64,000 bases of DNA, from positions 1 through 64,000 of the forward strand of contig NZ_JAFBIV010000004.1 in assembly GCF_021531915.1 (NCBI RefSeq), read 5' to 3'. The stretch comes from Oscillibacter valericigenes (GTDB lineage: Bacteria > Bacillota > Clostridia > Oscillospirales > Oscillospiraceae). The position numbers were made by a program, and so were the translations under genes. The notes under the pieces are model-generated. The model saw only the letters and a program-made list of their open reading frames with translations, did no database searches and was not told the origin of the DNA. Of the stretch, positions 1-64,000 are shown piece by piece (the first letter of the stretch is position 1; every line of letters begins with the position of its first letter).

Positions 1-90
1 TTCTCCATGGGCCAGGACATCGCCTTTACCTTCGGCGGCAACGTGGTCCATGTGTTCAGCAAGGAAAACGGCAGGAATCTGGAGGTTTGA
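1..90 (+). CDS. C-terminal fragment, probable sugar ABC transporter ATPase
   Basis: The window opens inside a reading frame that runs in frame 1 to a TGA at 88-90. The visible tail reads FSMGQDIAFTFGGNVVHVFS and ends KENGRNLEV. A Phe-Ser/Asp-Lys-Glu-x-Gly-x-Asn-Leu ending is common at the C-terminus (TOBE region) of MalK/UgpC-type ATPases that energise sugar importers. Only 29 residues are visible, so the family call is tentative. No nucleotide-binding motif lies inside the window. Confidence 0.45.
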   Translation, partial: FSMGQDIAFTFGGNVVHVFSKENGRNLEV

Positions 91-94
91 ACCG

Positions 95-413
95 AAGTCA
101 AAACCTCCGGCTAAGCCGGAGGCTTGAGTAAGCCCTATAAGGGCTTAATACCGGCACGCGTCTCAAGACGCATCGAAAAATCTTTCGCTCGCATCACTTG
201 CCCCACCGCCCGTAAACGGGCCAAACCTACCGATTGTGAGGCTTTTCAAATCGGTAGCTTTACAATTTGTCATGAATTAGTCTCCGGTTGATGTGAGTTT
301 GGTCGGCAAACCTTTTCTCATTTCAACTCGGGGACTTTTTCTTGTTTACTTTTTCATCGCTATAAGCTCTTTCAGCCCCCCGGCATAGCCGGGGGTTCAC
401 TTTGCCAAAGCAA
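95..413 (-). repeat. Palindrome-ended IS200/IS605-like element without transposase, copy 1
   Basis: This 319-bp unit is nearly identical to 6859-7179: one substitution and two single-base indels in homopolymers. On the minus strand it begins TTGCTTTGGCAAAGTGAACC followed by a G/C hairpin (CCCCCGGCTATGCCGGGGG). It ends with a series of hairpins: GCCCGTTTACGGGC, GCGTCTTGAGACGC, AAGCCCTTATAGGGCTT and CCTCCGGCTTAGCCGGAGG. The element has subterminal hairpins and no long ORF. It resembles non-autonomous IS200/IS605 derivatives (PATE-like). The hairpin-rich 3' part resembles the omega-RNA/right-end region of TnpB elements (inference from memory of that family). Confidence 0.7.
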
Positions 414-414
414 A

Positions 415-459
415 AGGAAGGCTTTTCATCAAACACGATGAAAAGCCTTCCTCTTTTTA
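415..459. terminator. Intrinsic terminator, probably bidirectional
   Basis: A 16-bp stem (415-430 with 437-452) has a 6-nt loop. On the plus strand it is followed by CTTTTT, and on the minus strand by TTTT. It lies directly after the stop of the minus-strand kinase and 1 bp from repeat copy 1. Confidence 0.75.
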
Positions 460-3384
460 GGTGGTATTGCGTTGACCCGTCAGCTTGGATAAAACGCTCT
501 TTAATATTTTCAAGTCCACAGGTTTTGCAATATGCGCATTCAAGCCTGCCTCCAAAGACTTCTGAACATCCTCCGCAAATGCGTTTGCCGTCATGGCCAC
601 AATCGGGATATCCACCGCATCGGAGCGATTCAGTGCCCGAATTGCCCGAGTAGCCTCATAGCCGTTCATCTCCGGCATCTGGATGTCCATCAGCACTCCG
701 TCGTAATAGCCAACAGGCTTGCTCTGAAACATTGACACCGCCTCAAGGCCATTGACCGCCCTCTCGCATGTTACACCCTCCACATCCAAGAGTTCCATAA
801 GAATTTCGGCGTTGATGTCATTGTCTTCTGCCACCAACATCCGAAGGCCTTCCAGAGTAGGCTCATTATTATCAACTGCTTGCTCTTCGAGCTGGCTGCC
901 GCATTCCGAAACTGCCTTCTTTAAGGTAGACATGGCAAAAGGCGCCGGAAGAAAGCCGCTGGCGCCGGCTCGCCGGGCATCTTCCTCCACTGTAATCCAG
1001 TTGTTGTCGATGAGGAGTAGCATTGGAAGATTTCCGGACCTGGCACGGATGCTACGGATGGCTTCCAGCACATCCATACCAGGCAGCGTCCGGTCCAGCA
1101 GGATCAGGTCAAATGCCTCACTGCCAACCAAGTCCATAGCTGTATGGTCATCTGCGGCATATTGCAATTCCACGCCCGTATTTGCCATCAGGCTTTGGAT
1201 CGATTGACAGATTTTTTCCTCCGGTCCCAGGATAAGCGCTTTTGAGATGCCCTGTTCCTTCCAGAAGTCCGAAACATTATCTCCCTCCGTTGGGCGCAGC
1301 TCCAGCTCCACCTTAAATGTGCTCCCCTGGCCCCGGACACTTTCCACGGAGATGGTGCCGCCCATCAGGTCTGTCAGACTCTTCGTGATGGTCATACCCA
1401 GGCCGGCTCCCTGAATACCGCTTACGGTACTGTTGTTTTCGCGGGTAAAGGGATCGAAGATGTGCTGAACGAATTCCTGGCTCATGCCGATGCCGTTGTC
1501 CGTGATCTCGAAAAGCAGATGGACATAGCCCGGTGTCGTCTGGGCAAGCCCATGGACAATCAACGCCACATGTCCGCCCTCGGGCGTGTATTTGATTGCG
1601 TTGGACAGCAGATTGCCCAGCATCACGCTGAGGCGCAGCTTGTCGCCGATCAGACGATCCAGCGGCACGCCAAAGGCATTGATTTCCAGCGTCTGCGCTT
1701 TCTCAAGGGCTTGCGGCTGATATACGGCAGTCAGATCCTCAAGCAGCTCCGAAAGGGAAAACGGAGACAGGTTGAGGGAAGTCTTTCCGCTGTCGATCTT
1801 GGACATGTCCAGTACTTCGTTGATCAGCGTCAGCAGGTGCTGCCCGGAAGCATTGATCTTCCGGCTGTAGGAGCGTACTCGCTCCGGGTCATCAGCATCC
1901 CGGTCCAGCAAACCGGACAGGCCAATGATAGCATTCATGGGCGTTCGCATATCATGGCTCATGTCGAACAGGAAGGTACGCTTGGCCTCGTTGGCCGCCT
2001 TGGCTGACTGATAGGCGTCCTCCAGAGCCTCACGGCTGCGCAGTTCGGCTTCTTTCAGCCCGGTCACATCCTGGGCTGCCAGCAGGACAGAAGTCGCCAC
2101 TCCGCCCTCCCGCTTCAGACACAGGACGGAGATCTGCCACCATTGGATGCCGTCTCCTTTGATGCGGTTCTCATATTGGAAATAGGGAACATCCTCCGCC
2201 AGACGCTCCTGAATATACCGGACGCTGTACTGCTCTTTGAGGGTTCCGTCCCCATCTTCATCCAGGATCCGGGCGAGCCAGTAATCGCGCAGTTCGCTGA
2301 ACGTACCCTTAGCCGGCAGCTGACCCTCATCAGTCAGGTCATCGTTTGTCAGGATCGTATAGGTATCGTGTTCCAGATTGGCCAGGATGAATCTGCTGAA
2401 CAGCCGTGAGGTGCTGCTCACGATCTCCCGCATCTGCTGCTTTTCCGAGGTCAGCTTCATCTTCTCTCTGCGGCTTTCCAAAAGCAGCAGAAGGACATAA
2501 AGGGCCGACAGGAGCACCAGCCACAGCAGCAGATAGGTTGCAGCAGAGCTGGACTCACTCAGCATCTCGTTGGTGACTTGCATGGGGAAAACCTGGAGCA
2601 GCATCCAGTCGCTGTGAGGGAGCTTGGTCACATAGGCCGCGCTGGAGCCATAGGAATTGGTGTAGGTAAAGCTGCCGGAAGTGCCGGTCGACAGAGCATT
2701 GGTCAAAAGACCCACGGCTTCCTGGTCTGCGCCATCCTTCTGATCGAGCTCATCCAGGATATTTTTCGGCATTTCTTCTTTAGAACAGGCAATCACGGTT
2801 CCGTCTGACAGGCAAAGGTAGGTGTTTGCAGGCTCTCCAAAGTAAGAGGATGTGATGATATTCCGCATCTGCTTCTGCCGGTATCGTCCGGTGAGGACGC
2901 CGACCACTTCTCCGTCCTGCCGCATTGGGGCATAGAAAATCACCAGATCCTCACCGCTGACCCGGCCGTTGAAGATCATGTCCATACCGCTGTTGCCCTG
3001 CAGTCCATCCCGAACGTAATATCGGTCGGACGCATCAGCCTGCAGGCCCCTGTTATCCGTATAAATACCATCGGCATTTACATAGCCGATATAGTCAAAG
3101 ACCGTGGACTCCGTCAGTTTATCCAGCATTTCCACATCCGCCTGCGCTGGGTCCATGCTCTGTTCATACATATGGGCGATAGCGCTGATGCTGTTCTCGG
3201 CACCTACCAGCAGATCATCGATGCGTTTGGCCGTCTGAGAGGCCGCATCTGCGACATAATTGGCATTTCGCTCCACCGTCATATTGCGGGTCGCATGCAG
3301 ATAAACGAAAAATCCTGCAAGAATCAAGCAAAGCAGAACACCTGCCAGGATGATTCGCCGCCATAGATTGTGTCTGTCTCTCAT
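457..3384 (-). CDS. Hybrid sensor histidine kinase/response regulator
   Basis: A 975-residue membrane sensor. Domains in order: transmembrane helix (about 10-31); extracellular Cache-like sensor (about 35-280); second helix (about 283-303); PAS-like segment (about 330-445); HisKA with the phospho-acceptor in FDMSHDMRTPMN (His477); HATPase_c with N-box NLLSNAIKYTPEGG and G-box GIQGAGLGM; then two receiver domains. The first receiver keeps LLDRTLPGMD. The second keeps VLMDIQMPEMNG (Asp900) and the IAKPVD lysine. It should autophosphorylate in response to an extracellular ligand and relay phosphate internally. No separate output regulator or HPt gene is adjacent, so the downstream partner is unknown. 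A promoter at 3479-3507 serves it. Confidence 0.93.
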   Translation of the reverse strand: MRDRHNLWRRIILAGVLLCLILAGFFVYLHATRNMTVERNANYVADAASQTAKRIDDLLVGAENSISAIAHMYEQSMDPAQADVEMLDKLTESTVFDYIGYVNADGIYTDNRGLQADASDRYYVRDGLQGNSGMDMIFNGRVSGEDLVIFYAPMRQDGEVVGVLTGRYRQKQMRNIITSSYFGEPANTYLCLSDGTVIACSKEEMPKNILDELDQKDGADQEAVGLLTNALSTGTSGSFTYTNSYGSSAAYVTKLPHSDWMLLQVFPMQVTNEMLSESSSAATYLLLWLVLLSALYVLLLLLESRREKMKLTSEKQQMREIVSSTSRLFSRFILANLEHDTYTILTNDDLTDEGQLPAKGTFSELRDYWLARILDEDGDGTLKEQYSVRYIQERLAEDVPYFQYENRIKGDGIQWWQISVLCLKREGGVATSVLLAAQDVTGLKEAELRSREALEDAYQSAKAANEAKRTFLFDMSHDMRTPMNAIIGLSGLLDRDADDPERVRSYSRKINASGQHLLTLINEVLDMSKIDSGKTSLNLSPFSLSELLEDLTAVYQPQALEKAQTLEINAFGVPLDRLIGDKLRLSVMLGNLLSNAIKYTPEGGHVALIVHGLAQTTPGYVHLLFEITDNGIGMSQEFVQHIFDPFTRENNSTVSGIQGAGLGMTITKSLTDLMGGTISVESVRGQGSTFKVELELRPTEGDNVSDFWKEQGISKALILGPEEKICQSIQSLMANTGVELQYAADDHTAMDLVGSEAFDLILLDRTLPGMDVLEAIRSIRARSGNLPMLLLIDNNWITVEEDARRAGASGFLPAPFAMSTLKKAVSECGSQLEEQAVDNNEPTLEGLRMLVAEDNDINAEILMELLDVEGVTCERAVNGLEAVSMFQSKPVGYYDGVLMDIQMPEMNGYEATRAIRALNRSDAVDIPIVAMTANAFAEDVQKSLEAGLNAHIAKPVDLKILKSVLSKLTGQRNTT

Positions 3385-3478
3385 ATGTGTGCTTCCTTAC
3401 GTAAGCAGCATAGATTGTGAACGGGTATCCGGCTCAACCCCAAAAATCATGCTTCTTCATAACAGTGTTAGTATATTT

Positions 3479-3507
3479 ATTATACTCCGCTAAAGGTTGA
3501 TTTCCAA
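3479..3507 (-). promoter_or_regulatory. Promoter of the hybrid histidine kinase
   Basis: On the minus strand TTGGAA (3502-3507) and TATAAT (3479-3484) are separated by 17 bp, about 95 bp upstream of the kinase start. The rest of 3385-3723 shows no supportable gene. Confidence 0.6.
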
Positions 3508-3723
3508 GATTTCTATATCAAAATTTGTCGAAATTTGCGATAGCCTGTCGAATTTTATCAAACCGAACTGTGTTCCGTCTCTCGTTTCATTCAATTTCTG
3601 TCATGGGCTTTCCCATTCGGCACAGTGCGTGTCACCGGCGAGATGCCGTATCGGCTACCGCGCTGTTTGGCATGATATGCTCTCCGTGCCTTCTTGTTGG
3701 TTCAATATTTAAGGGGGGCTTTC

Positions 3724-4191
3724 ATGATTATTTCCGTTGACCACGGCAACTGCAGCATCAAAGCGCCTGTATTTCTATTCACCTCTGGTATCACGTCGAG
3801 CAGAGTTCGACATCAAAAGTAACTATATTTTCTGGGGTGGCAAGTACTATACACGGACAGAGAGGCGCATCTCTTACATGCGTGACAAAGCCAAAGATGG
3901 GCGTTTTACATCCTGACCCTGTTCGCCATCGCCTATGAGCCGGAATATCAGAATGTGGAGGAGACTCCGGGTCCGATTGACATCACCCTTCTGGTCGGCC
4001 TGCCTCCTGCACACTGCGTCCAGCTCCATCGCCGGTTTATGGACTACTTCTTCCGAGAGCATGAAATCGTTGGTTTCGAGTATAACGAACGGTGTTGCTC
4101 CATTCGTACCAATAAAGTCGTAAGCTGCTCGCAGGCTCTGGCAGCAGCTGTGACCCGCTATGACGACGCCAACCACTCGACTATTGAATAA
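3724..4191 (+). pseudogene. Broken parM/stbA-like actin-type plasmid segregation gene
   Basis: An ATG with a good ribosome site (AAGGGGGGC) begins MIISVDHGNCSIKAPVFLFT, the usual start of ParM-like ATPases of conjugative elements in Clostridia. The frame stops at TAA about 99 bp later. Homology resumes in another frame (YIFWGGKYYTRTERRISYMR, then DKAKDGRF) and shifts again near 3905, where one T appears lost. It continues with LTLFAIAYEPEYQNVEE, LLVGLPPAHC and the tail to TAA at 4191. Intact members are roughly twice this length, so the copy is frameshifted and truncated. It indicates decay of a plasmid or integrative element. Confidence 0.75.
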
Positions 4192-4373
4192 CCAAAGCTC
4201 CTTGCCTGTTTATCCTGAAGCAGTATCCCAACACGAATTTGCTGACCGGCTTCCACCATGCGGAGACGATAGAGAACACCTGCAAGTCGCCGGGCATTGT
4301 CCTCTCCGACGAAGACGCACAGCTCCTCAGCAAGACCGCCAAGCCCGCGCAGGTCATGGAGCTGGACAAGTGA
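4188..4373 (+). pseudogene. Unidentified coding remnant
   Basis: An open frame without a start follows the parM remnant and ends at TGA 4371-4373. It contains LKQYPNTNLLTGFHHAET and SPGIVLSDEDAQLLSKTAKP. The composition looks protein-like (amphipathic, few rare residues), but I do not recognise the family. It is probably the 3' end of another gene from the same decayed element. Confidence 0.35.
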
Positions 4374-4388
4374 TCTGACCACACTATG

Positions 4389-4428
4389 AAACGAGACGGT
4401 TTTCAACGGAAAACCGTCTCGTTTTTTT
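4389..4428 (+). terminator. Intrinsic terminator
   Basis: Stem AAACGAGACGGTTTT / AAAACCGTCTCGTTT with a short loop runs directly into a seven-T tract. It closes the pseudogene region and insulates the acyltransferase gene. Confidence 0.85.
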
Positions 4429-4508
4429 ACAGCCACCGCCAAACATCTTGTTTATCTCTTCTCTTATGGTAAAATACAACATATAAAAATGCTGCAGGAG
4501 GACAGAGC

Positions 4509-5786
4509 ATGAAGATCAAGGTCACCGACAAATCCTACGAGGAGGTCATGGCTCTGCCACGGGAAGCGCACAAGAAACCTCTCAAACCTTCTCTCTTCTT
4601 CCGCACGCTGCTGAAGCTCCTCTCCGCCGCTGATCTGAAGGCCACCAATTTTCACTGCCGCAGCATCGGCATGGAGCGGCTGGGGGCCGATGAGCCCTGT
4701 CTGATCCTGATGAATCACTCCAGCTTCATCGACCTGAAAATTGCCTCCACGATCCTCTACCCCCGACCGTTCAACATTGTCTGCACCTCCGACGGCTTTG
4801 TGGGTAAGGAATGGCTGATGCGGCATCTGGGCTGTATCCCGACCCAGAAGTTTGTGTCCGACCTCGGTCTGGTGCGGGATATGCTCTACGCCGTCAAAGA
4901 GCTGCGCAGCTCCGTACTGATGTATCCCGAGGCCAGCTACTCCTTTGACGGTACGGCGACGCCCCTGCCGGAGAGCATCGGCAAATGCGTAAAGATGCTG
5001 GGCGTGCCGCTGGTGATGATCCGCACCTATGGTGCTTTTGCCCGGGATCCGCTGTATAATGGACTGCAGCTGCGCATGGTAAATGTTTCTGCTGACATGG
5101 AATATCTTCTCTCCCCGCAGGAGATCGCCGGGGCCAGCACTGCGGAGATCAACGCACTGCTGGCAGAACGCTTCTCCTTTGACAACTTCCGTGACCAGCA
5201 AGAACAGCAGATCCGCATCACCGAGCCGTTCCGAGCCGACGGCTTGAACCGCGTTCTCTACAAATGCCCCCACTGCTACAAAGAAGGCACCATGACCGGC
5301 AAAGGAACCACCCTCCGCTGCGGCAGCTGCGGAAAGACGTATCTGCTGACCGAGACGGGTTTCCTGCAGGCGCAGGAGGGTGAAACGGAGTTTTCCCACA
5401 TTCCGGCGTGGTACCGCTGGGAGCGAAACTGTGTGCGGCAGGAGCTGCTGGACGGCAGCTACCGGTTGGACATTCCTGTGCGCATCTGCATGCTTGTGGA
5501 TAGCAAATCCATCTACCGGGTGGGCGAAGGGCGGCTGATCCATACCCGGGAAGGTTTTCATCTCAGCGGCTGTGAAGGAAAACTGGATTACAGGCAGAAG
5601 CCCAGTTCCTCGTACAGTCTCTACTCCGATTATTTCTGGTACGAGCTTGGCGACATGATCTGCATCGGCAACAGCAAGGTACTCTACTACTGTTTCCCCA
5701 CCGGACAGCAGGATGTGGTGGCGAAGACCCGCCTTGCGGCCGAAGAACTCTACAAGCTAGCAAAGACAGACCGGCTTCCCGTTTGA
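4509..5786 (+). CDS. PlsC-like acyltransferase with internal zinc ribbon
   Basis: A 425-residue protein with an N-terminal lysophospholipid acyltransferase fold: the HX4D motif is NHSSFID (His70, Asp75), and YPEASYSFDG near residue 140 occupies the place of the EGTRS-type substrate motif. After the catalytic half comes a CPHC...CGSC zinc ribbon (about 250-280), then a C-terminal region of about 140 residues that I cannot assign. Typical PlsC proteins have 200-260 residues, so the second half is an addition. The likely reaction is transfer of an acyl group to a lysophospholipid or related acceptor at the membrane. A CAGGAGGA ribosome site precedes the start. It stands alone between remnants. 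Confidence 0.85.
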   Translation: MKIKVTDKSYEEVMALPREAHKKPLKPSLFFRTLLKLLSAADLKATNFHCRSIGMERLGADEPCLILMNHSSFIDLKIASTILYPRPFNIVCTSDGFVGKEWLMRHLGCIPTQKFVSDLGLVRDMLYAVKELRSSVLMYPEASYSFDGTATPLPESIGKCVKMLGVPLVMIRTYGAFARDPLYNGLQLRMVNVSADMEYLLSPQEIAGASTAEINALLAERFSFDNFRDQQEQQIRITEPFRADGLNRVLYKCPHCYKEGTMTGKGTTLRCGSCGKTYLLTETGFLQAQEGETEFSHIPAWYRWERNCVRQELLDGSYRLDIPVRICMLVDSKSIYRVGEGRLIHTREGFHLSGCEGKLDYRQKPSSSYSLYSDYFWYELGDMICIGNSKVLYYCFPTGQQDVVAKTRLAAEELYKLAKTDRLPV

Positions 5787-5879
5787 CCAACGCAAGCTTT
5801 TTGCGTATGCTGTCGAATAATGTCACATCTGATGTTCTGAACACTCCGTATCCTCCTTGCCCATAATACGGACAGTTCA

Positions 5880-6077
5880 TCAGCTAATCATGAGCTTGTT
5901 TGTTTTCTTGAGGGATTTTGCAGGTATTGATCTATCCAGCTTCCAGGCAATATTCATAGGCCGGAAGCCCTCGTATTTTACATAATTTACAGTGCCCAAA
6001 TATGTGCGTAATTCGGCAGCGTCGGTCACTCGGTCAGTCTTGAGTTGCGTACAAACAATAGCCCCCCGCTGACGCAC
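5880..6077 (-). CDS. Small ORF of unknown function, possibly a gene fragment
   Basis: 65 codons from a GTG (a stop lies four codons upstream) to 5880. It contains AAELRTYLGTVNYVKYEGFR and PMNIAWKLD. The composition looks like real protein, but the ribosome site is weak and I do not recognise a family. It may be the C-terminal piece of a decayed gene, like its neighbours. The stretch 5787-5879 contains nothing I can support. Confidence 0.3.
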   Translation of the reverse strand: MRQRGAIVCTQLKTDRVTDAAELRTYLGTVNYVKYEGFRPMNIAWKLDRSIPAKSLKKTNKLMIS

Positions 6078-6198
6078 TCTGTATGGTTAATATAATGTTG
6101 CGCGGTAGGAGTATGCTCGGCATCTCTGCAATCAGCTTGTTGTATTCCATATGGCATTATTTTTCCAGTTTATCGAGTTCGTCGACTCCATCATTACC

Positions 6199-6408
6199 TT
6201 AGCGCAACGGCCCATAGTCGCCGCACCAATCACACTCCCACTGGTCACCCTTCACCATCGCTTGGCTTCCACAGTTTGGACAGCGAATCGTCTTCGGAGC
6301 CGGTGTATTATGGCCAGCGGAGTTAGTGTTGCGCGTTCCAACACAAACAACGATCACAATCAAGATTATGATTCCGAGAATAACGAAAGCAAACATAATA
6401 ATTTCCAT
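6199..6408 (-). CDS. Small membrane protein with C-terminal zinc ribbon
   Basis: 69 residues: one hydrophobic N-terminal helix (about 3-24), a short linker, then CPNC...CDWC, a four-cysteine ribbon of the kind seen in many uncharacterised Bacillota proteins. The first ATG (6408) lacks a ribosome site. The second in-frame ATG (6394-6396) has GGATGGA about 8 nt upstream and may be the true start. The function is unknown. It lies in the decayed accessory region. Confidence 0.5.
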   Translation of the reverse strand: MEIIMFAFVILGIIILIVIVVCVGTRNTNSAGHNTPAPKTIRCPNCGSQAMVKGDQWECDWCGDYGPLR

Positions 6409-6569
6409 CCATTATCTGTGAGGTACTCAGCCCGATTTTTCCCGCTCCTCACGAGTATTGCGGTTTATTAGTCGTCCAAAGGTGACGCCTTTTCTCGACA
6501 TGATTTTACATCTCTTTTCAAGTCATATCAACTGCACTGCGGATATCTGCCTATTATCGTAACCTACAA

Positions 6570-6794
6570 TCATTCCTGCAGCAGTTGCATTGCCGCATCT
6601 ATCATCAGAAAATCAGTCACTTCAGGATAGTGAAGTACATACCAAACCAGTCGAATCATCAGGATTGCATATGCAATGGAGTGGTTTTCCAGAAAGAGAT
6701 ATTCCACCTTCTGGAAAACAGCAATAAACCACTCTTCTGCTTCACAGCGCTTCAGCAGAGTTATCTTGGTTTTCCATCCTTTGCAAGGATACAT
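6570..6794 (-). CDS. Hypothetical small protein
   Basis: 74 codons with a hydrophobic, aromatic-rich composition (YLFLENHSIAYAILMIRLVW). No clear ribosome site and no recognised family. It is AT-richer than the core genes of the window. It could be a remnant. Confidence 0.3.
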   Translation of the reverse strand: MYPCKGWKTKITLLKRCEAEEWFIAVFQKVEYLFLENHSIAYAILMIRLVWYVLHYPEVTDFLMIDAAMQLLQE

Positions 6795-6858
6795 TCATTT
6801 TTCTGCATTTAGAATATATCTTGCCCTGATTGCTTTTACTTCAATCCTGCGCCGCAAT

Positions 6859-7179
6859 AAGTCAAAACCTCCGGCTAAGCCGGAGGCTTGAGTAAGCCCT
6901 ATAAGGGCTTAATACCGGCACGCGTCTCAAGACGCATCGAAAAATCTTTCGCTCGCATCACTTACCCCACCGCCCGTAAACGGGCCAAACCTACCGATTG
7001 TGAGGCTTTTCAAATCGGTAGCTTTACAATTTGTCATGAATTAGTCTCCGGTTGATGTGAGTTTGGTCGGCAAACCTTTTCTCATTTCAACTCGGGGACT
7101 TTTTCTTGTTTACTTTTTTCATCGCTATAAGCTCTTTCAGCCCCCCGGCATAGCCGGGGGGTTCACTTTGCCAAAGCAA
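6859..7179 (-). repeat. Palindrome-ended IS200/IS605-like element, copy 2
   Basis: 321 bp, nearly identical to 95-413. The only differences noted are G to A in the CTTGCCCC/CTTACCCC motif, one extra T in a T-run and one extra G in the terminal hairpin. The unit carries no transposase. It is bounded by AAGTCAAAACC at the low-coordinate side and CCAAAGCAA at the high side, as in copy 1. Confidence 0.7.
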
Positions 7180-7185
7180 CAAAGA

Positions 7186-7221
7186 AACCCCCTCTGAAAT
7201 CAACTGATTTCAGAGGGGGTT
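7186..7221. terminator. Perfect 17-bp terminator-like hairpin
   Basis: AACCCCCTCTGAAATCA pairs perfectly with TGATTTCAGAGGGGGTT around a 2-nt loop. It lies 6 bp from the end of repeat copy 2. The minus-strand side is followed by TCTTTG. No intact gene ends here, so it may be left from a lost gene. Confidence 0.5.
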
Positions 7222-7239
7222 GGAATTGTTAACAAGTAA

Positions 7240-7319
7240 GGACACGCTTATAAGGCTACGATTAAAAAAGGTCTCATTTCTTTATATTTCAATAGTTTTG
7301 ATAGTTATTAAGCGTGTCC
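7240..7319. repeat. 11-bp inverted repeat pair in non-coding DNA
   Basis: GGACACGCTTA (7240-7250) is matched by TAAGCGTGTCC (7309-7319), enclosing 58 bp of AT-rich sequence. The role is unknown; it could be the ends of a very small mobile remnant. The rest of 7222-7518 shows no gene. Confidence 0.35.
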
Positions 7320-7518
7320 ACGAAAAATAGTCGGTATAAGTAAATTGGAATTACAAGACTCCCCAAAATAATTATTTTGTCTACCTAATCTGGCAAGATT
7401 TCAGAGAGTAGAGACAACGCCTGGCTCCAGATATTTCATCACAGTAGGACGGTAATCCATGCATGAAAATCAAGAATGAAATTTTAAGAGTCTTTGAACG
7501 ATTGTAAAAGATGCCTTC

Positions 7519-7645
7519 AAGTCATAACCACCGGCTAAGCCGGTGGCTTGAGTTGGCCCTATAAGTGCCTATTGCCGGCAAGCGTCTCAAGACGCACTGA
7601 AATTTATTTCGCTTGCATCACTTGCCCCACAGCCCGTAAACGGGC
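7519..7645 (-). repeat. Diverged partial copy 3 of the IS200/IS605-like element
   Basis: Only the hairpin-rich (minus-strand 3') portion of the element is present. It is diverged, but all four helices are recognisable. The terminal hairpin has changed on both sides, from CCTCCGG/CCGGAGG to CCACCGG/CCGGTGG, so pairing is kept. The sequence beyond 7645 is unrelated. A separate hairpin (TATAGCCCC...GGGGCTATA) lies at 7718-7749. Confidence 0.6.
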
Positions 7646-7717
7646 GATTCCTGTTCTAACGGAAGCTTTCTATTATTGAAAGCTTTCTGTTATAAAATGG
7701 AATACCTTGAGTGTTTA

Positions 7718-7749
7718 TATAGCCCCTACATTCATATGTGGGGGCTATA
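7718..7749. other. Long non-coding hairpin
   Basis: TATAGCCCC (7718-7726) pairs with GGGGCTATA (7741-7749) with partial inner pairing. It is not followed by a T-tract on the plus strand. The role is uncertain: terminator-like, or the outer end of repeat copy 3. No gene is visible between 7646 and 7874. Confidence 0.35.
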
Positions 7750-7874
7750 TAATCTCAGATAGAATCTCGCGAGTAAATGGCGCTGTTTAGTTGTCCAACT
7801 TAAACTCGGTAATTGGCGATGTTTAGGACACCTCAAATCCTGAGCCGCATGAAACAAAGAAAAGGAGAAACTGT

Positions 7875-8210
7875 ATGAGCAATGAAATAGTCAAAAATCC
7901 AGCAGAAATTTCTGTTGCTGCTGTGGAAAAATACATCGCATTACAACAGGAAAATTGCAACAAGCACCAAGCAACCATAATCGTCTGCGCTAACGGAAAA
8001 GATCTCCGTCCTGGGGTGCGAGATGTATTTGTAAACGTTAGTAAAGATACAGCGGAAATTATAATCGAAGGTCTTTATACTATCTATGGAGATTGTTCAA
8101 ATAGATTTACTACTGAGGATAGTTCTTTTTCGCTGATTTGCAAAACATTGCAAATCAAGTCAAAGGATGCTTTGGGCTGTCCGATTACTATTGAAATAAC
8201 AGGAGTCTAA
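7875..8210 (+). CDS. Hypothetical protein
   Basis: 111 residues after a strong AAAGGAG ribosome site and ending ahead of a terminator, so expression is likely. No signal peptide or membrane helix. The C-terminal half alternates hydrophobic and charged residues (FVNVSKDTAEIIIEGLYTI), suggesting a beta-rich fold. The codons are AT-richer than in the surrounding core genes, which suggests acquisition. It sits between the repeat cluster and tRNA-Pro. No family recognised. Confidence 0.6.
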   Translation: MSNEIVKNPAEISVAAVEKYIALQQENCNKHQATIIVCANGKDLRPGVRDVFVNVSKDTAEIIIEGLYTIYGDCSNRFTTEDSSFSLICKTLQIKSKDALGCPITIEITGV

Positions 8211-8234
8211 ACATTTCTGGAGTTTGAAAATATG

Positions 8235-8270
8235 AAAACCGCCAGTTTTCTTTAAAAAACTGGCGGTTTT
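8235..8270 (+). terminator. Intrinsic terminator
   Basis: AAAACCGCCAGTTTT (8235-8249) pairs with AAAACTGGCGGTTTT (8256-8270). It follows the hypothetical gene and touches the 3' end of the convergent tRNA-Pro gene. Confidence 0.8.
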
Positions 8271-8346
8271 TGGTCCGAGTGGAGCGATTCGAACGCTCGG
8301 CCCCGTGAACCCAAATCACGTGCGCTACCAACTGCGCTACACCCGG
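8271..8346 (-). tRNA. tRNA-Pro (anticodon TGG), CCA encoded
   Basis: Read on the minus strand, the gene begins CCGGGTG and ends CACTCGG-A-CCA, giving a seven-pair acceptor stem with one G-U. The anticodon arm is CGTGA-TTTGGGT-TCACG with anticodon TGG. The D arm (AGCGCAGTTGGTAGCGC) and T arm (GAGCG-TTCGAAT-CGCTC) are standard. The 3' end faces the accessory region to the left. Confidence 0.97.
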
Positions 8347-8532
8347 TTATTTGACTGTCATGATTATAGCACGAAAATCGTGCGATTCAAAGTCTTTTCC
8401 TGTCTGTGGTCATTTATGTGGTCAAAGCGGTTTTTGGCCCGGTTTTGCTGCCCGGAAAAATCCCGCAAATGCCCGTGTTGCAAGGGGTTCCGGGCTTTGG
8501 CTGTTTCCATCATGGATAGACGGAGGAACGCT

Positions 8533-8569
8533 CCCAAACCACCCACGCTACCAACTGTGCTAATCCCGG
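8533..8569 (-). pseudogene. Degenerate 5' half of a tRNA-Pro-like gene
   Basis: On the minus strand this reads CCGGGATTAGCACAGTTGG and continues TAGCGTGGGTGGTTTGGG. The intact tRNA-Pro reads CCGGGTGTAGCGCAGTTGG at the same positions. The D-arm is conserved, but the anticodon stem is broken and no T-arm follows. It is probably a remnant of a duplicated tRNA gene. Confidence 0.5.
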
Positions 8570-8615
8570 TTATAAGGCAGGGGAAGTTCCTCCCCTGCCC
8601 ATTTATTTTACAGAT

Positions 8616-10148
8616 TCATTCGGCAAAGTCAAGTTTTTTCTCCGTCAGGCACACCTTTGTACCGGCCAGAGCCATGGCAAACACAAACCAGAAAATGCAC
8701 ATGACCCGGGGATAGTTCCACAGGTAATCTGCAAGTCCGCAGACCATGGCGCCGCAAAGGGCAGACGCCGCGCCGCAGGTGATAGTCCGGGCCGCAGAAC
8801 TTCCACAGTGGCGGACCGCATGGGCAGACCGCTTGATGTTCCACAGCATAGAACTCACAAAGCCCACCACACCCAGCAGTCCCGCCTGGATCCAGACCTC
8901 CAGATAGAAGTTGTGAGAGTGGACAAAGGGTGCCTCTGCATGATAGAGGTTATAGTCCCGGATGTAGGTCTGCGTTGCCGCAGTGCCAAGGCCCGCACCG
9001 GAGATGGGTCGATGCAGGATGACCTCCAGCGCCGCCTGGTACAGAGGAACGCGGCTGGCTGTGGAAGAGTCTGCCGGGTTGCCAATGGTCAAAATCCGAT
9101 TCCAAATGGTAGTGGGCAGGAAAGGCACCGCCAGACAACACAGCAGCGCAAAAGCCGGGATCAGCTTTGGCTTCCACAAAAATACCATGGCCACCATGGC
9201 GCAGGCGATGCCTACCCAGCTGGCCCGGGAATAGGTCATGCCCAAAGCCGCCACCCCCACCACGAAGATACCTGCGGCGACAGCCTTACTCACCAAATGC
9301 TTGGAGCACAGAATCAGCGCCAGTACCAGAGGCAGCAGCAGGATCAGCACCTCGGCGAAGGTGTTGGGGTTGTCGAAGAAGGACTCCACCCGACCGGGCA
9401 TGCCGGCGTTCACCTTCAGATCCACGTAGGACTTGTTGACCTCCACGCCCTGAATACGCTGGACGATGCCGTAAAGGCCGGACACCGCCACGCAGACGGC
9501 GCCGCCGGCGGTCAGTCGTTTCAAGTCCTCCTCCGTCCGGACGGCGCTGACTGTCACCAGCACGCACAGCGCCGCGGAGATATGATAGAACAGGAACCGC
9601 AAAGACAGGTACGGCGCATAGGACAGCAGGACACCCAGAAACACGGCGCCGAAGAAAATCAGGGGATAGAATCCAATGCTGGCCAGGTCCAGCCGCATCT
9701 CCTTCCGGTGCATAGCCCCGGCGTGAAACAGCACCAGCAGGAGCACGAAGCCCATGAGACTGTATGCGTTGTTCCACCGGGAAAAGGGGATCACCCACAG
9801 CAGCATGATCAGCCACGACTGGGCAATGGCCGTCTCCTCGCCCATGGCAAAGGCCAAGCGGGCGAAAAAGCTGTCCTCAAAGGTCCGCCGCAGAGCGGTA
9901 TACAGCCGGTGCAGCAGTTCTCCCGGCAGATTGATGATCCAGGTCAACAGGCGGCACAGGCAGCTGTCCGGCCAGGCCCGGGCCACTGCGCCCTCCCGGC
10001 ACAGCACCCGCAGCACCCGGCTCTCGTCGATCTGCCGGTTACACCAGCCGCCCACAGCGGCCAGGATGCGGTGAACCACGCTGCCGTCGTAGACCGACAA
10101 CAGCACCGTCCAGAGATGATAGAGATAGCTTTCGCGCAAAAGCGTCAT
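8616..10148 (-). CDS. O-antigen ligase/polymerase family membrane protein
   Basis: 510 residues with about ten hydrophobic segments after an unusually long soluble N-terminus (about 120 residues). The Wzy/WaaL-type core is visible: FDNPNTFAEVLILLLPL, TYSRASWVGI and the periplasmic loop with RVPLYQAALEVILHRPISGAG and HSHNFYLEVWIQAG. Such proteins join or polymerise undecaprenyl-linked glycans outside the membrane. It starts 16 bp after a GT2 glycosyltransferase gene on the same strand, so they form a two-gene surface polysaccharide operon. A GC-rich hairpin (8576-8600) follows without a clear T-tract. Confidence 0.88.
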   Translation of the reverse strand: MTLLRESYLYHLWTVLLSVYDGSVVHRILAAVGGWCNRQIDESRVLRVLCREGAVARAWPDSCLCRLLTWIINLPGELLHRLYTALRRTFEDSFFARLAFAMGEETAIAQSWLIMLLWVIPFSRWNNAYSLMGFVLLLVLFHAGAMHRKEMRLDLASIGFYPLIFFGAVFLGVLLSYAPYLSLRFLFYHISAALCVLVTVSAVRTEEDLKRLTAGGAVCVAVSGLYGIVQRIQGVEVNKSYVDLKVNAGMPGRVESFFDNPNTFAEVLILLLPLVLALILCSKHLVSKAVAAGIFVVGVAALGMTYSRASWVGIACAMVAMVFLWKPKLIPAFALLCCLAVPFLPTTIWNRILTIGNPADSSTASRVPLYQAALEVILHRPISGAGLGTAATQTYIRDYNLYHAEAPFVHSHNFYLEVWIQAGLLGVVGFVSSMLWNIKRSAHAVRHCGSSAARTITCGAASALCGAMVCGLADYLWNYPRVMCIFWFVFAMALAGTKVCLTEKKLDFAE

Positions 10149-10164
10149 AGATCGGGTCCTCGCT

Positions 10165-11181
10165 TCAAATCCGGTTTTTCAGGCGGTACATCTGGGTCAG
10201 GATGAAGAAGTGTCCGCCCTTCACCAGGTTGGCCACCATCTGCTTGTTGGGCGTCAGCCCCACGGGGGTGATCTCCGCAATGGCCTTGGCCATGTCCGGG
10301 CGCTGGCACAGAGCCTGCACGTTCTTCTGGCGCTTACGGGCAGAGATGTCGTTGCCCACAGCGTACTCATTGCCGATGGCGATCAGCAGCCCCGCCCAGT
10401 TGGTATTCTCCCGCCACTGGGGCCGGAGCTCCTCCAGCTTGTACTTCTTCACCAGGGCCTCCTTCCGCTCCATAAAACGGTCAAAGACCTTCTGATAATC
10501 CTTCATGTACCGGTGGGTGGCGGAGGAGGGATTCAGGAAATAGCGGTACAGGGGCTGTTCCGTCACCGCCAGCTTTTGGGCATTGCAGAAATACTCCATC
10601 AGGAACAGCTCGTCCTCCAGATAGGCTCCCTCAAAGGTCAGGCGGGCGGAGCGGATGATGTCGGCGGAAAAGAGATAGCGCCAGATGAAGCCGTTGAACA
10701 CCGGGGCCGTCAGGCGGTCACCCAGCAGGGGCGCCACGATCTTCTCCCGGATGCCCTCAGCATCGTAGACCCCGGCGGGCAGCAGGGGCTCCACGTACTT
10801 TTTGCCGTCGGCATACAGGTTCAGATGGGCACAGCCCACGGTATCGGCGCCGGTCTGCTCCCGCAGGCACCACAGGGTCTCCAGCGCCCGGAACTCAAAG
10901 CGGTCATCCACATCCAGGAAGGCAATGTAATCTCCCTTGGCCTCGTTCAATCCCAGGTTCCGGGCGGCGCTGACGCCGCCGTTCTTCCGCTTATGGAACA
11001 CCCGGATGCGGTCATCCTCCGCCGCGCAGGCATCACAGATGGCGGGAGAATCGTCGGTGCAGCCGTCATCCACCAGCAGCAGTTCCCAATCAGAGAAGGT
11101 CTGCTTCACCACGCTCTCCACGCACTTTTTCAAATAGGTCTCCGCCTGATACACGGGGACGATCACAGAAATACTGGGCAT
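10165..11181 (-). CDS. Family 2 glycosyltransferase
   Basis: 338 residues. The N-terminal GT-A domain is clear: ISVIVPVYQAETYLKKCVES, LLLVDDGCTDDS, GVSAARNLGLNEAKGDY and the FLDVDDRFE metal-binding DXD. The C-terminal third probably dictates the acceptor. It should transfer a sugar from a nucleotide donor to a growing glycan on the cytoplasmic face. A GGAGGAG ribosome site precedes the ATG. It is followed by the O-antigen ligase-like gene, consistent with one cell-surface polysaccharide pathway. Confidence 0.92.
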   Translation of the reverse strand: MPSISVIVPVYQAETYLKKCVESVVKQTFSDWELLLVDDGCTDDSPAICDACAAEDDRIRVFHKRKNGGVSAARNLGLNEAKGDYIAFLDVDDRFEFRALETLWCLREQTGADTVGCAHLNLYADGKKYVEPLLPAGVYDAEGIREKIVAPLLGDRLTAPVFNGFIWRYLFSADIIRSARLTFEGAYLEDELFLMEYFCNAQKLAVTEQPLYRYFLNPSSATHRYMKDYQKVFDRFMERKEALVKKYKLEELRPQWRENTNWAGLLIAIGNEYAVGNDISARKRQKNVQALCQRPDMAKAIAEITPVGLTPNKQMVANLVKGGHFFILTQMYRLKNRI

Positions 11182-11218
11182 AGCACCACTCCTCCAGGAT
11201 GTCGTAAAATAATATTAC

Positions 11219-11247
11219 ATTGTACTCCATTCCGGAAGGAAGGTCAA
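11219..11247 (-). promoter_or_regulatory. Promoter of the GT2/O-antigen ligase operon
   Basis: On the minus strand TTGACC (11242-11247) and TACAAT (11219-11224) have a 17-bp spacer and lie about 40 bp upstream of the GT2 start. A GGAGGGAAAG/CTTTCCCTCC hairpin at 11248-11283 upstream probably terminates the preceding small gene. Confidence 0.7.
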
Positions 11248-11295
11248 GGAGGGAAAGGCGCCTTCCCGGCGTCTTTCCCTCCCGGATACGTTCTC

Positions 11296-11499
11296 CTAAA
11301 ACACGGACAGGTCTCCCGACAAACCATCCTGGGCCAGATGTCTTGCGTGGGCCTGCAGCTCATCGAAATTTGTGACACCGTCCTCCCGTTTCAGCGCTTC
11401 CCGCACATCCGGCGGCAAAGTCTGAAAATACTCATAGGCGGACAGATCCTGGTCCAGCAGGTCCGACAGGCAGAGATAGCCCGGCGTCTGATGCTTCAT
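11296..11499 (-). CDS. Small acidic hypothetical protein
   Basis: About 67 residues, acidic, with SAYEYFQTLPPDVREALKRE and a helical C-terminus. No membrane segment. Two in-frame ATGs exist (11505 and 11499). GGAGG lies 3 nt before the first and 9 nt before the second, so I prefer 11499. The gene ends at a strong hairpin. The family is not recognised; small proteins of this sort are common in Oscillospirales. Confidence 0.6.
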   Translation of the reverse strand: MKHQTPGYLCLSDLLDQDLSAYEYFQTLPPDVREALKREDGVTNFDELQAHARHLAQDGLSGDLSVF

Positions 11500-11589
11500 C
11501 TCCATTCACCTCCGGATTTAGCATGTCCGGAAATCATGGAGAAGAGCGGGGAATTTTATGGAAAGCTGTCGAAATATGCTGTCTCTATA

Positions 11590-12252
11590 TCACGGTTCTT
11601 CCCAAATCTGATTCTCCATCCACCGCTTGACCAGGACCTTTCCCTGGCTGTCATAAGCGGTGACGGAGCTGCACCAGCTCACGATCTCCGGCGGCAATTG
11701 CCCCTGTGGAACAAAAAACCACCGCTCTCCCCTGCTGTCGGTCTCCAGGTTCGCCACGTTCAGGCAAATCGTCTGCCCGTACCATTGCTCTTCCCTATCC
11801 ATCATCTGCAGGTCGATCTCAAGTTTCTCCACTGCCGGGTCCCAGACGCAACCATAAAAGTAGTCATATCGGCTTGTGGGTTCGCCGTTTTCTCTTCCAA
11901 AACCGGAAACATATTCCCGCTCGTAATAATGCCCGGCAGCGAAGGGCCGGCCCTCCTCCCGGTCCACGGCCAGCACACGCTTGCACCGCCAATTCATCCA
12001 ACCTGCTTTTTGATAGACGCCCAGGCAGACGGCGTCCCGGCTTTGGGCCAGCACCAACCAGTCTCCAAAGGGCGTTACATTCTGATATAACGTCTCAGTG
12101 GGCGCCGCCAGCAGGTCCTCCATGGCTCTTTCGTGGACCATCTCCAATGTCAGGTTTCGGGGCAGCAGTACCAAGACCGCCGCCAGCAGCACCATTGCGG
12201 TGGCGCACCAGCGGATGGCTTTCTGCCGCCGGGTTGTCACTGGTTTTTTCAT
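11590..12252 (-). CDS. Membrane-anchored protein of unknown function
   Basis: 220 residues from MKKPVTTRRQKAIRW, with one N-terminal helix (about 15-35) and a soluble, probably extracellular domain rich in Trp and Tyr. The ATG at 12250-12252 overlaps the TGA of the preceding gene (ATGA), which implies translational coupling to the HAAS-domain protein. No catalytic motif was recognised. The pair follows a PadR gene, as is usual for envelope-stress or self-regulated membrane modules. Confidence 0.7.
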   Translation of the reverse strand: MKKPVTTRRQKAIRWCATAMVLLAAVLVLLPRNLTLEMVHERAMEDLLAAPTETLYQNVTPFGDWLVLAQSRDAVCLGVYQKAGWMNWRCKRVLAVDREEGRPFAAGHYYEREYVSGFGRENGEPTSRYDYFYGCVWDPAVEKLEIDLQMMDREEQWYGQTICLNVANLETDSRGERWFFVPQGQLPPEIVSWCSSVTAYDSQGKVLVKRWMENQIWEEP

Positions 12253-12985
12253 GGCAAGGTCCCCCAATCCAGCGGTATGGAAAACGACACATTATAACCA
12301 TGCTCCTGATAGGACGCCGTCACCGAAGTCTCCTCCGGCCTCACGGGCAGCAAATAATACCAGGTTTGATTCCCCGTAGCGGTCCAGTTGTCCTGTTGGC
12401 CAGAAACGGCAAGATACCGCCCCCGGGTGCCCTGCCCAATTCCAGCAGGGACGTTCTGTATGGCCGTACGACCACCACCGCCAGATATCGGTCCCCTGGA
12501 AACAGTTCCGCCCAGTTGGTCCCCGGCTGGATCTCCGTCACCCGGGCCGCGCAGACCCGCACTGTGGTCGCGCCGATCTCCACCCGGATGTCGGTATCGT
12601 CGCCATTCAGGAATTCGTAGGTCTCCTCGTATGTATACCACTGAGAGGGCCAGAAACGGGTCATCAAATTCTCCTTCACCACGCCCCACTCCACCCGGGT
12701 CAGCAGCATCAGCACCAGCGCCGCCGTCAACGCCATGGCGGCCCACTTCAAAATCAGCCATCGCATCGGATACTGCTTATTCAGTTCCCGGCTTACCTCT
12801 TCCGGGTCGCCCATGCGCTGCATGGTGCGCTCCTCGGCCAGTTCCTCGTCGTACCCCAGGTCCAGCAGATCGCAGATGTGATCCTCCATGTGGGCGTCCA
12901 GCTCCGCCCGGACCGCCTCCCGCTCCGGCCCCGTCAGCCGCCGCAGGCCGGAGAGGACTTGGTCCGTGTATTCCCGCCTGGTCAT
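12249..12985 (-). pseudogene. HAAS/DUF1700-type membrane protein, frameshifted
   Basis: The N-terminus (MTRREYTDQVLSGLRRLTG, EREAVRAELDAHMEDH) is the HAAS/DUF1700 helical domain that typically pairs with PadR regulators. One membrane helix follows. The frame from 12985 runs out at 12341 in unrelated sequence. The next frame instead gives a sensible end (QQDNWTATGNQTWYYLLPV to DWGTLP) whose TGA overlaps the next gene's ATG. Adding one G to the GGGGG run near 12420 (minus strand) would restore a protein of about 245 residues. This is either a real frameshift, phase variation or a sequencing error. Confidence 0.7.
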
Positions 12986-12986
12986 A

Positions 12987-13328
12987 TCACGCCATGGTCA
13001 GGCCTGTGCTGGAACGCAGCACGGCGTTGACAGCCCCGGCATAGCTCTCCCATGCCTCCGTTTCCGTTTTCAGCATGGCACCGCCCTTCCGGGTCAAATG
13101 ATAGTATTTCCGCATCCGGCCCGTGGGAGCCTCCTGCTGGTAAGCCTCCACGTAGCCATCCTTTTCCAGGCCGTGGAGCACCGGATACAGGGTCCCCTCC
13201 TTCATCTCAAAGGTGTGGTCCGATCGGCGGGCCAGTTCCACGATCATCTGGTAGCCGTACATGTCCTCGTTGGACAGCAGGGACAGCACCAGCAGCTGGG
13301 TGTGCTCGATGTTCTGCTTCTTTTTCAT
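12987..13328 (-). CDS. PadR family transcriptional regulator
   Basis: About 114 residues from MKKKQNIEHTQLLVLSLLSN. It has the PadR winged helix: DMYGYQMIVELARRS, FEMKEGTLYPVLHGLEKDGYV, GRMRKYYHLTRKG. An upstream ATG at 13448 is in frame, but the promoter and operator lie inside that extension, and GGAGGG stands just before 13328. PadR proteins usually repress their own operon and the adjacent membrane genes until an effector binds. The HAAS-domain gene starts right after its stop. A long dyad overlaps its promoter. Confidence 0.92.
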   Translation of the reverse strand: MKKKQNIEHTQLLVLSLLSNEDMYGYQMIVELARRSDHTFEMKEGTLYPVLHGLEKDGYVEAYQQEAPTGRMRKYYHLTRKGGAMLKTETEAWESYAGAVNAVLRSSTGLTMA

Positions 13329-13350
13329 CAACATCCCTCCACGGAATCTA

Positions 13351-13400
13351 ATACCTAGAAACTCTATGCCTATTATACATAGTAATTCTAGGTATGTCAA
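13351..13400 (-). promoter_or_regulatory. Consensus promoter overlapped by PadR-type operator
   Basis: The minus strand carries TTGACA (13395-13400), 17 bp, then TATAAT (13372-13377), a perfect consensus. Arms ATACCTAGAA (13351-13360) and TTCTAGGTAT (13386-13395) form a perfect inverted repeat with an inner CTATG/CATAG dyad, covering the spacer and the -10. This is the likely PadR autorepression site. Confidence 0.8.
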
Positions 13401-13403
13401 ATA

Positions 13404-13437
13404 TAAAAACCGGACTGACAGCCCGTCAGTCCGGTTA
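13404..13437 (-). terminator. Intrinsic terminator of the DUF3298 lipoprotein gene
   Basis: AACCGGACTGAC (13409-13420) pairs with GTCAGTCCGGTT (13425-13436). On the minus strand a TTTTT follows, separating the lipoprotein gene from the padR promoter. Confidence 0.8.
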
Positions 13438-13444
13438 TGTAAAT

Positions 13445-14308
13445 TCATTCACTTTCCAGTCCCAGCAAGGCCCGTCCACGGGCACTGAGATGCGGCTCCA
13501 GCCAGTCATAGGAGAGCCGGAAGATCTGCGGTCCCGCCGCGTAAGGCGCCAGCTCGTAAGGGGAAAAGATGACGACCATGCCCTCTTCGTCAAAGCTCAC
13601 CGTATAGCTGACCCAGTTGGCGATGATGGCCTCATAGTCCTCCCAATACCCCTCCGCCGGGACAGTACCGTCCTCCAGCGGGAGCTGTGCCTGGCGGATG
13701 ATCTCCCCGCTGACTGCTTCCTGCAGTTCTGTGCCGTCAGTCAGCATCTCCGGTCCGAAGAAGGTCCCTCCCTCCAGGTCGAAGTTCCAGCCCAGCTGCC
13801 AGATATTGGGGTGGGCACCGCCGGTATAGCTGTAATAGAGTCCTGCCACGCTGATGATCCGCTCCGTCTGATAAACGGTACAATCCAGAGTCAGCTCATA
13901 AGGCATCCACTGGGTATCCCACTCCCGTCTCAGGGCAAGGTCTTCCTCCGCACTGGTCACAAACTCCGGGAACTCCTCCGCCGCGGCCCATTTGCCGAAT
14001 TTCTCATTGAAGGCCGCCGCAGCAGCCAGAGCCTGCTCCTCTGTTTTGCTCTGGGCATCTGTGATGGGCGTTCCATCCTCTCCGACAACCGTGAGAACCG
14101 GAAGCTGAAAGGTATAGGAAGCCAACAGGGTGCCATCCTCCGCCCGGGCTTCCTCGCTCCACGCAGCAAGTTCCACCGTGTATCGGACCATCTCCGACGG
14201 CTCCGGGTCGGATGCGGCAGGCGGCTGACTGCCGGTGACCATGGTCATGGCGGAAGCGCCGCAGCCGGTCAGCAGCAGCGTCATCAGCAGCGCGATCAGT
14301 GTCCTCAT
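13445..14308 (-). CDS. DUF3298-type lipoprotein
   Basis: 287 residues with a lipoprotein signal (LLMTLLLTGCGAS). The exported domain contains YYSYTGGAHPN and a two-part RsiV/DUF4163-DUF3298 fold. Related domains occur in anti-sigma factors and free lipoproteins. Here there is no sigma factor or transmembrane segment nearby, so a regulatory role is not indicated. AAAGGAG precedes the start. It begins 18 bp after the tmcAL stop on the same strand and may be co-transcribed with it. Confidence 0.85.
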   Translation of the reverse strand: MRTLIALLMTLLLTGCGASAMTMVTGSQPPAASDPEPSEMVRYTVELAAWSEEARAEDGTLLASYTFQLPVLTVVGEDGTPITDAQSKTEEQALAAAAAFNEKFGKWAAAEEFPEFVTSAEEDLALRREWDTQWMPYELTLDCTVYQTERIISVAGLYYSYTGGAHPNIWQLGWNFDLEGGTFFGPEMLTDGTELQEAVSGEIIRQAQLPLEDGTVPAEGYWEDYEAIIANWVSYTVSFDEEGMVVIFSPYELAPYAAGPQIFRLSYDWLEPHLSARGRALLGLESE

Positions 14309-14326
14309 GGGCAGCTCCTTTCAGGT

Positions 14327-15535
14327 CTATCGGATCACGGGCCCCTCTCTCCACAGGCTGCCGCCCACAGCGGCAGACAATTCGGGAAACGCCAGGGCGT
14401 ACAGGTCAGCGGCACGGGCTTCCAGTTCAAACAGTTCCTGAGCCTCAGGCCCCAACCGACGGACATCCGCCGGTTTGGTCAGCACAGGCACCAAGGCCGT
14501 CTCCCGCATCCGGGCCAGCAGGGTCCGTCCGGTCTCATTGCAGGCCAGCACCCGCAGATAGGGCACCGTCTCCGGGAAGTCGGCGGGAGTTAATCCCAGA
14601 TACGCCCATAGCACCATCCGCTGCAGCCGGGTATAGGCATACCGCTTCGTCTTGGCGGTCTCCAGAACATTCTCCACAGACACCGCTTTCCGGCTGGCGT
14701 CATACAGGCGGTTCCAAAGGCCCTCGCCGCCCTCGTCCAGGGCAGCAAAGTCCGATTCGCTCATGCTCCGCAGCCGGGCCAGAATGGCCCGCTGGCAGGT
14801 CTCCCGGAACACCGGGGCCCGTCCCGCCGCTTCTTCCTCCAAATAGGCAGCCTTCATGTCGGGGAGCATCAGGTCCAGGGCCTGCTCCCGCTCTCCGTCC
14901 CGCAGCAGGCTTCGGATCAGCGTGGCGGAGGCCAGTCCGCCCTCCAACTCCGTGCCGTGATAGCCTGTCCCCCGCCGGCGGACGGTCAGGGGGCGGATGG
15001 TACTCTTCCGGCGCAGCAGGGCCTTGCAATACTCCACCCCCAGAATGTTGTTGGGAGATTCCAGCAAAGCCGCGTCCTCCGACGGCAGCAGGGCCGCCAG
15101 AGCCCTCTGCCGGGCAGCGGCATAGCTGTCACCCTTCGCCAGCTCCCGGCGGACCATCTGGTCCAGTTCCGGGCTGAGAAGGGCCTTCGCCATCCGCTGG
15201 ATGGCATCCACGTCACCGCACTCACTGCCGAAGGCAATATGGCCCACAAGGCCCGTTCCCAGCAGCACCTGGACGCCGCCGTCGGCAAACCGCTCCGCCG
15301 AGCCGACAGCCCAGGACAGGGGCAGCTCCAGCACCAGGTCCACGCCGCTTTCCACGGCGGCTTTGGCCCGTGCCTGCCGCCGCAGGATGGCGAAGTCGCC
15401 CCGCTGGACGAAATCTCCGCTCATGACGCCGATAAGGGCAGTGTCCGGCCCCAGCAGGCGGCGGGTCTCCTCCAGCAGCCAGAGGTGCCCGTGGTGCAGG
15501 GGATTGTATTCTATAATGATACCCGCAGCTTGCAC
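14327..15535 (-). CDS. tmcAL: tRNA(Met) cytidine acetate ligase
   Basis: About 402 residues. The nucleotidyltransferase N-terminus is plain (GIIIEYNPLHHGH, GVMSGDFVQRGDFAI, LELPLSWAVGSAERFA). TmcAL activates acetate with ATP and acetylates C34 of elongator tRNA-Met. I place the start at the GTG at 15535, because AGGGGTGA stands 8 nt upstream and the conserved domain begins right after; an ATG at 15571 has no ribosome site. It is divergent from acetate kinase, so two acetate-using enzymes share an intergenic region. Confidence 0.92.
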   Translation of the reverse strand: MQAAGIIIEYNPLHHGHLWLLEETRRLLGPDTALIGVMSGDFVQRGDFAILRRQARAKAAVESGVDLVLELPLSWAVGSAERFADGGVQVLLGTGLVGHIAFGSECGDVDAIQRMAKALLSPELDQMVRRELAKGDSYAAARQRALAALLPSEDAALLESPNNILGVEYCKALLRRKSTIRPLTVRRRGTGYHGTELEGGLASATLIRSLLRDGEREQALDLMLPDMKAAYLEEEAAGRAPVFRETCQRAILARLRSMSESDFAALDEGGEGLWNRLYDASRKAVSVENVLETAKTKRYAYTRLQRMVLWAYLGLTPADFPETVPYLRVLACNETGRTLLARMRETALVPVLTKPADVRRLGPEAQELFELEARAADLYALAFPELSAAVGGSLWREGPVIR

Positions 15536-15588
15536 AGATTTCACCCCTAAGTGATGACAAAATAGTGACATTTCGGTAAAAATGGCGG

Positions 15589-15616
15589 TTGTAACCTGGA
15601 AAATCTCTGGTATAAT
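15589..15616 (+). promoter_or_regulatory. Promoter of ackA
   Basis: TTGTAA (15589-15594), 16 bp, TATAAT (15611-15616), giving a leader of about 95 nt. The leader contains small GC hairpins and a GAGGAGA ribosome site 7-8 nt before the ATG. Confidence 0.7.
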
Positions 15617-15718
15617 TAAGGTGAGATTTTCCGCCCGAAGGCGGGACCCAGTTTCATTCTATATCATTTACGGAAAAGCCGCAAGGCTTTCCCAACAAAA
15701 GAAGAGGAGACGGTAAAC

Positions 15719-16924
15719 ATGAACATTCTGGTCATCAACGCTGGCAGCTCTTCCCTGAAGTATCAGCTGCTGAATCCCGAGACCGGCGCCCTGCTGGCCA
15801 AGGGCCTGTGCGAGCGCATCGGCATCGACGGCAAGTTCACCTACAAGCCCCAGGTGGAGGGCAAGAAGGTGCTGGACGCCATCGACGTGGCCATGCCCAC
15901 CCATTCCGAGGCCATCCAGGCCGTGCTGGACGCTCTGGTGGACGCCGAGAACGGCGTCATCGGCTCCATGAAGGAGATCGACGCTGTGGGTCACCGCGTG
16001 GTGCACGGCGGCGAGGCCTTCAACAAGTCCGTCCTGATCACCGACGAGGTCATGAAGGCTCTGGAGGACTGCATCCCCCTGGCCCCCCTGCACAACCCCG
16101 CCAACATCACCGGCATCAACGCCTGCACCGCCGTCATGGGCAAGGACGTGCCCCAGGTCGCCGTGTTCGATACCGCCTTCCATCAGACCATGCCCGCCAA
16201 GGCCTATATGTATGCTCTGCCCTATGAGTACTACGAGAACGACAAGGTCCGCCGCTACGGCTTCCACGGCACCTCTCACAAGTATGTCGCCGGCCGCGCC
16301 GCCGCCATGCTGGGCAAGAAGCCTGAGGAGCTGAAGCTGATCTCCTGCCACCTGGGCAACGGCTCCTCCGTCACCGCCGTCGATGGTGGCAAGTCCGTGG
16401 ATACCTCCATGGGCTTCACCCCCCTGGCCGGTCTGCCCATGGGCACCCGCGCCGGTGACCTGGACGCCGGTATCCTGCAGTATGTGATGAACAAGTACGG
16501 CATGAACATCGACGAGATGTTGAACGTGCTGAACAAGAAGTCCGGCGTGCAGGGCGTGTCCGGTGTTTCCTCTGACTTCCGCGACTTGGAGAATGCCCAC
16601 AAGGAGGGCAACGAGCGCGCCGGTCTGGCCGTGGATATGTTTAACTACGGCGTGAAGAAGCTCATCGGCGCTTATGCCGCCGCCATGGGCGGCGTGGACG
16701 CCATCATCTTCACCGCCGGCGTGGGCGAGAACTCCGCTTCTCAGCGTCTGGCCATCGCCAGCGGCCTGGAGTTCATGGGCGTCAAGATGGATGCCGAGGC
16801 CAACAACGTCCGCGGCAAGGAGACCGTCATCTCCGCCGCCGACTCCAAGGTGAAGGTCCTGCTGATCCCCACCAACGAGGAACTCATGATCGCCATGGAT
16901 ACCGCCGCCATCGTCAAGGGCTGA
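15719..16924 (+). CDS. ackA: Acetate kinase
   Basis: 401 residues, the normal length for AckA. The ASKHA motifs are present: [59 protein letters not shown] and FTAGVGENS. It converts acetyl-phosphate and ADP to acetate and ATP, the main energy-yielding step in acetate-forming fermenters. Codon use is strongly biased toward a small set, as expected for a highly expressed gene. Phosphotransacetylase is not in the window. A second copy of its last 13 codons lies 170 bp downstream. Confidence 0.98.
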
Positions 16925-17094
16925 GCAGTTTCCTGATTCGAACGCAGCCTTGCTCCTCCGGGGCCCCACAGTGTGGGACAGCGCTTGCGCTGTACAAGCG
17001 TTTTGCACTTGTGCAAAACCTTGGCGGAGGGCGAATTCAGTTCGCCCGAGCAGTGAAATCCTATGGGGTCCCCGCGGGGCCTGCCCCGTGGGGA

Positions 17095-17138
17095 AGCTCA
17101 TGATCGCCATGGACACCGCTGCCATCGTGAAGGGTTGA
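17095..17138 (+). pseudogene. Duplicated 3' end of ackA
   Basis: The sequence encoding [13 protein letters not shown] and its stop recurs here after a 170-bp spacer. It differs from the end of ackA only at codon third positions (about five sites). It has no body, start or ribosome site of its own. It is best read as the tail of a former second ackA, or of a recombination event. The intervening 16925-17094 is GC-rich, full of short hairpins, and contains no gene I can support. Confidence 0.75.
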
Positions 17139-17152
17139 TTTCTAATCACATG

Positions 17153-17188
17153 AAAAGGTCCTCTCTGAATTTCAGAGAGGACCTTTTT
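17153..17188 (+). terminator. Intrinsic terminator after ackA
   Basis: AAAAGGTCCTCTCTGAA pairs with TTCAGAGAGGACCTTTTT, a long stem with a T-tract. It lies after the duplicated ackA tail, so the tail is part of the ackA 3' UTR. Confidence 0.85.
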
Positions 17189-17201
17189 GCAGTTCTGCCG
17201 G

Positions 17202-17405
17202 TCACGGCTTTGTATTGCCGACCGAGTTATCACCTTTCAGATCATGGTAAACCTTCATGTCCGCGCCGCCGGTGCCGGGGATAATGGGCTTCGCCTTTTC
17301 CTTACCGTGTTTGGCCTTACCCTGGATCAGCGGGACAGGCTCCTGATCGTTGCGGGGATGAGTTTGGGTCCAGTCCGGCCGGGCCATGCCCTGTTTCGCC
17401 ATCAT
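17202..17405 (-). CDS. Small basic hypothetical protein
   Basis: About 67 residues from MMAKQGMARPDWTQTHPRND, hydrophilic and Pro/Lys-rich (VPLIQGKAKHGKEKAKPIIP). Probably disordered, with no membrane segment. GAGGTGATT precedes two adjacent ATGs (17405, 17402); an upstream in-frame start at 17453 is not supported. The function is unknown. It is convergent with ackA and divergent from pfs. Confidence 0.55.
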   Translation of the reverse strand: MMAKQGMARPDWTQTHPRNDQEPVPLIQGKAKHGKEKAKPIIPGTGGADMKVYHDLKGDNSVGNTKP

Positions 17406-17528
17406 AATCACCTCATCCACAGGGTTCCCTCGAATCACACGGGATATGCGCAAGGCCTCTTGCCCCGGCTCTCCCGCCGTGTTATACTGGGTGCGAACAT
17501 TTTCCCGCCACAGATGGAGGTATCATCT

Positions 17529-18215
17529 ATGAAAATCGGATTACAATTTGCCATGCCTGCGGAGCTGCACGCGCTGCCCGGGGCCAGGGACCTGACTCCC
17601 ATGGAGACCATTTCCGGGGTCCCCTTTTTTGAGATTGCGCCGGGCATCCCCGCCTGCGTGGGCGGCGTCAGCAAGGTCAACGCCGCCATGGCCGCCGAGA
17701 TCCTCTGCCTGCGCTTCGGCGTGGACATGATCCTGAACGCCGGCGTGGCCGGCTGCGCCACGGACCTGCCCACCGGCAGTCTGGTGGTGGCCTCTGAATT
17801 CGTTCAGCACGATGTGGACACCACCGCCGTGGGCGACCCCATCGGCCTGGTCTCCACCGTGAACCAGGTGGCCTTCCCCACCTGGGAGCCGGAGAAATGC
17901 GTGGATATTTTAAAATCCCTGGGTACCCCCGCTGTCACGGGACGGGTGGCCACCGGTGACTGGTTTGCCGTCAAGGGCGACCGCTCCCGCTGGATCGCCA
18001 ACACCTTCCATCCCACCCTGGTGGAGATGGAGGGCGGCGCCATCGCTCAGGTGTGCCTGCGGAACGGCGTGAAGTTCGCGGCACTGAAATCCGTCTCCGA
18101 CCACCTGTTTGCCGACAATCAGGCGGAGGAATATTTTGATTTCGGACACGCGCTGGAGGAACTGGGCAAGGTCGTCCTGCCCTTCGCCCTGGCGCTGCAG
18201 AAGGAGGAGCTTTGA
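17529..18215 (+). CDS. mtnN: 5'-methylthioadenosine/S-adenosylhomocysteine nucleosidase
   Basis: 228 residues with the PNP/UDP-phosphorylase fold: GLQFAMPAELHAL at the N-terminus, LNAGVAGC, the nucleoside-binding MEGGAIAQVC and the catalytic SDHL. It hydrolyses SAH to adenine and S-ribosylhomocysteine, the LuxS substrate. ATGGAGGTATCATCT precedes the ATG. The luxS ATG begins 1 nt after its stop, so the two enzymes act and are translated together in SAM recycling and AI-2 formation. Confidence 0.93.
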   Translation: MKIGLQFAMPAELHALPGARDLTPMETISGVPFFEIAPGIPACVGGVSKVNAAMAAEILCLRFGVDMILNAGVAGCATDLPTGSLVVASEFVQHDVDTTAVGDPIGLVSTVNQVAFPTWEPEKCVDILKSLGTPAVTGRVATGDWFAVKGDRSRWIANTFHPTLVEMEGGAIAQVCLRNGVKFAALKSVSDHLFADNQAEEYFDFGHALEELGKVVLPFALALQKEEL

Positions 18216-18216
18216 T

Positions 18217-18675
18217 ATGGAACGCATTGCCAGCTTTACCGTGGACCACAACAAGCTGGTCCCCGGCCTGTATTATTCCCGCCGGGACGGGGACATCGTG
18301 ACCTTTGACCTGCGGTTCAAGAAGCCCAATACCGGGGACCTGCTGACCAACAGCGAGATGCACTCCGTGGAGCACCTGATCGCCACGCTGCTGCGGAACT
18401 CCGAGGACAAGGAGGCCGTCATCTACTTCGGCCCCATGGGCTGCCAGACAGGCTTCTACTTCCTCTTCGACAACCGGCTGCTGTCCCTGGAGGGTGCCAT
18501 TGAGCTGCTGAAAGAGGTATTCACCGCCGCTGCGGGCTTTGAGGGTGAGATGCCCGGTAAAAGTGCCGTCGAGTGCGGAAATTATGTGAACCTCGATGTG
18601 GACACCGGCAAGGCCGTCTGCAAATGGTACGCGGACCTGATCGCCGGTTGGACGGTGGAAAAGCTGAGCTATTGA
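18217..18675 (+). CDS. luxS: S-ribosylhomocysteine lyase
   Basis: 152 residues, usual LuxS length. The metal site is His49 and His53 in HSVEH and Cys120 in ECGNY; GPMGCQTGFYF carries the second catalytic cysteine. It cleaves S-ribosylhomocysteine to homocysteine and DPD, the precursor of AI-2. AAGGAGGAG lies within the 3' end of mtnN. A GGCCCCAGCC hairpin follows at 18703-18733. Confidence 0.97.
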   Translation: MERIASFTVDHNKLVPGLYYSRRDGDIVTFDLRFKKPNTGDLLTNSEMHSVEHLIATLLRNSEDKEAVIYFGPMGCQTGFYFLFDNRLLSLEGAIELLKEVFTAAAGFEGEMPGKSAVECGNYVNLDVDTGKAVCKWYADLIAGWTVEKLSY

Positions 18676-18702
18676 GCCGCGCAAATACCCTTTGCATTAC
18701 AT

Positions 18703-18740
18703 TTGGCCCCAGCCTGTGGTAGGCTGGGGCCAAAGTTTTG
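18703..18740 (+). terminator. Probable terminator after luxS
   Basis: TTGGCCCCAGCC pairs with GGCTGGGGCCAA around a 7-nt loop, followed by AGTTTTG. The T-tract is short. Confidence 0.6.
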
Positions 18741-18755
18741 AGGGGAGGGCTGTCT

Positions 18756-19676
18756 ATGGCATCCGTTGGGACACACATCAAACGCCTGCGCGCCGCCAGA
18801 CACATGACCCAGGAAGATTTGGCGGAGCGCCTGTTCGTCACCCGGCAGGCCGTGTCCGCCTGGGAGACGGGAAAGGCATTGCCGGACGTGGAGATGCTGG
18901 AGCGTATCGCAGCGGCGCTGGACGCGGATGTAGCGGAGATCATCTATGGCACGCCCCAGTCCCCGGACCTCCGCCGGGTAAAACGCCGCTGGGCGTTGAT
19001 CGGCAGCAGTTTTGCCATTATAATATCCGTTTTATTTTTTATATTACTCAAAAGCGGAACTTATGGTACATACCGCCACGGCCTGGCTTTTCAATTTCAC
19101 GACTCCAACTACGGCATCTCCTATCAAGACATCCCGGGCAGCTGGTCCGTGGAACTGAATCTGGCGGACCTGGAGAGCAATGTGGGAAAGGTGCTGTACG
19201 AGGACGAAAGCGGCTGCCGCATCGCTGTCCAGAAAGTCGATTTTAACGGCAAAACACGCGAGGACGGTTACCGGGTCTGGTTCCGCGCCTACGGTGTCTA
19301 TGACCGCACCGGCGGACAGCTGGTATCCGGCTGCCAGTCCATTCCTGTGGAGAAAACCACATATACACTGTCCTCCTCCGCCTCCATGACAGCCACCCTG
19401 GATGGTATACCCTATCTCTGCACCGAAGCCGGTGCAAGCGGACTGATCTACAAAGACGGCAACATGTTCGGTTTTCATTTGAACCCCCGAACTCTGAACG
19501 ACTTTCAGCATATTTCCATCAGCAATCCGGAAACAATCACCGTCACAGTGTCCGGACTCACCCACTTTTCTGCCACCGCATTTCCTATTGGGATATTTAT
19601 TGATTTTTCCGTATTTTTCTTTCAAAAACCGTTGACAAACCGAAAATCCGTTGATATACTTGATAAGCCGCTTTGA
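18756..19676 (+). CDS. XRE-family membrane-anchored regulator
   Basis: 306 residues from MASVGTHIKRLRAARHMTQE after GGGGAGGG. The HTH_3 domain (1-62) has LAERLFVTRQAVSAWETGKA. A membrane helix lies at about 80-98 (IGSSFAIIISVLFFILL). The rest is a Ser/Thr/Tyr-rich, probably extracellular domain. This HTH-TM-sensor layout suggests a one-component membrane sensor. The last about 25 codons overlap the rplU promoter and read as low-complexity, hydrophobic then basic sequence, so the original stop may have been lost. Confidence 0.8.
   Translation: MASVGTHIKRLRAARHMTQEDLAERLFVTRQAVSAWETGKALPDVEMLERIAAALDADVAEIIYGTPQSPDLRRVKRRWALIGSSFAIIISVLFFILLKSGTYGTYRHGLAFQFHDSNYGISYQDIPGSWSVELNLADLESNVGKVLYEDESGCRIAVQKVDFNGKTREDGYRVWFRAYGVYDRTGGQLVSGCQSIPVEKTTYTLSSSASMTATLDGIPYLCTEAGASGLIYKDGNMFGFHLNPRTLNDFQHISISNPETITVTVSGLTHFSATAFPIGIFIDFSVFFFQKPLTNRKSVDILDKPL
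19632..19660 (+). promoter_or_regulatory. Promoter of the rplU-prp-rpmA operon
   Basis: TTGACA (19632-19637), 17 bp, TATACT (19655-19660), inside the 3' end of the XRE gene. A leader of about 75 nt precedes rplU. A ribosomal protein leader (L21-type) is possible there, but I cannot show its fold. Confidence 0.75.
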
Positions 19677-19745
19677 ATGGGTCTACAAGTGCGCCCCGGC
19701 GCCGCCCCCGACAGCGAGCCCGTAATGAAGGAGTTGAAACAAGTA

Positions 19746-20057
19746 ATGAACGCAATCATCGTGACTGGCGGCAAGCAGTACAAGGTGGCTGAGGGCGACA
19801 TCGTTTTCATCGAGAAGCTGCCCGTGGAGGCCGGCGACACTGTGAAGTTCGACCAGGTCCTGGCTATCATCGACGGCGAGAACGCCACCTTCGGCACCCC
19901 CGTGGTGGAGGGCGCTTCCGTGGAGGCCAAGATCGTCAAGAACGGCAAGGGTAAGAAGATCCGCATCTTCAAGTACAATGCCAAGAAGGGTTACCGCAAG
20001 CGTCAGGGCCATCGTCAGCCTTACACCAAGGTTGAGATCGCCAAGATCTCTGTCTGA
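19746..20057 (+). CDS. rplU: 50S ribosomal protein L21
   Basis: 103 residues from [18 protein letters not shown] to KISV. L21 hallmarks are [17 protein letters not shown]-type [20 protein letters not shown] and a 100-odd residue length. It binds 23S rRNA. The start is the ATG nearest the conserved domain; AAGGAG lies 12 nt upstream, a rather long spacing. It is first of the conserved rplU-prp-rpmA cluster. Confidence 0.97.
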
Positions 20058-20059
20058 GT

Positions 20060-20392
20060 ATGACCACCGTTACATTCCGCACCGAGGGTGAACGGATCAC
20101 CGGATTCGACTCTCAGGGCCACAGCGGCTATGCCGAGGAGGGCAGCGACATTGTCTGCGCGGCCATCACCAGCGCCATTCGCCTGGTGGACGCCACCGTC
20201 AACGATGTGCTGGGCCTGGCGGCATCGGTCAAGGTCCGGGAGAGCGACGCATCCATTTCCTTCCGTCTGCCCGGGGGCCTGAGCCCCATGGCGGAGAGCG
20301 CCTGCCAGTCTCTGCTGACTGGCCTGATGGTCTACTTTGTACAGTTGCGGGACGAGTATCCCGACAACATTGAAGTTTTGGAGGAAGAATGA
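20060..20392 (+). CDS. prp: Ribosomal-processing cysteine protease Prp
   Basis: 110 residues with the catalytic signature GHSGYAEEGSDIVCAAI (His21, Cys33). In Bacillota, Prp removes the N-terminal extension of L27 and is encoded between L21 and L27, exactly as here. It begins 2 nt after the rplU stop. The substrate site is visible in the neighbouring rpmA. Confidence 0.95.
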   Translation: MTTVTFRTEGERITGFDSQGHSGYAEEGSDIVCAAITSAIRLVDATVNDVLGLAASVKVRESDASISFRLPGGLSPMAESACQSLLTGLMVYFVQLRDEYPDNIEVLEEE

Positions 20393-20435
20393 TTCCTCCC
20401 CATTCTAAAATTCTTCAGAAAGGATGGTCCGTATC

Positions 20436-20717
20436 ATGATTCGTATTGGTCTTCAGTTCTTCGCCCACAAGAAGGGCGGCGGCTCCACCAAGAATGGCCG
20501 TGACTCTGAGTCCAAGCGCCTGGGTCCCAAGCGCGCCGACGGTCAGTTCGTCAAGGCTGGCAACATCCTGGTCCGCCAGCGCGGCACCCGCATCCATCCC
20601 GGCACCAACGTCGGTATCGGCACTGACGATACCCTGTTTGCCAAGGTGGACGGCGTGCTCCGTTTCGAGCGCCTGGGCAAGGATCGTAAGCAGGCTTCTG
20701 TTTACGCTGCCGAGTAA
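20436..20717 (+). CDS. rpmA: 50S ribosomal protein L27 with cleavable N-terminus
   Basis: 93 residues beginning [20 protein letters not shown]. The LQFFA-H junction is the Prp cleavage site, and the mature protein would start [14 protein letters not shown]. Two ATGs (20424, 20436) are in frame. AAAGG touches the first but is well spaced from the second, and 20436 matches the family. L27 reaches the peptidyl-transferase centre. Confidence 0.97.
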
Positions 20718-20730
20718 TCGGATTTCTTGT

Positions 20731-20766
20731 AAAGAGCCCCGAACAAAGAGTTCGGGGCTCTTTTTC
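20731..20766 (+). terminator. Intrinsic terminator after rpmA
   Basis: AAAGAGCCCCGAAC/GTTCGGGGCTCTTT stem with a T5 tract. It separates rpmA from obgE, so obgE probably has its own promoter or relies on readthrough. Confidence 0.85.
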
Positions 20767-20863
20767 AAGAGCAGGCGTCTGCATCCGAGGGCATGACCCT
20801 TCGTGCTCCGGGATGCACACGCCTCAACGGGAAATACTATCAAGAACAACGGAGGTGTGTTCC

Positions 20864-22150
20864 ATGGCAACTTCTTTCATCGACAAGGCCCGGATCACCG
20901 TCAAGGCCGGCAACGGCGGCAACGGCGTGGTCTCCTTCCACCGGGAAAAATATGTGGCGGCCGGCGGCCCTGACGGCGGCGACGGCGGCAAGGGCGGCTC
21001 TATTGTGCTGCAGGTGGACGACAACCTGTCCACCCTGATGGACTTCCGCTACAAGCGCAAATACGTGGCCCCCAGCGGCGCGGACGGCCAGGGCGGCCGC
21101 CGCAGCGGCAAGGACGGCCAGGACCTCATCATCCGGGTGCCCCGGGGCACCCTGGTCCGGGACGCCGAGACCAATGAGATCATCAAGGACATGAGCGGCA
21201 CGGAGCCCTACGTCCTGTGCAAGGGCGGCCGGGGCGGCTGGGGCAACAGCCACTTCGCCACTCCCACCCGTCAGGTGCCCCGCTTCGCCAAGGGCGGCCT
21301 GCCCGGCGAGAGCCACGACGTGATCCTGGAGCTGAAGCTGCTGGCGGACGTGGGCCTCATCGGCTTCCCCAACGTGGGCAAATCCACCCTGCTGAGCGTG
21401 GTCTCCAAGGCCCAGCCCAAGATCGCCAACTACCACTTCACCACCCTGTTCCCCAACCTGGGCGTGGTCTGGGTGGAGGACGGCGTCAGCTTCGTCATGG
21501 CGGACATCCCCGGCATCATCGAAGGCGCCAGCGAGGGCGCCGGCCTGGGCCACGACTTCCTGCGGCACATTGACCGCTGCCGCCTGCTGGTCCATGTGGT
21601 GGATGTGTCCGGCAGCGAGGGCCGGGACCCGGTGGCCGACTTCGACGCCATCAACGAGGAGCTGAAGCAGTACAGTCCCGAGCTGGCCACCCGACCTCAG
21701 ATCGTGGCCGCCAACAAGACGGACATCATGGAGGACCCCGAGAATCTGGAGCGCCTGCGGGCCCACGTGGAGGGCCTGGGCTACACCCTGCTGGAGATCT
21801 CCGCCGCCGCCCATCAGGGCACTCGCCAGCTGGTGGGCAAGGTGGCCGGGATGCTGTCTATGCTGCCTCCCGTCACGGTGTACGAGCCGGAGTACGTCCC
21901 CAAGCCCCCCGTCATCGACACCTCCGCCCCTCTGGACATCCGGCGGGCCGACGACGGCCACACGTGGCTGGTGGAGGGTCCCTGGCTCCAGCGGCTCATG
22001 AGCAACACCAACTTCGGCGACTACGAGAGCCGCATGTGGTTCGACCGGCAGCTGCGGGAGTCCGGTCTCTACCAGCGGTTAGAGGAGATGGGCATCCAGG
22101 ACGGCGACACCGTGTCCCTGTACGACTTCGAATTCGAATATCAGCGCTGA
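20864..22150 (+). CDS. obgE: GTPase ObgE/CgtA
   Basis: 428 residues. The glycine-rich Obg domain comes first (GNGGNGVVSFHREKYV, GGPDGGDGGKGG, about 1-158). The G domain has P-loop GFPNVGKSTLL, DIPGIIEGA (G3) and NKTD (G4). A C-terminal OCT domain ends SLYDFEFEYQR. It acts in 50S assembly and the stringent response and commonly follows rplU/rpmA. GGAGGTG lies 7 nt before this ATG; an earlier in-frame start (20813) lacks support. A GGCGGACAGG hairpin and T-tract follow at 22157-22192. Confidence 0.97.
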   Translation: MATSFIDKARITVKAGNGGNGVVSFHREKYVAAGGPDGGDGGKGGSIVLQVDDNLSTLMDFRYKRKYVAPSGADGQGGRRSGKDGQDLIIRVPRGTLVRDAETNEIIKDMSGTEPYVLCKGGRGGWGNSHFATPTRQVPRFAKGGLPGESHDVILELKLLADVGLIGFPNVGKSTLLSVVSKAQPKIANYHFTTLFPNLGVVWVEDGVSFVMADIPGIIEGASEGAGLGHDFLRHIDRCRLLVHVVDVSGSEGRDPVADFDAINEELKQYSPELATRPQIVAANKTDIMEDPENLERLRAHVEGLGYTLLEISAAAHQGTRQLVGKVAGMLSMLPPVTVYEPEYVPKPPVIDTSAPLDIRRADDGHTWLVEGPWLQRLMSNTNFGDYESRMWFDRQLRESGLYQRLEEMGIQDGDTVSLYDFEFEYQR

Positions 22151-22156
22151 GATATT

Positions 22157-22192
22157 TGGCGGACAGGCTGCAGCCTGTCCGCCTCTTATTTT
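22157..22192 (+). terminator. Intrinsic terminator after obgE
   Basis: GGCGGACAGGCTGCAGCCTGTCCGCC folds on itself and is followed by TCTTATTTTT. Confidence 0.8.
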
Positions 22193-22268
22193 TCCGTCAG
22201 CCTTGTGAGAAAATTTGTTGCTTTTTATCGCAGTTTTTGTGCATTTTGAGAAAATATTTTTTTACCCC

Positions 22269-22297
22269 TTGACAACGCCGGCGAAGGGGCGTACACT
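22269..22297 (+). promoter_or_regulatory. Promoter of the T-box/trpB2 unit
   Basis: TTGACA (22269-22274), 17 bp, TACACT (22292-22297), just ahead of the T-box leader. Confidence 0.75.
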
Positions 22298-22303
22298 TGC
22301 GCC

Positions 22304-22612
22304 AAGTTCAAAAGAACAAACCAATGACGCAGACGAGTAAGCATTGCGGGTTTTTCTCAGAGAGCCGCCGATGGTGGGATGGCGGCAGAAACGCCTTTGC
22401 CGAATGGACTGCGGAGGGCGGGCTGAACGGAGCTTTTTTCTCAGTAAGTACCGACGGGCTTTTCCCCCGTTACCAAGGAAAGGCGTGTGATGGCACGTCG
22501 CCGAGCGGGCGCGCAAGCGTCAATTTGGGTGGCACCGCAGAAGTTTTCAGACTTTTGTCCCAAAGGAACCTATTGAAAATGGGTCCTTGTGGAACAAAGG
22601 TCTTTTTTGTTT
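22304..22612 (+). ncRNA. T-box riboswitch, probable tryptophan specifier
   Basis: The leader contains an AGTA loop motif in stem I (near 22335) and the T-box core TTGGGTGGCACCGC at 22525-22538. A terminator follows in which AGACTTTTGTCC and AAGGAACC pair with GGGTCCTTGTGGAACAAAGGTCT, then TTTTTT (22602-22608). Within the stem I arm, GAA-TGG-AC at 22402-22409 is placed like a specifier, giving UGG for tRNA-Trp. Uncharged tRNA-Trp would favour readthrough into trpB2. Confidence 0.9.
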
Positions 22613-22646
22613 CCCCAGACCCGCAAGCATGAAAGGAGCAAACATC

Positions 22647-24035
22647 ATGGCAACCGAAAAGAACAACATCCCCTATAAGATCTACCTCGCTGAAGACGAG
22701 ATGCCGAAAGCCTGGTACAATGTCCGAGCCGATATGAAGACCAAGCCCGCCCCCCTGCTGAATCCCGGCACCGGCGCCCCCATGGGTTTCGATGACCTGC
22801 GCCCGGTCTTCTGCGATGAACTGATCAAGCAGGAGTTGGACAATGACACCGCCTATATCCCCATCCCCCAGGAGATCCGGGACTTCTACAAGATGTACCG
22901 CCCCTCTCCCCTGGTCCGGGCCTACTGCCTGGAGGAAAAGCTCCAGACTCCCGCCAAAATCTACTACAAGTTTGAGGGCAACAACACCTCCGGCTCCCAC
23001 AAGCTGAACAGCGCCATCGCCCAGGCCTACTACGCCAAGCAGCAGGGCCTCAAGGGCGTCACCACCGAGACCGGCGCCGGTCAGTGGGGCACGGCCCTCT
23101 CCATGGCCTGCGCCTACCTGGGTCTGGACTGCAAGGTCTACATGGTGAAGGTCAGCTACGAGCAGAAACCCTTCCGCCGGGAGGTCATGCGGACCTACGG
23201 CGCCTCTGTCACCCCGTCCCCCTCCATGGAGACCAACATCGGCAAGGCCATCCTGGCGGAGCACCCCGGCACCACCGGCTCTCTGGGCTGCGCCATCTCC
23301 GAGGCAGTTGAAGTTGCCACCTCCACCCCCGGCTACCGCTACGTGCTGGGCAGCGTGCTGAACCAGGTCCTGCTGCACCAGAGCGTCATCGGCCTGGAGA
23401 CCAAGGCGGCCCTGGATAAATACGGCATTGTCCCCGATATCATCATTGGCTGCGCCGGCGGCGGCAGCAACCTGGGCGGCCTGATCTCCCCCTTCATGGG
23501 TGAGAAGCTCCGGGGCGAAAAGGATTACCGCATCATCGCCGTGGAGCCCGCCTCCTGCCCCAGCTTCACCCGCGGCAAGTTCGCCTACGACTTCTGCGAC
23601 ACCGGCAAGGTCTGCCCCCTGGCCAAGATGTACACCCTGGGCAGCGGCTTCATCCCCTCTCCCAACCACGCCGGCGGCCTGCGGTATCACGGCATGAGCA
23701 GCATCCTGAGCCAGCTCTACCACGACGGCTACATGGAGGCCACCTCCGTGGAGCAGACCAAGGTCTTTGAGGCCGCCGAGATGTTCGCCCGGGTGGAGGG
23801 CATCCTCCCCGCCCCCGAGTCCAGCCACGCCATCCGCGTTGCCATCGACGAGGCGCTCAAGTGCAAGGAGACCGGCGAGGAGAAGACCATCGTCTTCGGT
23901 CTGACGGGCACCGGCTACTTCGACATGGTGGCCTATGAAAAGTTCCACAACGGCGAGATGAGCGACTATATCCCCACCGACGCCGAGCTGGAAGCCAGCT
24001 TCGCAAGCCTTCCCAAGGTCCCCGGTCAGGAATAA
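22647..24035 (+). CDS. trpB2: TrpB-like pyridoxal-phosphate enzyme (tryptophan synthase beta type 2)
   Basis: 462 residues, the length of TrpB2 rather than TrpB1 (about 400). PLP-lysine segment EGNNTSGSHKLNSAIAQ, ETGAGQWGTAL and phosphate loop GCAGGGSNLGGL are visible. It condenses indole with serine to tryptophan, often salvaging indole without TrpA. No other trp gene is adjacent. AAAGGAG stands 8 nt before the chosen ATG. The Trp-type T-box upstream supports the role. Confidence 0.95.
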   Translation: MATEKNNIPYKIYLAEDEMPKAWYNVRADMKTKPAPLLNPGTGAPMGFDDLRPVFCDELIKQELDNDTAYIPIPQEIRDFYKMYRPSPLVRAYCLEEKLQTPAKIYYKFEGNNTSGSHKLNSAIAQAYYAKQQGLKGVTTETGAGQWGTALSMACAYLGLDCKVYMVKVSYEQKPFRREVMRTYGASVTPSPSMETNIGKAILAEHPGTTGSLGCAISEAVEVATSTPGYRYVLGSVLNQVLLHQSVIGLETKAALDKYGIVPDIIIGCAGGGSNLGGLISPFMGEKLRGEKDYRIIAVEPASCPSFTRGKFAYDFCDTGKVCPLAKMYTLGSGFIPSPNHAGGLRYHGMSSILSQLYHDGYMEATSVEQTKVFEAAEMFARVEGILPAPESSHAIRVAIDEALKCKETGEEKTIVFGLTGTGYFDMVAYEKFHNGEMSDYIPTDAELEASFASLPKVPGQE

Positions 24036-24042
24036 TTTCATC

Positions 24043-24082
24043 AAAACAGCCTCCTGCGGCACTGCCGCAGGAGGCTGTTTTT
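24043..24082 (+). terminator. Intrinsic terminator after trpB2
   Basis: AAAACAGCCTCCTGCGGC pairs with GCCGCAGGAGGCTGTTTTT; strong stem and T-tract. Confidence 0.88.
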
Positions 24083-24162
24083 CTTCACTCAACGGAGCGT
24101 TGCTTGCGCTTTTTCGTGGACGGACTTACCATAAAAGCATCCATTTTCAGGAGGTGCTTCCC

Positions 24163-24822
24163 ATGACCTTTACCCCCATTGACCCCGCCGCCTGGCCCCG
24201 AATGCAGACCTTTTACTACTTTTCCCGGATGGCTCCCATCGGATATTCCCTGACGGTGGAGCTGGATGTGACCGCCCTGCGGCGGACACTGAAAGAGCGT
24301 GGGTTGAAATTCTATCCCGCCTATCTGTGGCTGGTGACAAAAATCTTAAACGCTGACCCGGCCTTTCGTCTGGCGAAGCAGGGAGAGCAGATCGGCACCT
24401 ACGACACCCTGACGCCCCTGTACGCCGTGTTCCATGAGGATGACAAGTCCTTTTCCATGATGTGGACGGAATTTGACCCGGACTTCTCCGCCTTTTATCA
24501 CGCTTTTACGGAAAACCAGACCCGATACGGCGCCAACCACGGCTTCCTGGCCCAACCGGAGACGCCGCCCCCCGCCAATGCCTATACGGTCTCCTGCGTA
24601 CCCTGGGTCTCCTTCCAGCACTTCGCCGTCCACAGCTACGGTCTGAATGACTACTTCTTCCCTTCGGTGGAGGCAGGAAGGTTCGTGCTTCGGGACGGCA
24701 AGTGCTTCCTGCCGCTCTCCCTCACTTGCCACCATGCTGCCACGGACGGCTATCACATCAGCCAATTTCTGGAGCGGCTTCAGGCGGATATGGATCACTT
24801 CTGCCGTTTCCTGCCAGCGTAG
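24163..24822 (+). CDS. Type A chloramphenicol acetyltransferase-like protein
   Basis: 219 residues, the standard CAT size. The catalytic motif is HHAATDGYH (His190/His191, Asp195), preceded by the LPLSLTC strand. The N-terminus (YYFSRMAPIGYSLTVELDVT) and SCVPWVSFQHFAV also match the trimeric CAT fold. It would use acetyl-CoA to acetylate a hydroxyl group. The real substrate of chromosomal gut homologues is often untested, so resistance should not be assumed. CAGGAGGTG precedes the ATG at 24163. Its 3' end overlaps the convergent MATE gene by 28 bp. Confidence 0.88.
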   Translation: MTFTPIDPAAWPRMQTFYYFSRMAPIGYSLTVELDVTALRRTLKERGLKFYPAYLWLVTKILNADPAFRLAKQGEQIGTYDTLTPLYAVFHEDDKSFSMMWTEFDPDFSAFYHAFTENQTRYGANHGFLAQPETPPPANAYTVSCVPWVSFQHFAVHSYGLNDYFFPSVEAGRFVLRDGKCFLPLSLTCHHAATDGYHISQFLERLQADMDHFCRFLPA

Positions 24823-26132
24823 AGGAAGACAGCCAGGCACAGCAGGATCTGCACCACGGTGGAGGCCGGTGTGGCCAGGCCCAGGTGGAACAGGGACCCC
24901 GGTGACACATGGCTCATGAGAAAGGCCACCGGCAAACGGACTCCCAGCGCTCCCACGAAGCCCTGGATCATGACAAACAATGTGCGCCCGGATCCGTTGA
25001 AATACCCGATGAAGCAGAACAGGAAAGAAGTCAGCAGGCAGTCAATGGCATAGGCCTTCAGGTACTCCCAGGCAGCGGCGATGACAGCGCCATCCTCCGC
25101 GAACAGCCCCGCCAGTACATCTCCGTGGAAAAAAGCCATCCAGCCCATCAGAATGCCCGCCGCCAGCGAGGACAGGATGCCGCACAGCAGCGCATTTCCC
25201 GCCCGGTCTTCCCGTCCAGCTCCGATATTCTGGGCCACAAAGGCAGACATGGACTGCATATAGGCAGAGGGCACCAGCATAACGAAGGCGCACAGCTTTT
25301 CCGCCACGCCCACTCCTGCGGAGGTGATGGTACCCATGGCGTTGGCAATGGCGATGACGACCAGGAAGGACAGGCTCACCAGCAGGTCCTGGAGAGCTAC
25401 CGGAGTACCCAGCTTCAGAATTTTCCCGGTCACCGCCCGGTCAAAGCGAATATCTGCCCTGGTCAGTGCGAAAGGCAGTTCCCGGCGGCGAATGATAATC
25501 AGGGACAGGAACACACTGATGGCCTGGGCAGACACCGTGGCGATAGCGGCTCCCGTCACCCCCATGCCAAATCCGCCCACCAGCAGCAGATCCCCGGCGA
25601 TGTTGCATACACAGGCGATGGCCACAGTCAGCAGAGGCATTTTGGAATCTCCCAGTCCCCGGAATACGCTGCCCAGAATATTGTAGGCCACAATGAACAC
25701 GGCACCGGCGGAGCAAATGCGGACGTATATGACCGTGCCGTCGAAGGCGTCCGCAGGGGCTTGCATCAAAGATGACATTTGCGGCGCCGTCAGCAGCATG
25801 GCGGCAGTTATGGCCAGCGCTACAACCCCGAACAGACAGATGCCGCAGCCCACAGTCCGGCCCGCTTCATCGGGCTTTCCCTCGCCGATCTTCTGGCCCA
25901 GCAGCACCGTCACGCCCATGGCAAGGCCGGTGATGACCACGGTGACGGTGTGCATCACCTGGCTTCCGGTGGAGACAGCGGAAATATCCGCCGCCGTGCC
26001 GAATTTCCCCACCACCTGCAGGTCCACCGCACCGTACATAGCCTGGAGCAGCAATGCCAGCAGTACCGGCAGGGCGAAACGCAGCAGGGATGACAAAATA
26101 GGTCCCTTGGTAAAATCGTGTTTCTGTTTCAT
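24795..26132 (-). CDS. MATE family efflux transporter
   Basis: 445 residues with about twelve membrane segments. NorM/DinF-type features are TKGPILSSLLRFALPVLLAL, LLQAMYGAVDLQVVGKFG and the mirrored second half starting near 240. It exports cationic or drug-like compounds using an Na+ or H+ gradient. The start at 26132 follows GGAGGAGACT; the ATG at 26159 is upstream of this site. The terminal codons overlap the 3' end of the CAT-like gene on the other strand. Confidence 0.93.
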   Translation of the reverse strand: MKQKHDFTKGPILSSLLRFALPVLLALLLQAMYGAVDLQVVGKFGTAADISAVSTGSQVMHTVTVVITGLAMGVTVLLGQKIGEGKPDEAGRTVGCGICLFGVVALAITAAMLLTAPQMSSLMQAPADAFDGTVIYVRICSAGAVFIVAYNILGSVFRGLGDSKMPLLTVAIACVCNIAGDLLLVGGFGMGVTGAAIATVSAQAISVFLSLIIIRRRELPFALTRADIRFDRAVTGKILKLGTPVALQDLLVSLSFLVVIAIANAMGTITSAGVGVAEKLCAFVMLVPSAYMQSMSAFVAQNIGAGREDRAGNALLCGILSSLAAGILMGWMAFFHGDVLAGLFAEDGAVIAAAWEYLKAYAIDCLLTSFLFCFIGYFNGSGRTLFVMIQGFVGALGVRLPVAFLMSHVSPGSLFHLGLATPASTVVQILLCLAVFLYAGRKRQK

Positions 26133-26156
26133 AGTCTCCTCCTCAACCCGGGCACG

Positions 26157-26213
26157 CAAAAAAAGCCGGATAAGACCCCGGGCGCACCCGGCATCTTATC
26201 CAGCTTTGCGATT
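26157..26213 (-). terminator. Intrinsic terminator of the DUF2974 gene
   Basis: On the minus strand AAAGCTGGATAAGA and TCTTATCCGGCTTT pair around an inner CCGGGTGCGCCCGG hairpin, followed by TTTTTTT. It lies between the DUF2974 stop and the MATE start. Confidence 0.85.
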
Positions 26214-26281
26214 GCGATCACAAGCCCTCCAATGAACGTCACTCAATCTAACACAGGGCGGAAAAAATGTCAAGAGAAGAT

Positions 26282-27451
26282 TTACGCCTCTTTTTCTTTC
26301 TTTTTGATCAGCCGCCGGGGACCACGCTTCTTCTCTGTTTCCTCCTGAATGCCTTCCAGCACCATCCGCAGGTTGCTCTTGAAAAGAATGGCCAGAAAAT
26401 CCCACAGGCCGTCCCGGGTCTCCTTGTCCAGGTCCTTCATGGCACGGATCATAGCACCCACAGCCTTAAAGCTGTCGTCCTTCAAATCCGTCAGGGTCAC
26501 GGCGCCGGAGGCAGCCAGCACATCAAACATGGCATTGACGAAGTTCTCCCGCTGTTCCACAGACAATCCGTGGACCCACTTCCGCAGCTCCTGGTCGCTG
26601 AGATGTGCCTGCTGAGTCACCTGCCGCAGGGTGATGAAGTGGTCACCCATGACCTGCCAGGAAAAGCCGTCGTGCTGCATAAAGCCCAGCTGGTCGCTGT
26701 CCACCACGGTGTAATCCTCCTCATGCTCCAGCAGCATCCCCACCACGGAGGATTTGGGCACGATGGAGTAGATACGCTCCGCCACCCGCCGGTGCTCCGG
26801 CAGGTCCAGCAGGTCGTTGTGGAAGCCGGGGCCGTCATTGGACCAGACGGCGATGATGCGCTTCTGGACGCTCTCCGGGCAGAACACTCCGGCATACACC
26901 GCCAGGTTGCCGCCCTTGGAGTGTCCGCCCAGCCGCAGCTTTTTCCGGGGAAACTGCTTGGCCACAGCCCAGGTGTAGGCCACCGCCTTTTTCTGGGCGG
27001 GGACCTCCGGCATGCAGGCCAGCTCGAAGTCCTCTTTCCACCCCGCCAAGGTGTCGTCAGTGCCCCGGAAGGAGAGATACAGCGTTTTATCCCCGGTCTC
27101 AATGGCAAGGGCCGCGAACTGCTCACCCTTTCCCACATCCAGATGGTCCACGAAGCAGTTCAGCTTCATGTCCCCAAACCGGCGGGAATCCGCCATCTTC
27201 CGCAACATCTCCGGGATAGCAGCGGGCACCAGGACGCCCATGTCGATCTTCTCGCCCTTCGGGAACCGGGATAAAAATTGCTCCGCCGCCTCCCGCAGCA
27301 CCACGCTATCCCCCTCGCCGGGGCCGGGAACGATGTCCTTGAAGTCCACAAAGGACAGCTCCGCCAGGATCAGATTATCCACCTCGTTGAAGGGTGCCTG
27401 TTCCAGGGTCAGGTCCCCCCGCCAATCCAGGTAATCCAACAGATTCGCCAT
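26282..27451 (-). CDS. DUF2974/Mbeg1-like alpha/beta hydrolase
   Basis: 389 residues. The lipase-like fold shows LYLSFRGTDDTLAGWKEDF and the nucleophile elbow GGHSKGGNLA (Ser in GHSKG). The N-terminal MANLLDYLDWRGDLTLEQAP is the DUF2974 opening. The C-terminus is helical and ends in a very basic tail (KKRGPRRLIKKKEKEA). The substrate is unknown; an intracellular lipase or esterase is likely. AAGGAGGATGACC sets the start at 27451. A single-gene unit with its own terminator. Confidence 0.88.
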   Translation of the reverse strand: MANLLDYLDWRGDLTLEQAPFNEVDNLILAELSFVDFKDIVPGPGEGDSVVLREAAEQFLSRFPKGEKIDMGVLVPAAIPEMLRKMADSRRFGDMKLNCFVDHLDVGKGEQFAALAIETGDKTLYLSFRGTDDTLAGWKEDFELACMPEVPAQKKAVAYTWAVAKQFPRKKLRLGGHSKGGNLAVYAGVFCPESVQKRIIAVWSNDGPGFHNDLLDLPEHRRVAERIYSIVPKSSVVGMLLEHEEDYTVVDSDQLGFMQHDGFSWQVMGDHFITLRQVTQQAHLSDQELRKWVHGLSVEQRENFVNAMFDVLAASGAVTLTDLKDDSFKAVGAMIRAMKDLDKETRDGLWDFLAILFKSNLRMVLEGIQEETEKKRGPRRLIKKKEKEA

Positions 27452-27595
27452 GGTCATCCTCCTTGTACGATCATTGCATTGCGCTCATTATACCCAGATT
27501 TTTTTGCTTTCACAAGAGCGCCGCCCGGAAATTCACAGTCATTTTACAAGCTCTGTCCTCATAGGATGTCTCATCACGACCGAGGGGTGGACAAC

Positions 27596-28198
27596 ATGAT
27601 GACACACAGCCAAAATGACGTGCTGCTGGAGGGCCATCCGGCTAACAGGCCGGAGTGGTCCCATGAGAACCACGGCACCCAGTTCTACCGTTTTTCCCTG
27701 GAGGTACCCCGCCTGTCCGGTACGCCGGACGTTCTTCCGGTGCTCCTGCCGGGAGCACTGCTGGATCGGATCGATAGTCAGGGGTCTCTCCGCATCCGGG
27801 GACAGTTCCGTTCCTTCAACAACCGCAGCGGCGTGGGCAACAAGCTGGTGCTGACAGTCTACGCCACAGACATCCAGCCGGGCACCGGGGAGCCCTGTAA
27901 CCAGATCCTGCTGACCGGCTCTCTCTGCAAGCCGCCCATCTTCCGGCGAACGCCCTTGGGCCGGAGCATCTGCGACCTGATGCTGGCAGTCCCCCGTCGG
28001 TACGGCCGGGCGGACTACCTGCCGGTCATCGCCTGGGGCCAGCTGGCGGTGCGGGCCAGCAACCTGGGGGTGGGCGACAGTCTCTCCCTGGAGGGCCGGG
28101 TCCAGAGCCGTGCCTATCATAAGGTCACCGACAGCGGGACCGAGGAGCGCACTGCCTACGAGGTCTCCATGATGCACCTTCTGTCCCCTGATCCTTGA
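27596..28198 (+). CDS. SSB-like protein with two OB-fold segments
   Basis: 200 residues. The second half (NQILLTGSLCKPPIFRRTPL, ADYLPVIAWGQLAVRASNLG, LEGRVQSRAYHK) is a typical single-stranded DNA-binding OB-fold. The first half (FYRFSLEVPRLSGTPDVLPV) looks like a second, degenerate one. The acidic SSB C-terminal tail that recruits partners is missing, so it is probably an auxiliary SSB or primosomal PriB-like protein. GAGGGGTGG precedes the first of two ATGs. Confidence 0.8.
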   Translation: MMTHSQNDVLLEGHPANRPEWSHENHGTQFYRFSLEVPRLSGTPDVLPVLLPGALLDRIDSQGSLRIRGQFRSFNNRSGVGNKLVLTVYATDIQPGTGEPCNQILLTGSLCKPPIFRRTPLGRSICDLMLAVPRRYGRADYLPVIAWGQLAVRASNLGVGDSLSLEGRVQSRAYHKVTDSGTEERTAYEVSMMHLLSPDP

Positions 28199-28204
28199 AA
28201 CCGC

Positions 28205-28240
28205 CTCGGGAGCCTGCCAAAGCAGGCTCCCGTTTTTGTT
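28205..28240 (+). terminator. Intrinsic terminator after the SSB-like gene
   Basis: CGGGAGCCTGC/GCAGGCTCCCG stem with a TTTTTG tail. Confidence 0.85.
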
Positions 28241-28324
28241 CTTCTTTTGTAATCATTTGTTTGTAAAATGTAGAGATTTTTTTAAATTTTATGATATATT
28301 GATGGCAGAAAGGAGTGTTGTCCT

Positions 28325-29248
28325 ATGAAATGGTCCTGCCTGTTCGCTCCCCTGCTGGCACTCATTTTGCTGGCAGGCTGCAGCAAAGTCCCGGAAGCCC
28401 CGGCCCCCGCGCCGGAACCTCAGCCGAATCAGTTCGTCTTCACCCGGGAAAACTTCCCCCGCCTCAACGGCTCCACTTCCACGGTTCCCTTGGGCCAGGC
28501 CATTGCCAGCGTCCTGCTGGGCGAGAGTCGGGAGGATGTCAGCGACCTCACCCAATTTTCCAAGACCACCCAGTCCTACCGGGACCTGATGTGGGGCAAC
28601 GCCGACCTGCTCATCGCCGCCGAACCGGCGGAGGTCATCTGGCAGGAAAAAGCGGAGCAGAATTTTGACTGGAACATGGAGCCCTTTGCCGTGGACGCTC
28701 TGGTATTCGTGGTGAACGCGGACAACCCGGTAGACTGCCTCACCACAGAGCAGGTGCAGAAGATCTACATTGGAGAGATCACCAACTGGTCGGAGGTGGG
28801 CGGTGACGACCTTCCCATCGTCCCCTTCCAGCGGAACGCCGAGGCCGGCAGCCAGACCGCCATGTTGAAGCTGGTGATGAAGGACCTGCCCATGATGGAT
28901 GCCCCGGCGGACTACGTCCGGGGAGAGATGGGCGACCTCATTGAAGCCGTGGCCGCCTATGACGGCACCCCCGCCGCCATCGGCTATACAGTTTACTACT
29001 ACGCCAATGACATGAAGATGGCCGACGGCCTGAAGATCCTCTCCATCGACGGAGTGGAGCCCTGCGCCGATACCATCCGCAGCGGCGCATACCCGTTCCT
29101 GAATAACTACTATGTCCTCACCGCCGCAGGCCTTTCCGACGACGCCCCGGCCAGGATCCTTTATGACTGGATCTTAAGCGAGGAGGGCCAGAAGCTGGTG
29201 GCACATGAGGGCTATGTCTCCGTGCTGGATGTGGGGGATGGCGCATGA
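28325..29248 (+). CDS. PstS-like phosphate-binding lipoprotein
   Basis: 307 residues with lipobox LILLAGCSK. PstS-type fold: LNGSTSTVPLGQAIASVLLG, FVVNADNPVDCLTTEQVQKI, YIGEITNWSEVGGDDLPIVP, then GSQTAMLKLVMKD and IGYTVYYYAND. It should bind phosphate or a related oxyanion outside the membrane. No pstC, pstA, pstB or phoU is next to it; instead its last four bases (ATGA) overlap the start of a second lipoprotein. It may be a sensor or accessory binding protein rather than an importer subunit. Confidence 0.88.
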   Translation: MKWSCLFAPLLALILLAGCSKVPEAPAPAPEPQPNQFVFTRENFPRLNGSTSTVPLGQAIASVLLGESREDVSDLTQFSKTTQSYRDLMWGNADLLIAAEPAEVIWQEKAEQNFDWNMEPFAVDALVFVVNADNPVDCLTTEQVQKIYIGEITNWSEVGGDDLPIVPFQRNAEAGSQTAMLKLVMKDLPMMDAPADYVRGEMGDLIEAVAAYDGTPAAIGYTVYYYANDMKMADGLKILSIDGVEPCADTIRSGAYPFLNNYYVLTAAGLSDDAPARILYDWILSEEGQKLVAHEGYVSVLDVGDGA

Positions 29249-30363
29249 AGCGGCTGACGATTTCCCTGCTGGCGCTTATCCTGCTAACAGGCTGCGCATC
29301 TCCTGCCCTGGAACCCATCCCTGATTCGAAACCTGTCTCCCCGGTCTATACCGACTGGTCCAAGCTGACGCCCTACGAGCCGGTGAAAGAACAGTATACC
29401 TACGCCGATACCTACCGCGATGACGGCATACTCCAGCCCAGCGGTGATTACGATTTTCTGCTGCCCTACATCGGCAGCTATCTGGACACCGACAGCTACA
29501 TGGGTCCCCTCACCACCCTGGGCCTCGTCACCGCCGACGGGCGGCTGGTGACGCCTCCGGTCTACGCGGAGATCGAACGGGTGAAGGATTGGCAAACACA
29601 AACCTATGCTCCGTTTCTCCTGCTCTACCGGGGCGAGGTCACAGGCCGGTATGAGAACGAGTGGGGTTCTTGGGTGGTAGGCGATTTTAATTTGACGGTG
29701 GCCGCCCCGGACGGGAACTGGGCCCGGGAGCTGCCGCCCTGCTACGGCGGCGGCCAGCTTCTCAGCGGTGACCGGCTTGCCCTGGCGTTAACGGACGGCT
29801 CCGTCCTCATTCTGAATACCGACGGAAGCACCGCCATGTCCTTCCCCGCCTCGGCGCTGGAGCCGTATCTGGGCAAGGGCTTCATCTGGCAGTGGGACGG
29901 CGGTCCCAGCCTAGATTGGGTAAACAATGTGGGCCGGGTCTGGAAATACGATGAAAACAGCCCGGACAACAGCCACTTCGCCTGCTGGCTGGACCCGGAT
30001 ACCGGGGCCGTCACAGCAGACCCTCCGCCGGGGTTCGTGGAGCCGGAGTATGACTATCAGGAAGGCCCGGAGCTGGCCTTTCCCGGATACAAGAACTGCA
30101 CCACCCTCACCGACCCCGTCACCGGAAAGCTGTATTGCCACGGTACCCGGACAGACGGCAGCAACATCCGCAATCTGCTGGACGAACAGGGGCAGATCAT
30201 TCGGAAAAACTGCGAGCTGCCCTACCCGGTCATGGGCATTGGCTGGGGAAGCCCCTGGGTCTGGGACGACCGCATCGCCTGCTCCGAAGACGGCGTTTTC
30301 TGTTACTACGATCTGAACGGAACCTGCGTGTTCCGACGGACCATCCAAAGGAATCTGGACTGA
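29245..30363 (+). CDS. Lipoprotein with repeated beta-strand units
   Basis: 372 residues with lipobox LILLTGCAS. The mature part repeats strand-turn units (GLVTADGRLVTPPVYAEIER, LTVAAPDGNWARELPPCYGG, ILNTDGSTAMSFPASALEPY) that look like a WG-repeat or beta-propeller-type fold. No catalytic motif. The four-base ATGA overlap with the PstS-like gene implies coupled translation and a joint envelope function. It ends at a bidirectional terminator. Confidence 0.7.
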   Translation: MKRLTISLLALILLTGCASPALEPIPDSKPVSPVYTDWSKLTPYEPVKEQYTYADTYRDDGILQPSGDYDFLLPYIGSYLDTDSYMGPLTTLGLVTADGRLVTPPVYAEIERVKDWQTQTYAPFLLLYRGEVTGRYENEWGSWVVGDFNLTVAAPDGNWARELPPCYGGGQLLSGDRLALALTDGSVLILNTDGSTAMSFPASALEPYLGKGFIWQWDGGPSLDWVNNVGRVWKYDENSPDNSHFACWLDPDTGAVTADPPPGFVEPEYDYQEGPELAFPGYKNCTTLTDPVTGKLYCHGTRTDGSNIRNLLDEQGQIIRKNCELPYPVMGIGWGSPWVWDDRIACSEDGVFCYYDLNGTCVFRRTIQRNLD

Positions 30364-30367
30364 AAAA

Positions 30368-30403
30368 GCAGTGCCGTGGGCAGCCGCCCACGGCACCGTT
30401 TTT
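30368..30403. terminator. Bidirectional terminator between convergent genes
   Basis: GTGCCGTGGGC/GCCCACGGCAC stem; TTTTTG on the plus side and CTGCTTTTTC on the minus side. It closes the lipoprotein pair and the Nudix-ended operon. Confidence 0.8.
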
Positions 30404-30406
30404 GCT

Positions 30407-30925
30407 TCATTTCGTTGGGAAATCAAAGCTCCCATGGGCCTCGAACAAAAACCGCAGGAAGCTGGGCGGATAGGGGATGAATGCTCCGCTGTCCAGCATG
30501 GCCATTGCATCCTCCAGCGTCACCCAGCGGACATCGCTGACCTCCTCCTGCTGGAGCCGCAGGTCCCTGATGTCCAGGTCCCGGGTCACCACGAAGAAAT
30601 CGTCAAAGCCGCCCTCGAAGTTCACCGTCACGGCGGGCCGCAGGCCGGTCAGGTCCAGGTCATAGCCCAGTTCCTCCAGAACCTCCCGCTCCGCTCCCTG
30701 ACGGCTGGTCTCTCCGGCGTCCACACCGCCGCCGACGGATACGTCCCACAGCTCCGGCCAGACTCTCTTTTCCGGAGAACGCCGCTGGATCAGCAGCTGG
30801 CCCAGGCTGTTGAACACGCAGACATGGACCACCATGCGGTACTCCCCCGGAGCCTTTTTCGCGTGGCGCTCCGCCACCCGGCCCAGGGGCACCCGGTTTT
30901 CATCGTACAGATCCACAAGCTCCAT
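30407..30925 (-). CDS. Nudix hydrolase (isopentenyl-diphosphate isomerase-like subgroup)
   Basis: 172 residues. The Nudix box is GGGVDAGETSRQGAEREVLEELG. The opening MELVDLYDENRVPLG with RMVVHVCVFNSLGQLLIQRR is the IDI-like subgroup found in many Clostridia. It probably hydrolyses a nucleoside diphosphate derivative; the exact substrate is unknown. It starts 3 nt after the DUF6472 gene and is the last gene of the yedF operon. Confidence 0.88.
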   Translation of the reverse strand: MELVDLYDENRVPLGRVAERHAKKAPGEYRMVVHVCVFNSLGQLLIQRRSPEKRVWPELWDVSVGGGVDAGETSRQGAEREVLEELGYDLDLTGLRPAVTVNFEGGFDDFFVVTRDLDIRDLRLQQEEVSDVRWVTLEDAMAMLDSGAFIPYPPSFLRFLFEAHGSFDFPTK

Positions 30926-30928
30926 ATC

Positions 30929-31102
30929 TCACTGCCTCCTGGCCGTCATATAGTCGTCGCCCCGCCGGTAGAAGGGGCAGGCGTCATTGGCGCTGCGCAG
31001 GAACCGCTCCATTTCATCCTCGTCCAGGTCCATGGTGCAGTAATACGCCTCCGCCTCATCGTCATAATCGTAGTGGACGCACTCTTCACAATTTGCCGCC
31101 AT
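30929..31102 (-). CDS. DUF6472 family small cysteine protein
   Basis: 57 residues: MAANCEECVHYDYDDEAEAY, YCTMDLDEDEMERFL and DACPFYR. Four cysteines in a CxxC...C...C pattern plus acidic stretches suggest a small metal-binding protein. This family recurs in Oscillospirales genomes. GAGGTGAG lies just before the ATG. It sits between DUF3343 and the Nudix gene in the same operon. Confidence 0.8.
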   Translation of the reverse strand: MAANCEECVHYDYDDEAEAYYCTMDLDEDEMERFLRSANDACPFYRRGDDYMTARRQ

Positions 31103-31116
31103 CAAACTCACCTCAA

Positions 31117-31353
31117 TTATAGGATGATAGCATAGATGCCGTCGATCATCAAGTGCCGCGCCATCACCAGCTCCTCCACAGTCTCTCGGGCTGATGGGGG
31201 TGCCGCCCAGCACATGCCGCAGCCAGCGGTGATGGTCCGGGGCACGGGGATCAGCCGTCCCGGCACCCCGGCGGCCTTGCAGGCCCGCTCCATCTCCATG
31301 GCGGCTGCGGTGGTGCGGAAGGTCACCACGCACTTTTTCTCTTTTTGGCGCAT
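31117..31353 (-). CDS. DUF3343 family protein
   Basis: 78 residues from MRQKEKKCVVTFRTTAAAME. It has the DUF3343 layout: AGVPGRLIPVPRTITAGCGM with a conserved cysteine, then MCWAAPPSA. This family typically lies beside yedF and a class V aminotransferase-like gene in selenium-utilising anaerobes. GGAGGACTGAC overlaps the end of the preceding gene, so translation is coupled. Confidence 0.88.
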   Translation of the reverse strand: MRQKEKKCVVTFRTTAAAMEMERACKAAGVPGRLIPVPRTITAGCGMCWAAPPSARETVEELVMARHLMIDGIYAIIL

Positions 31354-31354
31354 G

Positions 31355-32494
31355 TCAGTCCTCCGTGGCCAGGATGCGGACGGCATCCGCCGCCGCGTCG
31401 GTCTCTTCCTCCGTGTTGAAATACGACCAGGAGAACCGGACCGCCCCCTGCCCGGTGGTACCCAGCGCCCGGTGCATCCGGGGTGCGCAGTGGGCGCCGG
31501 GACGGGTGGCGATGCCGAAGCGCTCCGCCAGCTCGTCCGCCACCTCTCCGGACTCATAGTCCCCGATGTTCAGCGCCACCACGGGAGCCCGCTCCGCCTT
31601 GCTGTGGTCGCCGTACACCGTAACGCCGGGGATCTGCCGCACCGTCTCATAAAATCGATGGGCCAGGGCGGTCTCGTGGGCCCGGATGGCGTCAATGCCG
31701 ATCTTCTCCAGAAACTCCAGCGCCGCCCCCAGGCCCGCCAACCCGTGGCTATTGAGGGTCCCGGCCTCCAGGCGGGTGGGGTATTCCATGGGCTGGGTCT
31801 CCAGATAGCTCTGGACTCCGGTGCCGCCCACGGCGAAGGGACGGATGTCCACCCCCTCCCGGATACACAGGCCTCCGGTGCCCTGGGGGCCCAGCAGGCT
31901 CTTGTGTCCGGTGAAGCACACCACGTCAATGTGCTGCTGTTCCATATCAATGGGGAACACGCCCGCCGTCTGGCTGGCATCCAGGATAAACAGCAGCCCA
32001 TGGGCGCAGCAGAATTCCCCCACCCGGCCGATGTCGACCATGTCGCCGGTCAGGTTGGAGGCATGGGTGCAGACCACAGCCTTTGTGTCGGGCCGCAGCA
32101 GCCGTTCAAAGTCATCATAGTCGATCTGTCCCCGCCGGTCCGCCGGAACGAAATCCACCGCTGCCCCCTGCTGCCGCAGGCGGTACAGGGGCCGCAGGAC
32201 GGAATTGTGCTCCAGGTCCGTGGAGATCACATGGTCTCCCGGCCCTAACAGTCCGCTGATGGCAATGTTCAGGGCCTGGGTGGAATTGGGGGTGAAGCAC
32301 ACATGGTCCGCCCGCGGGCAGCCCAGGAGCCGAGCCATCTGTTCCCGGACGGAGAATACCGCCCGGGCGGAGGCCAGTGCCTCCTCATGGGCACCCCGGC
32401 CGCAGTTGCCCCAGGACATCATGGCCGCCGTCATCGCCTCCGCCACGCCGGGGGGCTTGGGCCGGGTGGTGGCCGCGTTATCCAGATAGATCAT
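31355..32494 (-). CDS. Cysteine desulfurase/selenocysteine lyase-like enzyme
   Basis: 379 residues, class V aminotransferase fold. MIYLDNAATTRPKPP opens it, the PLP lysine is in FTGHKSLLGPQGTGGL, and the C-terminal cysteine loop is RPGAHCAPRMHRALGT. Enzymes of this branch release sulfur or selenium from (seleno)cysteine as a persulfide/perselenide. The ATGA overlap with yedF and the DUF3343 gene behind it favour a selenium or sulfur delivery role over Fe-S assembly; no iscU or sufBC is nearby. Confidence 0.9.
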   Translation of the reverse strand: MIYLDNAATTRPKPPGVAEAMTAAMMSWGNCGRGAHEEALASARAVFSVREQMARLLGCPRADHVCFTPNSTQALNIAISGLLGPGDHVISTDLEHNSVLRPLYRLRQQGAAVDFVPADRRGQIDYDDFERLLRPDTKAVVCTHASNLTGDMVDIGRVGEFCCAHGLLFILDASQTAGVFPIDMEQQHIDVVCFTGHKSLLGPQGTGGLCIREGVDIRPFAVGGTGVQSYLETQPMEYPTRLEAGTLNSHGLAGLGAALEFLEKIGIDAIRAHETALAHRFYETVRQIPGVTVYGDHSKAERAPVVALNIGDYESGEVADELAERFGIATRPGAHCAPRMHRALGTTGQGAVRFSWSYFNTEEETDAAADAVRILATED

Positions 32495-33108
32495 GGCTTG
32501 ATGACCTTCCCGGCCCCGGCCAGCGTTTCCACAATGGTGTACATGTTGGTGACAGACCCCACCGCCAGCTTGTCTGTCAGGCCGTAGAAATTCAGGCAGG
32601 TGCCGCAGGTCAGGATCTCCACCCCCTGGGCCTCCATCTTTTTTAGGTCCTCCAGGGAATCGGAGCCCTCGGTGGTCAGCTTTGCGCCGCCGTTATAGAA
32701 CAGGATGGTCCTGGGCAGCTCCGGCAGCTGGCTGACCGCGAACAGGAAGCCCTTCATCAGCGTCCGGCCCAGTTCCTCGCTGCCCCGGCCCATAGCATCG
32801 GTATCCATCGCTACCACCAAGCTGCCCCGCTGGTCGGGGATGCAGGTCAGCTCGGGTTCCTCCGTGGGAGCATCGCCCATGGGCTCCCGGACCTCCATGG
32901 TAACGGCAAAAACACCGCCGTCCCGCTTTTCTGCTCTGGCTTCCAGGTGGTGGCCGGAGGCCATGCGGGTCAGGTTCTGCACCGCGATCTCGTTGTCCAC
33001 CAGCACCTCCAGCACACCGGGCTCTGTCATAGCCCGCAGGGCACGGGTGGCCTTCACCACGGGAATGGGGCACTGCTCGCCCACGGCGTTCACTGTCACA
33101 GTTGCCAT
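32491..33108 (-). CDS. yedF: Sulfurtransferase-like selenium metabolism protein YedF
   Basis: 205 residues. The N-terminal TusA-like domain has GEQCPIPVVKATRAL; the C-terminal DsrE-like domain has LPRTILFYNGGAKL and LTCGTCLNFYG. This two-domain layout is the YedF family linked to selenium-dependent molybdenum hydroxylases. The second ATG (33108) is preferred, since GGAGAG touches the first. It heads the operon; neither yedE nor selD lies in the window. Confidence 0.92.
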   Translation of the reverse strand: MATVTVNAVGEQCPIPVVKATRALRAMTEPGVLEVLVDNEIAVQNLTRMASGHHLEARAEKRDGGVFAVTMEVREPMGDAPTEEPELTCIPDQRGSLVVAMDTDAMGRGSEELGRTLMKGFLFAVSQLPELPRTILFYNGGAKLTTEGSDSLEDLKKMEAQGVEILTCGTCLNFYGLTDKLAVGSVTNMYTIVETLAGAGKVIKP

Positions 33109-33274
33109 CGTCATCTCTCCTCATTTCTTGTGATGTGATATCCGTTTCTATTTTACCGCCGCCGCGCCGCAAATACAAGGGCTGTTTTTTGCAAAGAATA
33201 GCCGTGCAGATGCACATGATGGAAGCCGCAGCCGCCCGGATTCCCGTGCAAATCGCCGTTTCTCGCCGGGTTTC

Positions 33275-33304
33275 TTGACAAATCATCACTTTACATCGTA
33301 AAAT
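33275..33304 (+). promoter_or_regulatory. Promoter of lysA
   Basis: TTGACA (33275-33280), 18 bp, TAAAAT (33299-33304), leaving a short leader of about 30 nt. There is no riboswitch here, unlike the other lysine genes. Confidence 0.65.
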
Positions 33305-33341
33305 AATAATCACTTTATGAACGATTCGAGGTTATGCACCT

Positions 33342-34598
33342 ATGAAAACGCCCTTTGTGACAAAAGATCAGCTGGAGGCCATAGCCGCCCGGTATCCCAC
33401 GCCCTTCCACATCTACGACGAAAAGGGCATCCGTGAGAATGCCCGCCGTCTGAAAGCTGCCTTCGCCTGGAATCCCGGCTACCGGGAGTACTTCGCCGTG
33501 AAGGCCACCCCCACCCCTGCCATTCTGAAGCTGCTGAAGGAGGAGGGCTGCGGCTGCGACTGTTCTTCCATGGCGGAGCTGGTGATGGCCGAGAAGTGCG
33601 GCGTCACCGGCGAGGGCATCATGTTCTCCTCCAACGAGACTCCGCCCGAGGAGTTCCAGAAGGCATATCAGCTGGGCGGCATCATCAACCTGGATGACAT
33701 CACCCTGATCCCCGAGCTGGTGGAGGCCCTGGGCGGCGTTCCTGAAAAGGTCTGCTGCCGCTACAATCCCGGCGGCGTCTTCACCCTGGGTGAGACCCGG
33801 GAGGGCTTCCAGGTCATGGACAACCCCGGCGACGCCAAGTACGGCATGACCCGTCCCCAGATCGCCGAGGCCTACAAAATTCTTGCCGCCAAGGGCGTCA
33901 AGGAGTTCGGTATCCACAGCTTCCTGGCCTCCAACACGCTGTCCAATGAATACTACCCCGCTCTGGCCCGCATCCTGTTCCAGCTGGCGGTGGACCTGAA
34001 AAACGAGACCGGCGCCCATATCACCTTCATCAACCTCTCCGGCGGCGTGGGCATCCCCTATCTGCCGGACCAGCCCGCCAACGACATCGCCGCCATCGGC
34101 GAGGGCGTCCGGAAGGCCTACGAGGAGATTTTGGTACCCGCCGGGATGGACGACGTGGCCCTGTACACGGAGCTGGGCCGCTTCATGCTTGCTCCCTACG
34201 GCCATCTGGTGACCCGGGCCACCCATGAGAAGCACATCTACAAGGAGTATATCGGCGTGGACGCCTGCGCCTGCAACCTGATGCGCCCCGCCATGTACGG
34301 CTCCTACCACCACATTACCGTCATGGGCAAGGAGAACGCCCCCTGCGACCACAAGTACGACGTGGTGGGTTCTCTCTGCGAGAACAACGACAAGTTCGCT
34401 ATTGACCGGATGCTGCCCAAAATCGACATGGGCGACCTGCTGGTGATCCACGACGCCGGCGCCCACGGCCACGCCATGGGCTATAATTACAATGGCAAGC
34501 TCCGCTCCGCCGAGCTGCTGCTGAAAGAGGACGGCTCCGTGGAACTGATCCGCCGTGCCGAAACTCTGGAGGACTATTTCGCCACTTTGGTGTGGTAA
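33342..34598 (+). CDS. lysA: Diaminopimelate decarboxylase family protein
   Basis: 418 residues. Fold III PLP enzyme: the PLP lysine is Lys54 in YFAVKATPTP, followed by GCDCSSMAEL, NLSGGVGIPYLP, ELGRFMLAPYG and the second-site CENND. It decarboxylates meso-DAP to lysine, the last step of the pathway whose middle steps (dapA-dapB-dapH) lie at 58.6-60.9 kb. The ribosome site (GAGG) is weak and distant, so initiation may be inefficient. Confidence 0.93.
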   Translation: MKTPFVTKDQLEAIAARYPTPFHIYDEKGIRENARRLKAAFAWNPGYREYFAVKATPTPAILKLLKEEGCGCDCSSMAELVMAEKCGVTGEGIMFSSNETPPEEFQKAYQLGGIINLDDITLIPELVEALGGVPEKVCCRYNPGGVFTLGETREGFQVMDNPGDAKYGMTRPQIAEAYKILAAKGVKEFGIHSFLASNTLSNEYYPALARILFQLAVDLKNETGAHITFINLSGGVGIPYLPDQPANDIAAIGEGVRKAYEEILVPAGMDDVALYTELGRFMLAPYGHLVTRATHEKHIYKEYIGVDACACNLMRPAMYGSYHHITVMGKENAPCDHKYDVVGSLCENNDKFAIDRMLPKIDMGDLLVIHDAGAHGHAMGYNYNGKLRSAELLLKEDGSVELIRRAETLEDYFATLVW

Positions 34599-34645
34599 AT
34601 AAAACCAGACTTCTCTGCCGTATAGGCAGGCGACACAAATAAACG

Positions 34646-34742
34646 CGCCGCGGCGCTGTTCGAGCCGCGGCGTATCAAACGGGCAAATAATTATCCGATC
34701 AATTTTCACGGCCGGCAGCTTACGCTGCCGGCCGTTTTCTGG
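34646..34742 (+). terminator. Tandem hairpins after lysA
   Basis: A CGCCGCGGC/GCCGCGGCG hairpin (34646-34672) is followed by ACGGCCGGCAGC/GCTGCCGGCCGT with a TTTTC tail (34708-34740). The second is a good intrinsic terminator. The remaining bases to 34840 show no gene. Confidence 0.75.
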
Positions 34743-34840
34743 TAGTGCTCCAAGAGAATATGGTCTGCCTGCTTCTCCTGATTTTATGCTCTGATTGCGT
34801 ATAAAATGCTGTTTTTTCGATAAGCGCATCCCAGCGCCTG

Positions 34841-35452
34841 TCAGACACCGGCGAACCGGAACAGGATGCCCACCACGGCGGAGAACGCGATGAACACAAT
34901 GGGGTGCCAGTTCTTCACCGGCTTGACGAAGTTGGTCAGTACGATCAGCAATGCCCCCAGAAGCACACCGGGCCATTTGATCAGTGTCTCCCCCGCAAGC
35001 CGGAAGGTATTCACCAACGCACCGTCGGCAGCCAACGTCCGGATGCCCGTCATCACCTCCAGCACCACCGCGACGCAGGCGGCGCCGATGAGCCCCGTGG
35101 AGGCGGGCCGCAGGCCATAAAAAGCCATGTTCACATAGCGGTTATCCCGGAACTTTTTCAGCATCATGGCCACAATGAGGATCACGATGATAGAGGGCGT
35201 CACCTCGCCCAGGGTGGCGATGACCGCCCCGGGGATACCGCCCACGGTGAAGCCCACGTAAGTGGCCATATTGATGCCGATGGGGCCGGGAGTAGACTCC
35301 GACACCGCCAGCATATTCATCAGGTCCGTATAGGTATACCAGCCCGTGGACTGGCCAATGTCCTTCAGGAAGGGCAGGGTGGCCATACCGCCGCCCACGG
35401 CAAACAAGCCGGTCTTGAAAAACTCCCAGTAAAGCCGCAGATAGACGCTCAT
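34841..35452 (-). CDS. chrA: Chromate transporter family protein, half 2
   Basis: 203 residues with six or so helices; LFAVGGGMATLPFL and SESTPGPIGINMATYVG are the CHR-family motifs. Short-chain CHR proteins work as pairs of half-transporters. Its ATG overlaps the stop of the partner (35449-35452, ATGA), so the two are coupled. They may export chromate, but physiological anions are unproven. Confidence 0.9.
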   Translation of the reverse strand: MSVYLRLYWEFFKTGLFAVGGGMATLPFLKDIGQSTGWYTYTDLMNMLAVSESTPGPIGINMATYVGFTVGGIPGAVIATLGEVTPSIIVILIVAMMLKKFRDNRYVNMAFYGLRPASTGLIGAACVAVVLEVMTGIRTLAADGALVNTFRLAGETLIKWPGVLLGALLIVLTNFVKPVKNWHPIVFIAFSAVVGILFRFAGV

Positions 35453-35991
35453 TTTCCCTTCACCTCCAGGTTTTTCAGAAGGATGCCAGTCACTGCGGCG
35501 GCAATGACGAACCAGGCGGGAGAGATGCGCAGAAAAACACTGCCCACCAGCACCACCGCAAAAATGGCCGCTGTCCGCTTATCCACCACAGACTTTTTCA
35601 GCAGCTTCATCACCGCATTAAAAATCAGCACGCAAACACACACCTGGATGCTGGCAAAGGCGTTCTGCACCCATACCAGATGGGAAAAATTCGTGATAAG
35701 TCCGGCCAGAACGGAGATGATGACCACCGACGGGAACACCACTCCCAGGGTCGCCATGATACCTCCGGCGATCCCCTGCTTTTTCTGGCCGATAAATGTG
35801 GCGGTATTTACCGCGATGATGCCCGGCGTACACTGGCCGATGGCATAGTAATCCATGATTTCTTCTTCCGTGACCCAGCGCTTGCTCTCCACCACCTCAC
35901 GCTGGAGGATGGGCAGCATGGCGTAACCGCCGCCAAAGGTCATGACCCCCATTTTCGCAAAGGTCCAGAACAATTCCCAAAGTATTTTCAA
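35449..35991 (-). CDS. chrA: Chromate transporter family protein, half 1
   Basis: 180 residues, MKILWELFWTFAKMGVMTFG, GGYAMLPILQREVV and IGQCTPGIIAVNTATFIG mark a short CHR protein. It is the first gene of the pair and starts 15 bp after birA on the same strand, suggesting an operon birA-chrA-chrA. The opposite topologies expected of paired halves cannot be checked by eye. Confidence 0.9.
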   Translation of the reverse strand: MKILWELFWTFAKMGVMTFGGGYAMLPILQREVVESKRWVTEEEIMDYYAIGQCTPGIIAVNTATFIGQKKQGIAGGIMATLGVVFPSVVIISVLAGLITNFSHLVWVQNAFASIQVCVCVLIFNAVMKLLKKSVVDKRTAAIFAVVLVGSVFLRISPAWFVIAAAVTGILLKNLEVKGK

Positions 35992-36006
35992 GTTGATTCG
36001 CCTCTT

Positions 36007-36807
36007 TCACTCTGTATATCCGTACAGGCCCCGCACCGAAACCTCACCGGAGCGAACGGTCTTTTCCCCGCCGTCCGGGGTGCGGACCACCAGCCCGAAG
36101 TCCCGGTCGATATCCACTGCCCGGGCCTCTTCCTGACCGCCGGGGCCCATCAGACGCACCGGCTTGCCCAAGTTCACGCAGTCCCGCCGGTAACGGGTCC
36201 GGTATTCCTCCAGGTCTCCCTGCTTCAGTGCCTCGTAGGCCCGGTCCAGTTCCTCCAGCAATGCCGCTGCCAGTGCCGGACGGGAGACCGGCTTTTCCAG
36301 GAGCATTTCCAGAGAAGCAGCCATTTCCGCCACTTCCGGCGTGAAGTCCTCCCGCCGCTGGGCCACGTTGATGCCGATGCCCACCACCAGGCACAGCCCA
36401 CCATTTCGATCTGTCACCAGCTCCGTCAGGATGCCGCACACCTTCTTGCCGCTCAGCACCGGGTCATTGGGCCATTTCAGCCCAGGCCGCACACCGCAGA
36501 CCCGCTCCACGGCGCCGCACACGGCAATGCCCGCCAGCGCTGTCACCTGCGCCAGACGCTCCGGCGGAAGCTGCGGCCTGAGAAGCACCGTAAGGTAGAG
36601 CCCCTTCCCCTTAGGTGACTGGAAGCTCCGGTTCATGCGGCCCCGACCCGCCGTCTGGCAATCAGCGATGACCACCGTTCCCTCCGGGGCGCCCGTCAGA
36701 GCCAGTTCCTTGGCATAGGTGTTGGTAGAATCCAACTCCTCAAAATACAATATATTCCGGCCCATCACAGCTGTGTTTTCCAGCAGCCAGCGAATCTCCT
36801 GTTCCAT
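36007..36807 (-). CDS. birA: Biotin-acetyl-CoA-carboxylase ligase
   Basis: 266 residues from MEQEIRWLLENTAVMGRNIL. Catalytic motifs are TAGRGRMNRSFQSPKGKGLY, KWPNDPVLSGKKVCGIL and VVGIGINVA, followed by the C-terminal domain. The N-terminal DNA-binding domain of bifunctional BirA is absent, so it should biotinylate carboxylases without acting as repressor. AAGGAGGTG precedes 36807; an in-frame GTG upstream sits inside that ribosome site. A promoter (TTTACA, 17 bp, TACACT) lies at 36838-36866. Confidence 0.95.
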   Translation of the reverse strand: MEQEIRWLLENTAVMGRNILYFEELDSTNTYAKELALTGAPEGTVVIADCQTAGRGRMNRSFQSPKGKGLYLTVLLRPQLPPERLAQVTALAGIAVCGAVERVCGVRPGLKWPNDPVLSGKKVCGILTELVTDRNGGLCLVVGIGINVAQRREDFTPEVAEMAASLEMLLEKPVSRPALAAALLEELDRAYEALKQGDLEEYRTRYRRDCVNLGKPVRLMGPGGQEEARAVDIDRDFGLVVRTPDGGEKTVRSGEVSVRGLYGYTE

Positions 36808-36837
36808 GACGGACACCTCCTTTTTTACGCGAGGTCC

Positions 36838-36866
36838 AGTGTATCACGTTCTCCCTGAAATGTAAA
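36838..36866 (-). promoter_or_regulatory. Promoter of birA-chrA
   Basis: On the minus strand TTTACA (36861-36866), 17 bp, TACACT (36838-36843). It lies just after the ACCGTCCGGC/GCCGGACGGT hairpin (36867-36893), which probably ends nhaC transcription. Confidence 0.6.
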
Positions 36867-36911
36867 CCGTCCGGCTGATAGCCGGACGGTTTTATCAGAT
36901 CTAATAGTGAA

Positions 36912-38651
36912 TCAGGCCTTCTGTCCCTCGCGCTTCTTGATGACAAAGAGGGTTGCCAGCATCAGCACGATACCAACGGGCAGGCCCAGAATACCGGGCG
37001 CACCGGCAGACACCAGGATACCGGCAATCAGGTAGGTGACGCCGGACACGGCCGCGCAGGTGATGGCGTAGGGCAGCTGAGTGGACACATGGTTCACATG
37101 ATCGCACTGGGCGCCGGCGGAGGCCATGATGGTGGTATCGGAGATGGGAGAGCAGTGGTCGCCACAGACAGCGCCGGCCATGCAGGCGGAGATGCAGATG
37201 ATGGCCATGGGGTTGTCCATGGAGAACACATTCTGCACGATGGGGATCAGGATACCAAAGGTACCCCAGGAGGTACCGGTGGCAAAGGCCAGCAGGCAGC
37301 CGATGACAAACACGATCACAGGCAGCAGTAGCTGGATGCCGGTAGCGGAGGTACGGACAAAGTCACGGACGAAATACTTGGCGCCCAGAGAGTCGGTCAT
37401 CGCCTTCAGGCTCCAGGCAAAGGTCAGGATCATGATAGCAGGCACCATGGCCTTGAAGCCCTCGGGGATGCAGCCCATCATGTCCTTGAAGCTCATGGAG
37501 CGGCGGATCAGGAAATAGATGAAGCTGAACACCAGTGCAAAGGCAGAGCCCAGCATCAGGCCCACGGAGGCGTCGGAGTTGGAGAAGGCGGTGATGAAGC
37601 CCTCGCCCTCGAAGAAGCCGCCGGAGTAGATCATACCGATGACGCAGCAGATGATCAGCATCACCACAGGCAGCACCAGGTCCAGCACCCGGCCCTTGTC
37701 CTCAGGAACATCCTCCTCAGCGGAGGCATAAGGGTTCACACCGGAGAACAGGTCATTGTTCTCCACGGCGTTGCGCTCAAAGTTGCGCATCGTGCCGAAG
37801 TCCACCTTCATGACTACCAGACCCACCATCATCACGATGGTCAGCAGGGCGTAGTAATTATAGGGAATGGCACGCAGGAACAGGTTGAAGCCCTGGCCGT
37901 CCTCGGCGAAACCGGCAACGGCAGCCGCCCAGGAGCTGATGGGGGCGATGATGCAGATGGGGGCAGCAGTGGCATCAATGATGTAGGCCAGCTTGGCACG
38001 GGAGATGTTGTGCTTGTCAGTGATAGGACGCATGACGCTGCCCACGGTCAGGCAGTTGAAATAGTCATCGATAAAGATCAGGCAGCCCAGCAGAATAGAG
38101 GCCAGCTGCGCACCCACACGGCTCTTGATGTTCTTCTCCGCCCAGCGGCCGAAGGCAGCGGAACCGCCAGCCTTGTTCATCAGGCACACCATGGCGCCCA
38201 GGATCACCAGGAAGATCAAGATGCCCATGTTGTAGCTGTCGGTGACAGAGGCCACGATGCCGTCGTTGAACACATGGAGCACCGTCGTCTCAAAGGCGAA
38301 GTTGGAGTACAGCAGGCCGCCCACCAGAATACCGATGAACAGGGAGCTGTATACCTCCTTGGTGATCAGCGCCAGGGCAATGGCGATGATGGGAGGCAGC
38401 AAAGACCAGAAGGTGTTATAAAACTGGCTGGGGGATTCCACATAGCCGGTACCGCCACAGGTTTCGCACTCGGCAGCAGTTCCCTCGTCAGTGAGGACAA
38501 TGCCGACAGCTCCGCAGTCAGTGCACTCGATCATCTTGGTGCCGCTTTCCTCAGTGGGGTCATCCGCCGCAAAGGCAGTGACGGTCATGGCGCTGCACAG
38601 GAGCAGCAGCACTGCCAGAAGGGGCAGCAGCCGTCTTCTCAGGTTTCTCAT
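36912..38651 (-). CDS. NhaC-family antiporter with exported zinc-ribbon N-terminus
   Basis: 579 residues. A signal peptide (1-28, ending TVTAFAA) is followed by a ribbon with two CxxC pairs (CTDCGAVG and CETCGGTG, about 43-70), then an NhaC antiporter core with about eleven helices (FIDDYFNCLTVGSVMRP, IDATAAPICIIAPISSW, CGDHCSPISDTTIMASAGA). NhaC members exchange Na+ for H+. Members under a lysine riboswitch have been proposed to move lysine, and this gene has such a leader at 38670-38897. The exported ribbon is unusual for the family. Confidence 0.9.
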   Translation of the reverse strand: MRNLRRRLLPLLAVLLLLCSAMTVTAFAADDPTEESGTKMIECTDCGAVGIVLTDEGTAAECETCGGTGYVESPSQFYNTFWSLLPPIIAIALALITKEVYSSLFIGILVGGLLYSNFAFETTVLHVFNDGIVASVTDSYNMGILIFLVILGAMVCLMNKAGGSAAFGRWAEKNIKSRVGAQLASILLGCLIFIDDYFNCLTVGSVMRPITDKHNISRAKLAYIIDATAAPICIIAPISSWAAAVAGFAEDGQGFNLFLRAIPYNYYALLTIVMMVGLVVMKVDFGTMRNFERNAVENNDLFSGVNPYASAEEDVPEDKGRVLDLVLPVVMLIICCVIGMIYSGGFFEGEGFITAFSNSDASVGLMLGSAFALVFSFIYFLIRRSMSFKDMMGCIPEGFKAMVPAIMILTFAWSLKAMTDSLGAKYFVRDFVRTSATGIQLLLPVIVFVIGCLLAFATGTSWGTFGILIPIVQNVFSMDNPMAIICISACMAGAVCGDHCSPISDTTIMASAGAQCDHVNHVSTQLPYAITCAAVSGVTYLIAGILVSAGAPGILGLPVGIVLMLATLFVIKKREGQKA

Positions 38652-38669
38652 GTTTTCTCTCTCCTAACA

Positions 38670-38897
38670 AAAAATGAAGTCATGACAGCGTCATGACTTC
38701 ATACAGCACATAAAAGCGTATGGAACCACGACAGCGCTCCGCCCCTTTCAGGGCGACAGTCCGGGGGATGTTCTCCCGCGGCCCGGCTCCGTGTTCCACA
38801 GGCTGATCCACGAAACCTCGGCAAATGTCCCTTTTACCCACCCCGGTGCCTGTCCGTAAAGGGTGGATGACTCATGACATTCGCGCCTCTATCATGC
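38670..38897 (-). ncRNA. Lysine riboswitch upstream of nhaC
   Basis: Minus strand: GATAGAGGCGCG at the 5' end (38885-38896), GCCGAGG, GAGCCGGG, GGACTGTCGCC and GGCGGAGCGCTGTC in the L-box order. A terminator TGAAGTCATGAC/GTCATGACTTCA with TTTTTT (38671-38702) ends it. Lysine should promote termination. Confidence 0.92.
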
Positions 38898-38908
38898 TTA
38901 GCGTCTCC

Positions 38909-38936
38909 ATTATATAAAAGTTTTGGAAAAAGTCAA
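38909..38936 (-). promoter_or_regulatory. Promoter of the nhaC riboswitch transcript
   Basis: TTGACT (38931-38936), 16 bp, TATAAT (38909-38914) on the minus strand. Confidence 0.75.
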
Positions 38937-38990
38937 CAGATTTCTCCTGTTTTTATAAAATCTCTGTTTTTCGAACGCAGAAGCAAAAAG

Positions 38991-39203
38991 GGGAGCGCCG
39001 CTTTGCGGCGCTCCCGCGGGCTGTCGATAAACCCGGAAAACTTGCGCGACGGGAAGGAAGGGTGTGCGCGGGGAACCCAGGAAGGGTGCCCTGCGCCATT
39101 TAAATCCAAGATTTCAGAGCTTTTTGAAAGTTCTCAAAGCTAAAGCAGCTTGTCGAAAAGACTTTTTCGACAAGCTGGGGGAGCGCCGCAAAGCGGCGCT
39201 CCC
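38991..39203. repeat. Repeated 25-bp hairpin flanking a non-coding segment
   Basis: GGGAGCGCCGC/GCGGCGCTCCC occurs at 38991-39015 and again at 39179-39203 (loop TTT versus AAA). A third hairpin, CAGCTTGTCGAAAA/TTTTTCGACAAGCTG, lies at 39147-39178. They follow the uracil permease gene (minus) and lack good T-tracts. There is no gene in 38946-39224. Confidence 0.6.
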
Positions 39204-39224
39204 GGAAAGGTGATGGATGTCGTA

Positions 39225-40604
39225 TCAATACTGGCCCAGATTGCCGGAGGCCTTGGAGTTGGTGTTCTCGCCGAAGTTGAAGTCATTGCCGGGCAGGATG
39301 GCGTTGAGGATGATGCCCGCAATGGCGGCGATGGCCAGGGAGGTCAGGGTGATGGAGGCACTACCCACCTGGAAGGTCAGGCCGCCGGTGAAGCCCAGGC
39401 CGCAGACCATAATGACGGCCGCAATAATCAGGTTGCGGGAGTTGGTGAAGTCCACCTGATTCTCCACCACGTTGCGCACACCGATGGCAGAGATCATACC
39501 GTAGAGGATGAAGCTGACGCCGCCCACGATGGCTGCGGGAATGGTGTTGACAATGTAAGCAAAAGCGGGAGAGAAGGACAGCACGATGGCATACACGGCA
39601 GCCAGACGGATGACCCGGGGATCATAGACCTTGGACAGCACCAGAACGCCGGTGTTCTCGCCGTAGGTGGTGTTGGAGGGGCCGCCGAAGAAGCCCGCCA
39701 TGGCGGTGGCGATACCGTCGCCGATCAGGGTGCGGTGCAGACCGGGATCTTCAATGAAGTTCTCGCTCACCGTAGCGGAAATGGCGGACATATCGCCGAT
39801 GTGCTCCATCATGGAGGCAATGGCAATGGGAGCCATCACCAGAATGGCGGAAACATCAAACTTGGCAACGCTGCCGCCGAAGTTGGTAACAAAGGGCTGG
39901 AAGCCCAGCAGGGGGTTCGTGCCGGTGAACAGACCCATATTGGCCAGGCCGCTGAAGTCCACCTTGCCGGCCAGCAGCGCCACCACATAGGAGCCCACAA
40001 CACCCAGCAGGATGGGGATGATCTTAATCATGCCCTTGCCCCAGATGTTGGCCACGATGATAATGGCCATGGCCAGCAGTGCCAGCCACCAGCAGGTAGA
40101 AGCGTTGTTCACCGCAGAGGGCGCCAGATTCAAGCCGATCAGAATGACGATGGGGCCGGTGACCACCGGAGGCAGGAAGCGCATCACCTTGTGCACGCCC
40201 ACCGCCTTGATGATGGCAGCCAGCACCACATACAAAAGGCCTGCCACAACGATGCCGCCGCAGGCATACTGCAGCTTTTCGGAGGCCTCCATGGTGGCGT
40301 ACATGCCATCGCTCATGTTGGCCATGGCAGCAAAGCCGCCCAGATAAGCAAAGGAAGAGCCCAGGAATGCAGGCACCTTCATCTTGCTGCAGACATGGAA
40401 AAACAGCGTGCCGATACCGGCGAAGAACAGCGTGGTCTGGATGCTCAGGGGCAGGCCGTAGCTCTGGACCAGGATGGGCACCAGAACAGTGGCGCCGAAC
40501 ATAGCGAACATGTGCTGCAGGCCCAGGATCAGCATCTTGGGGATGCCCAGGGTCCGGGCGTCCCGGATAGGCTGCTGACCGATGTTGGATTTCTTCTCGT
40601 TCAT
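39225..40604 (-). CDS. uraA: Uracil/xanthine permease (NCS2 family)
   Basis: 459 residues with about fourteen helices. NCS2 signatures are QHMFAMFGATVLVPIL, the PAFLGSSFAYLGGF segment, MEHIGDMSAIS and FFGGPSNTTYGEN. UraA-type residues favour uracil over xanthine, but substrate is inferred. It imports nucleobase with protons. A long leader carries a promoter, a short pyrimidine-rich reading frame and a terminator (40643-40798), so expression is probably attenuated. GAGAGGAGAA lies before the ATG. Confidence 0.92.
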   Translation of the reverse strand: MNEKKSNIGQQPIRDARTLGIPKMLILGLQHMFAMFGATVLVPILVQSYGLPLSIQTTLFFAGIGTLFFHVCSKMKVPAFLGSSFAYLGGFAAMANMSDGMYATMEASEKLQYACGGIVVAGLLYVVLAAIIKAVGVHKVMRFLPPVVTGPIVILIGLNLAPSAVNNASTCWWLALLAMAIIIVANIWGKGMIKIIPILLGVVGSYVVALLAGKVDFSGLANMGLFTGTNPLLGFQPFVTNFGGSVAKFDVSAILVMAPIAIASMMEHIGDMSAISATVSENFIEDPGLHRTLIGDGIATAMAGFFGGPSNTTYGENTGVLVLSKVYDPRVIRLAAVYAIVLSFSPAFAYIVNTIPAAIVGGVSFILYGMISAIGVRNVVENQVDFTNSRNLIIAAVIMVCGLGFTGGLTFQVGSASITLTSLAIAAIAGIILNAILPGNDFNFGENTNSKASGNLGQY

Positions 40605-40642
40605 ATCAGTTCTCCTCTCATTTCATGGTTTCACACACGGGC

Positions 40643-40670
40643 AAAAAAAATACCGGCACCAATAGCCGGT
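40643..40670 (-). terminator. Attenuator-type terminator ahead of uraA
   Basis: Minus strand ACCGGC-TATTGGT-GCCGGT followed by A and eight Ts. It lies between the promoter and the uraA start. The stop codon of the leader peptide touches its first base. Confidence 0.85.
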
Positions 40671-40735
40671 CAAACAAAAGGAACGGGAAAAAGAGAAGAA
40701 GCCGCCGCAGCTTTCAGACCCATCAAATACAGCAT
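40670..40735 (-). CDS. Putative leader peptide controlling uraA
   Basis: 21 codons: MLYLMGLKAAAASSLFPVPF plus Val. GAGAGGGAA stands at ribosome-site distance before the ATG. The last ten codons are almost all pyrimidine-rich (TCT, CTT, TTT, CCC, GTT, CCT), and the TGA (40670-40672) abuts the terminator stem. The arrangement resembles the E. coli pyrBI leader, where low UTP slows RNA polymerase in U-rich DNA so that the translating ribosome blocks the terminator. This is inference from layout only. Confidence 0.5.
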   Translation of the reverse strand: MLYLMGLKAAAASSLFPVPFV

Positions 40736-40768
40736 GCCGTTTCCCTCTCTTTCGTTCTTTTTCGCCTC

Positions 40769-40798
40769 ATTATACATGAAAGGTATGACGTATTGCAA
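40769..40798 (-). promoter_or_regulatory. Promoter of the uraA leader
   Basis: TTGCAA (40793-40798), 18 bp, TATAAT (40769-40774) on the minus strand. Confidence 0.65.
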
Positions 40799-40870
40799 GA
40801 TTTCTTTTCCATGAGCGAGAGATAAAAACTGTATTAAAAATTGTAAAAAATGACGGTGGGTGCTCCACCG

Positions 40871-41302
40871 TCATTTCAGCAATCGTTCTATTTGGGATTC
40901 GCCATACACGGGGATACCGTTGGCGTACAATAGCGCCGCCGTCACGCCGTTCCCGTCAGTCAGGATGCCGGAGTGGGTCCCGTCATAGACCTCCCCATAA
41001 CCGCAGGAGGGGCTCCGCTCCTTGAGGACCGCCGCCTCACAGCCCAGGAGCCTGCATAAGCGCAGAGTCTCCTCCGCTCCCCGGCGGTACGCCTCCGTCA
41101 CATCCGCTCCGTCCTTCGTGACCACACGGTCACCTCGCCGCTCCGCAGGCGGGCGCGGGGTAGCCAGTCCCCCCAGCTGCTCCGGACAGACGGGCACAAG
41201 AGTATGCCGCTCCGCCAGCCTTTCCACCAGCGGATGCCCTTTGGACGCCCCGTCATACCGGCAGCGGGCCCCCAACAAACAGGCGGAGATCAAAATTTTC
41301 AT
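40871..41302 (-). CDS. DUF523 family protein
   Basis: 143 residues. It opens MKILISACLLGARCRYDGAS and carries VPVCPEQLGGLATPRPPAE and LKERSPSCGYG, the three cysteine motifs of DUF523. The cysteines suggest metal or Fe-S binding; the function is unknown. The gene ends just before a short ACGGTGG/CCACCGT hairpin (40852-40874). Its ATG lies 6 bp after the DUF3783 gene, so they are co-transcribed. Confidence 0.88.
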   Translation of the reverse strand: MKILISACLLGARCRYDGASKGHPLVERLAERHTLVPVCPEQLGGLATPRPPAERRGDRVVTKDGADVTEAYRRGAEETLRLCRLLGCEAAVLKERSPSCGYGEVYDGTHSGILTDGNGVTAALLYANGIPVYGESQIERLLK

Positions 41303-41308
41303 CAGCCC

Positions 41309-41683
41309 TCACCTGCCTCCCAGGGCCTGGTGTTCCCGCTGTAGTTCACCGTACAGCTTCAGGGCGCTCCAGTTCCGGTTGGAGGGCGTCAGCACCGCCT
41401 TCAGGCACTCCGGACCGGCACCCGCCCTTCGCAGCGCCGGGAGCAGAGCATCCAGCCGGTCCTCCAACTCACAGAATACGATCATCCGGCCCCCCAGAGG
41501 GCCGCCGGAGTAGGGCATCACCGGGGCCACATCCGCGTCCAGTCCCGCCAGGACCGCCAGCGTTTTGTTGTAGTCCATCCGGGCCACCGGGACGATCTCC
41601 GCGCCGCAGGAGCCCACGGCCGCCTCCAGCGCCAGCACATTCAACAGGGAATCAAACCCAAACAGCAGCAGTTTTCCGCTCAT
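41309..41683 (-). CDS. DUF3783 family protein
   Basis: 124 residues with an alternating strand-helix pattern (MSGKLLLFGFDSLLNVLALE) and MPYSGGPLGGRMIVFCELED, which matches DUF3783. The conserved FCELED and LTPSNRNW segments are intact. The role is unknown. It starts 12 bp after the Nudix gene and precedes DUF523 in one operon. Confidence 0.8.
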   Translation of the reverse strand: MSGKLLLFGFDSLLNVLALEAAVGSCGAEIVPVARMDYNKTLAVLAGLDADVAPVMPYSGGPLGGRMIVFCELEDRLDALLPALRRAGAGPECLKAVLTPSNRNWSALKLYGELQREHQALGGR

Positions 41684-41695
41684 ACCGGTCCCTCC

Positions 41696-42163
41696 TCAAA
41701 CAATGCGCACCCCATTCAGCACCGCCAGCACCAGCTTTTCCCCCGCATATTTCAGCTTCAGAGAGAAAAAGGGGGCGTCCGTGTCCAACAGCTTCAAAAA
41801 GACCTTGTCCCCTTCCCAGAGCGGCAGAGACAGCAGGTCCGCTTTTTTGATCCAGGCCAGCTCTCCCTCGTTACATTCATGGGGTTCTCCTGTCCAGCCT
41901 GTGGCGGTGAACAGGTGCATATACTCCGTAGGATACCGGTCCGACACGAAGGTCACCAGTCCCCGGTAACGATAGTCAGTCAGGGTCAGCCCGGTCTCCT
42001 CAAGGGTCTCCCGCAGGATGCAGTCCTCCGGGCTCTCCCCCTCCTGAAATTTGCCGCCCACGCCGATCCATTTGTCGTGGTTCATGTCGTTGACCTTTTT
42101 TACCCGGTGGAGCATGAGGTATTCTTCCCCCCGCTCCAGATAGCACAATGTGGAGTTGATCAT
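41696..42163 (-). CDS. Nudix hydrolase, MutT/8-oxo-dGTP diphosphatase-like
   Basis: 155 residues from MINSTLCYLERGEEYLMLHR. The Nudix box is GGKFQEGESPEDCILRETLEETG, and NDMNHDKWIGVGGK is typical of MutT-like 8-oxo-dGTPases of Clostridia. It would remove oxidised nucleotides. AAGGAGAG precedes 42163. First gene of an operon with DUF3783 and DUF523. Confidence 0.9.
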   Translation of the reverse strand: MINSTLCYLERGEEYLMLHRVKKVNDMNHDKWIGVGGKFQEGESPEDCILRETLEETGLTLTDYRYRGLVTFVSDRYPTEYMHLFTATGWTGEPHECNEGELAWIKKADLLSLPLWEGDKVFLKLLDTDAPFFSLKLKYAGEKLVLAVLNGVRIV

Positions 42164-42235
42164 GGGACATCTCTCCTTTTTTCCAATTATAAACAGTGTG
42201 ATGAAAAAAGAAAACAATTTTTTTATAAAATCCTC

Positions 42236-42266
42236 TTGACCTTGCCGTAACGTCATAGATTATAGT
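42236..42266 (+). promoter_or_regulatory. MerR-type promoter with 19-bp spacer
   Basis: TTGACC (42236-42241) and TATAGT (42261-42266) are 19 bp apart, as in promoters that MerR proteins activate by DNA untwisting. The spacer holds CGT-A-ACG, the centre of an imperfect dyad. Confidence 0.75.
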
Positions 42267-42289
42267 AGGGATTGTCAGGAGGGATGCAC

Positions 42290-43054
42290 ATGGAATACAC
42301 CATCAAGGCGCTGGCGGAGCTGGCCGGCGTCACGCCCCGCACCCTGCGCTGGTACGACAGTCAGGGGCTGCTGAAGCCCCTGCGGACCACCGAAGCAGGC
42401 TACCGCATCTACGGTCCCGAACAGGTGGACCAGCTCCAAACCATCCTCTTTTACCGGGAGTTGGGCTTGGAATTACAGGCCATCCGGACCATTCTGGAGG
42501 ATCCGGCCTTTGACCGCCAGAAGGCGCTGCAGAGCCATCTGGCAGAACTGGAGACCCGCCGGGAACGGCTGGACGGACTGATCCTGACCGTTAAAAATGC
42601 TATTATAGAAGCAAAGGGAGGCAATAAAATGTCCGATTCTCAGAAATTTGAGGCGTTCAAGCGCCAGATCGTGGAAACCAACGAAGCCCGCTACGGCAAA
42701 GAGATCCGGGAGAAATACGGCGATGAGACCGTGGATCAGTCCAACACCAAGGTGCTGTCCATGAGTCCGGAGGACCACGCCCGGTGGCAGGCCCTGGGGG
42801 ATGAGATCCTGTCCGCCCTCTCCGCCGCTGTCCGGGCCGGGGAAGCCCCCGCCGGGGCGGAGGGCCGCCGCATTGCGGAGCTGCACCGCCAGTGGCTCTC
42901 CTTTTCCTGGGCAAGCTACACGCCCCAGGCCCATGCCGGCGTGGCCCAGATGTACGTGGCCGATCCCCGGTTCACCGCCTACTATGACAAGGAGCAGCCC
43001 GGCTGCGCCGCCTTCCTGCGGGACGCCATCCTGGCCTATACCGCCGCGCAATAA
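42290..43054 (+). CDS. MerR family regulator with TipAS ligand-binding domain
   Basis: 254 residues. The N-terminal MerR domain reads YTIKALAELAGVTPRTLRWY, DSQGLLKPLRTTEAGYRIYG; a coiled coil follows (about 75-110); and the C-terminal TipAS domain spans about 120-250 (SDSQKFEAFKRQIVETNEAR, YTPQAHAGVAQMYVADPRF, TAYYDKEQPGCAAFL). TipAS proteins bind thiopeptide-like or hydrophobic drugs and activate their own promoter. AGGAGGGATGCAC sets the start. No obvious efflux partner follows; it is monocistronic. Confidence 0.92.
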   Translation: MEYTIKALAELAGVTPRTLRWYDSQGLLKPLRTTEAGYRIYGPEQVDQLQTILFYRELGLELQAIRTILEDPAFDRQKALQSHLAELETRRERLDGLILTVKNAIIEAKGGNKMSDSQKFEAFKRQIVETNEARYGKEIREKYGDETVDQSNTKVLSMSPEDHARWQALGDEILSALSAAVRAGEAPAGAEGRRIAELHRQWLSFSWASYTPQAHAGVAQMYVADPRFTAYYDKEQPGCAAFLRDAILAYTAAQ

Positions 43055-43099
43055 GCAAAACAAGGTCCGTGGAGCACCGCCCCACGGACCTTGTTTTGC
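43055..43099 (+). terminator. Terminator after the TipAS regulator
   Basis: GCAAAACAAGGTCCGTGG pairs with CCACGGACCTTGTTTTGC; an 18-bp stem with a T-rich 3' side. Confidence 0.85.
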
Positions 43100-43194
43100 T
43101 TTCCCATATAGCTGCCGCGCCGCCAGACATTCTGTCATTTCGCTCAAATGCCGAAGTACAATATCTCGGGAATTTCTCTGAGAGTGGGGGAACC

Positions 43195-43647
43195 TTATTC
43201 CCCCATCACTTGGAACACAATATCCCGCACGCGGTTTCTCGTATCGCACTCCACCAGGGTCAGGTTCTGCCAAGGGCCGATGGTGATCTTTCCGGCTACA
43301 AAGGGAATGGTGATGAAGGGGGACAGCAGAGCCGCCTTGATGTGGGAGGAGCCATTGTCGTCGTGCCAGGTCTCATGGTGCCAATAGGGCACCACCCGGC
43401 CCTTTTCATCCAGGTAGGGGGAAAACACGTCCAGTGCCGCCTTCAAGTCGTGATTCACCATGCCCGGCTCAAACTCCAATGTAGTCAGGCCCGCCACGCC
43501 GCCGGTGGTGAAGCCGGTGATGGTCCCTGCGGAAATGTTGTATTTCTTGCAGGCCTCCGTCACCGCGTGCTGAAAGTCCTCCGTTACATCGATCATGCCC
43601 ATGTGGGCCTTGGTGTGGTACGTTTTGGTTTCCGTATAAACTGCCAT
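43195..43647 (-). CDS. yjbQ: YjbQ/UPF0047 family protein
   Basis: 150 residues. ITGFTTGGVAGLTTLEFEPG, HHETWHDDNGSSHIKAALLS and GPWQNLTLVECDTRNR are the UPF0047 motifs with the conserved histidine-rich site. Members have weak thiamine-phosphate synthase activity in vitro; the physiological role is unclear. AAAGGAGG precedes 43647. It is divergent from smr and shares a palindromic promoter with it. Confidence 0.9.
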   Translation of the reverse strand: MAVYTETKTYHTKAHMGMIDVTEDFQHAVTEACKKYNISAGTITGFTTGGVAGLTTLEFEPGMVNHDLKAALDVFSPYLDEKGRVVPYWHHETWHDDNGSSHIKAALLSPFITIPFVAGKITIGPWQNLTLVECDTRNRVRDIVFQVMGE

Positions 43648-43678
43648 GGAAGGGGCCTCCTTTGTGATTTTCTTCCTG

Positions 43679-43708
43679 ATTGTATCATAAGCCCGCCCGT
43701 GATACAAT
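43679..43708. promoter_or_regulatory. Symmetric overlapping divergent promoters (yjbQ/smr)
   Basis: TTGTATCA (43680-43687) and TGATACAA (43700-43707) form a perfect inverted repeat. Plus strand: TTGTAT (43680-43685), 17 bp, TACAAT (43703-43708). Minus strand: TTGTAT (43702-43707), 17 bp, TACAAT (43679-43684). Each -35 box overlies the other promoter's -10. Confidence 0.7.
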
Positions 43709-43733
43709 AGATGGAAAGAAGGAGGTACCTGCT

Positions 43734-43982
43734 ATGGACAACGCCATTATCACTCTGGACCTCCACGGTAAAAACACCTATCAGGCCAAAGTGGCCATCG
43801 ACGCCCAGCTGCGGCGGGCCGGGACCGGGGCCTACCGCATCCGGCTCATCCACGGCAGCCACAGCGGCACCGCCCTGCGGGAGCTCATCCGGACGGAGTA
43901 TGCCCATCATCCCAAAGTCAAGCGGCTCATTCTCTCCGCCGACGGCGGCGCCACAGAGCTGGTGCTGCGGGAATATGTTTAG
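43734..43982 (+). CDS. Small Smr-domain protein
   Basis: 82 residues forming a single Smr domain: ITLDLHGKNTYQAKVAID (DLHG motif), IRLIHGSHSGTALRELIRTE (HG-x-G) and LSADGGATELVLREY. Stand-alone Smr proteins are nucleases or RNA-binding factors. GAAGGAGGTACCTGCT precedes the ATG. A nitrilase gene begins 12 bp downstream. Confidence 0.88.
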   Translation: MDNAIITLDLHGKNTYQAKVAIDAQLRRAGTGAYRIRLIHGSHSGTALRELIRTEYAHHPKVKRLILSADGGATELVLREYV

Positions 43983-43994
43983 GAGGTTGTTTTC

Positions 43995-44810
43995 ATGCGC
44001 GTGGCACTGATCCAAATGCCGGTGACGGCAGAGAAAGACATCAACATCAAAACCGCCTGCCGGAAAATTCGGGAGGCGGCGGAAAACGGCGCGGACTTTG
44101 CCGTTCTGCCGGAGATGTTCTGCTGCCCCTATGAAAACAGCTGCTTCCGGGCTTACGGTGAGGAAGCAGACGGCCCCGCCCAGCAGGCCCTGTCCGCCCT
44201 GGCATCAGAGCTGGGTATCTACATCGTGGGTGGTTCTCTCCCGGAGCTGGCAGACGGAAATGTTTACAATACCAGCTATGTCTATGGCCGCCAGGGCGAG
44301 CTGCTGGCAAAGCACCGGAAGGCCCATCTGTTCGACATCGACGTGGCGGGCGGGCAGCGGTTCAGGGAATCGGATACCCTTTCCCCGGGAAATGCCATCA
44401 CTACCTTCGAGACGGAATTTGGCACCATGGGTCTGTGCATCTGCTTCGATCTGCGATTTGAGGAACTGGCCCGGTGCATGTGCCTGCGGGGTGCTAAGGT
44501 CATCTTTGTTCCCGCCGCCTTCAACATGACCACCGGCCCCGCCCACTGGGAACTGCTGTTCCGGCAGCGGGCGGTGGATAACCAGTGCTTCACTGTGGGC
44601 GTCTCTCCTGCCCGGGACGAATTGGCCAGCTATGTGGCCTACGGAAATTCCATCGCCGTAGACCCCTGGGGCACCGTTCTCTGTCGGGCCGGCGGGGAGG
44701 AAGATACGCTGTACGCCGATCTGGATGTTGCCCGCCTGGAGGCCGTCCGGGCGCAGCTTCCCATCCTCTCCGCCCGAAGGACGGACCTGTACGAGGTACG
44801 GGAAACATGA
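43995..44810 (+). CDS. Carbon-nitrogen hydrolase (omega-amidase-like)
   Basis: 271 residues, nitrilase superfamily. The catalytic triad is in VLPEMFCCPYE (Glu), KHRKAHLFDID (Lys) and GLCICFDLRFEE (Cys). The sequence around the triad matches Nit2/omega-amidase enzymes, which hydrolyse alpha-ketoglutaramate and similar amides. The next gene starts within its stop (ATGA at 44807-44810). Confidence 0.92.
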   Translation: MRVALIQMPVTAEKDINIKTACRKIREAAENGADFAVLPEMFCCPYENSCFRAYGEEADGPAQQALSALASELGIYIVGGSLPELADGNVYNTSYVYGRQGELLAKHRKAHLFDIDVAGGQRFRESDTLSPGNAITTFETEFGTMGLCICFDLRFEELARCMCLRGAKVIFVPAAFNMTTGPAHWELLFRQRAVDNQCFTVGVSPARDELASYVAYGNSIAVDPWGTVLCRAGGEEDTLYADLDVARLEAVRAQLPILSARRTDLYEVRET

Positions 44811-45115
44811 GCGGCCAAGTCTTTGAGGTCTTTTACCGGGTGGTCCGAGCTATCCCTGCCGGAAAAGTGGCCACCTACGGGCAGATAGCCCGGCTGGCCG
44901 GGATGCCCCGCTGCGCCCGGACAGTTGGCTACGCCATGGCAGGCTGCCAGGACCCGTCTGTCCCCTGTCATCGGGTGGTGGACCGCTATGGTGGCACAAA
45001 AGCCTGCTTCGACACCCTTGCTCCCGGCACCCAGCGGGCCATGCTGGAGGCGGAAGGGGTCCCCTTCCGGCCGGACGGCACCGTGGACCTGGCGCAGTGC
45101 CGGTGGGAACCATAA
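44807..45115 (+). CDS. MGMT-like DNA repair protein, single domain
   Basis: 102 residues covering only the DNA-binding/active-site domain. VFEVFYRVVRAIPAGKVATY, GQIARLAGMPRCARTVGYAM and VPCHRVVDRYGG keep the alkyl-acceptor cysteine in PCHRV, which alkyltransferase-like proteins replace. The N-terminal domain of Ogt is absent. It may repair O6-alkylguanine or flag it for excision. Coupled to the nitrilase gene. Confidence 0.85.
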   Translation: MSGQVFEVFYRVVRAIPAGKVATYGQIARLAGMPRCARTVGYAMAGCQDPSVPCHRVVDRYGGTKACFDTLAPGTQRAMLEAEGVPFRPDGTVDLAQCRWEP

Positions 45116-45118
45116 AAA

Positions 45119-45871
45119 TCAGGAGACGGCTTCCACCGTCTCCTGAATCGTTTCTGTATGTATGTTCATTGCCTCCGCCAGCCGCCGAATCACCACATAC
45201 TCCTCCAAACACAGGCCGCTGTCCCGCATGGCCAGGGCGGCTTCCCGCCCTACATAGCGGTAATGCCAGGGCTCATAGCCAACGCCGGTGATCTCGCTCT
45301 TGTCGGTGGGGTACCGCAGGATGAAGCCATATTCCCAGCAGTGCTCCATGAGCCACTTCTGCTCAGCGGTCTTTTCCTGCTGGTGGGTCAGCTTCTGATA
45401 GGAGGCCGACACGATATCCACCGCCATACCGGTGTGGTGCTCACTGGTACCCGGTGCCGCCACCCAGCGGATGGCTTCCTCCTCCGCTGCCGACTGTGAA
45501 TAGCCTGCCGCCCGCAGACGGGCGATCTTATTTTTGTGCAGCCGGGTCTGGGTCGCCACGTCCCGATAGGCCGAGCAGACGATGGGATGCAAGCCGGCCT
45601 TGCCGCAGTCCGTCAGCATGGCGGTCAGGTCCTCATAGGCCCGCTCATCCACCTGCAGCCCCCCCGGCAGCTTCTTCAGCGTCACCGCATATTCTTCGGG
45701 CATGGGATTCCAGCGGTTCACCAGCAGCAGGCGCCAATCCTCCGTCTGCTCCTGCACCTGTTGGCACTCCTGGACAGTCTCCCGGACCTGGTCTTCGGCA
45801 ACCTCCGCCACGGAAGTGACCGGCAGCAGAAACAAGGTCAGCAGCAGAGAGACCGATGAAAGCAGATTCAT
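45119..45871 (-). CDS. VanY-type D-alanyl-D-alanine carboxypeptidase
   Basis: 250 residues with an N-terminal hydrophobic signal (NLLSSVSLLLTLFLLPVTSV). M15B peptidase motifs: VCSAYRDVATQTRLH, SEHHTGMAVDI (zinc His/Asp) and EPWHYRYVG (catalytic Glu-x-x-His). It trims D-Ala from peptidoglycan stem peptides outside the membrane. GGAGGAGTTGAC sets the start at 45871. Convergent with the MGMT-like gene, with only 3 bp between stops and a shared GAGACGG hairpin. Confidence 0.92.
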   Translation of the reverse strand: MNLLSSVSLLLTLFLLPVTSVAEVAEDQVRETVQECQQVQEQTEDWRLLLVNRWNPMPEEYAVTLKKLPGGLQVDERAYEDLTAMLTDCGKAGLHPIVCSAYRDVATQTRLHKNKIARLRAAGYSQSAAEEEAIRWVAAPGTSEHHTGMAVDIVSASYQKLTHQQEKTAEQKWLMEHCWEYGFILRYPTDKSEITGVGYEPWHYRYVGREAALAMRDSGLCLEEYVVIRRLAEAMNIHTETIQETVEAVS

Positions 45872-45944
45872 TTTGTCAACTCCTCCACAAGGGCTTGTCC
45901 TTATGGTACAACCCATTTCCCGCGAAAGCAAGTCCAATTTGTAA

Positions 45945-45979
45945 ACAAAGCCGCCGCTTATAAGGAGCGGCGGCTTTGT
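45945..45979 (-). terminator. Terminator of the inositol importer operon
   Basis: ACAAAGCCGCCGCT/AGCGGCGGCTTTGT stem, followed on the minus strand by TTAC. Confidence 0.75.
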
Positions 45980-45993
45980 TATGGACGATATTC

Positions 45994-47022
45994 TCAGAGC
46001 TTGACAATCTTCCCCGTCTTCCACGCCTCCGTGGCGGCATAGCCGATGATGGTGGACTTGGTGCCGTCGTACACGGTAGTACCGGGCTGCCTACCCTCCA
46101 GAGCGCAGTCCACAAATTCCTGCAGCTCATTGAGGTACGCCTCGGCAAACCGCTCCGGGAAGGAACCTACACATTCGGTGCAGGCACCGTGCACGTTATA
46201 GACCATGGCCAGGTTCTTCTCCGGCACGGCAGAGATACGAAGGATGCCGTCGGTACCCACGATCTCCGTCTCCACATGGTAGCCGTGGGGAGCGGCACGT
46301 CCTACATGCATCATGCCCATGGCACCGTTCTCAAACTTGAACATGGCAGCGCCGGTCTCGGCATCTCCCGCCTCCCGGAAGCCGGGATATTTGAAGGTGG
46401 CGCCCATGGCATAGACTTCCGTGACCTCGCTGCCCAGGAACCAGCGCATCAGGTCCATATCGTGGATACCCAGATCCAGGAAAATGCCGCTGGAGGTCTT
46501 GGCATACCGGAGTGTCTCCTGTACAGAGGACTCCGGGTCCATGCCGGTGGCCTTCACCAGATAAGGCGTGCCGATGGCGCCTTCCTCGATCTTTTTCTTG
46601 GCATAGGCGTAGGACTTGTCATACCGGCGCATAAAGCCCAGCATGAAGGTCCGGTCCGGGTGGCGCTCCACAGCGGCCTCTGCCAGTTTGCACTGGGCCA
46701 CATCCACGCCCAGGGGCTTTTCGCAGAACACGTGCTTTCCCGCATCCAGGGCAGCCTCGATCTGCCAGCAGTGCTCGGAGGAGGTGGTGACGATCACCAC
46801 CGCGTCGATATCGGCTTTTGCCAGCATCTCCCGGTAGTCCGCATAAACATGCTCCATCCCCAACTCCCGCCGGGCGTATTCCACGCCCCCGTCATGGCTG
46901 GAGCAGACGGCCACCAGCTCCGCATTTGGGATTCTATACGCAATATTCCAGGCATGGACCTTGCCCAGACGGCCCAGGCCCACGACGCCTACACGCAGCT
47001 TTTTCACAGTTTCTTCCTCCAT
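45994..47022 (-). CDS. iolG: Gfo/Idh/MocA oxidoreductase, inositol dehydrogenase-like
   Basis: 342 residues. Rossmann motif VGVVGLGRLGKVHAWNI, EKPLGVDVAQC with the catalytic Lys, and the C-terminal domain with IFLDLGIHDMDLMRWFLGSE (Asp-x-x-x-His). It would oxidise an inositol isomer to the inosose with NAD+. It ends the minus-strand importer operon, so it probably acts on the imported polyol. A second, divergent homologue (55344-56381) may prefer another isomer. Confidence 0.9.
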   Translation of the reverse strand: MEEETVKKLRVGVVGLGRLGKVHAWNIAYRIPNAELVAVCSSHDGGVEYARRELGMEHVYADYREMLAKADIDAVVIVTTSSEHCWQIEAALDAGKHVFCEKPLGVDVAQCKLAEAAVERHPDRTFMLGFMRRYDKSYAYAKKKIEEGAIGTPYLVKATGMDPESSVQETLRYAKTSSGIFLDLGIHDMDLMRWFLGSEVTEVYAMGATFKYPGFREAGDAETGAAMFKFENGAMGMMHVGRAAPHGYHVETEIVGTDGILRISAVPEKNLAMVYNVHGACTECVGSFPERFAEAYLNELQEFVDCALEGRQPGTTVYDGTKSTIIGYAATEAWKTGKIVKL

Positions 47023-47031
47023 GTATGAAAG

Positions 47032-47059
47032 AGCATGGGGCTGCGGAGCCCCATGCTCT
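47032..47059 (-). terminator. Hairpin between importer permease and dehydrogenase
   Basis: GAGCATGGGGCT/AGCCCCATGCTC stem ahead of the dehydrogenase start. The T-tract is weak (TTTC), so it probably attenuates rather than stops transcription. Confidence 0.5.
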
Positions 47060-47081
47060 TTGGTAAGTATCTTGCTCAGGA

Positions 47082-48110
47082 TCAGGCAGCAGCCATCTTG
47101 CGGGCCTTGGCCTCCATCTTGTTACGGACAACGTCGATGGTAACAGCCAGGATGATGACGGCACCGATGACGATGTACTGAACGTCGTTGGAAGCGCCCA
47201 TCAGGTTCAGGCCGTTACGGATCACAGCCATGATCATGGCGCCGATCAGAGTGCCCCAGATGGTACCCTTGCCGCCGGTGAAGGAGGCACCGCCCACGAT
47301 ACAGGCAGCGATGGCATCGTTATCATAGGTGGTACCGGCATTGCCGTTAGCGGAAGCCAGACGGCCGACGGAGACCACGCCGGCCATACCGGCCATGAAG
47401 CCGGACAGGGCATAGACGAAGGTCAGCACGTTCTTGGAGGGAATACCGGACAGGCGGGCAGCCTCAGGGTTGCCGCCGCAGCAGTAGATCTGACGGCCCA
47501 GAGCGGTCTTCTTCAGGAACACATCAAAGATGCAGAACACAATGATAACCAGAATGAAGCTGACGGGGATGCCGGGGAAGGTGACCTTGCCGGAGGCATC
47601 GGTCATTCTGCCGATGGAGCCGCCGCCCAGCCACATCAGGGAATCCACACCGGTGTTGGTGAAGCCGATGGACTTGGAACCGGTGATGACCAGTGCCAGG
47701 CCCCACAGGATGTTCTTCATGCCCATGGTGGACACGAAGGGATGGGGCAGGTCCAGACGGGTCAGCAGGGTGCCGTTGATGAAACCGGCCAGGGTGCTGA
47801 CTGCCATACCGCAGACGGCCAGCAGGATGGGGTTCGTCTGACCGAAGTTCTGGACCAGCACGCCGATGGTGCAGGTGCACAGCACGCAGTTGGAACCCAC
47901 GGACAGGTCGATACCGGCGGTGATCAGCGCGCACAGCATACCGGAAGCGATCAGGCAGTTGATGGATGCCTGCTTCAGGATGTTCATGACGTTGCCGATC
48001 TTCGGGAACTTATCGGGCATGGTGATGCAGAAAATGGCGATCAGGATCACCAGAGCCAGCAGAGTGCCCAGCTTCTGCAGAAGCTCTTTCGCAGAACTAT
48101 TCTTTTTCAT
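47082..48110 (-). CDS. Sugar/polyol ABC transporter permease (RbsC-like)
   Basis: 342 residues with about ten helices. RbsC-type signatures are ASGMLCALITAGIDLSVGSN, CIVGGASFTGGKGTIWGTLI and FINGTLLTRLDLPHPFVSTM. As a homodimer it forms the channel of a ribose/inositol-type importer. It begins 1 bp after the stop of the ATPase gene. The iol genes on the other strand make inositol the likely cargo. Confidence 0.93.
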   Translation of the reverse strand: MKKNSSAKELLQKLGTLLALVILIAIFCITMPDKFPKIGNVMNILKQASINCLIASGMLCALITAGIDLSVGSNCVLCTCTIGVLVQNFGQTNPILLAVCGMAVSTLAGFINGTLLTRLDLPHPFVSTMGMKNILWGLALVITGSKSIGFTNTGVDSLMWLGGGSIGRMTDASGKVTFPGIPVSFILVIIVFCIFDVFLKKTALGRQIYCCGGNPEAARLSGIPSKNVLTFVYALSGFMAGMAGVVSVGRLASANGNAGTTYDNDAIAACIVGGASFTGGKGTIWGTLIGAMIMAVIRNGLNLMGASNDVQYIVIGAVIILAVTIDVVRNKMEAKARKMAAA

Positions 48111-48111
48111 A

Positions 48112-49614
48112 TCAGTCTAACTCTCCTCCCCAGGCCGCTTTCATGATGTCTTCGGAATTGAAATGCTTGGTATCGCGGTCGATATCTGCCATGACACGGC
48201 CGCCGCGCATGACCACCACGTGATCGCTCATTGCCAGGATCTCCGGCAACTCGGAAGAGACCATGATAACGCACTTACCGGCCTTGACCAGATCGTTCAT
48301 AACACGGTAGACTTCGATCTTGGCACCCACGTCGATACCGCGGGTAGGCTCATCAAAAATGAAGATATCGGCGTCAATGTTGACCCACTTGCCGATAACC
48401 ACCTTCTGCTGGTTACCACCGGAAAGCTGGGCGGTGACCTCATCCAGAGAGGGAGTCTTGATCTTCAGGGCCTGCACATTCTCCTGACCGGACTTCTCGA
48501 TCCGCGCTTTATCCAGGAACGGACCATTGCTGAAGCCCTTCATGTTGGCCAGGATCAGGTTGGTACGCACATCCAGACTCAGCACCAGACCCTGACCCTT
48601 GCGGTCTTCGGTCAGGAACGCGATCTTTCTCTTGATGGCGTCCTTGGGATTTCTTATGGTAACTTTTTCACCCTTGACGTACACCTCGCCACTGTCCAGA
48701 CGGTCAGCGCCGAAGACAGCGCGCATCGTTTCCGTACGGCCGGCGCCAACCAGACCGGCAAAGCCGGTGATCTGTCCGGCATGGGCCTTGAAGCTGACGT
48801 CGTGGAGCACACCGGCCTCGTTGAGGTGCCGGCCCTCCAGCCACACATCACCCTTCACGCCGAATTCCTTGGGATACAGGTTATCCAGCGTCCGGCCCAC
48901 CATGGCGGTGATCAGAGAATCCTCGGTCAGATCGCCGATATCCTTGGTGATGATGTGCTCGCCGTCACGCATGACGGTCACGCGGTCACAGAGTTCAAAG
49001 AGTTCTTCCAACTTATGAGAAACAAACAGGATGGCCACGCCCTTGGCCTTCAGGCCACGGACCGTTTCCATCAGCTGGGCGATCTCCTCCTTACCCAGAG
49101 AGGAGGTCGGCTCATCCATGATGATGAGCTTCGCGTCCAGAGAAACGGCCTTTGCGATCTCCACCATCTGCTGAAGACCGGTACCCAGCTTGCCGCACTC
49201 CATTTTTACATCGATTTCAGGATGGCCCAGAGAAGCCAGGGCTTCAGCAGCCTCCTGATGCATTCTGGGATAATCCAGAAGCAAGCCCTTTTTCACGGCA
49301 CGTCCCATGAAAACATTGTCCGTAACAGGAAGCTGCTTGACGATGTTCAGTTCCTGGTACACGCAGGCAATACCCGCCTCACGGGACTGAACAGGATTTC
49401 TGAAGACGACCTTTTTGCCGTCAACGAAGATGTCTCCCTCTTCCGGATTGTGAACGCCGGTCAGCACCTTGATCAGGGTGGACTTACCGGCGCCATTTTC
49501 GCCGATCAGACCGTGGATCTCACCGGGTCTGATACCAATGGACATGTTTTTCAATGCAACGACACCAGGAAAACGTTTGGTAATATTTTTCAGTTCGACG
49601 ACATATTCGCTCAT
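48112..49614 (-). CDS. Sugar/polyol ABC transporter ATPase (RbsA-like, two domains)
   Basis: 500 residues with two nucleotide-binding domains. The first has Walker A GENGAGKSTL and Walker B LIIMDEPTSS. The second has the degenerate P-loop GLVGAGRTETM but an intact signature LSGGNQQKV and IFDEPTRGIDVG, the usual RbsA asymmetry. It powers the adjacent permease. A hairpin at 49680-49713 separates it from the binding-protein gene and may tune relative levels. Confidence 0.95.
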   Translation of the reverse strand: MSEYVVELKNITKRFPGVVALKNMSIGIRPGEIHGLIGENGAGKSTLIKVLTGVHNPEEGDIFVDGKKVVFRNPVQSREAGIACVYQELNIVKQLPVTDNVFMGRAVKKGLLLDYPRMHQEAAEALASLGHPEIDVKMECGKLGTGLQQMVEIAKAVSLDAKLIIMDEPTSSLGKEEIAQLMETVRGLKAKGVAILFVSHKLEELFELCDRVTVMRDGEHIITKDIGDLTEDSLITAMVGRTLDNLYPKEFGVKGDVWLEGRHLNEAGVLHDVSFKAHAGQITGFAGLVGAGRTETMRAVFGADRLDSGEVYVKGEKVTIRNPKDAIKRKIAFLTEDRKGQGLVLSLDVRTNLILANMKGFSNGPFLDKARIEKSGQENVQALKIKTPSLDEVTAQLSGGNQQKVVIGKWVNIDADIFIFDEPTRGIDVGAKIEVYRVMNDLVKAGKCVIMVSSELPEILAMSDHVVVMRGGRVMADIDRDTKHFNSEDIMKAAWGGELD

Positions 49615-49679
49615 GGAATTACCTCGTTTCTTTCCTGATTCATGCCCGCAGCTGTCGCTTCCGCGGATTTGTTATACTT

Positions 49680-49713
49680 GAAATTTGGCGACAGGGTTCC
49701 TGTCGCCAAATTT
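49680..49713 (-). terminator. Hairpin between binding protein and ATPase genes
   Basis: GAAATTTGGCGACAGG pairs with CCTGTCGCCAAATTTC. It lies 66 bp after the binding-protein stop and has no strong T-tract. It may allow partial termination or stabilise the upstream mRNA, as is common for abundant binding proteins. Confidence 0.6.
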
Positions 49714-49778
49714 CAGTTTAACTCATTTGCTTAAGTAGAAATAAGGATGCTTTGGGATAATTGGTTCAGACTTGCCAA

Positions 49779-50756
49779 TTAGCCGTTGACGTTAGAAGCA
49801 TCGATGACCTTGACGGGAGCGGGGATGACTTCATCAACGGTCTCACCCTGCAGGGTCTTGTAGGCAGCCATGACCGCCTCATAACCCATGGAAGTGGGCT
49901 GCTGAGCAACGGTAGCCTTCACATACTCGTCGCCAGCCTTGATCAGGTCCAGAGCGGAGGCGTTGCCGTCGAAGCCCACGATGGTGACGTCGCTCAGGCC
50001 GGCGTTCTTGCAGGCGTTCATGGCGCCGATAGCGGTATCGTCATTGTGGCAGAACACAACGTCGATCTGATCGCCGAAGGAGCTGATCATATCTTCCATG
50101 GTCTTGGTAGCGCCGTCGGTGGTGTTCTGACCGGACAGAGCAGCCAGGACCGTAACGCCCTTCTCCTCACAGGCCTTCTCATAACCGGAGCGACGCAGGT
50201 TGGAGGTGTTGTCGCCTTCCTGGCCATAGATGATCACAGCGTTGATGTCAGAGCCCAGCTTCTCAACGGCCCAGAGGCCACCCTGATAGGCAGCCTCGTC
50301 GTTCATGGTGCCGACGAAAGAGGTCTGGCCGGCGATACCAACGTTGGTGTCAACAGACAGGACGGGGATACCCTGATCCAGAGCGGCCTGCAGAGCGTTG
50401 GCGGCAGCGCCGGCATCGTTGGGAGCGCAGATGATGGCGTCAACGCCAGCACCGATCTGCTGCTCGATCATAGCGACCTGCTGCTCGATCTCGGACTCAG
50501 CGCCGGGGCCGACAACGGTAACCTTGATGCCCAGCTCAGCGGCAGCCTGGTCACAGCCGTCCTTCACATAGCCCCAATACTCGGAGGCCAGGGTCTTCAG
50601 GACGACAGCGATCTCGATGTCGTCGGCGGGAGTCTCAGCGGGGGTCTCGGTCTCAGCGGGCTTCTCGGCGGGCTTCTCCTCAGTCTTGCTGCCGCCGCAG
50701 GCGACCAGAGACAGGGACATGACCAGTGCGAGGATCAGTGCGAGGAACTTCTTCAT
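49779..50756 (-). CDS. Sugar/polyol ABC transporter substrate-binding lipoprotein
   Basis: 325 residues with lipobox MSLSLVACGG and a Glu/Pro/Thr-rich linker (EKPAEKPAETETPAETPAD). The mature protein is a type I periplasmic-binding fold: IAVVLKTLASEYWGYVKDG, VDAIICAPNDAGAAANALQA, VVFCHNDDTAIGAMNACKNA and IVGFDGNASALDLIKAG. These match ribose/inositol binding proteins such as IbpA-type. It is first in the importer operon, with a promoter at 50849-50878. Confidence 0.93.
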   Translation of the reverse strand: MKKFLALILALVMSLSLVACGGSKTEEKPAEKPAETETPAETPADDIEIAVVLKTLASEYWGYVKDGCDQAAAELGIKVTVVGPGAESEIEQQVAMIEQQIGAGVDAIICAPNDAGAAANALQAALDQGIPVLSVDTNVGIAGQTSFVGTMNDEAAYQGGLWAVEKLGSDINAVIIYGQEGDNTSNLRRSGYEKACEEKGVTVLAALSGQNTTDGATKTMEDMISSFGDQIDVVFCHNDDTAIGAMNACKNAGLSDVTIVGFDGNASALDLIKAGDEYVKATVAQQPTSMGYEAVMAAYKTLQGETVDEVIPAPVKVIDASNVNG

Positions 50757-50848
50757 ACTTCTTTTCTCCTTTTCGAATAATTTCCGGGATTCTGCTACAT
50801 AAAAGAAATCGATTAAATAAACAGTATACCCCGGTGAATGCGAACTTA

Positions 50849-50878
50849 TCCTAGCATAAAAATCACCTCTGCGTCAAT
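50849..50878 (-). promoter_or_regulatory. Candidate promoter of the importer operon
   Basis: TTGACG (50873-50878), 18 bp, TAGGAT (50849-50854) on the minus strand, about 90 bp before the binding-protein start. The rest of 50757-51281 is AT-rich, without a supportable gene. Confidence 0.5.
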
Positions 50879-51147
50879 AGAAGTCGCAAAGTCTGTAACT
50901 TCCCCCGAAGTGCTCCTTTTCTTTTTGTGCAAATTCAACAATTCATTTCATGTAACCGAACAAAACTGTCAAAAAAGTTAACCTGTCTCTTACAAAAATT
51001 TTACATTTTCTCTTTCTTCCGTCACAGCCGCCACTTTCGACAGTCCAGACTGCATTTATTAAGGGGAATTCTTCTGTCACATACATATAAAAACAGAAGA
51101 GCTCTTTGGGCAAATCGGAAAAAATCCGTTTTTATACAGGAAAGCCG

Positions 51148-51176
51148 TTGATTTTTAGGCAAATTGATGGTACTTT
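51148..51176 (+). promoter_or_regulatory. Candidate promoter of iolEBDG
   Basis: TTGATT (51148-51153), 17 bp, TACTTT (51171-51176), about 105 bp ahead of iolE. The match is moderate. No regulator gene is adjacent. Confidence 0.45.
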
Positions 51177-51281
51177 TATTGTTGGCAAAAACGATTGCGT
51201 CTGCGGGTTGTTGTTAATGTATCTGTGGGCGCACACAGACAGCCAGTTTTCACTATTTATTATTGAAGGAGGACGTTTCCT

Positions 51282-52184
51282 ATGTTTGATCCCAAGTCCG
51301 TTTCCCTGGGCATCGCCCCTATCGGCTGGTGCAACGACGATATGCCTGAGCTGGGCGGCGAGAACACCTTCCAGCAGATCGTCAGCGAAATGGCTCTGGC
51401 CGGCTTTACCGGCTGCGAAATTGGCAACAAGTATCCCTCTGACCCCGCTGAGCTGAAGAAGGCCCTGGACCTGCGCGGTATGCGCATCGCCAGCCGCTGG
51501 TATTCTTCCTTCATCCTGACCCGTCCCATCGAGGAGGAGATCGCCGACTTCACCGCCAACCTGGACTTCCTGGCCGCCGTCGGTGCCAACCGCATCAACG
51601 TCAGTGAGCAGAGCTATTCCATCCAGGGCCAGATGGACACCCCCGTCCTCACCGGCGGCCACAAGCACGTCATGAATGACGAGGAGTGGGACCGCTTCTG
51701 CGCCGGTCTGAACACCCTGGGCAAGATCGCCGCCGACCGCGGCTTCAAGCTGTGCTTCCATCATCACATGGGCACTGTGGTCCAGACCTCCGAGGAGACG
51801 GACCGCATGATGGCCAACACCGATCCCCGCTACGTCTTCCTGTGCTATGATACCGGTCACTTCACCTTCGCCGGTGAGGACCCCCTGGCCATGCTGAAGA
51901 AGTATGTGGACCGCGTGGGCCACGTCCATCTGAAGGACATGCGTCTGAGCGTGGTGGAAGAGGTCCGCAAGAACAACTGGAGCTTCCTGCAGGCCGTCCG
52001 CAACGGCTCCTTCACCGTCCCCGGCGACGGCGACGTGGACTTCGACCCCGTGTTCAAGGTGCTGTCCGACGCCGGCTACCAGGGCTGGCTGCTGGTGGAG
52101 GCCGAGCAGGACCCCGCCAAGGCCAATCCTCTGGAGTACGCTATGAAGGGCCGTAAGTACATCCGCGAGCACACCGGGCTTTAA
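51282..52184 (+). CDS. iolE: Myo-inosose-2 dehydratase
   Basis: 300 residues, xylose isomerase-like TIM barrel. The IolE opening is SVSLGIAPIGWCNDDMPELG; metal-site regions are CFHHHMGTVVQT, YDTGHFTFAGEDP and VGHVHLKDMR. It removes water from 2-keto-myo-inositol to give the dihydroxy-dione, the substrate of IolD. GAAGGAGG precedes the ATG. It is first of a plus-strand iol run, separated from iolB by 322 bp of hairpin-rich DNA. Confidence 0.95.
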   Translation: MFDPKSVSLGIAPIGWCNDDMPELGGENTFQQIVSEMALAGFTGCEIGNKYPSDPAELKKALDLRGMRIASRWYSSFILTRPIEEEIADFTANLDFLAAVGANRINVSEQSYSIQGQMDTPVLTGGHKHVMNDEEWDRFCAGLNTLGKIAADRGFKLCFHHHMGTVVQTSEETDRMMANTDPRYVFLCYDTGHFTFAGEDPLAMLKKYVDRVGHVHLKDMRLSVVEEVRKNNWSFLQAVRNGSFTVPGDGDVDFDPVFKVLSDAGYQGWLLVEAEQDPAKANPLEYAMKGRKYIREHTGL

Positions 52185-52506
52185 GCCCTCAAGGGGGAGC
52201 AAGCTCCCCCTTGAGAATCCCCTGCCACCAGTGACATCGGTCACTGGTGAACGCCGCCCCCGGCGGCTGCCCCGACATCATACCGCCGGGTCTGCCGAGG
52301 CCCGTTCCTTTGGGCCGAGGCTGGAGCAATGTATTTTCGCCACGTACAGAAGGTAAATTGCCCCGAAGGGGCAAGAGAATCCCCCCGGAGGGCGCCGCAG
52401 CGAAAATAATTTCATTTTCTTCATTCGCCGCTGGCGAATGAACTGGGGAAACCAGCGCTTTCCCCCAGCCCTTTCCCAATGCTATTCAAAATAGGAGATG
52501 GTTCCG
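52185..52506 (+). other. Hairpin-rich non-coding spacer between iolE and iolB
   Basis: There is no gene in this stretch. It contains CTCAAGGGGGAGC/GCTCCCCCTTGAG (52188-52215), CACCAGTGAC/GTCACTGGTG (52227-52250), TGCCCCGAAGGGGCA (about 52358-52372) and CATTCGCC/GGCGAATG (about 52422-52440). None is followed by a T-run. It may be an inserted repeat or an mRNA-processing segment. Confidence 0.6.
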
Positions 52507-53310
52507 ATGACCTATTTTAACAAAAATTCCGAACTGAAGAACGGCTACAACGCCTATATCGACGCCAACACCGACGATATGGGCACCCAGATGGACGTAG
52601 GCCTGCTGCTGATGGAGGACGGCGACGTCTTTACCTTCGACGAGGCCAACAAGGAGATCGCAGTCCTTCTGTTCTCCGGCAAGGTCACCTATGAGTGGGA
52701 TGGCAAAAAGGTCGAAGCCGACCGCCCCGACTGCTTCCACCATGAGGCCTACTGCCTGCTGGCCGGCAAGGGCACCAAAATCACTCTGACCGCCCACGCC
52801 CACAGCGAACTGTATATCCAGAAGACCCTGAATGACAAGCCCTATGAGGCTGTCATGTACACCCCCGAGACCGTGCAGACCGAGTACAAGGGCTCCGCCG
52901 GCGAGCTGATGGGCTGCATGGAGCGGGAGATCAAGACCTTCTTCGACCTGGACAACGCCCCCTTCTCCAACATGGTCCTGGGCGAGGTGTTGAACCATCC
53001 CGGCAAGTGGTCCTCCTATCCCCCTCATCACCATCCCCAGCCCGAGGTCTATTTCTACCGCTTTGACTATCCCGACGGCTTCGGCGCGGGCTTTGCCAAC
53101 GGTGAGATCTTCAAGACCGGCCACAATGGCCTGGCTGTCATCAACCACGGCTTCCACTCCCAGACCGCCGCGCCCGGCTACGCCATGTGCTACGCCTGGG
53201 GCATCCGTCATCTGGACGGCGATCCCTGGGACAAGACCCGCATTGACGATCCCGAGCACGCCTGGCTGTGGAAGGCCGACGCCAATGACCACATCTATCC
53301 CAATCATTGA
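52507..53310 (+). CDS. iolB: 5-deoxy-glucuronate isomerase
   Basis: 267 residues, double cupin. Metal-binding histidines are in YPPHHHPQPEVYFYRF and NHGFHSQTAAPG; the N-terminal cupin has KEIAVLLFSGKVTYEW. It converts 5-deoxy-glucuronate to 2-deoxy-5-ke-gluconate in inositol breakdown. The ATG at 52507 is preferred, as AGGAG touches the earlier one at 52498. iolD follows after 17 bp. Confidence 0.95.
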   Translation: MTYFNKNSELKNGYNAYIDANTDDMGTQMDVGLLLMEDGDVFTFDEANKEIAVLLFSGKVTYEWDGKKVEADRPDCFHHEAYCLLAGKGTKITLTAHAHSELYIQKTLNDKPYEAVMYTPETVQTEYKGSAGELMGCMEREIKTFFDLDNAPFSNMVLGEVLNHPGKWSSYPPHHHPQPEVYFYRFDYPDGFGAGFANGEIFKTGHNGLAVINHGFHSQTAAPGYAMCYAWGIRHLDGDPWDKTRIDDPEHAWLWKADANDHIYPNH

Positions 53311-53327
53311 CAGGAGGTAAGATTCCC

Positions 53328-55256
53328 ATGAAAACCGTACGTTTGACCATGGCTCAGGCCCTGGTCCGGTTCCTGGAGAACCAGTACATCGAAGTGGACG
53401 GCGTCCAGACTCCCTTTGTCCACGGCGTGTTCATCATCCCCGGCCACGGTAACGTGGTTGGTCTCGGTCAGGCTCTGACCCAGGAAGCCAAGAAGATGAA
53501 GATCTATCATGGCCAGAACGAGCAGGGCATGGCTCAGGCAGCCGTTGCTTTTGCAGCACAGACCAAGCGTAAGCAGATCTGCGTGGCTACCTCTTCTGTG
53601 GGCCCCGGCGCTGCCAACATGGTCACCGCCTGCGGTACCGCTACCGCCAACAATCTGCCTCTGCTGGTTCTGCCCGGCGACACCTATGCCTGCCGTCAGC
53701 CCGATCCCGTTCTGCAGCAGGTCGAGCACACCAACTCTCTGGCTACCACCACCAATGATGCTTTCAAGGCTGTCTGCCGTTACTGGGATCGTATCGTCCG
53801 CCCCGAGCAGCTGATGAGCGCCATGCTCTCCGCTTTCCGCGTGCTGACCGATCCCGCCAACACCGGCGCTGTCTGCATTGCCCTGCCTCAGGATGTTGAG
53901 GGCGAGGCTTATGATTATCCCGTTTCCTTCCTGGCCAAGCGTGTCTGGCGTCTGGAGCGCCGTCCCGCAACCGAGGTTGCCCTGGACGAGGCTGCTGAGG
54001 CCATCAAGAAGGCTAAGCGCCCCCTGATGATCTGCGGCGGCGGCGTTCGCTACTCCGAGGCTCATGCCGAGTTCCTGCACTTCGCAGAGACTCTGGGCAT
54101 CCCCTACGGCGAGACCCAGTCCGGCAAGTCCGCTACCGACTGGATGAATCCTCTGAATCTGGGCGGTCTGGGTACCACCGGCTGCTCCGCTGCCAACGAG
54201 ATCGCCCGCAAGGCTGACCTGGTCATCGGTGTCGGCACCCGCTACACCGACTTCACCACCGCTTCCCGCTGGCTGTTCAAGGACACCTGCAAGTTCGTCA
54301 ACATCAATGTGTCTGAGTTCCAGGCTCTGAAGCTGGATGCCGTTCCCGTGGTTGCCGACGCCAAGGAAGCTCTGCCCCGTCTGGAGGCTAAGCTGGCCGG
54401 CTACAAACCCGCTTACAAGGACGAGGTCAAGGTCGCCAAGGAAAAGTGGCTGGAGGAGCTGAATCGTCTGGACAGCATTGTCTATTCTGAGAAGAAGTCC
54501 TGGAAGCCCGAGATCAACGACGCGAACCGCAGTTCCGTTGAGCGTTATGCCAAGGATGTGAAGTCCACTCTGTGCCAGACCACCGTTCTGGGTGCCATCA
54601 ACCACTTCATGAGCGAGGGTGACGTGGCTATCGGTGCTGCCGGCTCTCTGCCCGGCGATATGCAGCGTATGTGGCGTCCCACCGGCATCGACACCTATAA
54701 CATGGAATATGGCTACTCCACCATGGGTTACGAGATCGCCGGCGCTCTGGGCGTGAAGCTGGCCATCGGTGACAAGCGCGAAGTCTACGCATTCTGCGGC
54801 GACGGCAGCTTCAATATGCTGCACGGTGAGATCATCACCGCTCTGATGGAGCACAAGAAGATCAATATCTGCCTGTTCGACAACGCCTCCTTCGGCTGCA
54901 TCAACAACCTGCAGGTCGGTCACGGCAACCTGACTCTGTGCACGGAGCTGCGTCAGCGCAACAAGGACGGCCTGTTCGGTGACTTCCTGAACATTGACTA
55001 CGCCAAGGTTGCCGAGGGCTACGGCTGCAAGGGTTACACCATCCGCACCATGGACGAGCTGATGGCTGCTCTGGAAGACGCCAAGAAGGTCAAGAATGTT
55101 CCCGTGCTGTTCGACATCAAGGTTCTGCCCAAGACCATGACCGATGGTTACAGCTCCTGGTGGCGCGTGGGCGATACCGAGGTTTCCGAGCGCGAGGAGA
55201 ACGTCGCCTGCTACAACGACATGTTGGCTCACCTGAAGGACGCCCGCAAGTATTGA
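53328..55256 (+). CDS. iolD: 3D-(3,5/4)-trihydroxycyclohexane-1,2-dione hydrolase
   Basis: 642 residues, thiamine diphosphate enzyme. The ThDP glutamate lies in the YHGQNEQGMAQAAVAFA region. The central domain has PLMICGGGVRYSEAH, and the C-terminal ThDP/Mg motif is GDGSFNMLHGEIITAL...NASFGCIN. It opens the inositol-derived ring to 5-deoxy-glucuronate. AGGAGGTAAGATTCCC sets the start. Codon use is biased as in strongly expressed genes. A short GGGGCGGTG/CACCGCCCC hairpin follows. Confidence 0.97.
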   Translation: MKTVRLTMAQALVRFLENQYIEVDGVQTPFVHGVFIIPGHGNVVGLGQALTQEAKKMKIYHGQNEQGMAQAAVAFAAQTKRKQICVATSSVGPGAANMVTACGTATANNLPLLVLPGDTYACRQPDPVLQQVEHTNSLATTTNDAFKAVCRYWDRIVRPEQLMSAMLSAFRVLTDPANTGAVCIALPQDVEGEAYDYPVSFLAKRVWRLERRPATEVALDEAAEAIKKAKRPLMICGGGVRYSEAHAEFLHFAETLGIPYGETQSGKSATDWMNPLNLGGLGTTGCSAANEIARKADLVIGVGTRYTDFTTASRWLFKDTCKFVNINVSEFQALKLDAVPVVADAKEALPRLEAKLAGYKPAYKDEVKVAKEKWLEELNRLDSIVYSEKKSWKPEINDANRSSVERYAKDVKSTLCQTTVLGAINHFMSEGDVAIGAAGSLPGDMQRMWRPTGIDTYNMEYGYSTMGYEIAGALGVKLAIGDKREVYAFCGDGSFNMLHGEIITALMEHKKINICLFDNASFGCINNLQVGHGNLTLCTELRQRNKDGLFGDFLNIDYAKVAEGYGCKGYTIRTMDELMAALEDAKKVKNVPVLFDIKVLPKTMTDGYSSWWRVGDTEVSEREENVACYNDMLAHLKDARKY

Positions 55257-55343
55257 TCCCCGCAGGGGCGGTGTCCTCACCGCCCCTAGCTGAAATATGA
55301 AAATCCTACCATTTTAATATAAGAGAAAAGGAAGGTAATTATC

Positions 55344-56381
55344 ATGGATAAGGTTCTGAAAATCGGTATCATCGGCTGCGGTGCCATCGGCAAGGATCAT
55401 TGCCGCCGCATCATTGAGACTGTCCCCGGCGCCACCGTCGTGGCTGTCTCTGACTATGTGGCCGCCGCCGCTGACGACACCGCTGCCAAGTACGGCATCA
55501 AGTCCTACGGCAACGACTGCGACGGCATGATCAAGGACCCCGACGTTGAGGCCGTTGTCATCACCTCCATCGACCCCACCCATCATGACTACGTCATGAA
55601 GACCCTGGCCGAGGAGAAGTGGTGCTTCTGCGAGAAGCCCCTGTCCCAGAACGCCAAGGACTGCGAGGAGATCATCAACCGCGAGCTGGAGATCGGCAAG
55701 CGTCTGGTCCAGGTGGGCTTCATGCGTCACTATGACCGCGGCTACGCCGAGATGAAGCGCATCATCGACTCCGGCGAGCTGGGCGCTCCCCTGGTCATCA
55801 AGGCCTGCCACCGCAACGTGGCTCAGGGCCCGGGCTTCAAGACCGAGAACGGCGTGACCAACGTGGCCATCCACGAGCTGGACATCTGCCGCTGGCTGCT
55901 GGACGACGAGTACGAGGACGTGCAGTGCGTCAAGGTCCGTCAGTCCGCCAACTCCGACAAGGGCTATGACAACCCCCAGGTCATGCTGATGCGCACCAAG
56001 AAGGGCTGCTTCATCGACGTGGAGGTCCAGGTCGCCGACGGTTACGGCTATGACATCCAGTGCGAGGTCGTCTGCGAGAACGGCACCGTCAAGCTGCCCG
56101 ATCCCTACGCTGTGGTCCGTCGCTCTCGTCCCCAGGGCTGGGACAGCCTGAATCCCGCCGAGTCCATGCCCATCATGACCGACTGGAAGGAGCGCTTCAT
56201 CGAGGCCTACGACATCGAGTTCTGCAAGTGGGTCGAGTCCGTCCACGCCGGCAAGCTGACCGGTCCCTCCTCCTGGGACGGCTATGTTGCCTGCGTTGCC
56301 GGTGACGCTCTGAACGCTTCCCGTGGCACCTCTCAGTTCCTGAAGGTGGAGACCATGGAGAAGCCCGAGATGTACAAGTAA
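55344..56381 (+). CDS. iolG: Inositol 2-dehydrogenase, Gfo/Idh/MocA family
   Basis: 345 residues. IGIIGCGAIGKDHCRRI is the NAD-binding loop, CEKPLSQNAKDC carries the catalytic Lys, and VTNVAIHELDICRWLLDDE carries the Asp/His pair. It catalyses the first step, myo-inositol to scyllo-inosose. It closes the iolEBD run and is followed by a strong terminator (56405-56440). The later steps (iolC kinase, iolJ aldolase, iolA) are missing here. Confidence 0.94.
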   Translation: MDKVLKIGIIGCGAIGKDHCRRIIETVPGATVVAVSDYVAAAADDTAAKYGIKSYGNDCDGMIKDPDVEAVVITSIDPTHHDYVMKTLAEEKWCFCEKPLSQNAKDCEEIINRELEIGKRLVQVGFMRHYDRGYAEMKRIIDSGELGAPLVIKACHRNVAQGPGFKTENGVTNVAIHELDICRWLLDDEYEDVQCVKVRQSANSDKGYDNPQVMLMRTKKGCFIDVEVQVADGYGYDIQCEVVCENGTVKLPDPYAVVRRSRPQGWDSLNPAESMPIMTDWKERFIEAYDIEFCKWVESVHAGKLTGPSSWDGYVACVAGDALNASRGTSQFLKVETMEKPEMYK

Positions 56382-56404
56382 TTCCATTTTCCATCAGCAC
56401 TTCA

Positions 56405-56440
56405 AACGGCGGAGCAGCCTGGCTGCTCCGCCGTTTTATG
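56405..56440 (+). terminator. Terminator of the iol operon
   Basis: AACGGCGGAGCAGCC/GGCTGCTCCGCCGTT stem with a TTT tail. Confidence 0.85.
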
Positions 56441-56507
56441 CCTGCTGTCTCAAATTGACTATCCGCCATCGCCGTAATATACTAAAAAAAACAATGGAGG
56501 TGTGCCC

Positions 56508-56897
56508 ATGAAACGAAACCGCGTCATCCTTTTCACGATTGTCGCCCTTCTGCTTTCGGGATCACTGGCCTATCTGCTGATCCCCGCCAACGCGGTATCC
56601 GGTACATATCGGATTCACCAGGTGGAACAGGACGGCCGCTATATCACAGAGGATTTGGAGCCAGCCGCATTGGAAAACCTGGCAGCCCTAGTGTCCCGAG
56701 CCAAGTGTCGCCGCTGGTCAAACCCGCTGGGCGCTCACCCTGTCAAGGGCAGCATCTGCATCCACGGCATGGATGACAACGGCCCTTGCTTTTTCTACCT
56801 GGTGGGAAGTACTGGCCGTTATTCGGTAAATGACCATGAATTGATTCGCGGAGAGCAGCTTCTGGAGCAGGTACAGGACCTGTTGAATACCCCATGA
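56508..56897 (+). CDS. Small exported protein of unknown function
   Basis: 129 residues from MKRNRVILFTIVALLLSGSL, with one N-terminal helix or signal anchor and no lipobox. The mature part (GTYRIHQVEQDGRYITEDLE, KGSICIHGMDDNGPCFFYLV) looks beta-rich with two or three cysteines. GGAGGTG is well placed before the ATG at 56508. No family recognised. Confidence 0.65.
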   Translation: MKRNRVILFTIVALLLSGSLAYLLIPANAVSGTYRIHQVEQDGRYITEDLEPAALENLAALVSRAKCRRWSNPLGAHPVKGSICIHGMDDNGPCFFYLVGSTGRYSVNDHELIRGEQLLEQVQDLLNTP

Positions 56898-56927
56898 AAA
56901 AACGGGCCGGATGGCCCGTTTTTTATT
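56894..56927. terminator. Terminator between convergent genes
   Basis: AAAACGGGCC-GGAT-GGCCCGTTTT stem with a TTTTTT tail on the plus strand and CATGGGG beyond on the minus side. Confidence 0.85.
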
Positions 56928-57873
56928 CAATCTCAATATGTACCGACTCATGGAACTCCGGCTCCACCAGGCCAGGGATCTCCACGGCGTCCGTGAACCG
57001 CACGTCTCCCACACACTCTTTCAGGAGGCTGACGATGTAGGGGTGGGGACGCTCATCCGGTCGCCGTGCCGCCACGCACACCACCGCCGTCTTGGGCCGC
57101 AGCATCTTCAGCAGCTTCCGGGTGGTGGAGGACAACGACGCGTGATGGGGCACCTTCAAAATATCGCAGGGGGTGGCCGTGGCCGTCTCCCACATGTGGG
57201 CGTAGGCGTCGCCCCCCAGCACGATCTCTTTACCGTGATAGTACAGCCGCTGCCGCAGGCTGGCCACATTCATGGACTTGGCCCAGTGGATCAGATCATA
57301 TCCGTTCCGCTCGCCCCGGTAGGCGGCGTCGTACACTTCCTTCTGCCGGGGATACAGGGCCGGCTCACCGAAGAGGACATCCATGCTCAGGTCCTCGGTC
57401 AGGTGCAGAGTCTCCATCCGGTCTCCGGCAAATTCCACGATCTCCCGGATGCGGTCTCCCTGCCGCCGCAGGGGTTGGACATACATATCCACGCAGCGCA
57501 GCAGGTTTCGGGCTGCCTTGGGCAGGCCGTTGTCCCCGTCCGGGTCCAGAGCAGGAGCATCCGCAGGCGGCGCATAGGGAGTCATCAAACGATCTACCGT
57601 CACTGCGTCCAGTACCCGGCTCAGACCGCCCACATGGTCCCGGTGGAAATGGGTCAGCAGCAGGATATCCAGATGGTCCACTCCCTGCTGTTTCAGGAAG
57701 TCTCCCGCGTAAATACGTTGGGAGCGGGGGTCCAGCTCCTGGGCGTGGTCGTCACGTACCAGGTTGTCATGGCCGCAGTCCACCAGCATGGCAAACCGCT
57801 GCGCTCCCTCCTTCATCTCCCGCACCAGGATGGAATCGCCGTTGCCAACGTTGATGAAATCCAGTACCAGCAT
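56923..57873 (-). CDS. MBL-fold hydrolase, ComEC C-terminal-like
   Basis: 316 residues. Metallo-beta-lactamase motif LLLTHFHRDHVGGLSR, opening MLVLDFINVGNGDSILV and later VPHHASLSST and GGDAYAH. This is the pattern of the competence nuclease domain of ComEC and its free homologues, but without a membrane channel. No signal peptide. The substrate could be a phosphodiester; the role is unknown. Monocistronic, divergent from moaE. Confidence 0.85.
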   Translation of the reverse strand: MLVLDFINVGNGDSILVREMKEGAQRFAMLVDCGHDNLVRDDHAQELDPRSQRIYAGDFLKQQGVDHLDILLLTHFHRDHVGGLSRVLDAVTVDRLMTPYAPPADAPALDPDGDNGLPKAARNLLRCVDMYVQPLRRQGDRIREIVEFAGDRMETLHLTEDLSMDVLFGEPALYPRQKEVYDAAYRGERNGYDLIHWAKSMNVASLRQRLYYHGKEIVLGGDAYAHMWETATATPCDILKVPHHASLSSTTRKLLKMLRPKTAVVCVAARRPDERPHPYIVSLLKECVGDVRFTDAVEIPGLVEPEFHESVHIEIE

Positions 57874-58025
57874 ATACCAGTTCCCCCTGCCCGTTTATTG
57901 ATAATACGATACCACAGTTGCCCCACAGCGGCAACGAAAAAACACATCCGGCCCCTCCAAAAATTTGTACTGAATTTTGTCATCCTGACGAAGACAAAGG
58001 GCTGTTTTCAGGAGCGGAAATGTCC

Positions 58026-58054
58026 TTGCCAACAGATGATGTTTTCTTTATAAT
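58026..58054 (+). promoter_or_regulatory. Promoter of moaE
   Basis: TTGCCA (58026-58031), 17 bp, TATAAT (58049-58054), 27 bp before the ATG. Confidence 0.6.
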
Positions 58055-58081
58055 AGTCCTATCAAACGCAGGGAGGTCGCT

Positions 58082-58480
58082 ATGAAGCAGCAGACAAATA
58101 TTCCCTCCATGGACGCATGGATCAAAGAGGCAAAATCCGCTCCCAATGCCGATCAGGTAGGCATGTACCTGTTCCACAATGGCGTTGTACGGGGTACAGC
58201 CAAGGCCCAGGTTCGCCTGGGGCAGCAGGATACGGCCCCCGTCACCGGCATGGTGTTCTCTTATGATCAGGAGAAGGTGGACGCCGCCGTGGAGGCCGCC
58301 TACCGGCTGGAGGGCATCTATTATATTAAGGTATGGCTCAACCAGGGTGCGCTCCAAGTAGGCGATGACATCATGTACGTGCTGGTGGGCGGCGACATTC
58401 GCCCTCATGTGGTGGATGGCCTGCAATTCCTGGTAGAGCGACTCAAGACCCAGTGCGTCACGGAGACGGAGCTGCACTGA
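58082..58480 (+). CDS. moaE: MoaE-like molybdopterin synthase subunit
   Basis: 132 residues. NGVVRGTAKAQVRLG with GMVFSYDQEKVDAAVEAAY and VGDDIMYVLVGGDIRPHVVD fits the short MoaE-like group of Clostridia. Canonical MoaE converts precursor Z to molybdopterin with MoaD. No other moa gene is nearby. It matches in theme with the yedF operon, because selenium-dependent molybdenum hydroxylases need this cofactor, but the link is inference. Confidence 0.8.
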   Translation: MKQQTNIPSMDAWIKEAKSAPNADQVGMYLFHNGVVRGTAKAQVRLGQQDTAPVTGMVFSYDQEKVDAAVEAAYRLEGIYYIKVWLNQGALQVGDDIMYVLVGGDIRPHVVDGLQFLVERLKTQCVTETELH

Positions 58481-58537
58481 GGCAAAGCCGTTTATTCTGG
58501 CAGCCCGAGCGCCAGCAAATACATCTATATAGATTTC

Positions 58538-58572
58538 AAGGGAGCTGACTTGTGCGTCAGCTCCCTTGTCCT
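58538..58572. terminator. Terminator between moaE and dapH
   Basis: GGGAGCTGACTTGTGCGTCAGCTCCC stem with TTGTCC on the plus side and TTGAAATC on the minus side; it lies between the convergent genes. Confidence 0.7.
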
Positions 58573-58583
58573 TATATGTGCGC

Positions 58584-59279
58584 TTACAGCGTCCGCAGGG
58601 CGTCCACCAGAGCGGTTTTGCTCTCGGTCTTGGCGTCCTTCATCTTGATGACCCGGGCAGGGCTGCCCGCCACCACAGCGTTGTCGGGCACATCTTCAAT
58701 GACGATGGCACCGGCGGCCACCACGGCGTTCTTGCCGATGTGGACGCCCTCGATGACCACGGCGTTGGCACCCACCAGGACGCCGTCCTCCACGATGACG
58801 GGAGTGGCGGAGGCGGGCTCCACCACTCCGGCCAGCACCGCGCCGGCGCCGATGTGGCAGTTATCGCCCACAGTGGCCCGTCCGCCCAGCACGGCGCCCA
58901 TGTCGATCATGGTGCCCTTGCCCACCACGGCGCCGATGTTGATGACGGCGCCCATCATAATGACGGCGCCCTCACCGATCTCCACCTTTTCCCGGATAAT
59001 GGCGCCGGGCTCGATGCGGGCCTTGATGTTCTTCAGGTCCAGCAGGGGCACACCGGAGTTGCGGCGGTCGTTCTCCACCACGTAATCGGTGATCTTGTCA
59101 GCATTGGCCTCCAGAATGGAGGACAGCTCGGTCCAGTCACCGAACACGGTGAAGCTGTTGCCGCTGCCGAAGACCTTGGCGGAGCCGAAGTCCACAGGGC
59201 CGGTGGTGTTGACATACAGCTTCACCGGGGTCTTCTTCTCGGAAGTCGCGATATAGTTGATGATCTCCTGAGCGTTCAT
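58584..59279 (-). CDS. dapH: Tetrahydrodipicolinate N-acetyltransferase
   Basis: 231 residues. The N-terminal DapH domain is [20 protein letters not shown]. The left-handed beta-helix has hexapeptides from [20 protein letters not shown] to [20 protein letters not shown]. It acetylates tetrahydrodipicolinate with acetyl-CoA, which defines the acetylase branch of DAP synthesis. It is third in dapA-dapB-dapH. The matching deacetylase is probably the M20 gene at 61290. Confidence 0.96.
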
Positions 59280-59294
59280 GTGTCTCTCCTATTT

Positions 59295-60014
59295 TTATTC
59301 TCCAAAGAGAATTTTTTGCAGGTCATAGACCCCGGCAGGCTGCCCCGGCAGCAGGCGGGCCATGTGCAGGGCGCCATTGACGAAGATCTGGCGGCTGGCG
59401 GCCCGGTGAGTGAACTCCAGTTCCTCGTCAGGGCCGAAGAAGTGGACGGAGTGGGTCCCGGCCACGGTGCCGCCCCGCAGGGCGTGGACACCGATCTCGT
59501 CCTTTCCCCGCTTGCCGCAGTTCCCCTCCCGGCCATAGACCGGAGTCAGGGCGTGGGCGGGGTCGATGGCCTCCACCAGCAGCTTGGCGGTACCGCTGGG
59601 AGCGTCGGCCTTCTGGTTGTGGTGGGTCTCGGTGATCTCAATGTCAAAGTCCGGCTTCAGCACATCCGAGATGGTGCGCAAAGCCCGGTACAGCACCGCC
59701 ACGCCCAGGGAGAAGTTGGCGCTCCACAGCACAGGGACCGTGCTGCCCAGGGCAAACAGCTCCGCCTTCTGGGCCTCGGTGTAGCCGGTGGTGCCGGACA
59801 GCAGGGGCGTCCCGGTACGGCGGACATATTCACAGACGGCAGGCAGGGCCTCCGGCCGGGAAAAGTCGATGACCACATCGGCCACTTTTCCCAGTCCGGC
59901 CAGCTTGCCCAGGTCATCGTGGCCGAAGGCGGCCACGACCTCGTCCCCGGCGGCCTTGGCGGTGGACTGGATCAGTTTGCCCATTTTTCCCCGGCCGATC
60001 AGAAGGATCTTCAC
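59295..60014 (-). CDS. dapB: 4-hydroxy-tetrahydrodipicolinate reductase
   Basis: 239 residues. NAD(P) loop ILLIGRGKMGKLIQ, GTTGYTEAQ, and the active site ITETHHNQKADAPSGTAKLL. It reduces hydroxy-tetrahydrodipicolinate. Slightly shorter than E. coli DapB (273), as usual in Clostridia. Its ATG overlaps the dapA stop (ATGA, 60011-60014). Confidence 0.97.
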   Translation of the reverse strand: MKILLIGRGKMGKLIQSTAKAAGDEVVAAFGHDDLGKLAGLGKVADVVIDFSRPEALPAVCEYVRRTGTPLLSGTTGYTEAQKAELFALGSTVPVLWSANFSLGVAVLYRALRTISDVLKPDFDIEITETHHNQKADAPSGTAKLLVEAIDPAHALTPVYGREGNCGKRGKDEIGVHALRGGTVAGTHSVHFFGPDEELEFTHRAASRQIFVNGALHMARLLPGQPAGVYDLQKILFGE

Positions 60015-60898
60015 AGCAGGCCCGCCTCCTTCAGGCTGGCCCGCAGGATGGCCTGATGCTCCTCACTCATTTCGCACAGGGGCAGCCGCATGGGACCAAC
60101 GTTCAGGCCCATCATGTTCATGGCGCTCTTGACGGGGATGGGATTCACCTCGATAAACAGATCGTTCATCAGCTTCAGATACTTCAGGTGGTTGGCCAGG
60201 GCCTGAGCCTGGTTGCCGCCCAGGTAATCCGCCACGATCTGGTGGCACATGGCGGGCATGACATTGGCGTAGACGGAGATGACGCCGCTGCCGCCGATGC
60301 TCATGAGGGGCAGGGTGATGTCGTCATTGCCGGAGTACAGGGCGAAGTCCGGCCCGATGCAGTGGGCGATCTTCATGGCGTAGGACATATCGCCGCTGGC
60401 TTCCTTGATGCCGGTGATGTTGGGGTGCTTGCTGAGCTTCTCCACCACGCTGACGGGGATGGAGCAGCCGGTGCGGCCAGGGACGTTGTACAGCAGGCAG
60501 GGAATGTGGACGGCGTCGGCAGTCTCCGCAAAGTGGCGGTACATGCCCTCGGGGTTGGCCTTGTTGTAGTAGGGGGAGATCAGCAGCAGGGCGTCGGCGC
60601 CCATGTCCTGATACTGGATGCTCTTCTCCAGCTGAGTGGACGTGCAGTTGGAACCGCTGCCCACGATCACAGGCACCCGGCCGTTCACGACCTTGATGGT
60701 GTGCTCCACCACGGAGGCGTCTTCCTCATGGCTCATAGTGGGATACTCGCCGGTGGTGCCCAGGGTCAGGATACCGTCGGTGCCCTCAGCGATCTGCCGC
60801 TCCAGCAGCTCCGTCAGGACCTCAAAATTGACGCTGCCATCCTCGTGGAAAGGGGTGATCATAGCCACGATGGAACCCTTGATGTTTTCGAACTTCAT
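60011..60898 (-). CDS. dapA: 4-hydroxy-tetrahydrodipicolinate synthase
   Basis: 295 residues. TLGTTGEYPTMSHEE, LLYNVPGRTGCSIP (Tyr) and ITGIKEASGDM (Schiff-base Lys) are the class I aldolase motifs. It condenses pyruvate and aspartate semialdehyde, the committed step. Expression is controlled by the lysine riboswitch directly upstream. First gene of dapA-dapB-dapH. Confidence 0.97.
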   Translation of the reverse strand: MKFENIKGSIVAMITPFHEDGSVNFEVLTELLERQIAEGTDGILTLGTTGEYPTMSHEEDASVVEHTIKVVNGRVPVIVGSGSNCTSTQLEKSIQYQDMGADALLLISPYYNKANPEGMYRHFAETADAVHIPCLLYNVPGRTGCSIPVSVVEKLSKHPNITGIKEASGDMSYAMKIAHCIGPDFALYSGNDDITLPLMSIGGSGVISVYANVMPAMCHQIVADYLGGNQAQALANHLKYLKLMNDLFIEVNPIPVKSAMNMMGLNVGPMRLPLCEMSEEHQAILRASLKEAGLL

Positions 60899-60937
60899 GT
60901 TGTGTGCCCTCCATACTTTTTATTTCTGTATTTGTAA

Positions 60938-61170
60938 AAGAAAAAGTCGGTAGAGACACGCTCCTACCGACAGTCCATTCACGCACAAAAGCGTGGAGTC
61001 TCTGTTAGCGGATAGCGCCCCCGCAGTCTCCCGCGGACAGTCCAACGGGTGTTCCCCGCAGGCCCACCTTCCTGCCACGCCTGACCGAAAAGTTCGGCGG
61101 ATTTGCCCTTCCCACCTTCCCAGCCTGCCGGCTCCCGTGGGTCCATCGCATCCGCGCCTCTATCTCATTT
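60938..61170 (-). ncRNA. Lysine riboswitch upstream of dapA
   Basis: Minus strand: GATAGAGGCGCG at the 5' end (61153-61164), GGAGCCGGC, GCCGAAC, GGACTGTCCGCGG and GGGGGCGCTATCC in L-box order. The terminator GTCGGTAG/CTACCGAC with TTTTTC lies at 60940-60971. It shares its 5' core with the leader of nhaC. Confidence 0.93.
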
Positions 61171-61176
61171 TTCGCT

Positions 61177-61205
61177 ATCATATCATTATCCGCCAATCGT
61201 TTCAA
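61177..61205 (-). promoter_or_regulatory. Promoter of the dapA riboswitch transcript
   Basis: TTGAAA (61200-61205), 17 bp, TATGAT (61177-61182) on the minus strand. Confidence 0.65.
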
Positions 61206-61289
61206 TAGAAATTTTCCAAAAATTCTATCCGTTTTTCTGACAGTATGTTATAGTAAGTGCAATAAAATTCCCGCAAGGAGGTCCCCTGC

Positions 61290-62396
61290 ATGTCCCAAAC
61301 TGTTGTTGACCACCGCCGTGCCCTGCACCAGATCCCGGAATTGGACAACCAGCTGCCCGAGACTGTGGCCTATACCCGCTCTGTTCTGGAGCCGCTGGGC
61401 TGTACCCTGTCCAGCCCCATTCCCGGCAGCGTCTGTGCCTTTTTTGACGCCGGAAAGGCCGAGACCGTGGCCTTCCGGGCGGACATGGACGCCCTGCCTG
61501 TCATGGAGTGCACCGGTCTGCCCTACGCCTCCACGCATCCCGGAAAGATGCACGCCTGCGGCCACGACGGCCACACCGCCATGGCCCTGGCATTGGCGGA
61601 ATATGTGTCCGCCCATCTGGAAAAGCTGCCCCGGAACGTGCTGTTCCTGTTCCAGCCCGCCGAGGAGACCACCGGCGGCGCCAAGGGGTTGTGCGAAAGC
61701 GGCATTCTGGAAGCCCACCACGTCACCCAGGTCTTTGGCCTGCACCTGTGGCCGAATCTCCCCGCTGGAAAGGTCTTCACCCGCCCCGGTCCCCTGATGG
61801 CCCGGGCCAATGAAGTGACAGTCACCGTCACCGGAAAAAGCGTCCACCTCTCCCGGGCCAGCCAGGGCCTGGACGCCATGACGGCAGGTGTGGAGTACCT
61901 CCGCCGGGCCTACGCCATGGTGGACACCCTTCCCCCTGAAGAACCCCGGGCCTTCCTGTTCGGCAAAATGACCTCTGGCACCGTCCGCAACGCCGTCAGC
62001 GGGAAAACGGTGCTGGAGGGCAGCCTGCGGACCTACCGGGAGGAGACGTATCATTTCTGCAAACAACAGTTGGAGTCCATCGGGCAGGAGATTACCGCCG
62101 AGACCGGCTGCGGTGTGAAAGTCTGTCTCAACGAGGGGTATCCCGCGGTATGGAACCACGAGGGGCTGTACGAGACGGTCTGCACTGCCTTGGGGCAGGA
62201 CGCCCCTTCCCTGCTGGAGGCCCCGGCCCTGGCGGCGGAGGATTTCTCCTTCTATCAGAAAGCCGTGCCCGGCGTGTTCTTCTTCCTGGGCGCAGGCGAT
62301 ACGCCGGAGCTTCACGCGCCGGACTTCTGCTTTGATGACGAGGCCGTTTTGCCCCAAGGCGTGGAATTTTTGAAGAAACTGCTATTCATGGCGTGA
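61290..62396 (+). CDS. M20 amidohydrolase, probable N-acetyl-diaminopimelate deacetylase
   Basis: 368 residues. M20D motifs: VDHRRALHQIPEL, RADMDALPV, HACGHDGHTAM, LFQPAEETTGGAK and EDFSFYQKAVPG. The group includes amino-acid N-deacetylases and the DAP-pathway enzyme. Its position, divergent from dapA-dapB-dapH, suggests it removes the acetyl group that DapH adds. An indole-amide or hippurate-type substrate remains possible. AAGGAGG precedes the ATG. Confidence 0.88.
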   Translation: MSQTVVDHRRALHQIPELDNQLPETVAYTRSVLEPLGCTLSSPIPGSVCAFFDAGKAETVAFRADMDALPVMECTGLPYASTHPGKMHACGHDGHTAMALALAEYVSAHLEKLPRNVLFLFQPAEETTGGAKGLCESGILEAHHVTQVFGLHLWPNLPAGKVFTRPGPLMARANEVTVTVTGKSVHLSRASQGLDAMTAGVEYLRRAYAMVDTLPPEEPRAFLFGKMTSGTVRNAVSGKTVLEGSLRTYREETYHFCKQQLESIGQEITAETGCGVKVCLNEGYPAVWNHEGLYETVCTALGQDAPSLLEAPALAAEDFSFYQKAVPGVFFFLGAGDTPELHAPDFCFDDEAVLPQGVEFLKKLLFMA

Positions 62397-62811
62397 GATG
62401 TCCCCTTTGGGGGACGGGGGAGGCGCCCCCACTTTTCTTTGGGTTGCGCCCAAAGAAAAGCGCCGCGCCCGGTGGGAAAAGAAAGGCGCTTGGGGCCTCA
62501 AACTTGACCCGCTCCGGGGTCAAGTTTGGACCGGAGCGGGAGTGGAGCGAGACGATACTACCGTGCCTTGCAAGCCTTCTGCCGAGTGCGTCTGACACCG
62601 GCAAAACTCGGATAGAATATCCCCGCATTTGTTACTTCCGACATGCTTTCGGGGCGGTAGACGCATGGACCAGCGTCTCTTTCCGCTGCCGCTCCTGTGC
62701 ATCTGCGCATGTCTCCGCAACCGCCGGTTGCGGTATTTGACAGCTTGAAATGGTAGTCTTTTCCCGGCCGGTCTGGTAGTCTATTCCCATCAAAGCAAGG
62801 AGGTCCCCCCT
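62397..62811 (+). other. Non-coding region with hairpins and a 15-bp direct repeat
   Basis: Hairpins CTTTTCTTTGGG/CCCAAAGAAAAG (62434-62461) and CAAACTTGACCC/GGGTCAAGTTTG (62500-62529) follow the deacetylase gene. TGGTAGTCTTTTCCC (62751-62765) and TGGTAGTCTATTCCC (62774-62788) are direct repeats just before the XRE gene; TTGACA lies at 62738-62743. No ORF here is convincing. Confidence 0.55.
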
Positions 62812-63507
62812 ATGACGCTGGGTGCAAAAATACAGGCTTTGCGTACAGACGCCGGGATGTCCCAGGAGGATCTGGCAGAGCGCCTGGTGGTCAGCCGCCA
62901 GGCTATCAGCAAGTGGGAACTGGACAAAACCGTGCCGGATGTGAAATATATTGTGGCGCTGAGTGAGTTGTTTCAAGTGTCTACGGACTACCTGCTGAAA
63001 GACAGCCCCCATCATACCTCGCCGCCCCAGGCGCAGGCTCCGGCCCCTCCTCCGCCTCCCGTCTCCCCGGAGTCTGTCTTCCCTCTGACCGCATCGGCCT
63101 CTCCAGACCCTTCCTGCTTGCTTTTGGATGTAAGCCTCTGTCTGTTCGTGCTGCTGATTCTCCTGTATCTGGCTGACGATTGCTTCATGCTTTCCTTATT
63201 TTCGACCAGATGGCCGCTGCTGGTGGTTCTGCTGGGAACCCCGGTAATGCTGTTGGCTGGCTTCGAGCTTTTTACCGCTGATACTTCCCTTCAACGGTTC
63301 CGCCGGAGCGTAGCCGGATTCTGTATGCTGTGGGGTTTTTCCATGGCGCTGCTGTGCGGTTTCTCAGAAGTCTTTTTCGTGTTGATCAGTCAGGTAGGCG
63401 GCATCGCCAGTCTGATTCTCTCGCTACTGCTCATTGCTTTGTTTCTGCCCTTTGGGTACGCAGGCCGACGCCTTGCAGATCATCTCCTCAAACGGCGCAA
63501 GGTATAA
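62812..63507 (+). CDS. XRE-family regulator with C-terminal membrane domain
   Basis: 231 residues. HTH_3 domain at 1-62 (LGAKIQALRTDAGMSQEDLA, RLVVSRQAISKWELDKTVPD). A Pro/Ser-rich linker (SPPQAQAPAPPPPPVSPESV) leads to four hydrophobic helices (about 105-225). Such proteins may sense membrane state or a partner and control few genes, often their own. AAGGAGG precedes the ATG. The upstream direct repeats are the likely operator. Confidence 0.82.
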   Translation: MTLGAKIQALRTDAGMSQEDLAERLVVSRQAISKWELDKTVPDVKYIVALSELFQVSTDYLLKDSPHHTSPPQAQAPAPPPPPVSPESVFPLTASASPDPSCLLLDVSLCLFVLLILLYLADDCFMLSLFSTRWPLLVVLLGTPVMLLAGFELFTADTSLQRFRRSVAGFCMLWGFSMALLCGFSEVFFVLISQVGGIASLILSLLLIALFLPFGYAGRRLADHLLKRRKV

Positions 63508-63545
63508 AAAATACGCTGTGCACGGCGCACAGCGTATTTTTTATA
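63508..63545. terminator. Bidirectional terminator
   Basis: AAAAAATACGCTGTGC/GCGCACAGCGTATTTTTT; T-rich on both strands, between the convergent XRE and aminotransferase genes. Confidence 0.88.
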
Positions 63546-63549
63546 CCAT

Positions 63550-64000
63550 TTACAGGGTCTTGATGAACTTCTCGATCCGGTCCAGGCCCTCTTTCAGGTC
63601 CGCGTCGGAGTAGCAGTAGCTCAGGCGCATATAGCCCTCGCAGTCGAAGTAGCAGCCGGGGATCAGGCCCACCAGGCCCTCCTTCAGCATCTTCTCGCAG
63701 AAGGTCAGAGAGTCCATGCCGTACTTTTTGATGTTGATGAACATGTAGAAGGCGCCCTCCGGCTCCTGGACCTCCAGGCCCATATCCACCAGCCGCTTGT
63801 ACACGTAGTCCCGGCGCTTGCGGAAAATCTCCACCATGCCGCTGGTATCGCTCTCCAGAGCCGCCACACAGGCAGGCTGGACAAAGGAGGGGGCAGAGAC
63901 CACCATGTACTGATGGAAGATCTGCATCCGGTCCCGGATAGGGGCATCCGCCAGGCAGTAGCCCAGGCGCCAGCCGGTCATGGCATAGGGCTTAGAGAAG
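63550..64000 (-). CDS. Class I/II aminotransferase, C-terminal part
   Basis: The gene is cut by the window end; 150 residues are visible. FSKPYAMTGWRLGY includes the PLP lysine (SK), and the C-terminal domain has GAFYMFINIKKYGMD and EGYMRLSYCYSD with the substrate-binding Arg. It is of the AspB/PatA type. In Bacillus, PatA serves as N-acetyl-DAP aminotransferase, and the neighbouring dap genes make that role possible here, but the fold alone does not show it. Confidence 0.88.
   Translation of the reverse strand, partial: FSKPYAMTGWRLGYCLADAPIRDRMQIFHQYMVVSAPSFVQPACVAALESDTSGMVEIFRKRRDYVYKRLVDMGLEVQEPEGAFYMFINIKKYGMDSLTFCEKMLKEGLVGLIPGCYFDCEGYMRLSYCYSDADLKEGLDRIEKFIKTL

Follow-up and report, generated by a model that had tools for sequence, protein, structure and literature searches.

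The DNA preceding the uracil permease gene (uraA) of Oscillibacter valericigenes encodes what is probably (at roughly 60%, in our estimate) a transcription attenuator, coupled to translation, that controls uracil uptake through a race between ribosome and polymerase in which the speed of the polymerase would depend upon UTP. The leader is located on the minus strand of the window, by which we mean the whole stretch of 64,000 nucleotides analysed here. It comprises the following parts, each given with its coordinates, strand and supporting evidence.

40769..40798 (-): predicted sigma-70 type promoter of the uraA leader, TTGCAA-18-TATAAT (10/12 consensus matches)
40741..40762 (-): 5′ arm of helix P1, being the 5′ UTR including the leader Shine-Dalgarno (SD) sequence GAGAGGG at 40749-40743 (fold, and coevolution with the 3′ arm)
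40670..40735 (-): leader frame of 21 codons plus TGA, MLYLMGLKAAAASSLFPVPFV (open reading frame, same layout in relatives, frame test 27/33)
40676..40697 (-): 3′ arm of helix P1, being the U-rich end of the frame; putative anti-Shine-Dalgarno and candidate pause tract (fold, comparison)
40643..40670 (-): intrinsic terminator, a 6-bp stem at 40670-40652 followed by A and then T8 at 40650-40643 (sequence)
39225..40604 (-): putative regulated gene, an NCS2 uracil permease (uraA type) of 459 aa (profile and structure matches)

The leader sits between a gene of the 2-thiouracil-desulfurase family (PF04463) and the NCS2 permease. Its ATG is at 40735, preceded by the SD sequence, and its TGA occupies 40672-40670, the A doubling as the first base of the terminator stem. 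The stem reads ACCGGC-TATTGGT-GCCGGT (40670-40652) and is predicted to remain formed in the leader transcript (five outer pairs, mean probability 0.94); uraA starts at 40604, 47 nt past it. The promoter, ribosome site, 21-codon frame, TGA on the first stem base and run of eight T had all been picked out in an earlier note on this DNA, and each is present in the minus strand. Rfam finds no family at the leader site at gathering thresholds and chance matches only at relaxed thresholds, and an NCBIfam scan of the 21-aa leader peptide gives no match. The permease matches Pfam Xan_ur_permease with 288 bits, and its best solved structural relatives are uracil permeases. It falls below the NCBIfam uracil-permease equivalog cut-off (294 vs 477 bits), so that its uracil specificity rests on similarity and neighbourhood. 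The upstream gene (2-thiouracil desulfurase / DUF523 family, PF04463, 40874-41302 (-)) has a relative in the uraA flanks of loci L005, L007, L008, L016 and L104, which may point to a connection with pyrimidine salvage.

For comparison, uraA loci were collected from 80 named contigs among the matches listed, and also from genomes belonging to its family or order. A strict leader was defined as an ATG with at least five of six SD matches, a frame of 14-45 codons, a stop no earlier than -3 relative to the stem base and no later than the end of the stem, and a terminator of -7 kcal/mol or better at most 200 nt from uraA. The leader layout at uraA exceeds chance. It is present in 42 of 139 uraA locus rows (which include some duplicates) and is matched by 341 of 8400 dinucleotide shuffles. 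With ten near-identical rows removed for the distinct counts, it is found at 41 of 129 loci, 58 of which have any such terminator. One of the 41, L020, was removed by hand because what looks like its leader frame is the tail of the gene upstream. The order-level set contributes eight more strict leaders in 27 loci (L200-L226), and with other families added the total is 47 distinct leaders in 153 distinct uraA loci. Strict leaders also occur in six genomes from other families of the order, and in none of the 36 loci titled Lachnospiraceae or Butyrivibrio among the matches listed. Nine further loci appear leader-like by eye, fail the strict definition and are uncounted (L040, L080, L109, L110, L122, L140, L205, L211 and L221). 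A TATAAT with at most one mismatch precedes the ATG in 40 of the 50 rows with strict leaders, compared with 122 of 1000 random positions. At the Butyrivibrio locus L060 there is a strong hairpin with a T-rich tail just before uraA, without a strict leader frame; this is perhaps a different type of attenuator in Lachnospiraceae.

A looser definition of the leader was abandoned, since 13 of the 41 terminators of the window fitted it, including the leader. The 12 others, each a terminator with a short frame nearby, lend some credence to a constitutive partial terminator with an incidental frame and no regulation, as does the scarcity of stop codons in pyrimidine-rich sequence. This is nevertheless a very improbable reading, because the strict definition separates uraA leaders from control terminators of the same DNA and the window (42/139 vs 4/340), and both the phase of the frame and the pairing described below look selected. 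One of the four control sites is in the window, at the end of a gene at 45146 (-).

A partial scan of the O. valericigenes genome for frames ending T-TGA before seven Ts gave 27 places, among which the uraA leader alone qualifies, and there is no strict leader at its pyr operon or at upp. In leader-bearing genomes none of 19 pyrC loci and none of 16 carA loci has a strict leader, where some of the pyrC matches are distant (11 are only 39-43% identical to the query) and either gene may not head its operon. The organism's own pyrCKDFEBI operon (L102 4873-4950) has a promoter-like TTGACA..GATAAT near its start by eye, and no such leader.

The phase of the frame was assessed with a frame-blind test, which started from the distinct loci where a stop triplet falls at the stem base and picked an SD-ATG regardless of frame. 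There are 35 such loci, 33 of them with an upstream SD-ATG. This ATG is in frame with the stem-base stop in 27 of the 33, with 26 open throughout (p 1.4e-8, phylogeny ignored). In the strict set the stop lies at -3 to 0 in 28 of 47 leaders and inside the stem in 19, within the range required by the definition; among control terminators behind long frames the stop is at -3 or later in 5 of 46. The distance from ATG to stem is 45-106 nt, and in L008 and L016 the frame runs through the terminator to the uraA start. In alignments of near relatives the promoter, SD, ATG and frame end are kept, while the peptide drifts and its length varies. Thus a frame reaching the terminator appears to be conserved, and would presumably be translated. 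Judged by the position of the stop alone, a ribosome on the leader would overlap the terminator.

The end of the frame is rich in U. The earlier note had proposed comparing the leaders of relatives, and across them the U-rich end before the terminator persists, with the U fraction rising from ∼0.21-0.27 in the middle of the frame to 0.55-0.57 in its last 15 nt. Codons ending in T are in excess at 35 of 35 loci including L020 (220 of 322 NNY codons vs 66.6 expected). This was not used as proof of selection for U, because the early leader is also raised (92/181) and uraA is probably codon-optimised.

The composition of the late codons bears upon an amino-acid attenuator, in which the ribosome would stall at Ser, Val, Phe or other late codons when the amino acid is scarce. 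Like the trp/his-type attenuators, the uraA leader has a translated frame before a terminator. Ser, Phe and Val are frequent in the last 12 codons (in 45, 42 and 33 of 47 leaders respectively), and codons for Ser (UCN, 75 vs 43 and 58 in the other frames) and Val (GUN, 45 vs 21 and 20, in 40 leaders) are commoner in frame, so that the codon test by itself leaves other amino acids possible. Phe codons show no in-frame excess (92, 114 and 119 in frames 0, 1 and 2), making a Phe sensor unlikely. In addition, the terminator is predicted to fold with at least four of its five outer pairs intact in 39 of 40 leaders, and coevolution between the 5′ UTR and the terminator arm is absent (z -0.1), which argues against an antiterminator; no mutually exclusive one was seen in the folds of 40 leaders or in the coevolution over 47. 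The stop lies on the stem, whereas amino-acid attenuators keep more than 20 bp between stop and terminator (PMC4824070), and no biosynthetic gene follows. Control by an amino acid is therefore improbable.

The U-rich end of the frame has a second potential role, as a strand of helix P1. In the window 40762-40741 pairs with 40697-40676; folded as leader plus terminator this gives z -3.20, with 1 of 200 shuffles as stable, and a 204-nt fold that includes the uraA start gives z -0.14. Across the 47 leaders the pairing of each 5′ UTR with its own tract is stronger than cross-species pairs by 2.45 kcal/mol, an excess computed after subtracting row and column means with phylogeny ignored. The excess has z -5.7 and is matched by none of 10,000 cross-species permutations. 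It persists in a set thinned to leaders <60% alike (n = 41, z -5.6). Control pairings with the promoter side, the uraA SD, the frame start and the terminator arm, and of UTR with frame start, have no excess. The signal is strong for 5′ UTR positions -14 to -1 (z -5.1) and weak for -28 to -15 (z -1.7); the spacer from -8 to -1 alone gives a weaker excess (z -3.2, 9 of 10,000 permutations). Pairing of the uraA SD with the tract, as would be required for translational attenuation, was tested across the leaders and none was seen.

The SD core has a predicted pairing probability of 0.46 while the last 40 nt are still missing and of 0.90 once they have been made; pairing with the tract stands at 0.82, compared with 0.60 for shuffled tracts. 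In the best fold at least four of the six SD bases are paired with the tract in 41 of 47 leaders. The U-rich frame end thus appears to be the anti-Shine-Dalgarno arm of the leader's own ribosome site, a role missed in the earlier note. The pyrimidine-rich last third of the frame, noted there as a parallel with pyrBI, is present, but because it doubles as this arm its composition alone is no proof of UTP-sensitive pausing. The tract base opposite G in the helix is C in 263 pairs and U in 140, and the U-richness of the tract is in part accounted for by pairing. Unpaired tract bases remain U-rich (0.40 U, 0.18 C), which suggests weakly that U is somewhat favoured beyond the needs of pairing. Eight by-eye leaders outside the strict set include seven that could be scored. 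Both sides are favourable in L008 and, barely, in L016; the pairing is one-sided in L078 and L140, and worse than cross pairs in L040, L080 and L211.

A conserved P1 pairing might also be the target of a protein or ligand acting in trans, with the frame secondary, and relatives that carry the regulator PyrR do control uraA in another way. The sequence and loop of P1 vary among relatives while the pairing is conserved, however, and no Rfam family reaches threshold there. Together with the 27/33 result for the frame and the failure to find PyrR in the genome, this makes binding of a trans-acting factor improbable too.

Bacillota usually regulate pyrimidine genes through PyrR. PyrR-dependent attenuation of their pyr operons performs the same task as that proposed here and, in relatives, acts on the same gene. 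It requires both PyrR and its binding loop. A PyrR-binding loop had been suggested as an alternative to look for; none is present in the leader at either gathering or relaxed Rfam thresholds. Nor was PyrR found in the genome itself (97.7% complete), where the best score with the PyrR model is 31.6 bits vs 107-138 in carriers, and the phosphoribosyltransferases read as other enzymes. Two sets of uraA-bearing genomes were scored with the model; 8 of the 51 genomes in one and 4 of the 27 in the other are carriers, with 107-138 and 112-126 bits respectively. All of these carriers are below the curated 140 bits, and are separated by a gap to 45 bits and by gene position; the rest of the 51 score no higher than 45 bits, and in the 27 only matches with E of 1e-15 or better were considered. 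In 8 of the 12 PyrR-bearing relatives pyrR lies directly before uraA, as judged from a sequence motif. None of these 12 genomes has a strict leader, compared with 30 of 66 PyrR-less genomes (one-sided Fisher p 0.0016, phylogeny ignored), leaving 36 of the 66 without one. Relatives that have lost the frame and kept PyrR, which the earlier note would have taken to refute its proposal, are a minority, and they make an either/or pattern with the leader.

Comparison between relatives establishes, at the level of sequence, the frame, the position of its stop, the pairing of SD with tract, the association with uraA and the mutual exclusion of leader and PyrR. A mechanism acting through the leader frame is strongly supported on this basis. 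In it the polymerase would first make the 5′ UTR with the leader SD, and then a frame ending in 30-40 nt that are U-rich and complementary to the UTR. With ample UTP a fast polymerase would allow the U-rich arm to close on the SD before a ribosome loads, the terminator would fold and uraA would be off. At low UTP the polymerase would be slowed in the U-rich tract, and a ribosome would load first and hold the helix open. The loaded ribosome would run to the stop on the first stem base and cover the 5′ arm of the terminator, giving read-through into uraA. Translation of the leader in the cell and the block of the terminator by the ribosome are what the layout would imply, and UTP-dependent polymerase speed is a plausible signal in view of the pyrBI precedent, the gene controlled and the exclusion with PyrR. 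The suggestion of control by a leader peptide thus holds as regards a conserved frame before a terminator at uraA and the failure to find PyrR; as regards UTP we infer it.

Several published results bear upon the race. In E. coli, termination fell from ∼90% to <10% when a stop codon was shifted to 5 bp ahead of a terminator (PMC4824070), and the uraA leader layout places its stop there. The polymerase of B. subtilis outruns its ribosomes (PMC9226507), and short distances from stop to terminator have been interpreted as a mark of such uncoupling (PMC7858274), so the terminator should win by default.

Coupled anti-termination with sequestration of the SD might also respond to a signal other than UTP, namely to ribosome supply or initiation rate, through NusG pausing at TTNTTT. 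The motif is matched by TTGTTT at 40677-40672, overlapping the end of the P1 3′ arm, and 26 of 47 leaders have it within a 45-nt stretch around the tract, compared with 17.4 ± 2.8 in block shuffles (reached by 2 of 1000). Moreover the B. subtilis leaders tlrB and vmlR combine leader frames with NusG pausing (PMC6851288, PMC9226507). Yet the reversed motif TTTNTT is equally common (25/47), so the excess may reflect runs of T only and was not used as evidence, while the association with uraA, and the absence of the leader where PyrR is present, point to pyrimidines. NusG-timed reading of ribosome supply is an unlikely alternative. The tlrB and vmlR leaders resemble the uraA leader in being Bacillota leader frames with an intrinsic terminator, and in having polymerase pauses that set the timing of the ribosome. 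Their signal is a ribosome stalled by an antibiotic, whereas the uraA leader precedes a permease gene, and tlrB needs a peptide stalling motif, whereas the uraA leader peptide drifts.

The closest known parallel to the UTP-dependent attenuator preferred here is E. coli pyrBI, where the polymerase pauses in a U-rich tract at low UTP and expression rises when UTP is low. Both have a short translated leader (presumably so for uraA), a U-rich tract, an intrinsic terminator and a pyrimidine gene behind. The distance from the pyrL ATG to the stem (88 nt) is within the range of the uraA leaders, and the T fraction in the 30 nt before the pyrL stem is 0.40. The description of the window leader as having the very layout of pyrBI is inexact. 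In pyrL the stop comes 44 nt beyond the first base of the stem, whereas the uraA leaders stop at or inside the stem; pyrL reads through to pyrB, and L008 and L016 do likewise to the uraA start. The uraA leader would moreover control uptake rather than biosynthesis, and its hosts are Bacillota. In the predicted fold of pyrL (L254 4400-4534, E. coli K-12) 8 bases of the SD region are paired with the U-rich tract, CGGGAGGA/UCUUCCCG; the energy of pairing between its 5′ UTR and tract is no better than shuffles (z +0.5), unlike the uraA leaders. Kinship with enteric pyrL was considered from a single E. coli leader, which differs in gene, phylum and position of the stop, and the peptides drift too fast for a test of homology. 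We regard the uraA leader as a variant of the pyrBI attenuator in which the arm from SD to tract is the new feature, and the comparison raises the question of whether the complement between SD and tract in pyrL is part of the classical pyrBI mechanism.

The U-rich stretch might then combine three roles, as a pause tract sensitive to UTP, as the final codons of the frame and as the strand that hides the SD. A pause would thereby become an all-or-none decision, with the leader either occupied by a ribosome or closed. Such an element would be a stand-in for PyrR in part of Oscillospirales and a case of coupling at specific leaders in Bacillota. We hold this fuller picture tentatively, at a little short of an even chance. 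No account of such a leader in Bacillota was found in one open-access library, searched without preprints. If real, the attenuator would allow a large group of gut Bacillota to control pyrimidines by a route free of PyrR. The leader would need the polymerase and ribosome to meet, in a phylum whose reference B. subtilis has a runaway polymerase, so that coupling is directly testable here; should the leader indeed lock itself in this way, transcription and translation would be coupled at specific leaders in Bacillota.

Other leader elements are present in the window. There are two lysine riboswitches, at 38724-38899 (-) and 61005-61170 (-), the first of which precedes a gene of the Na+/H+ antiporter family (36912-38651) that is perhaps a lysine transporter. 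A T-box leader is located at 22315-22565 (+), with 94.2 bits against an Rfam gathering score of 93.
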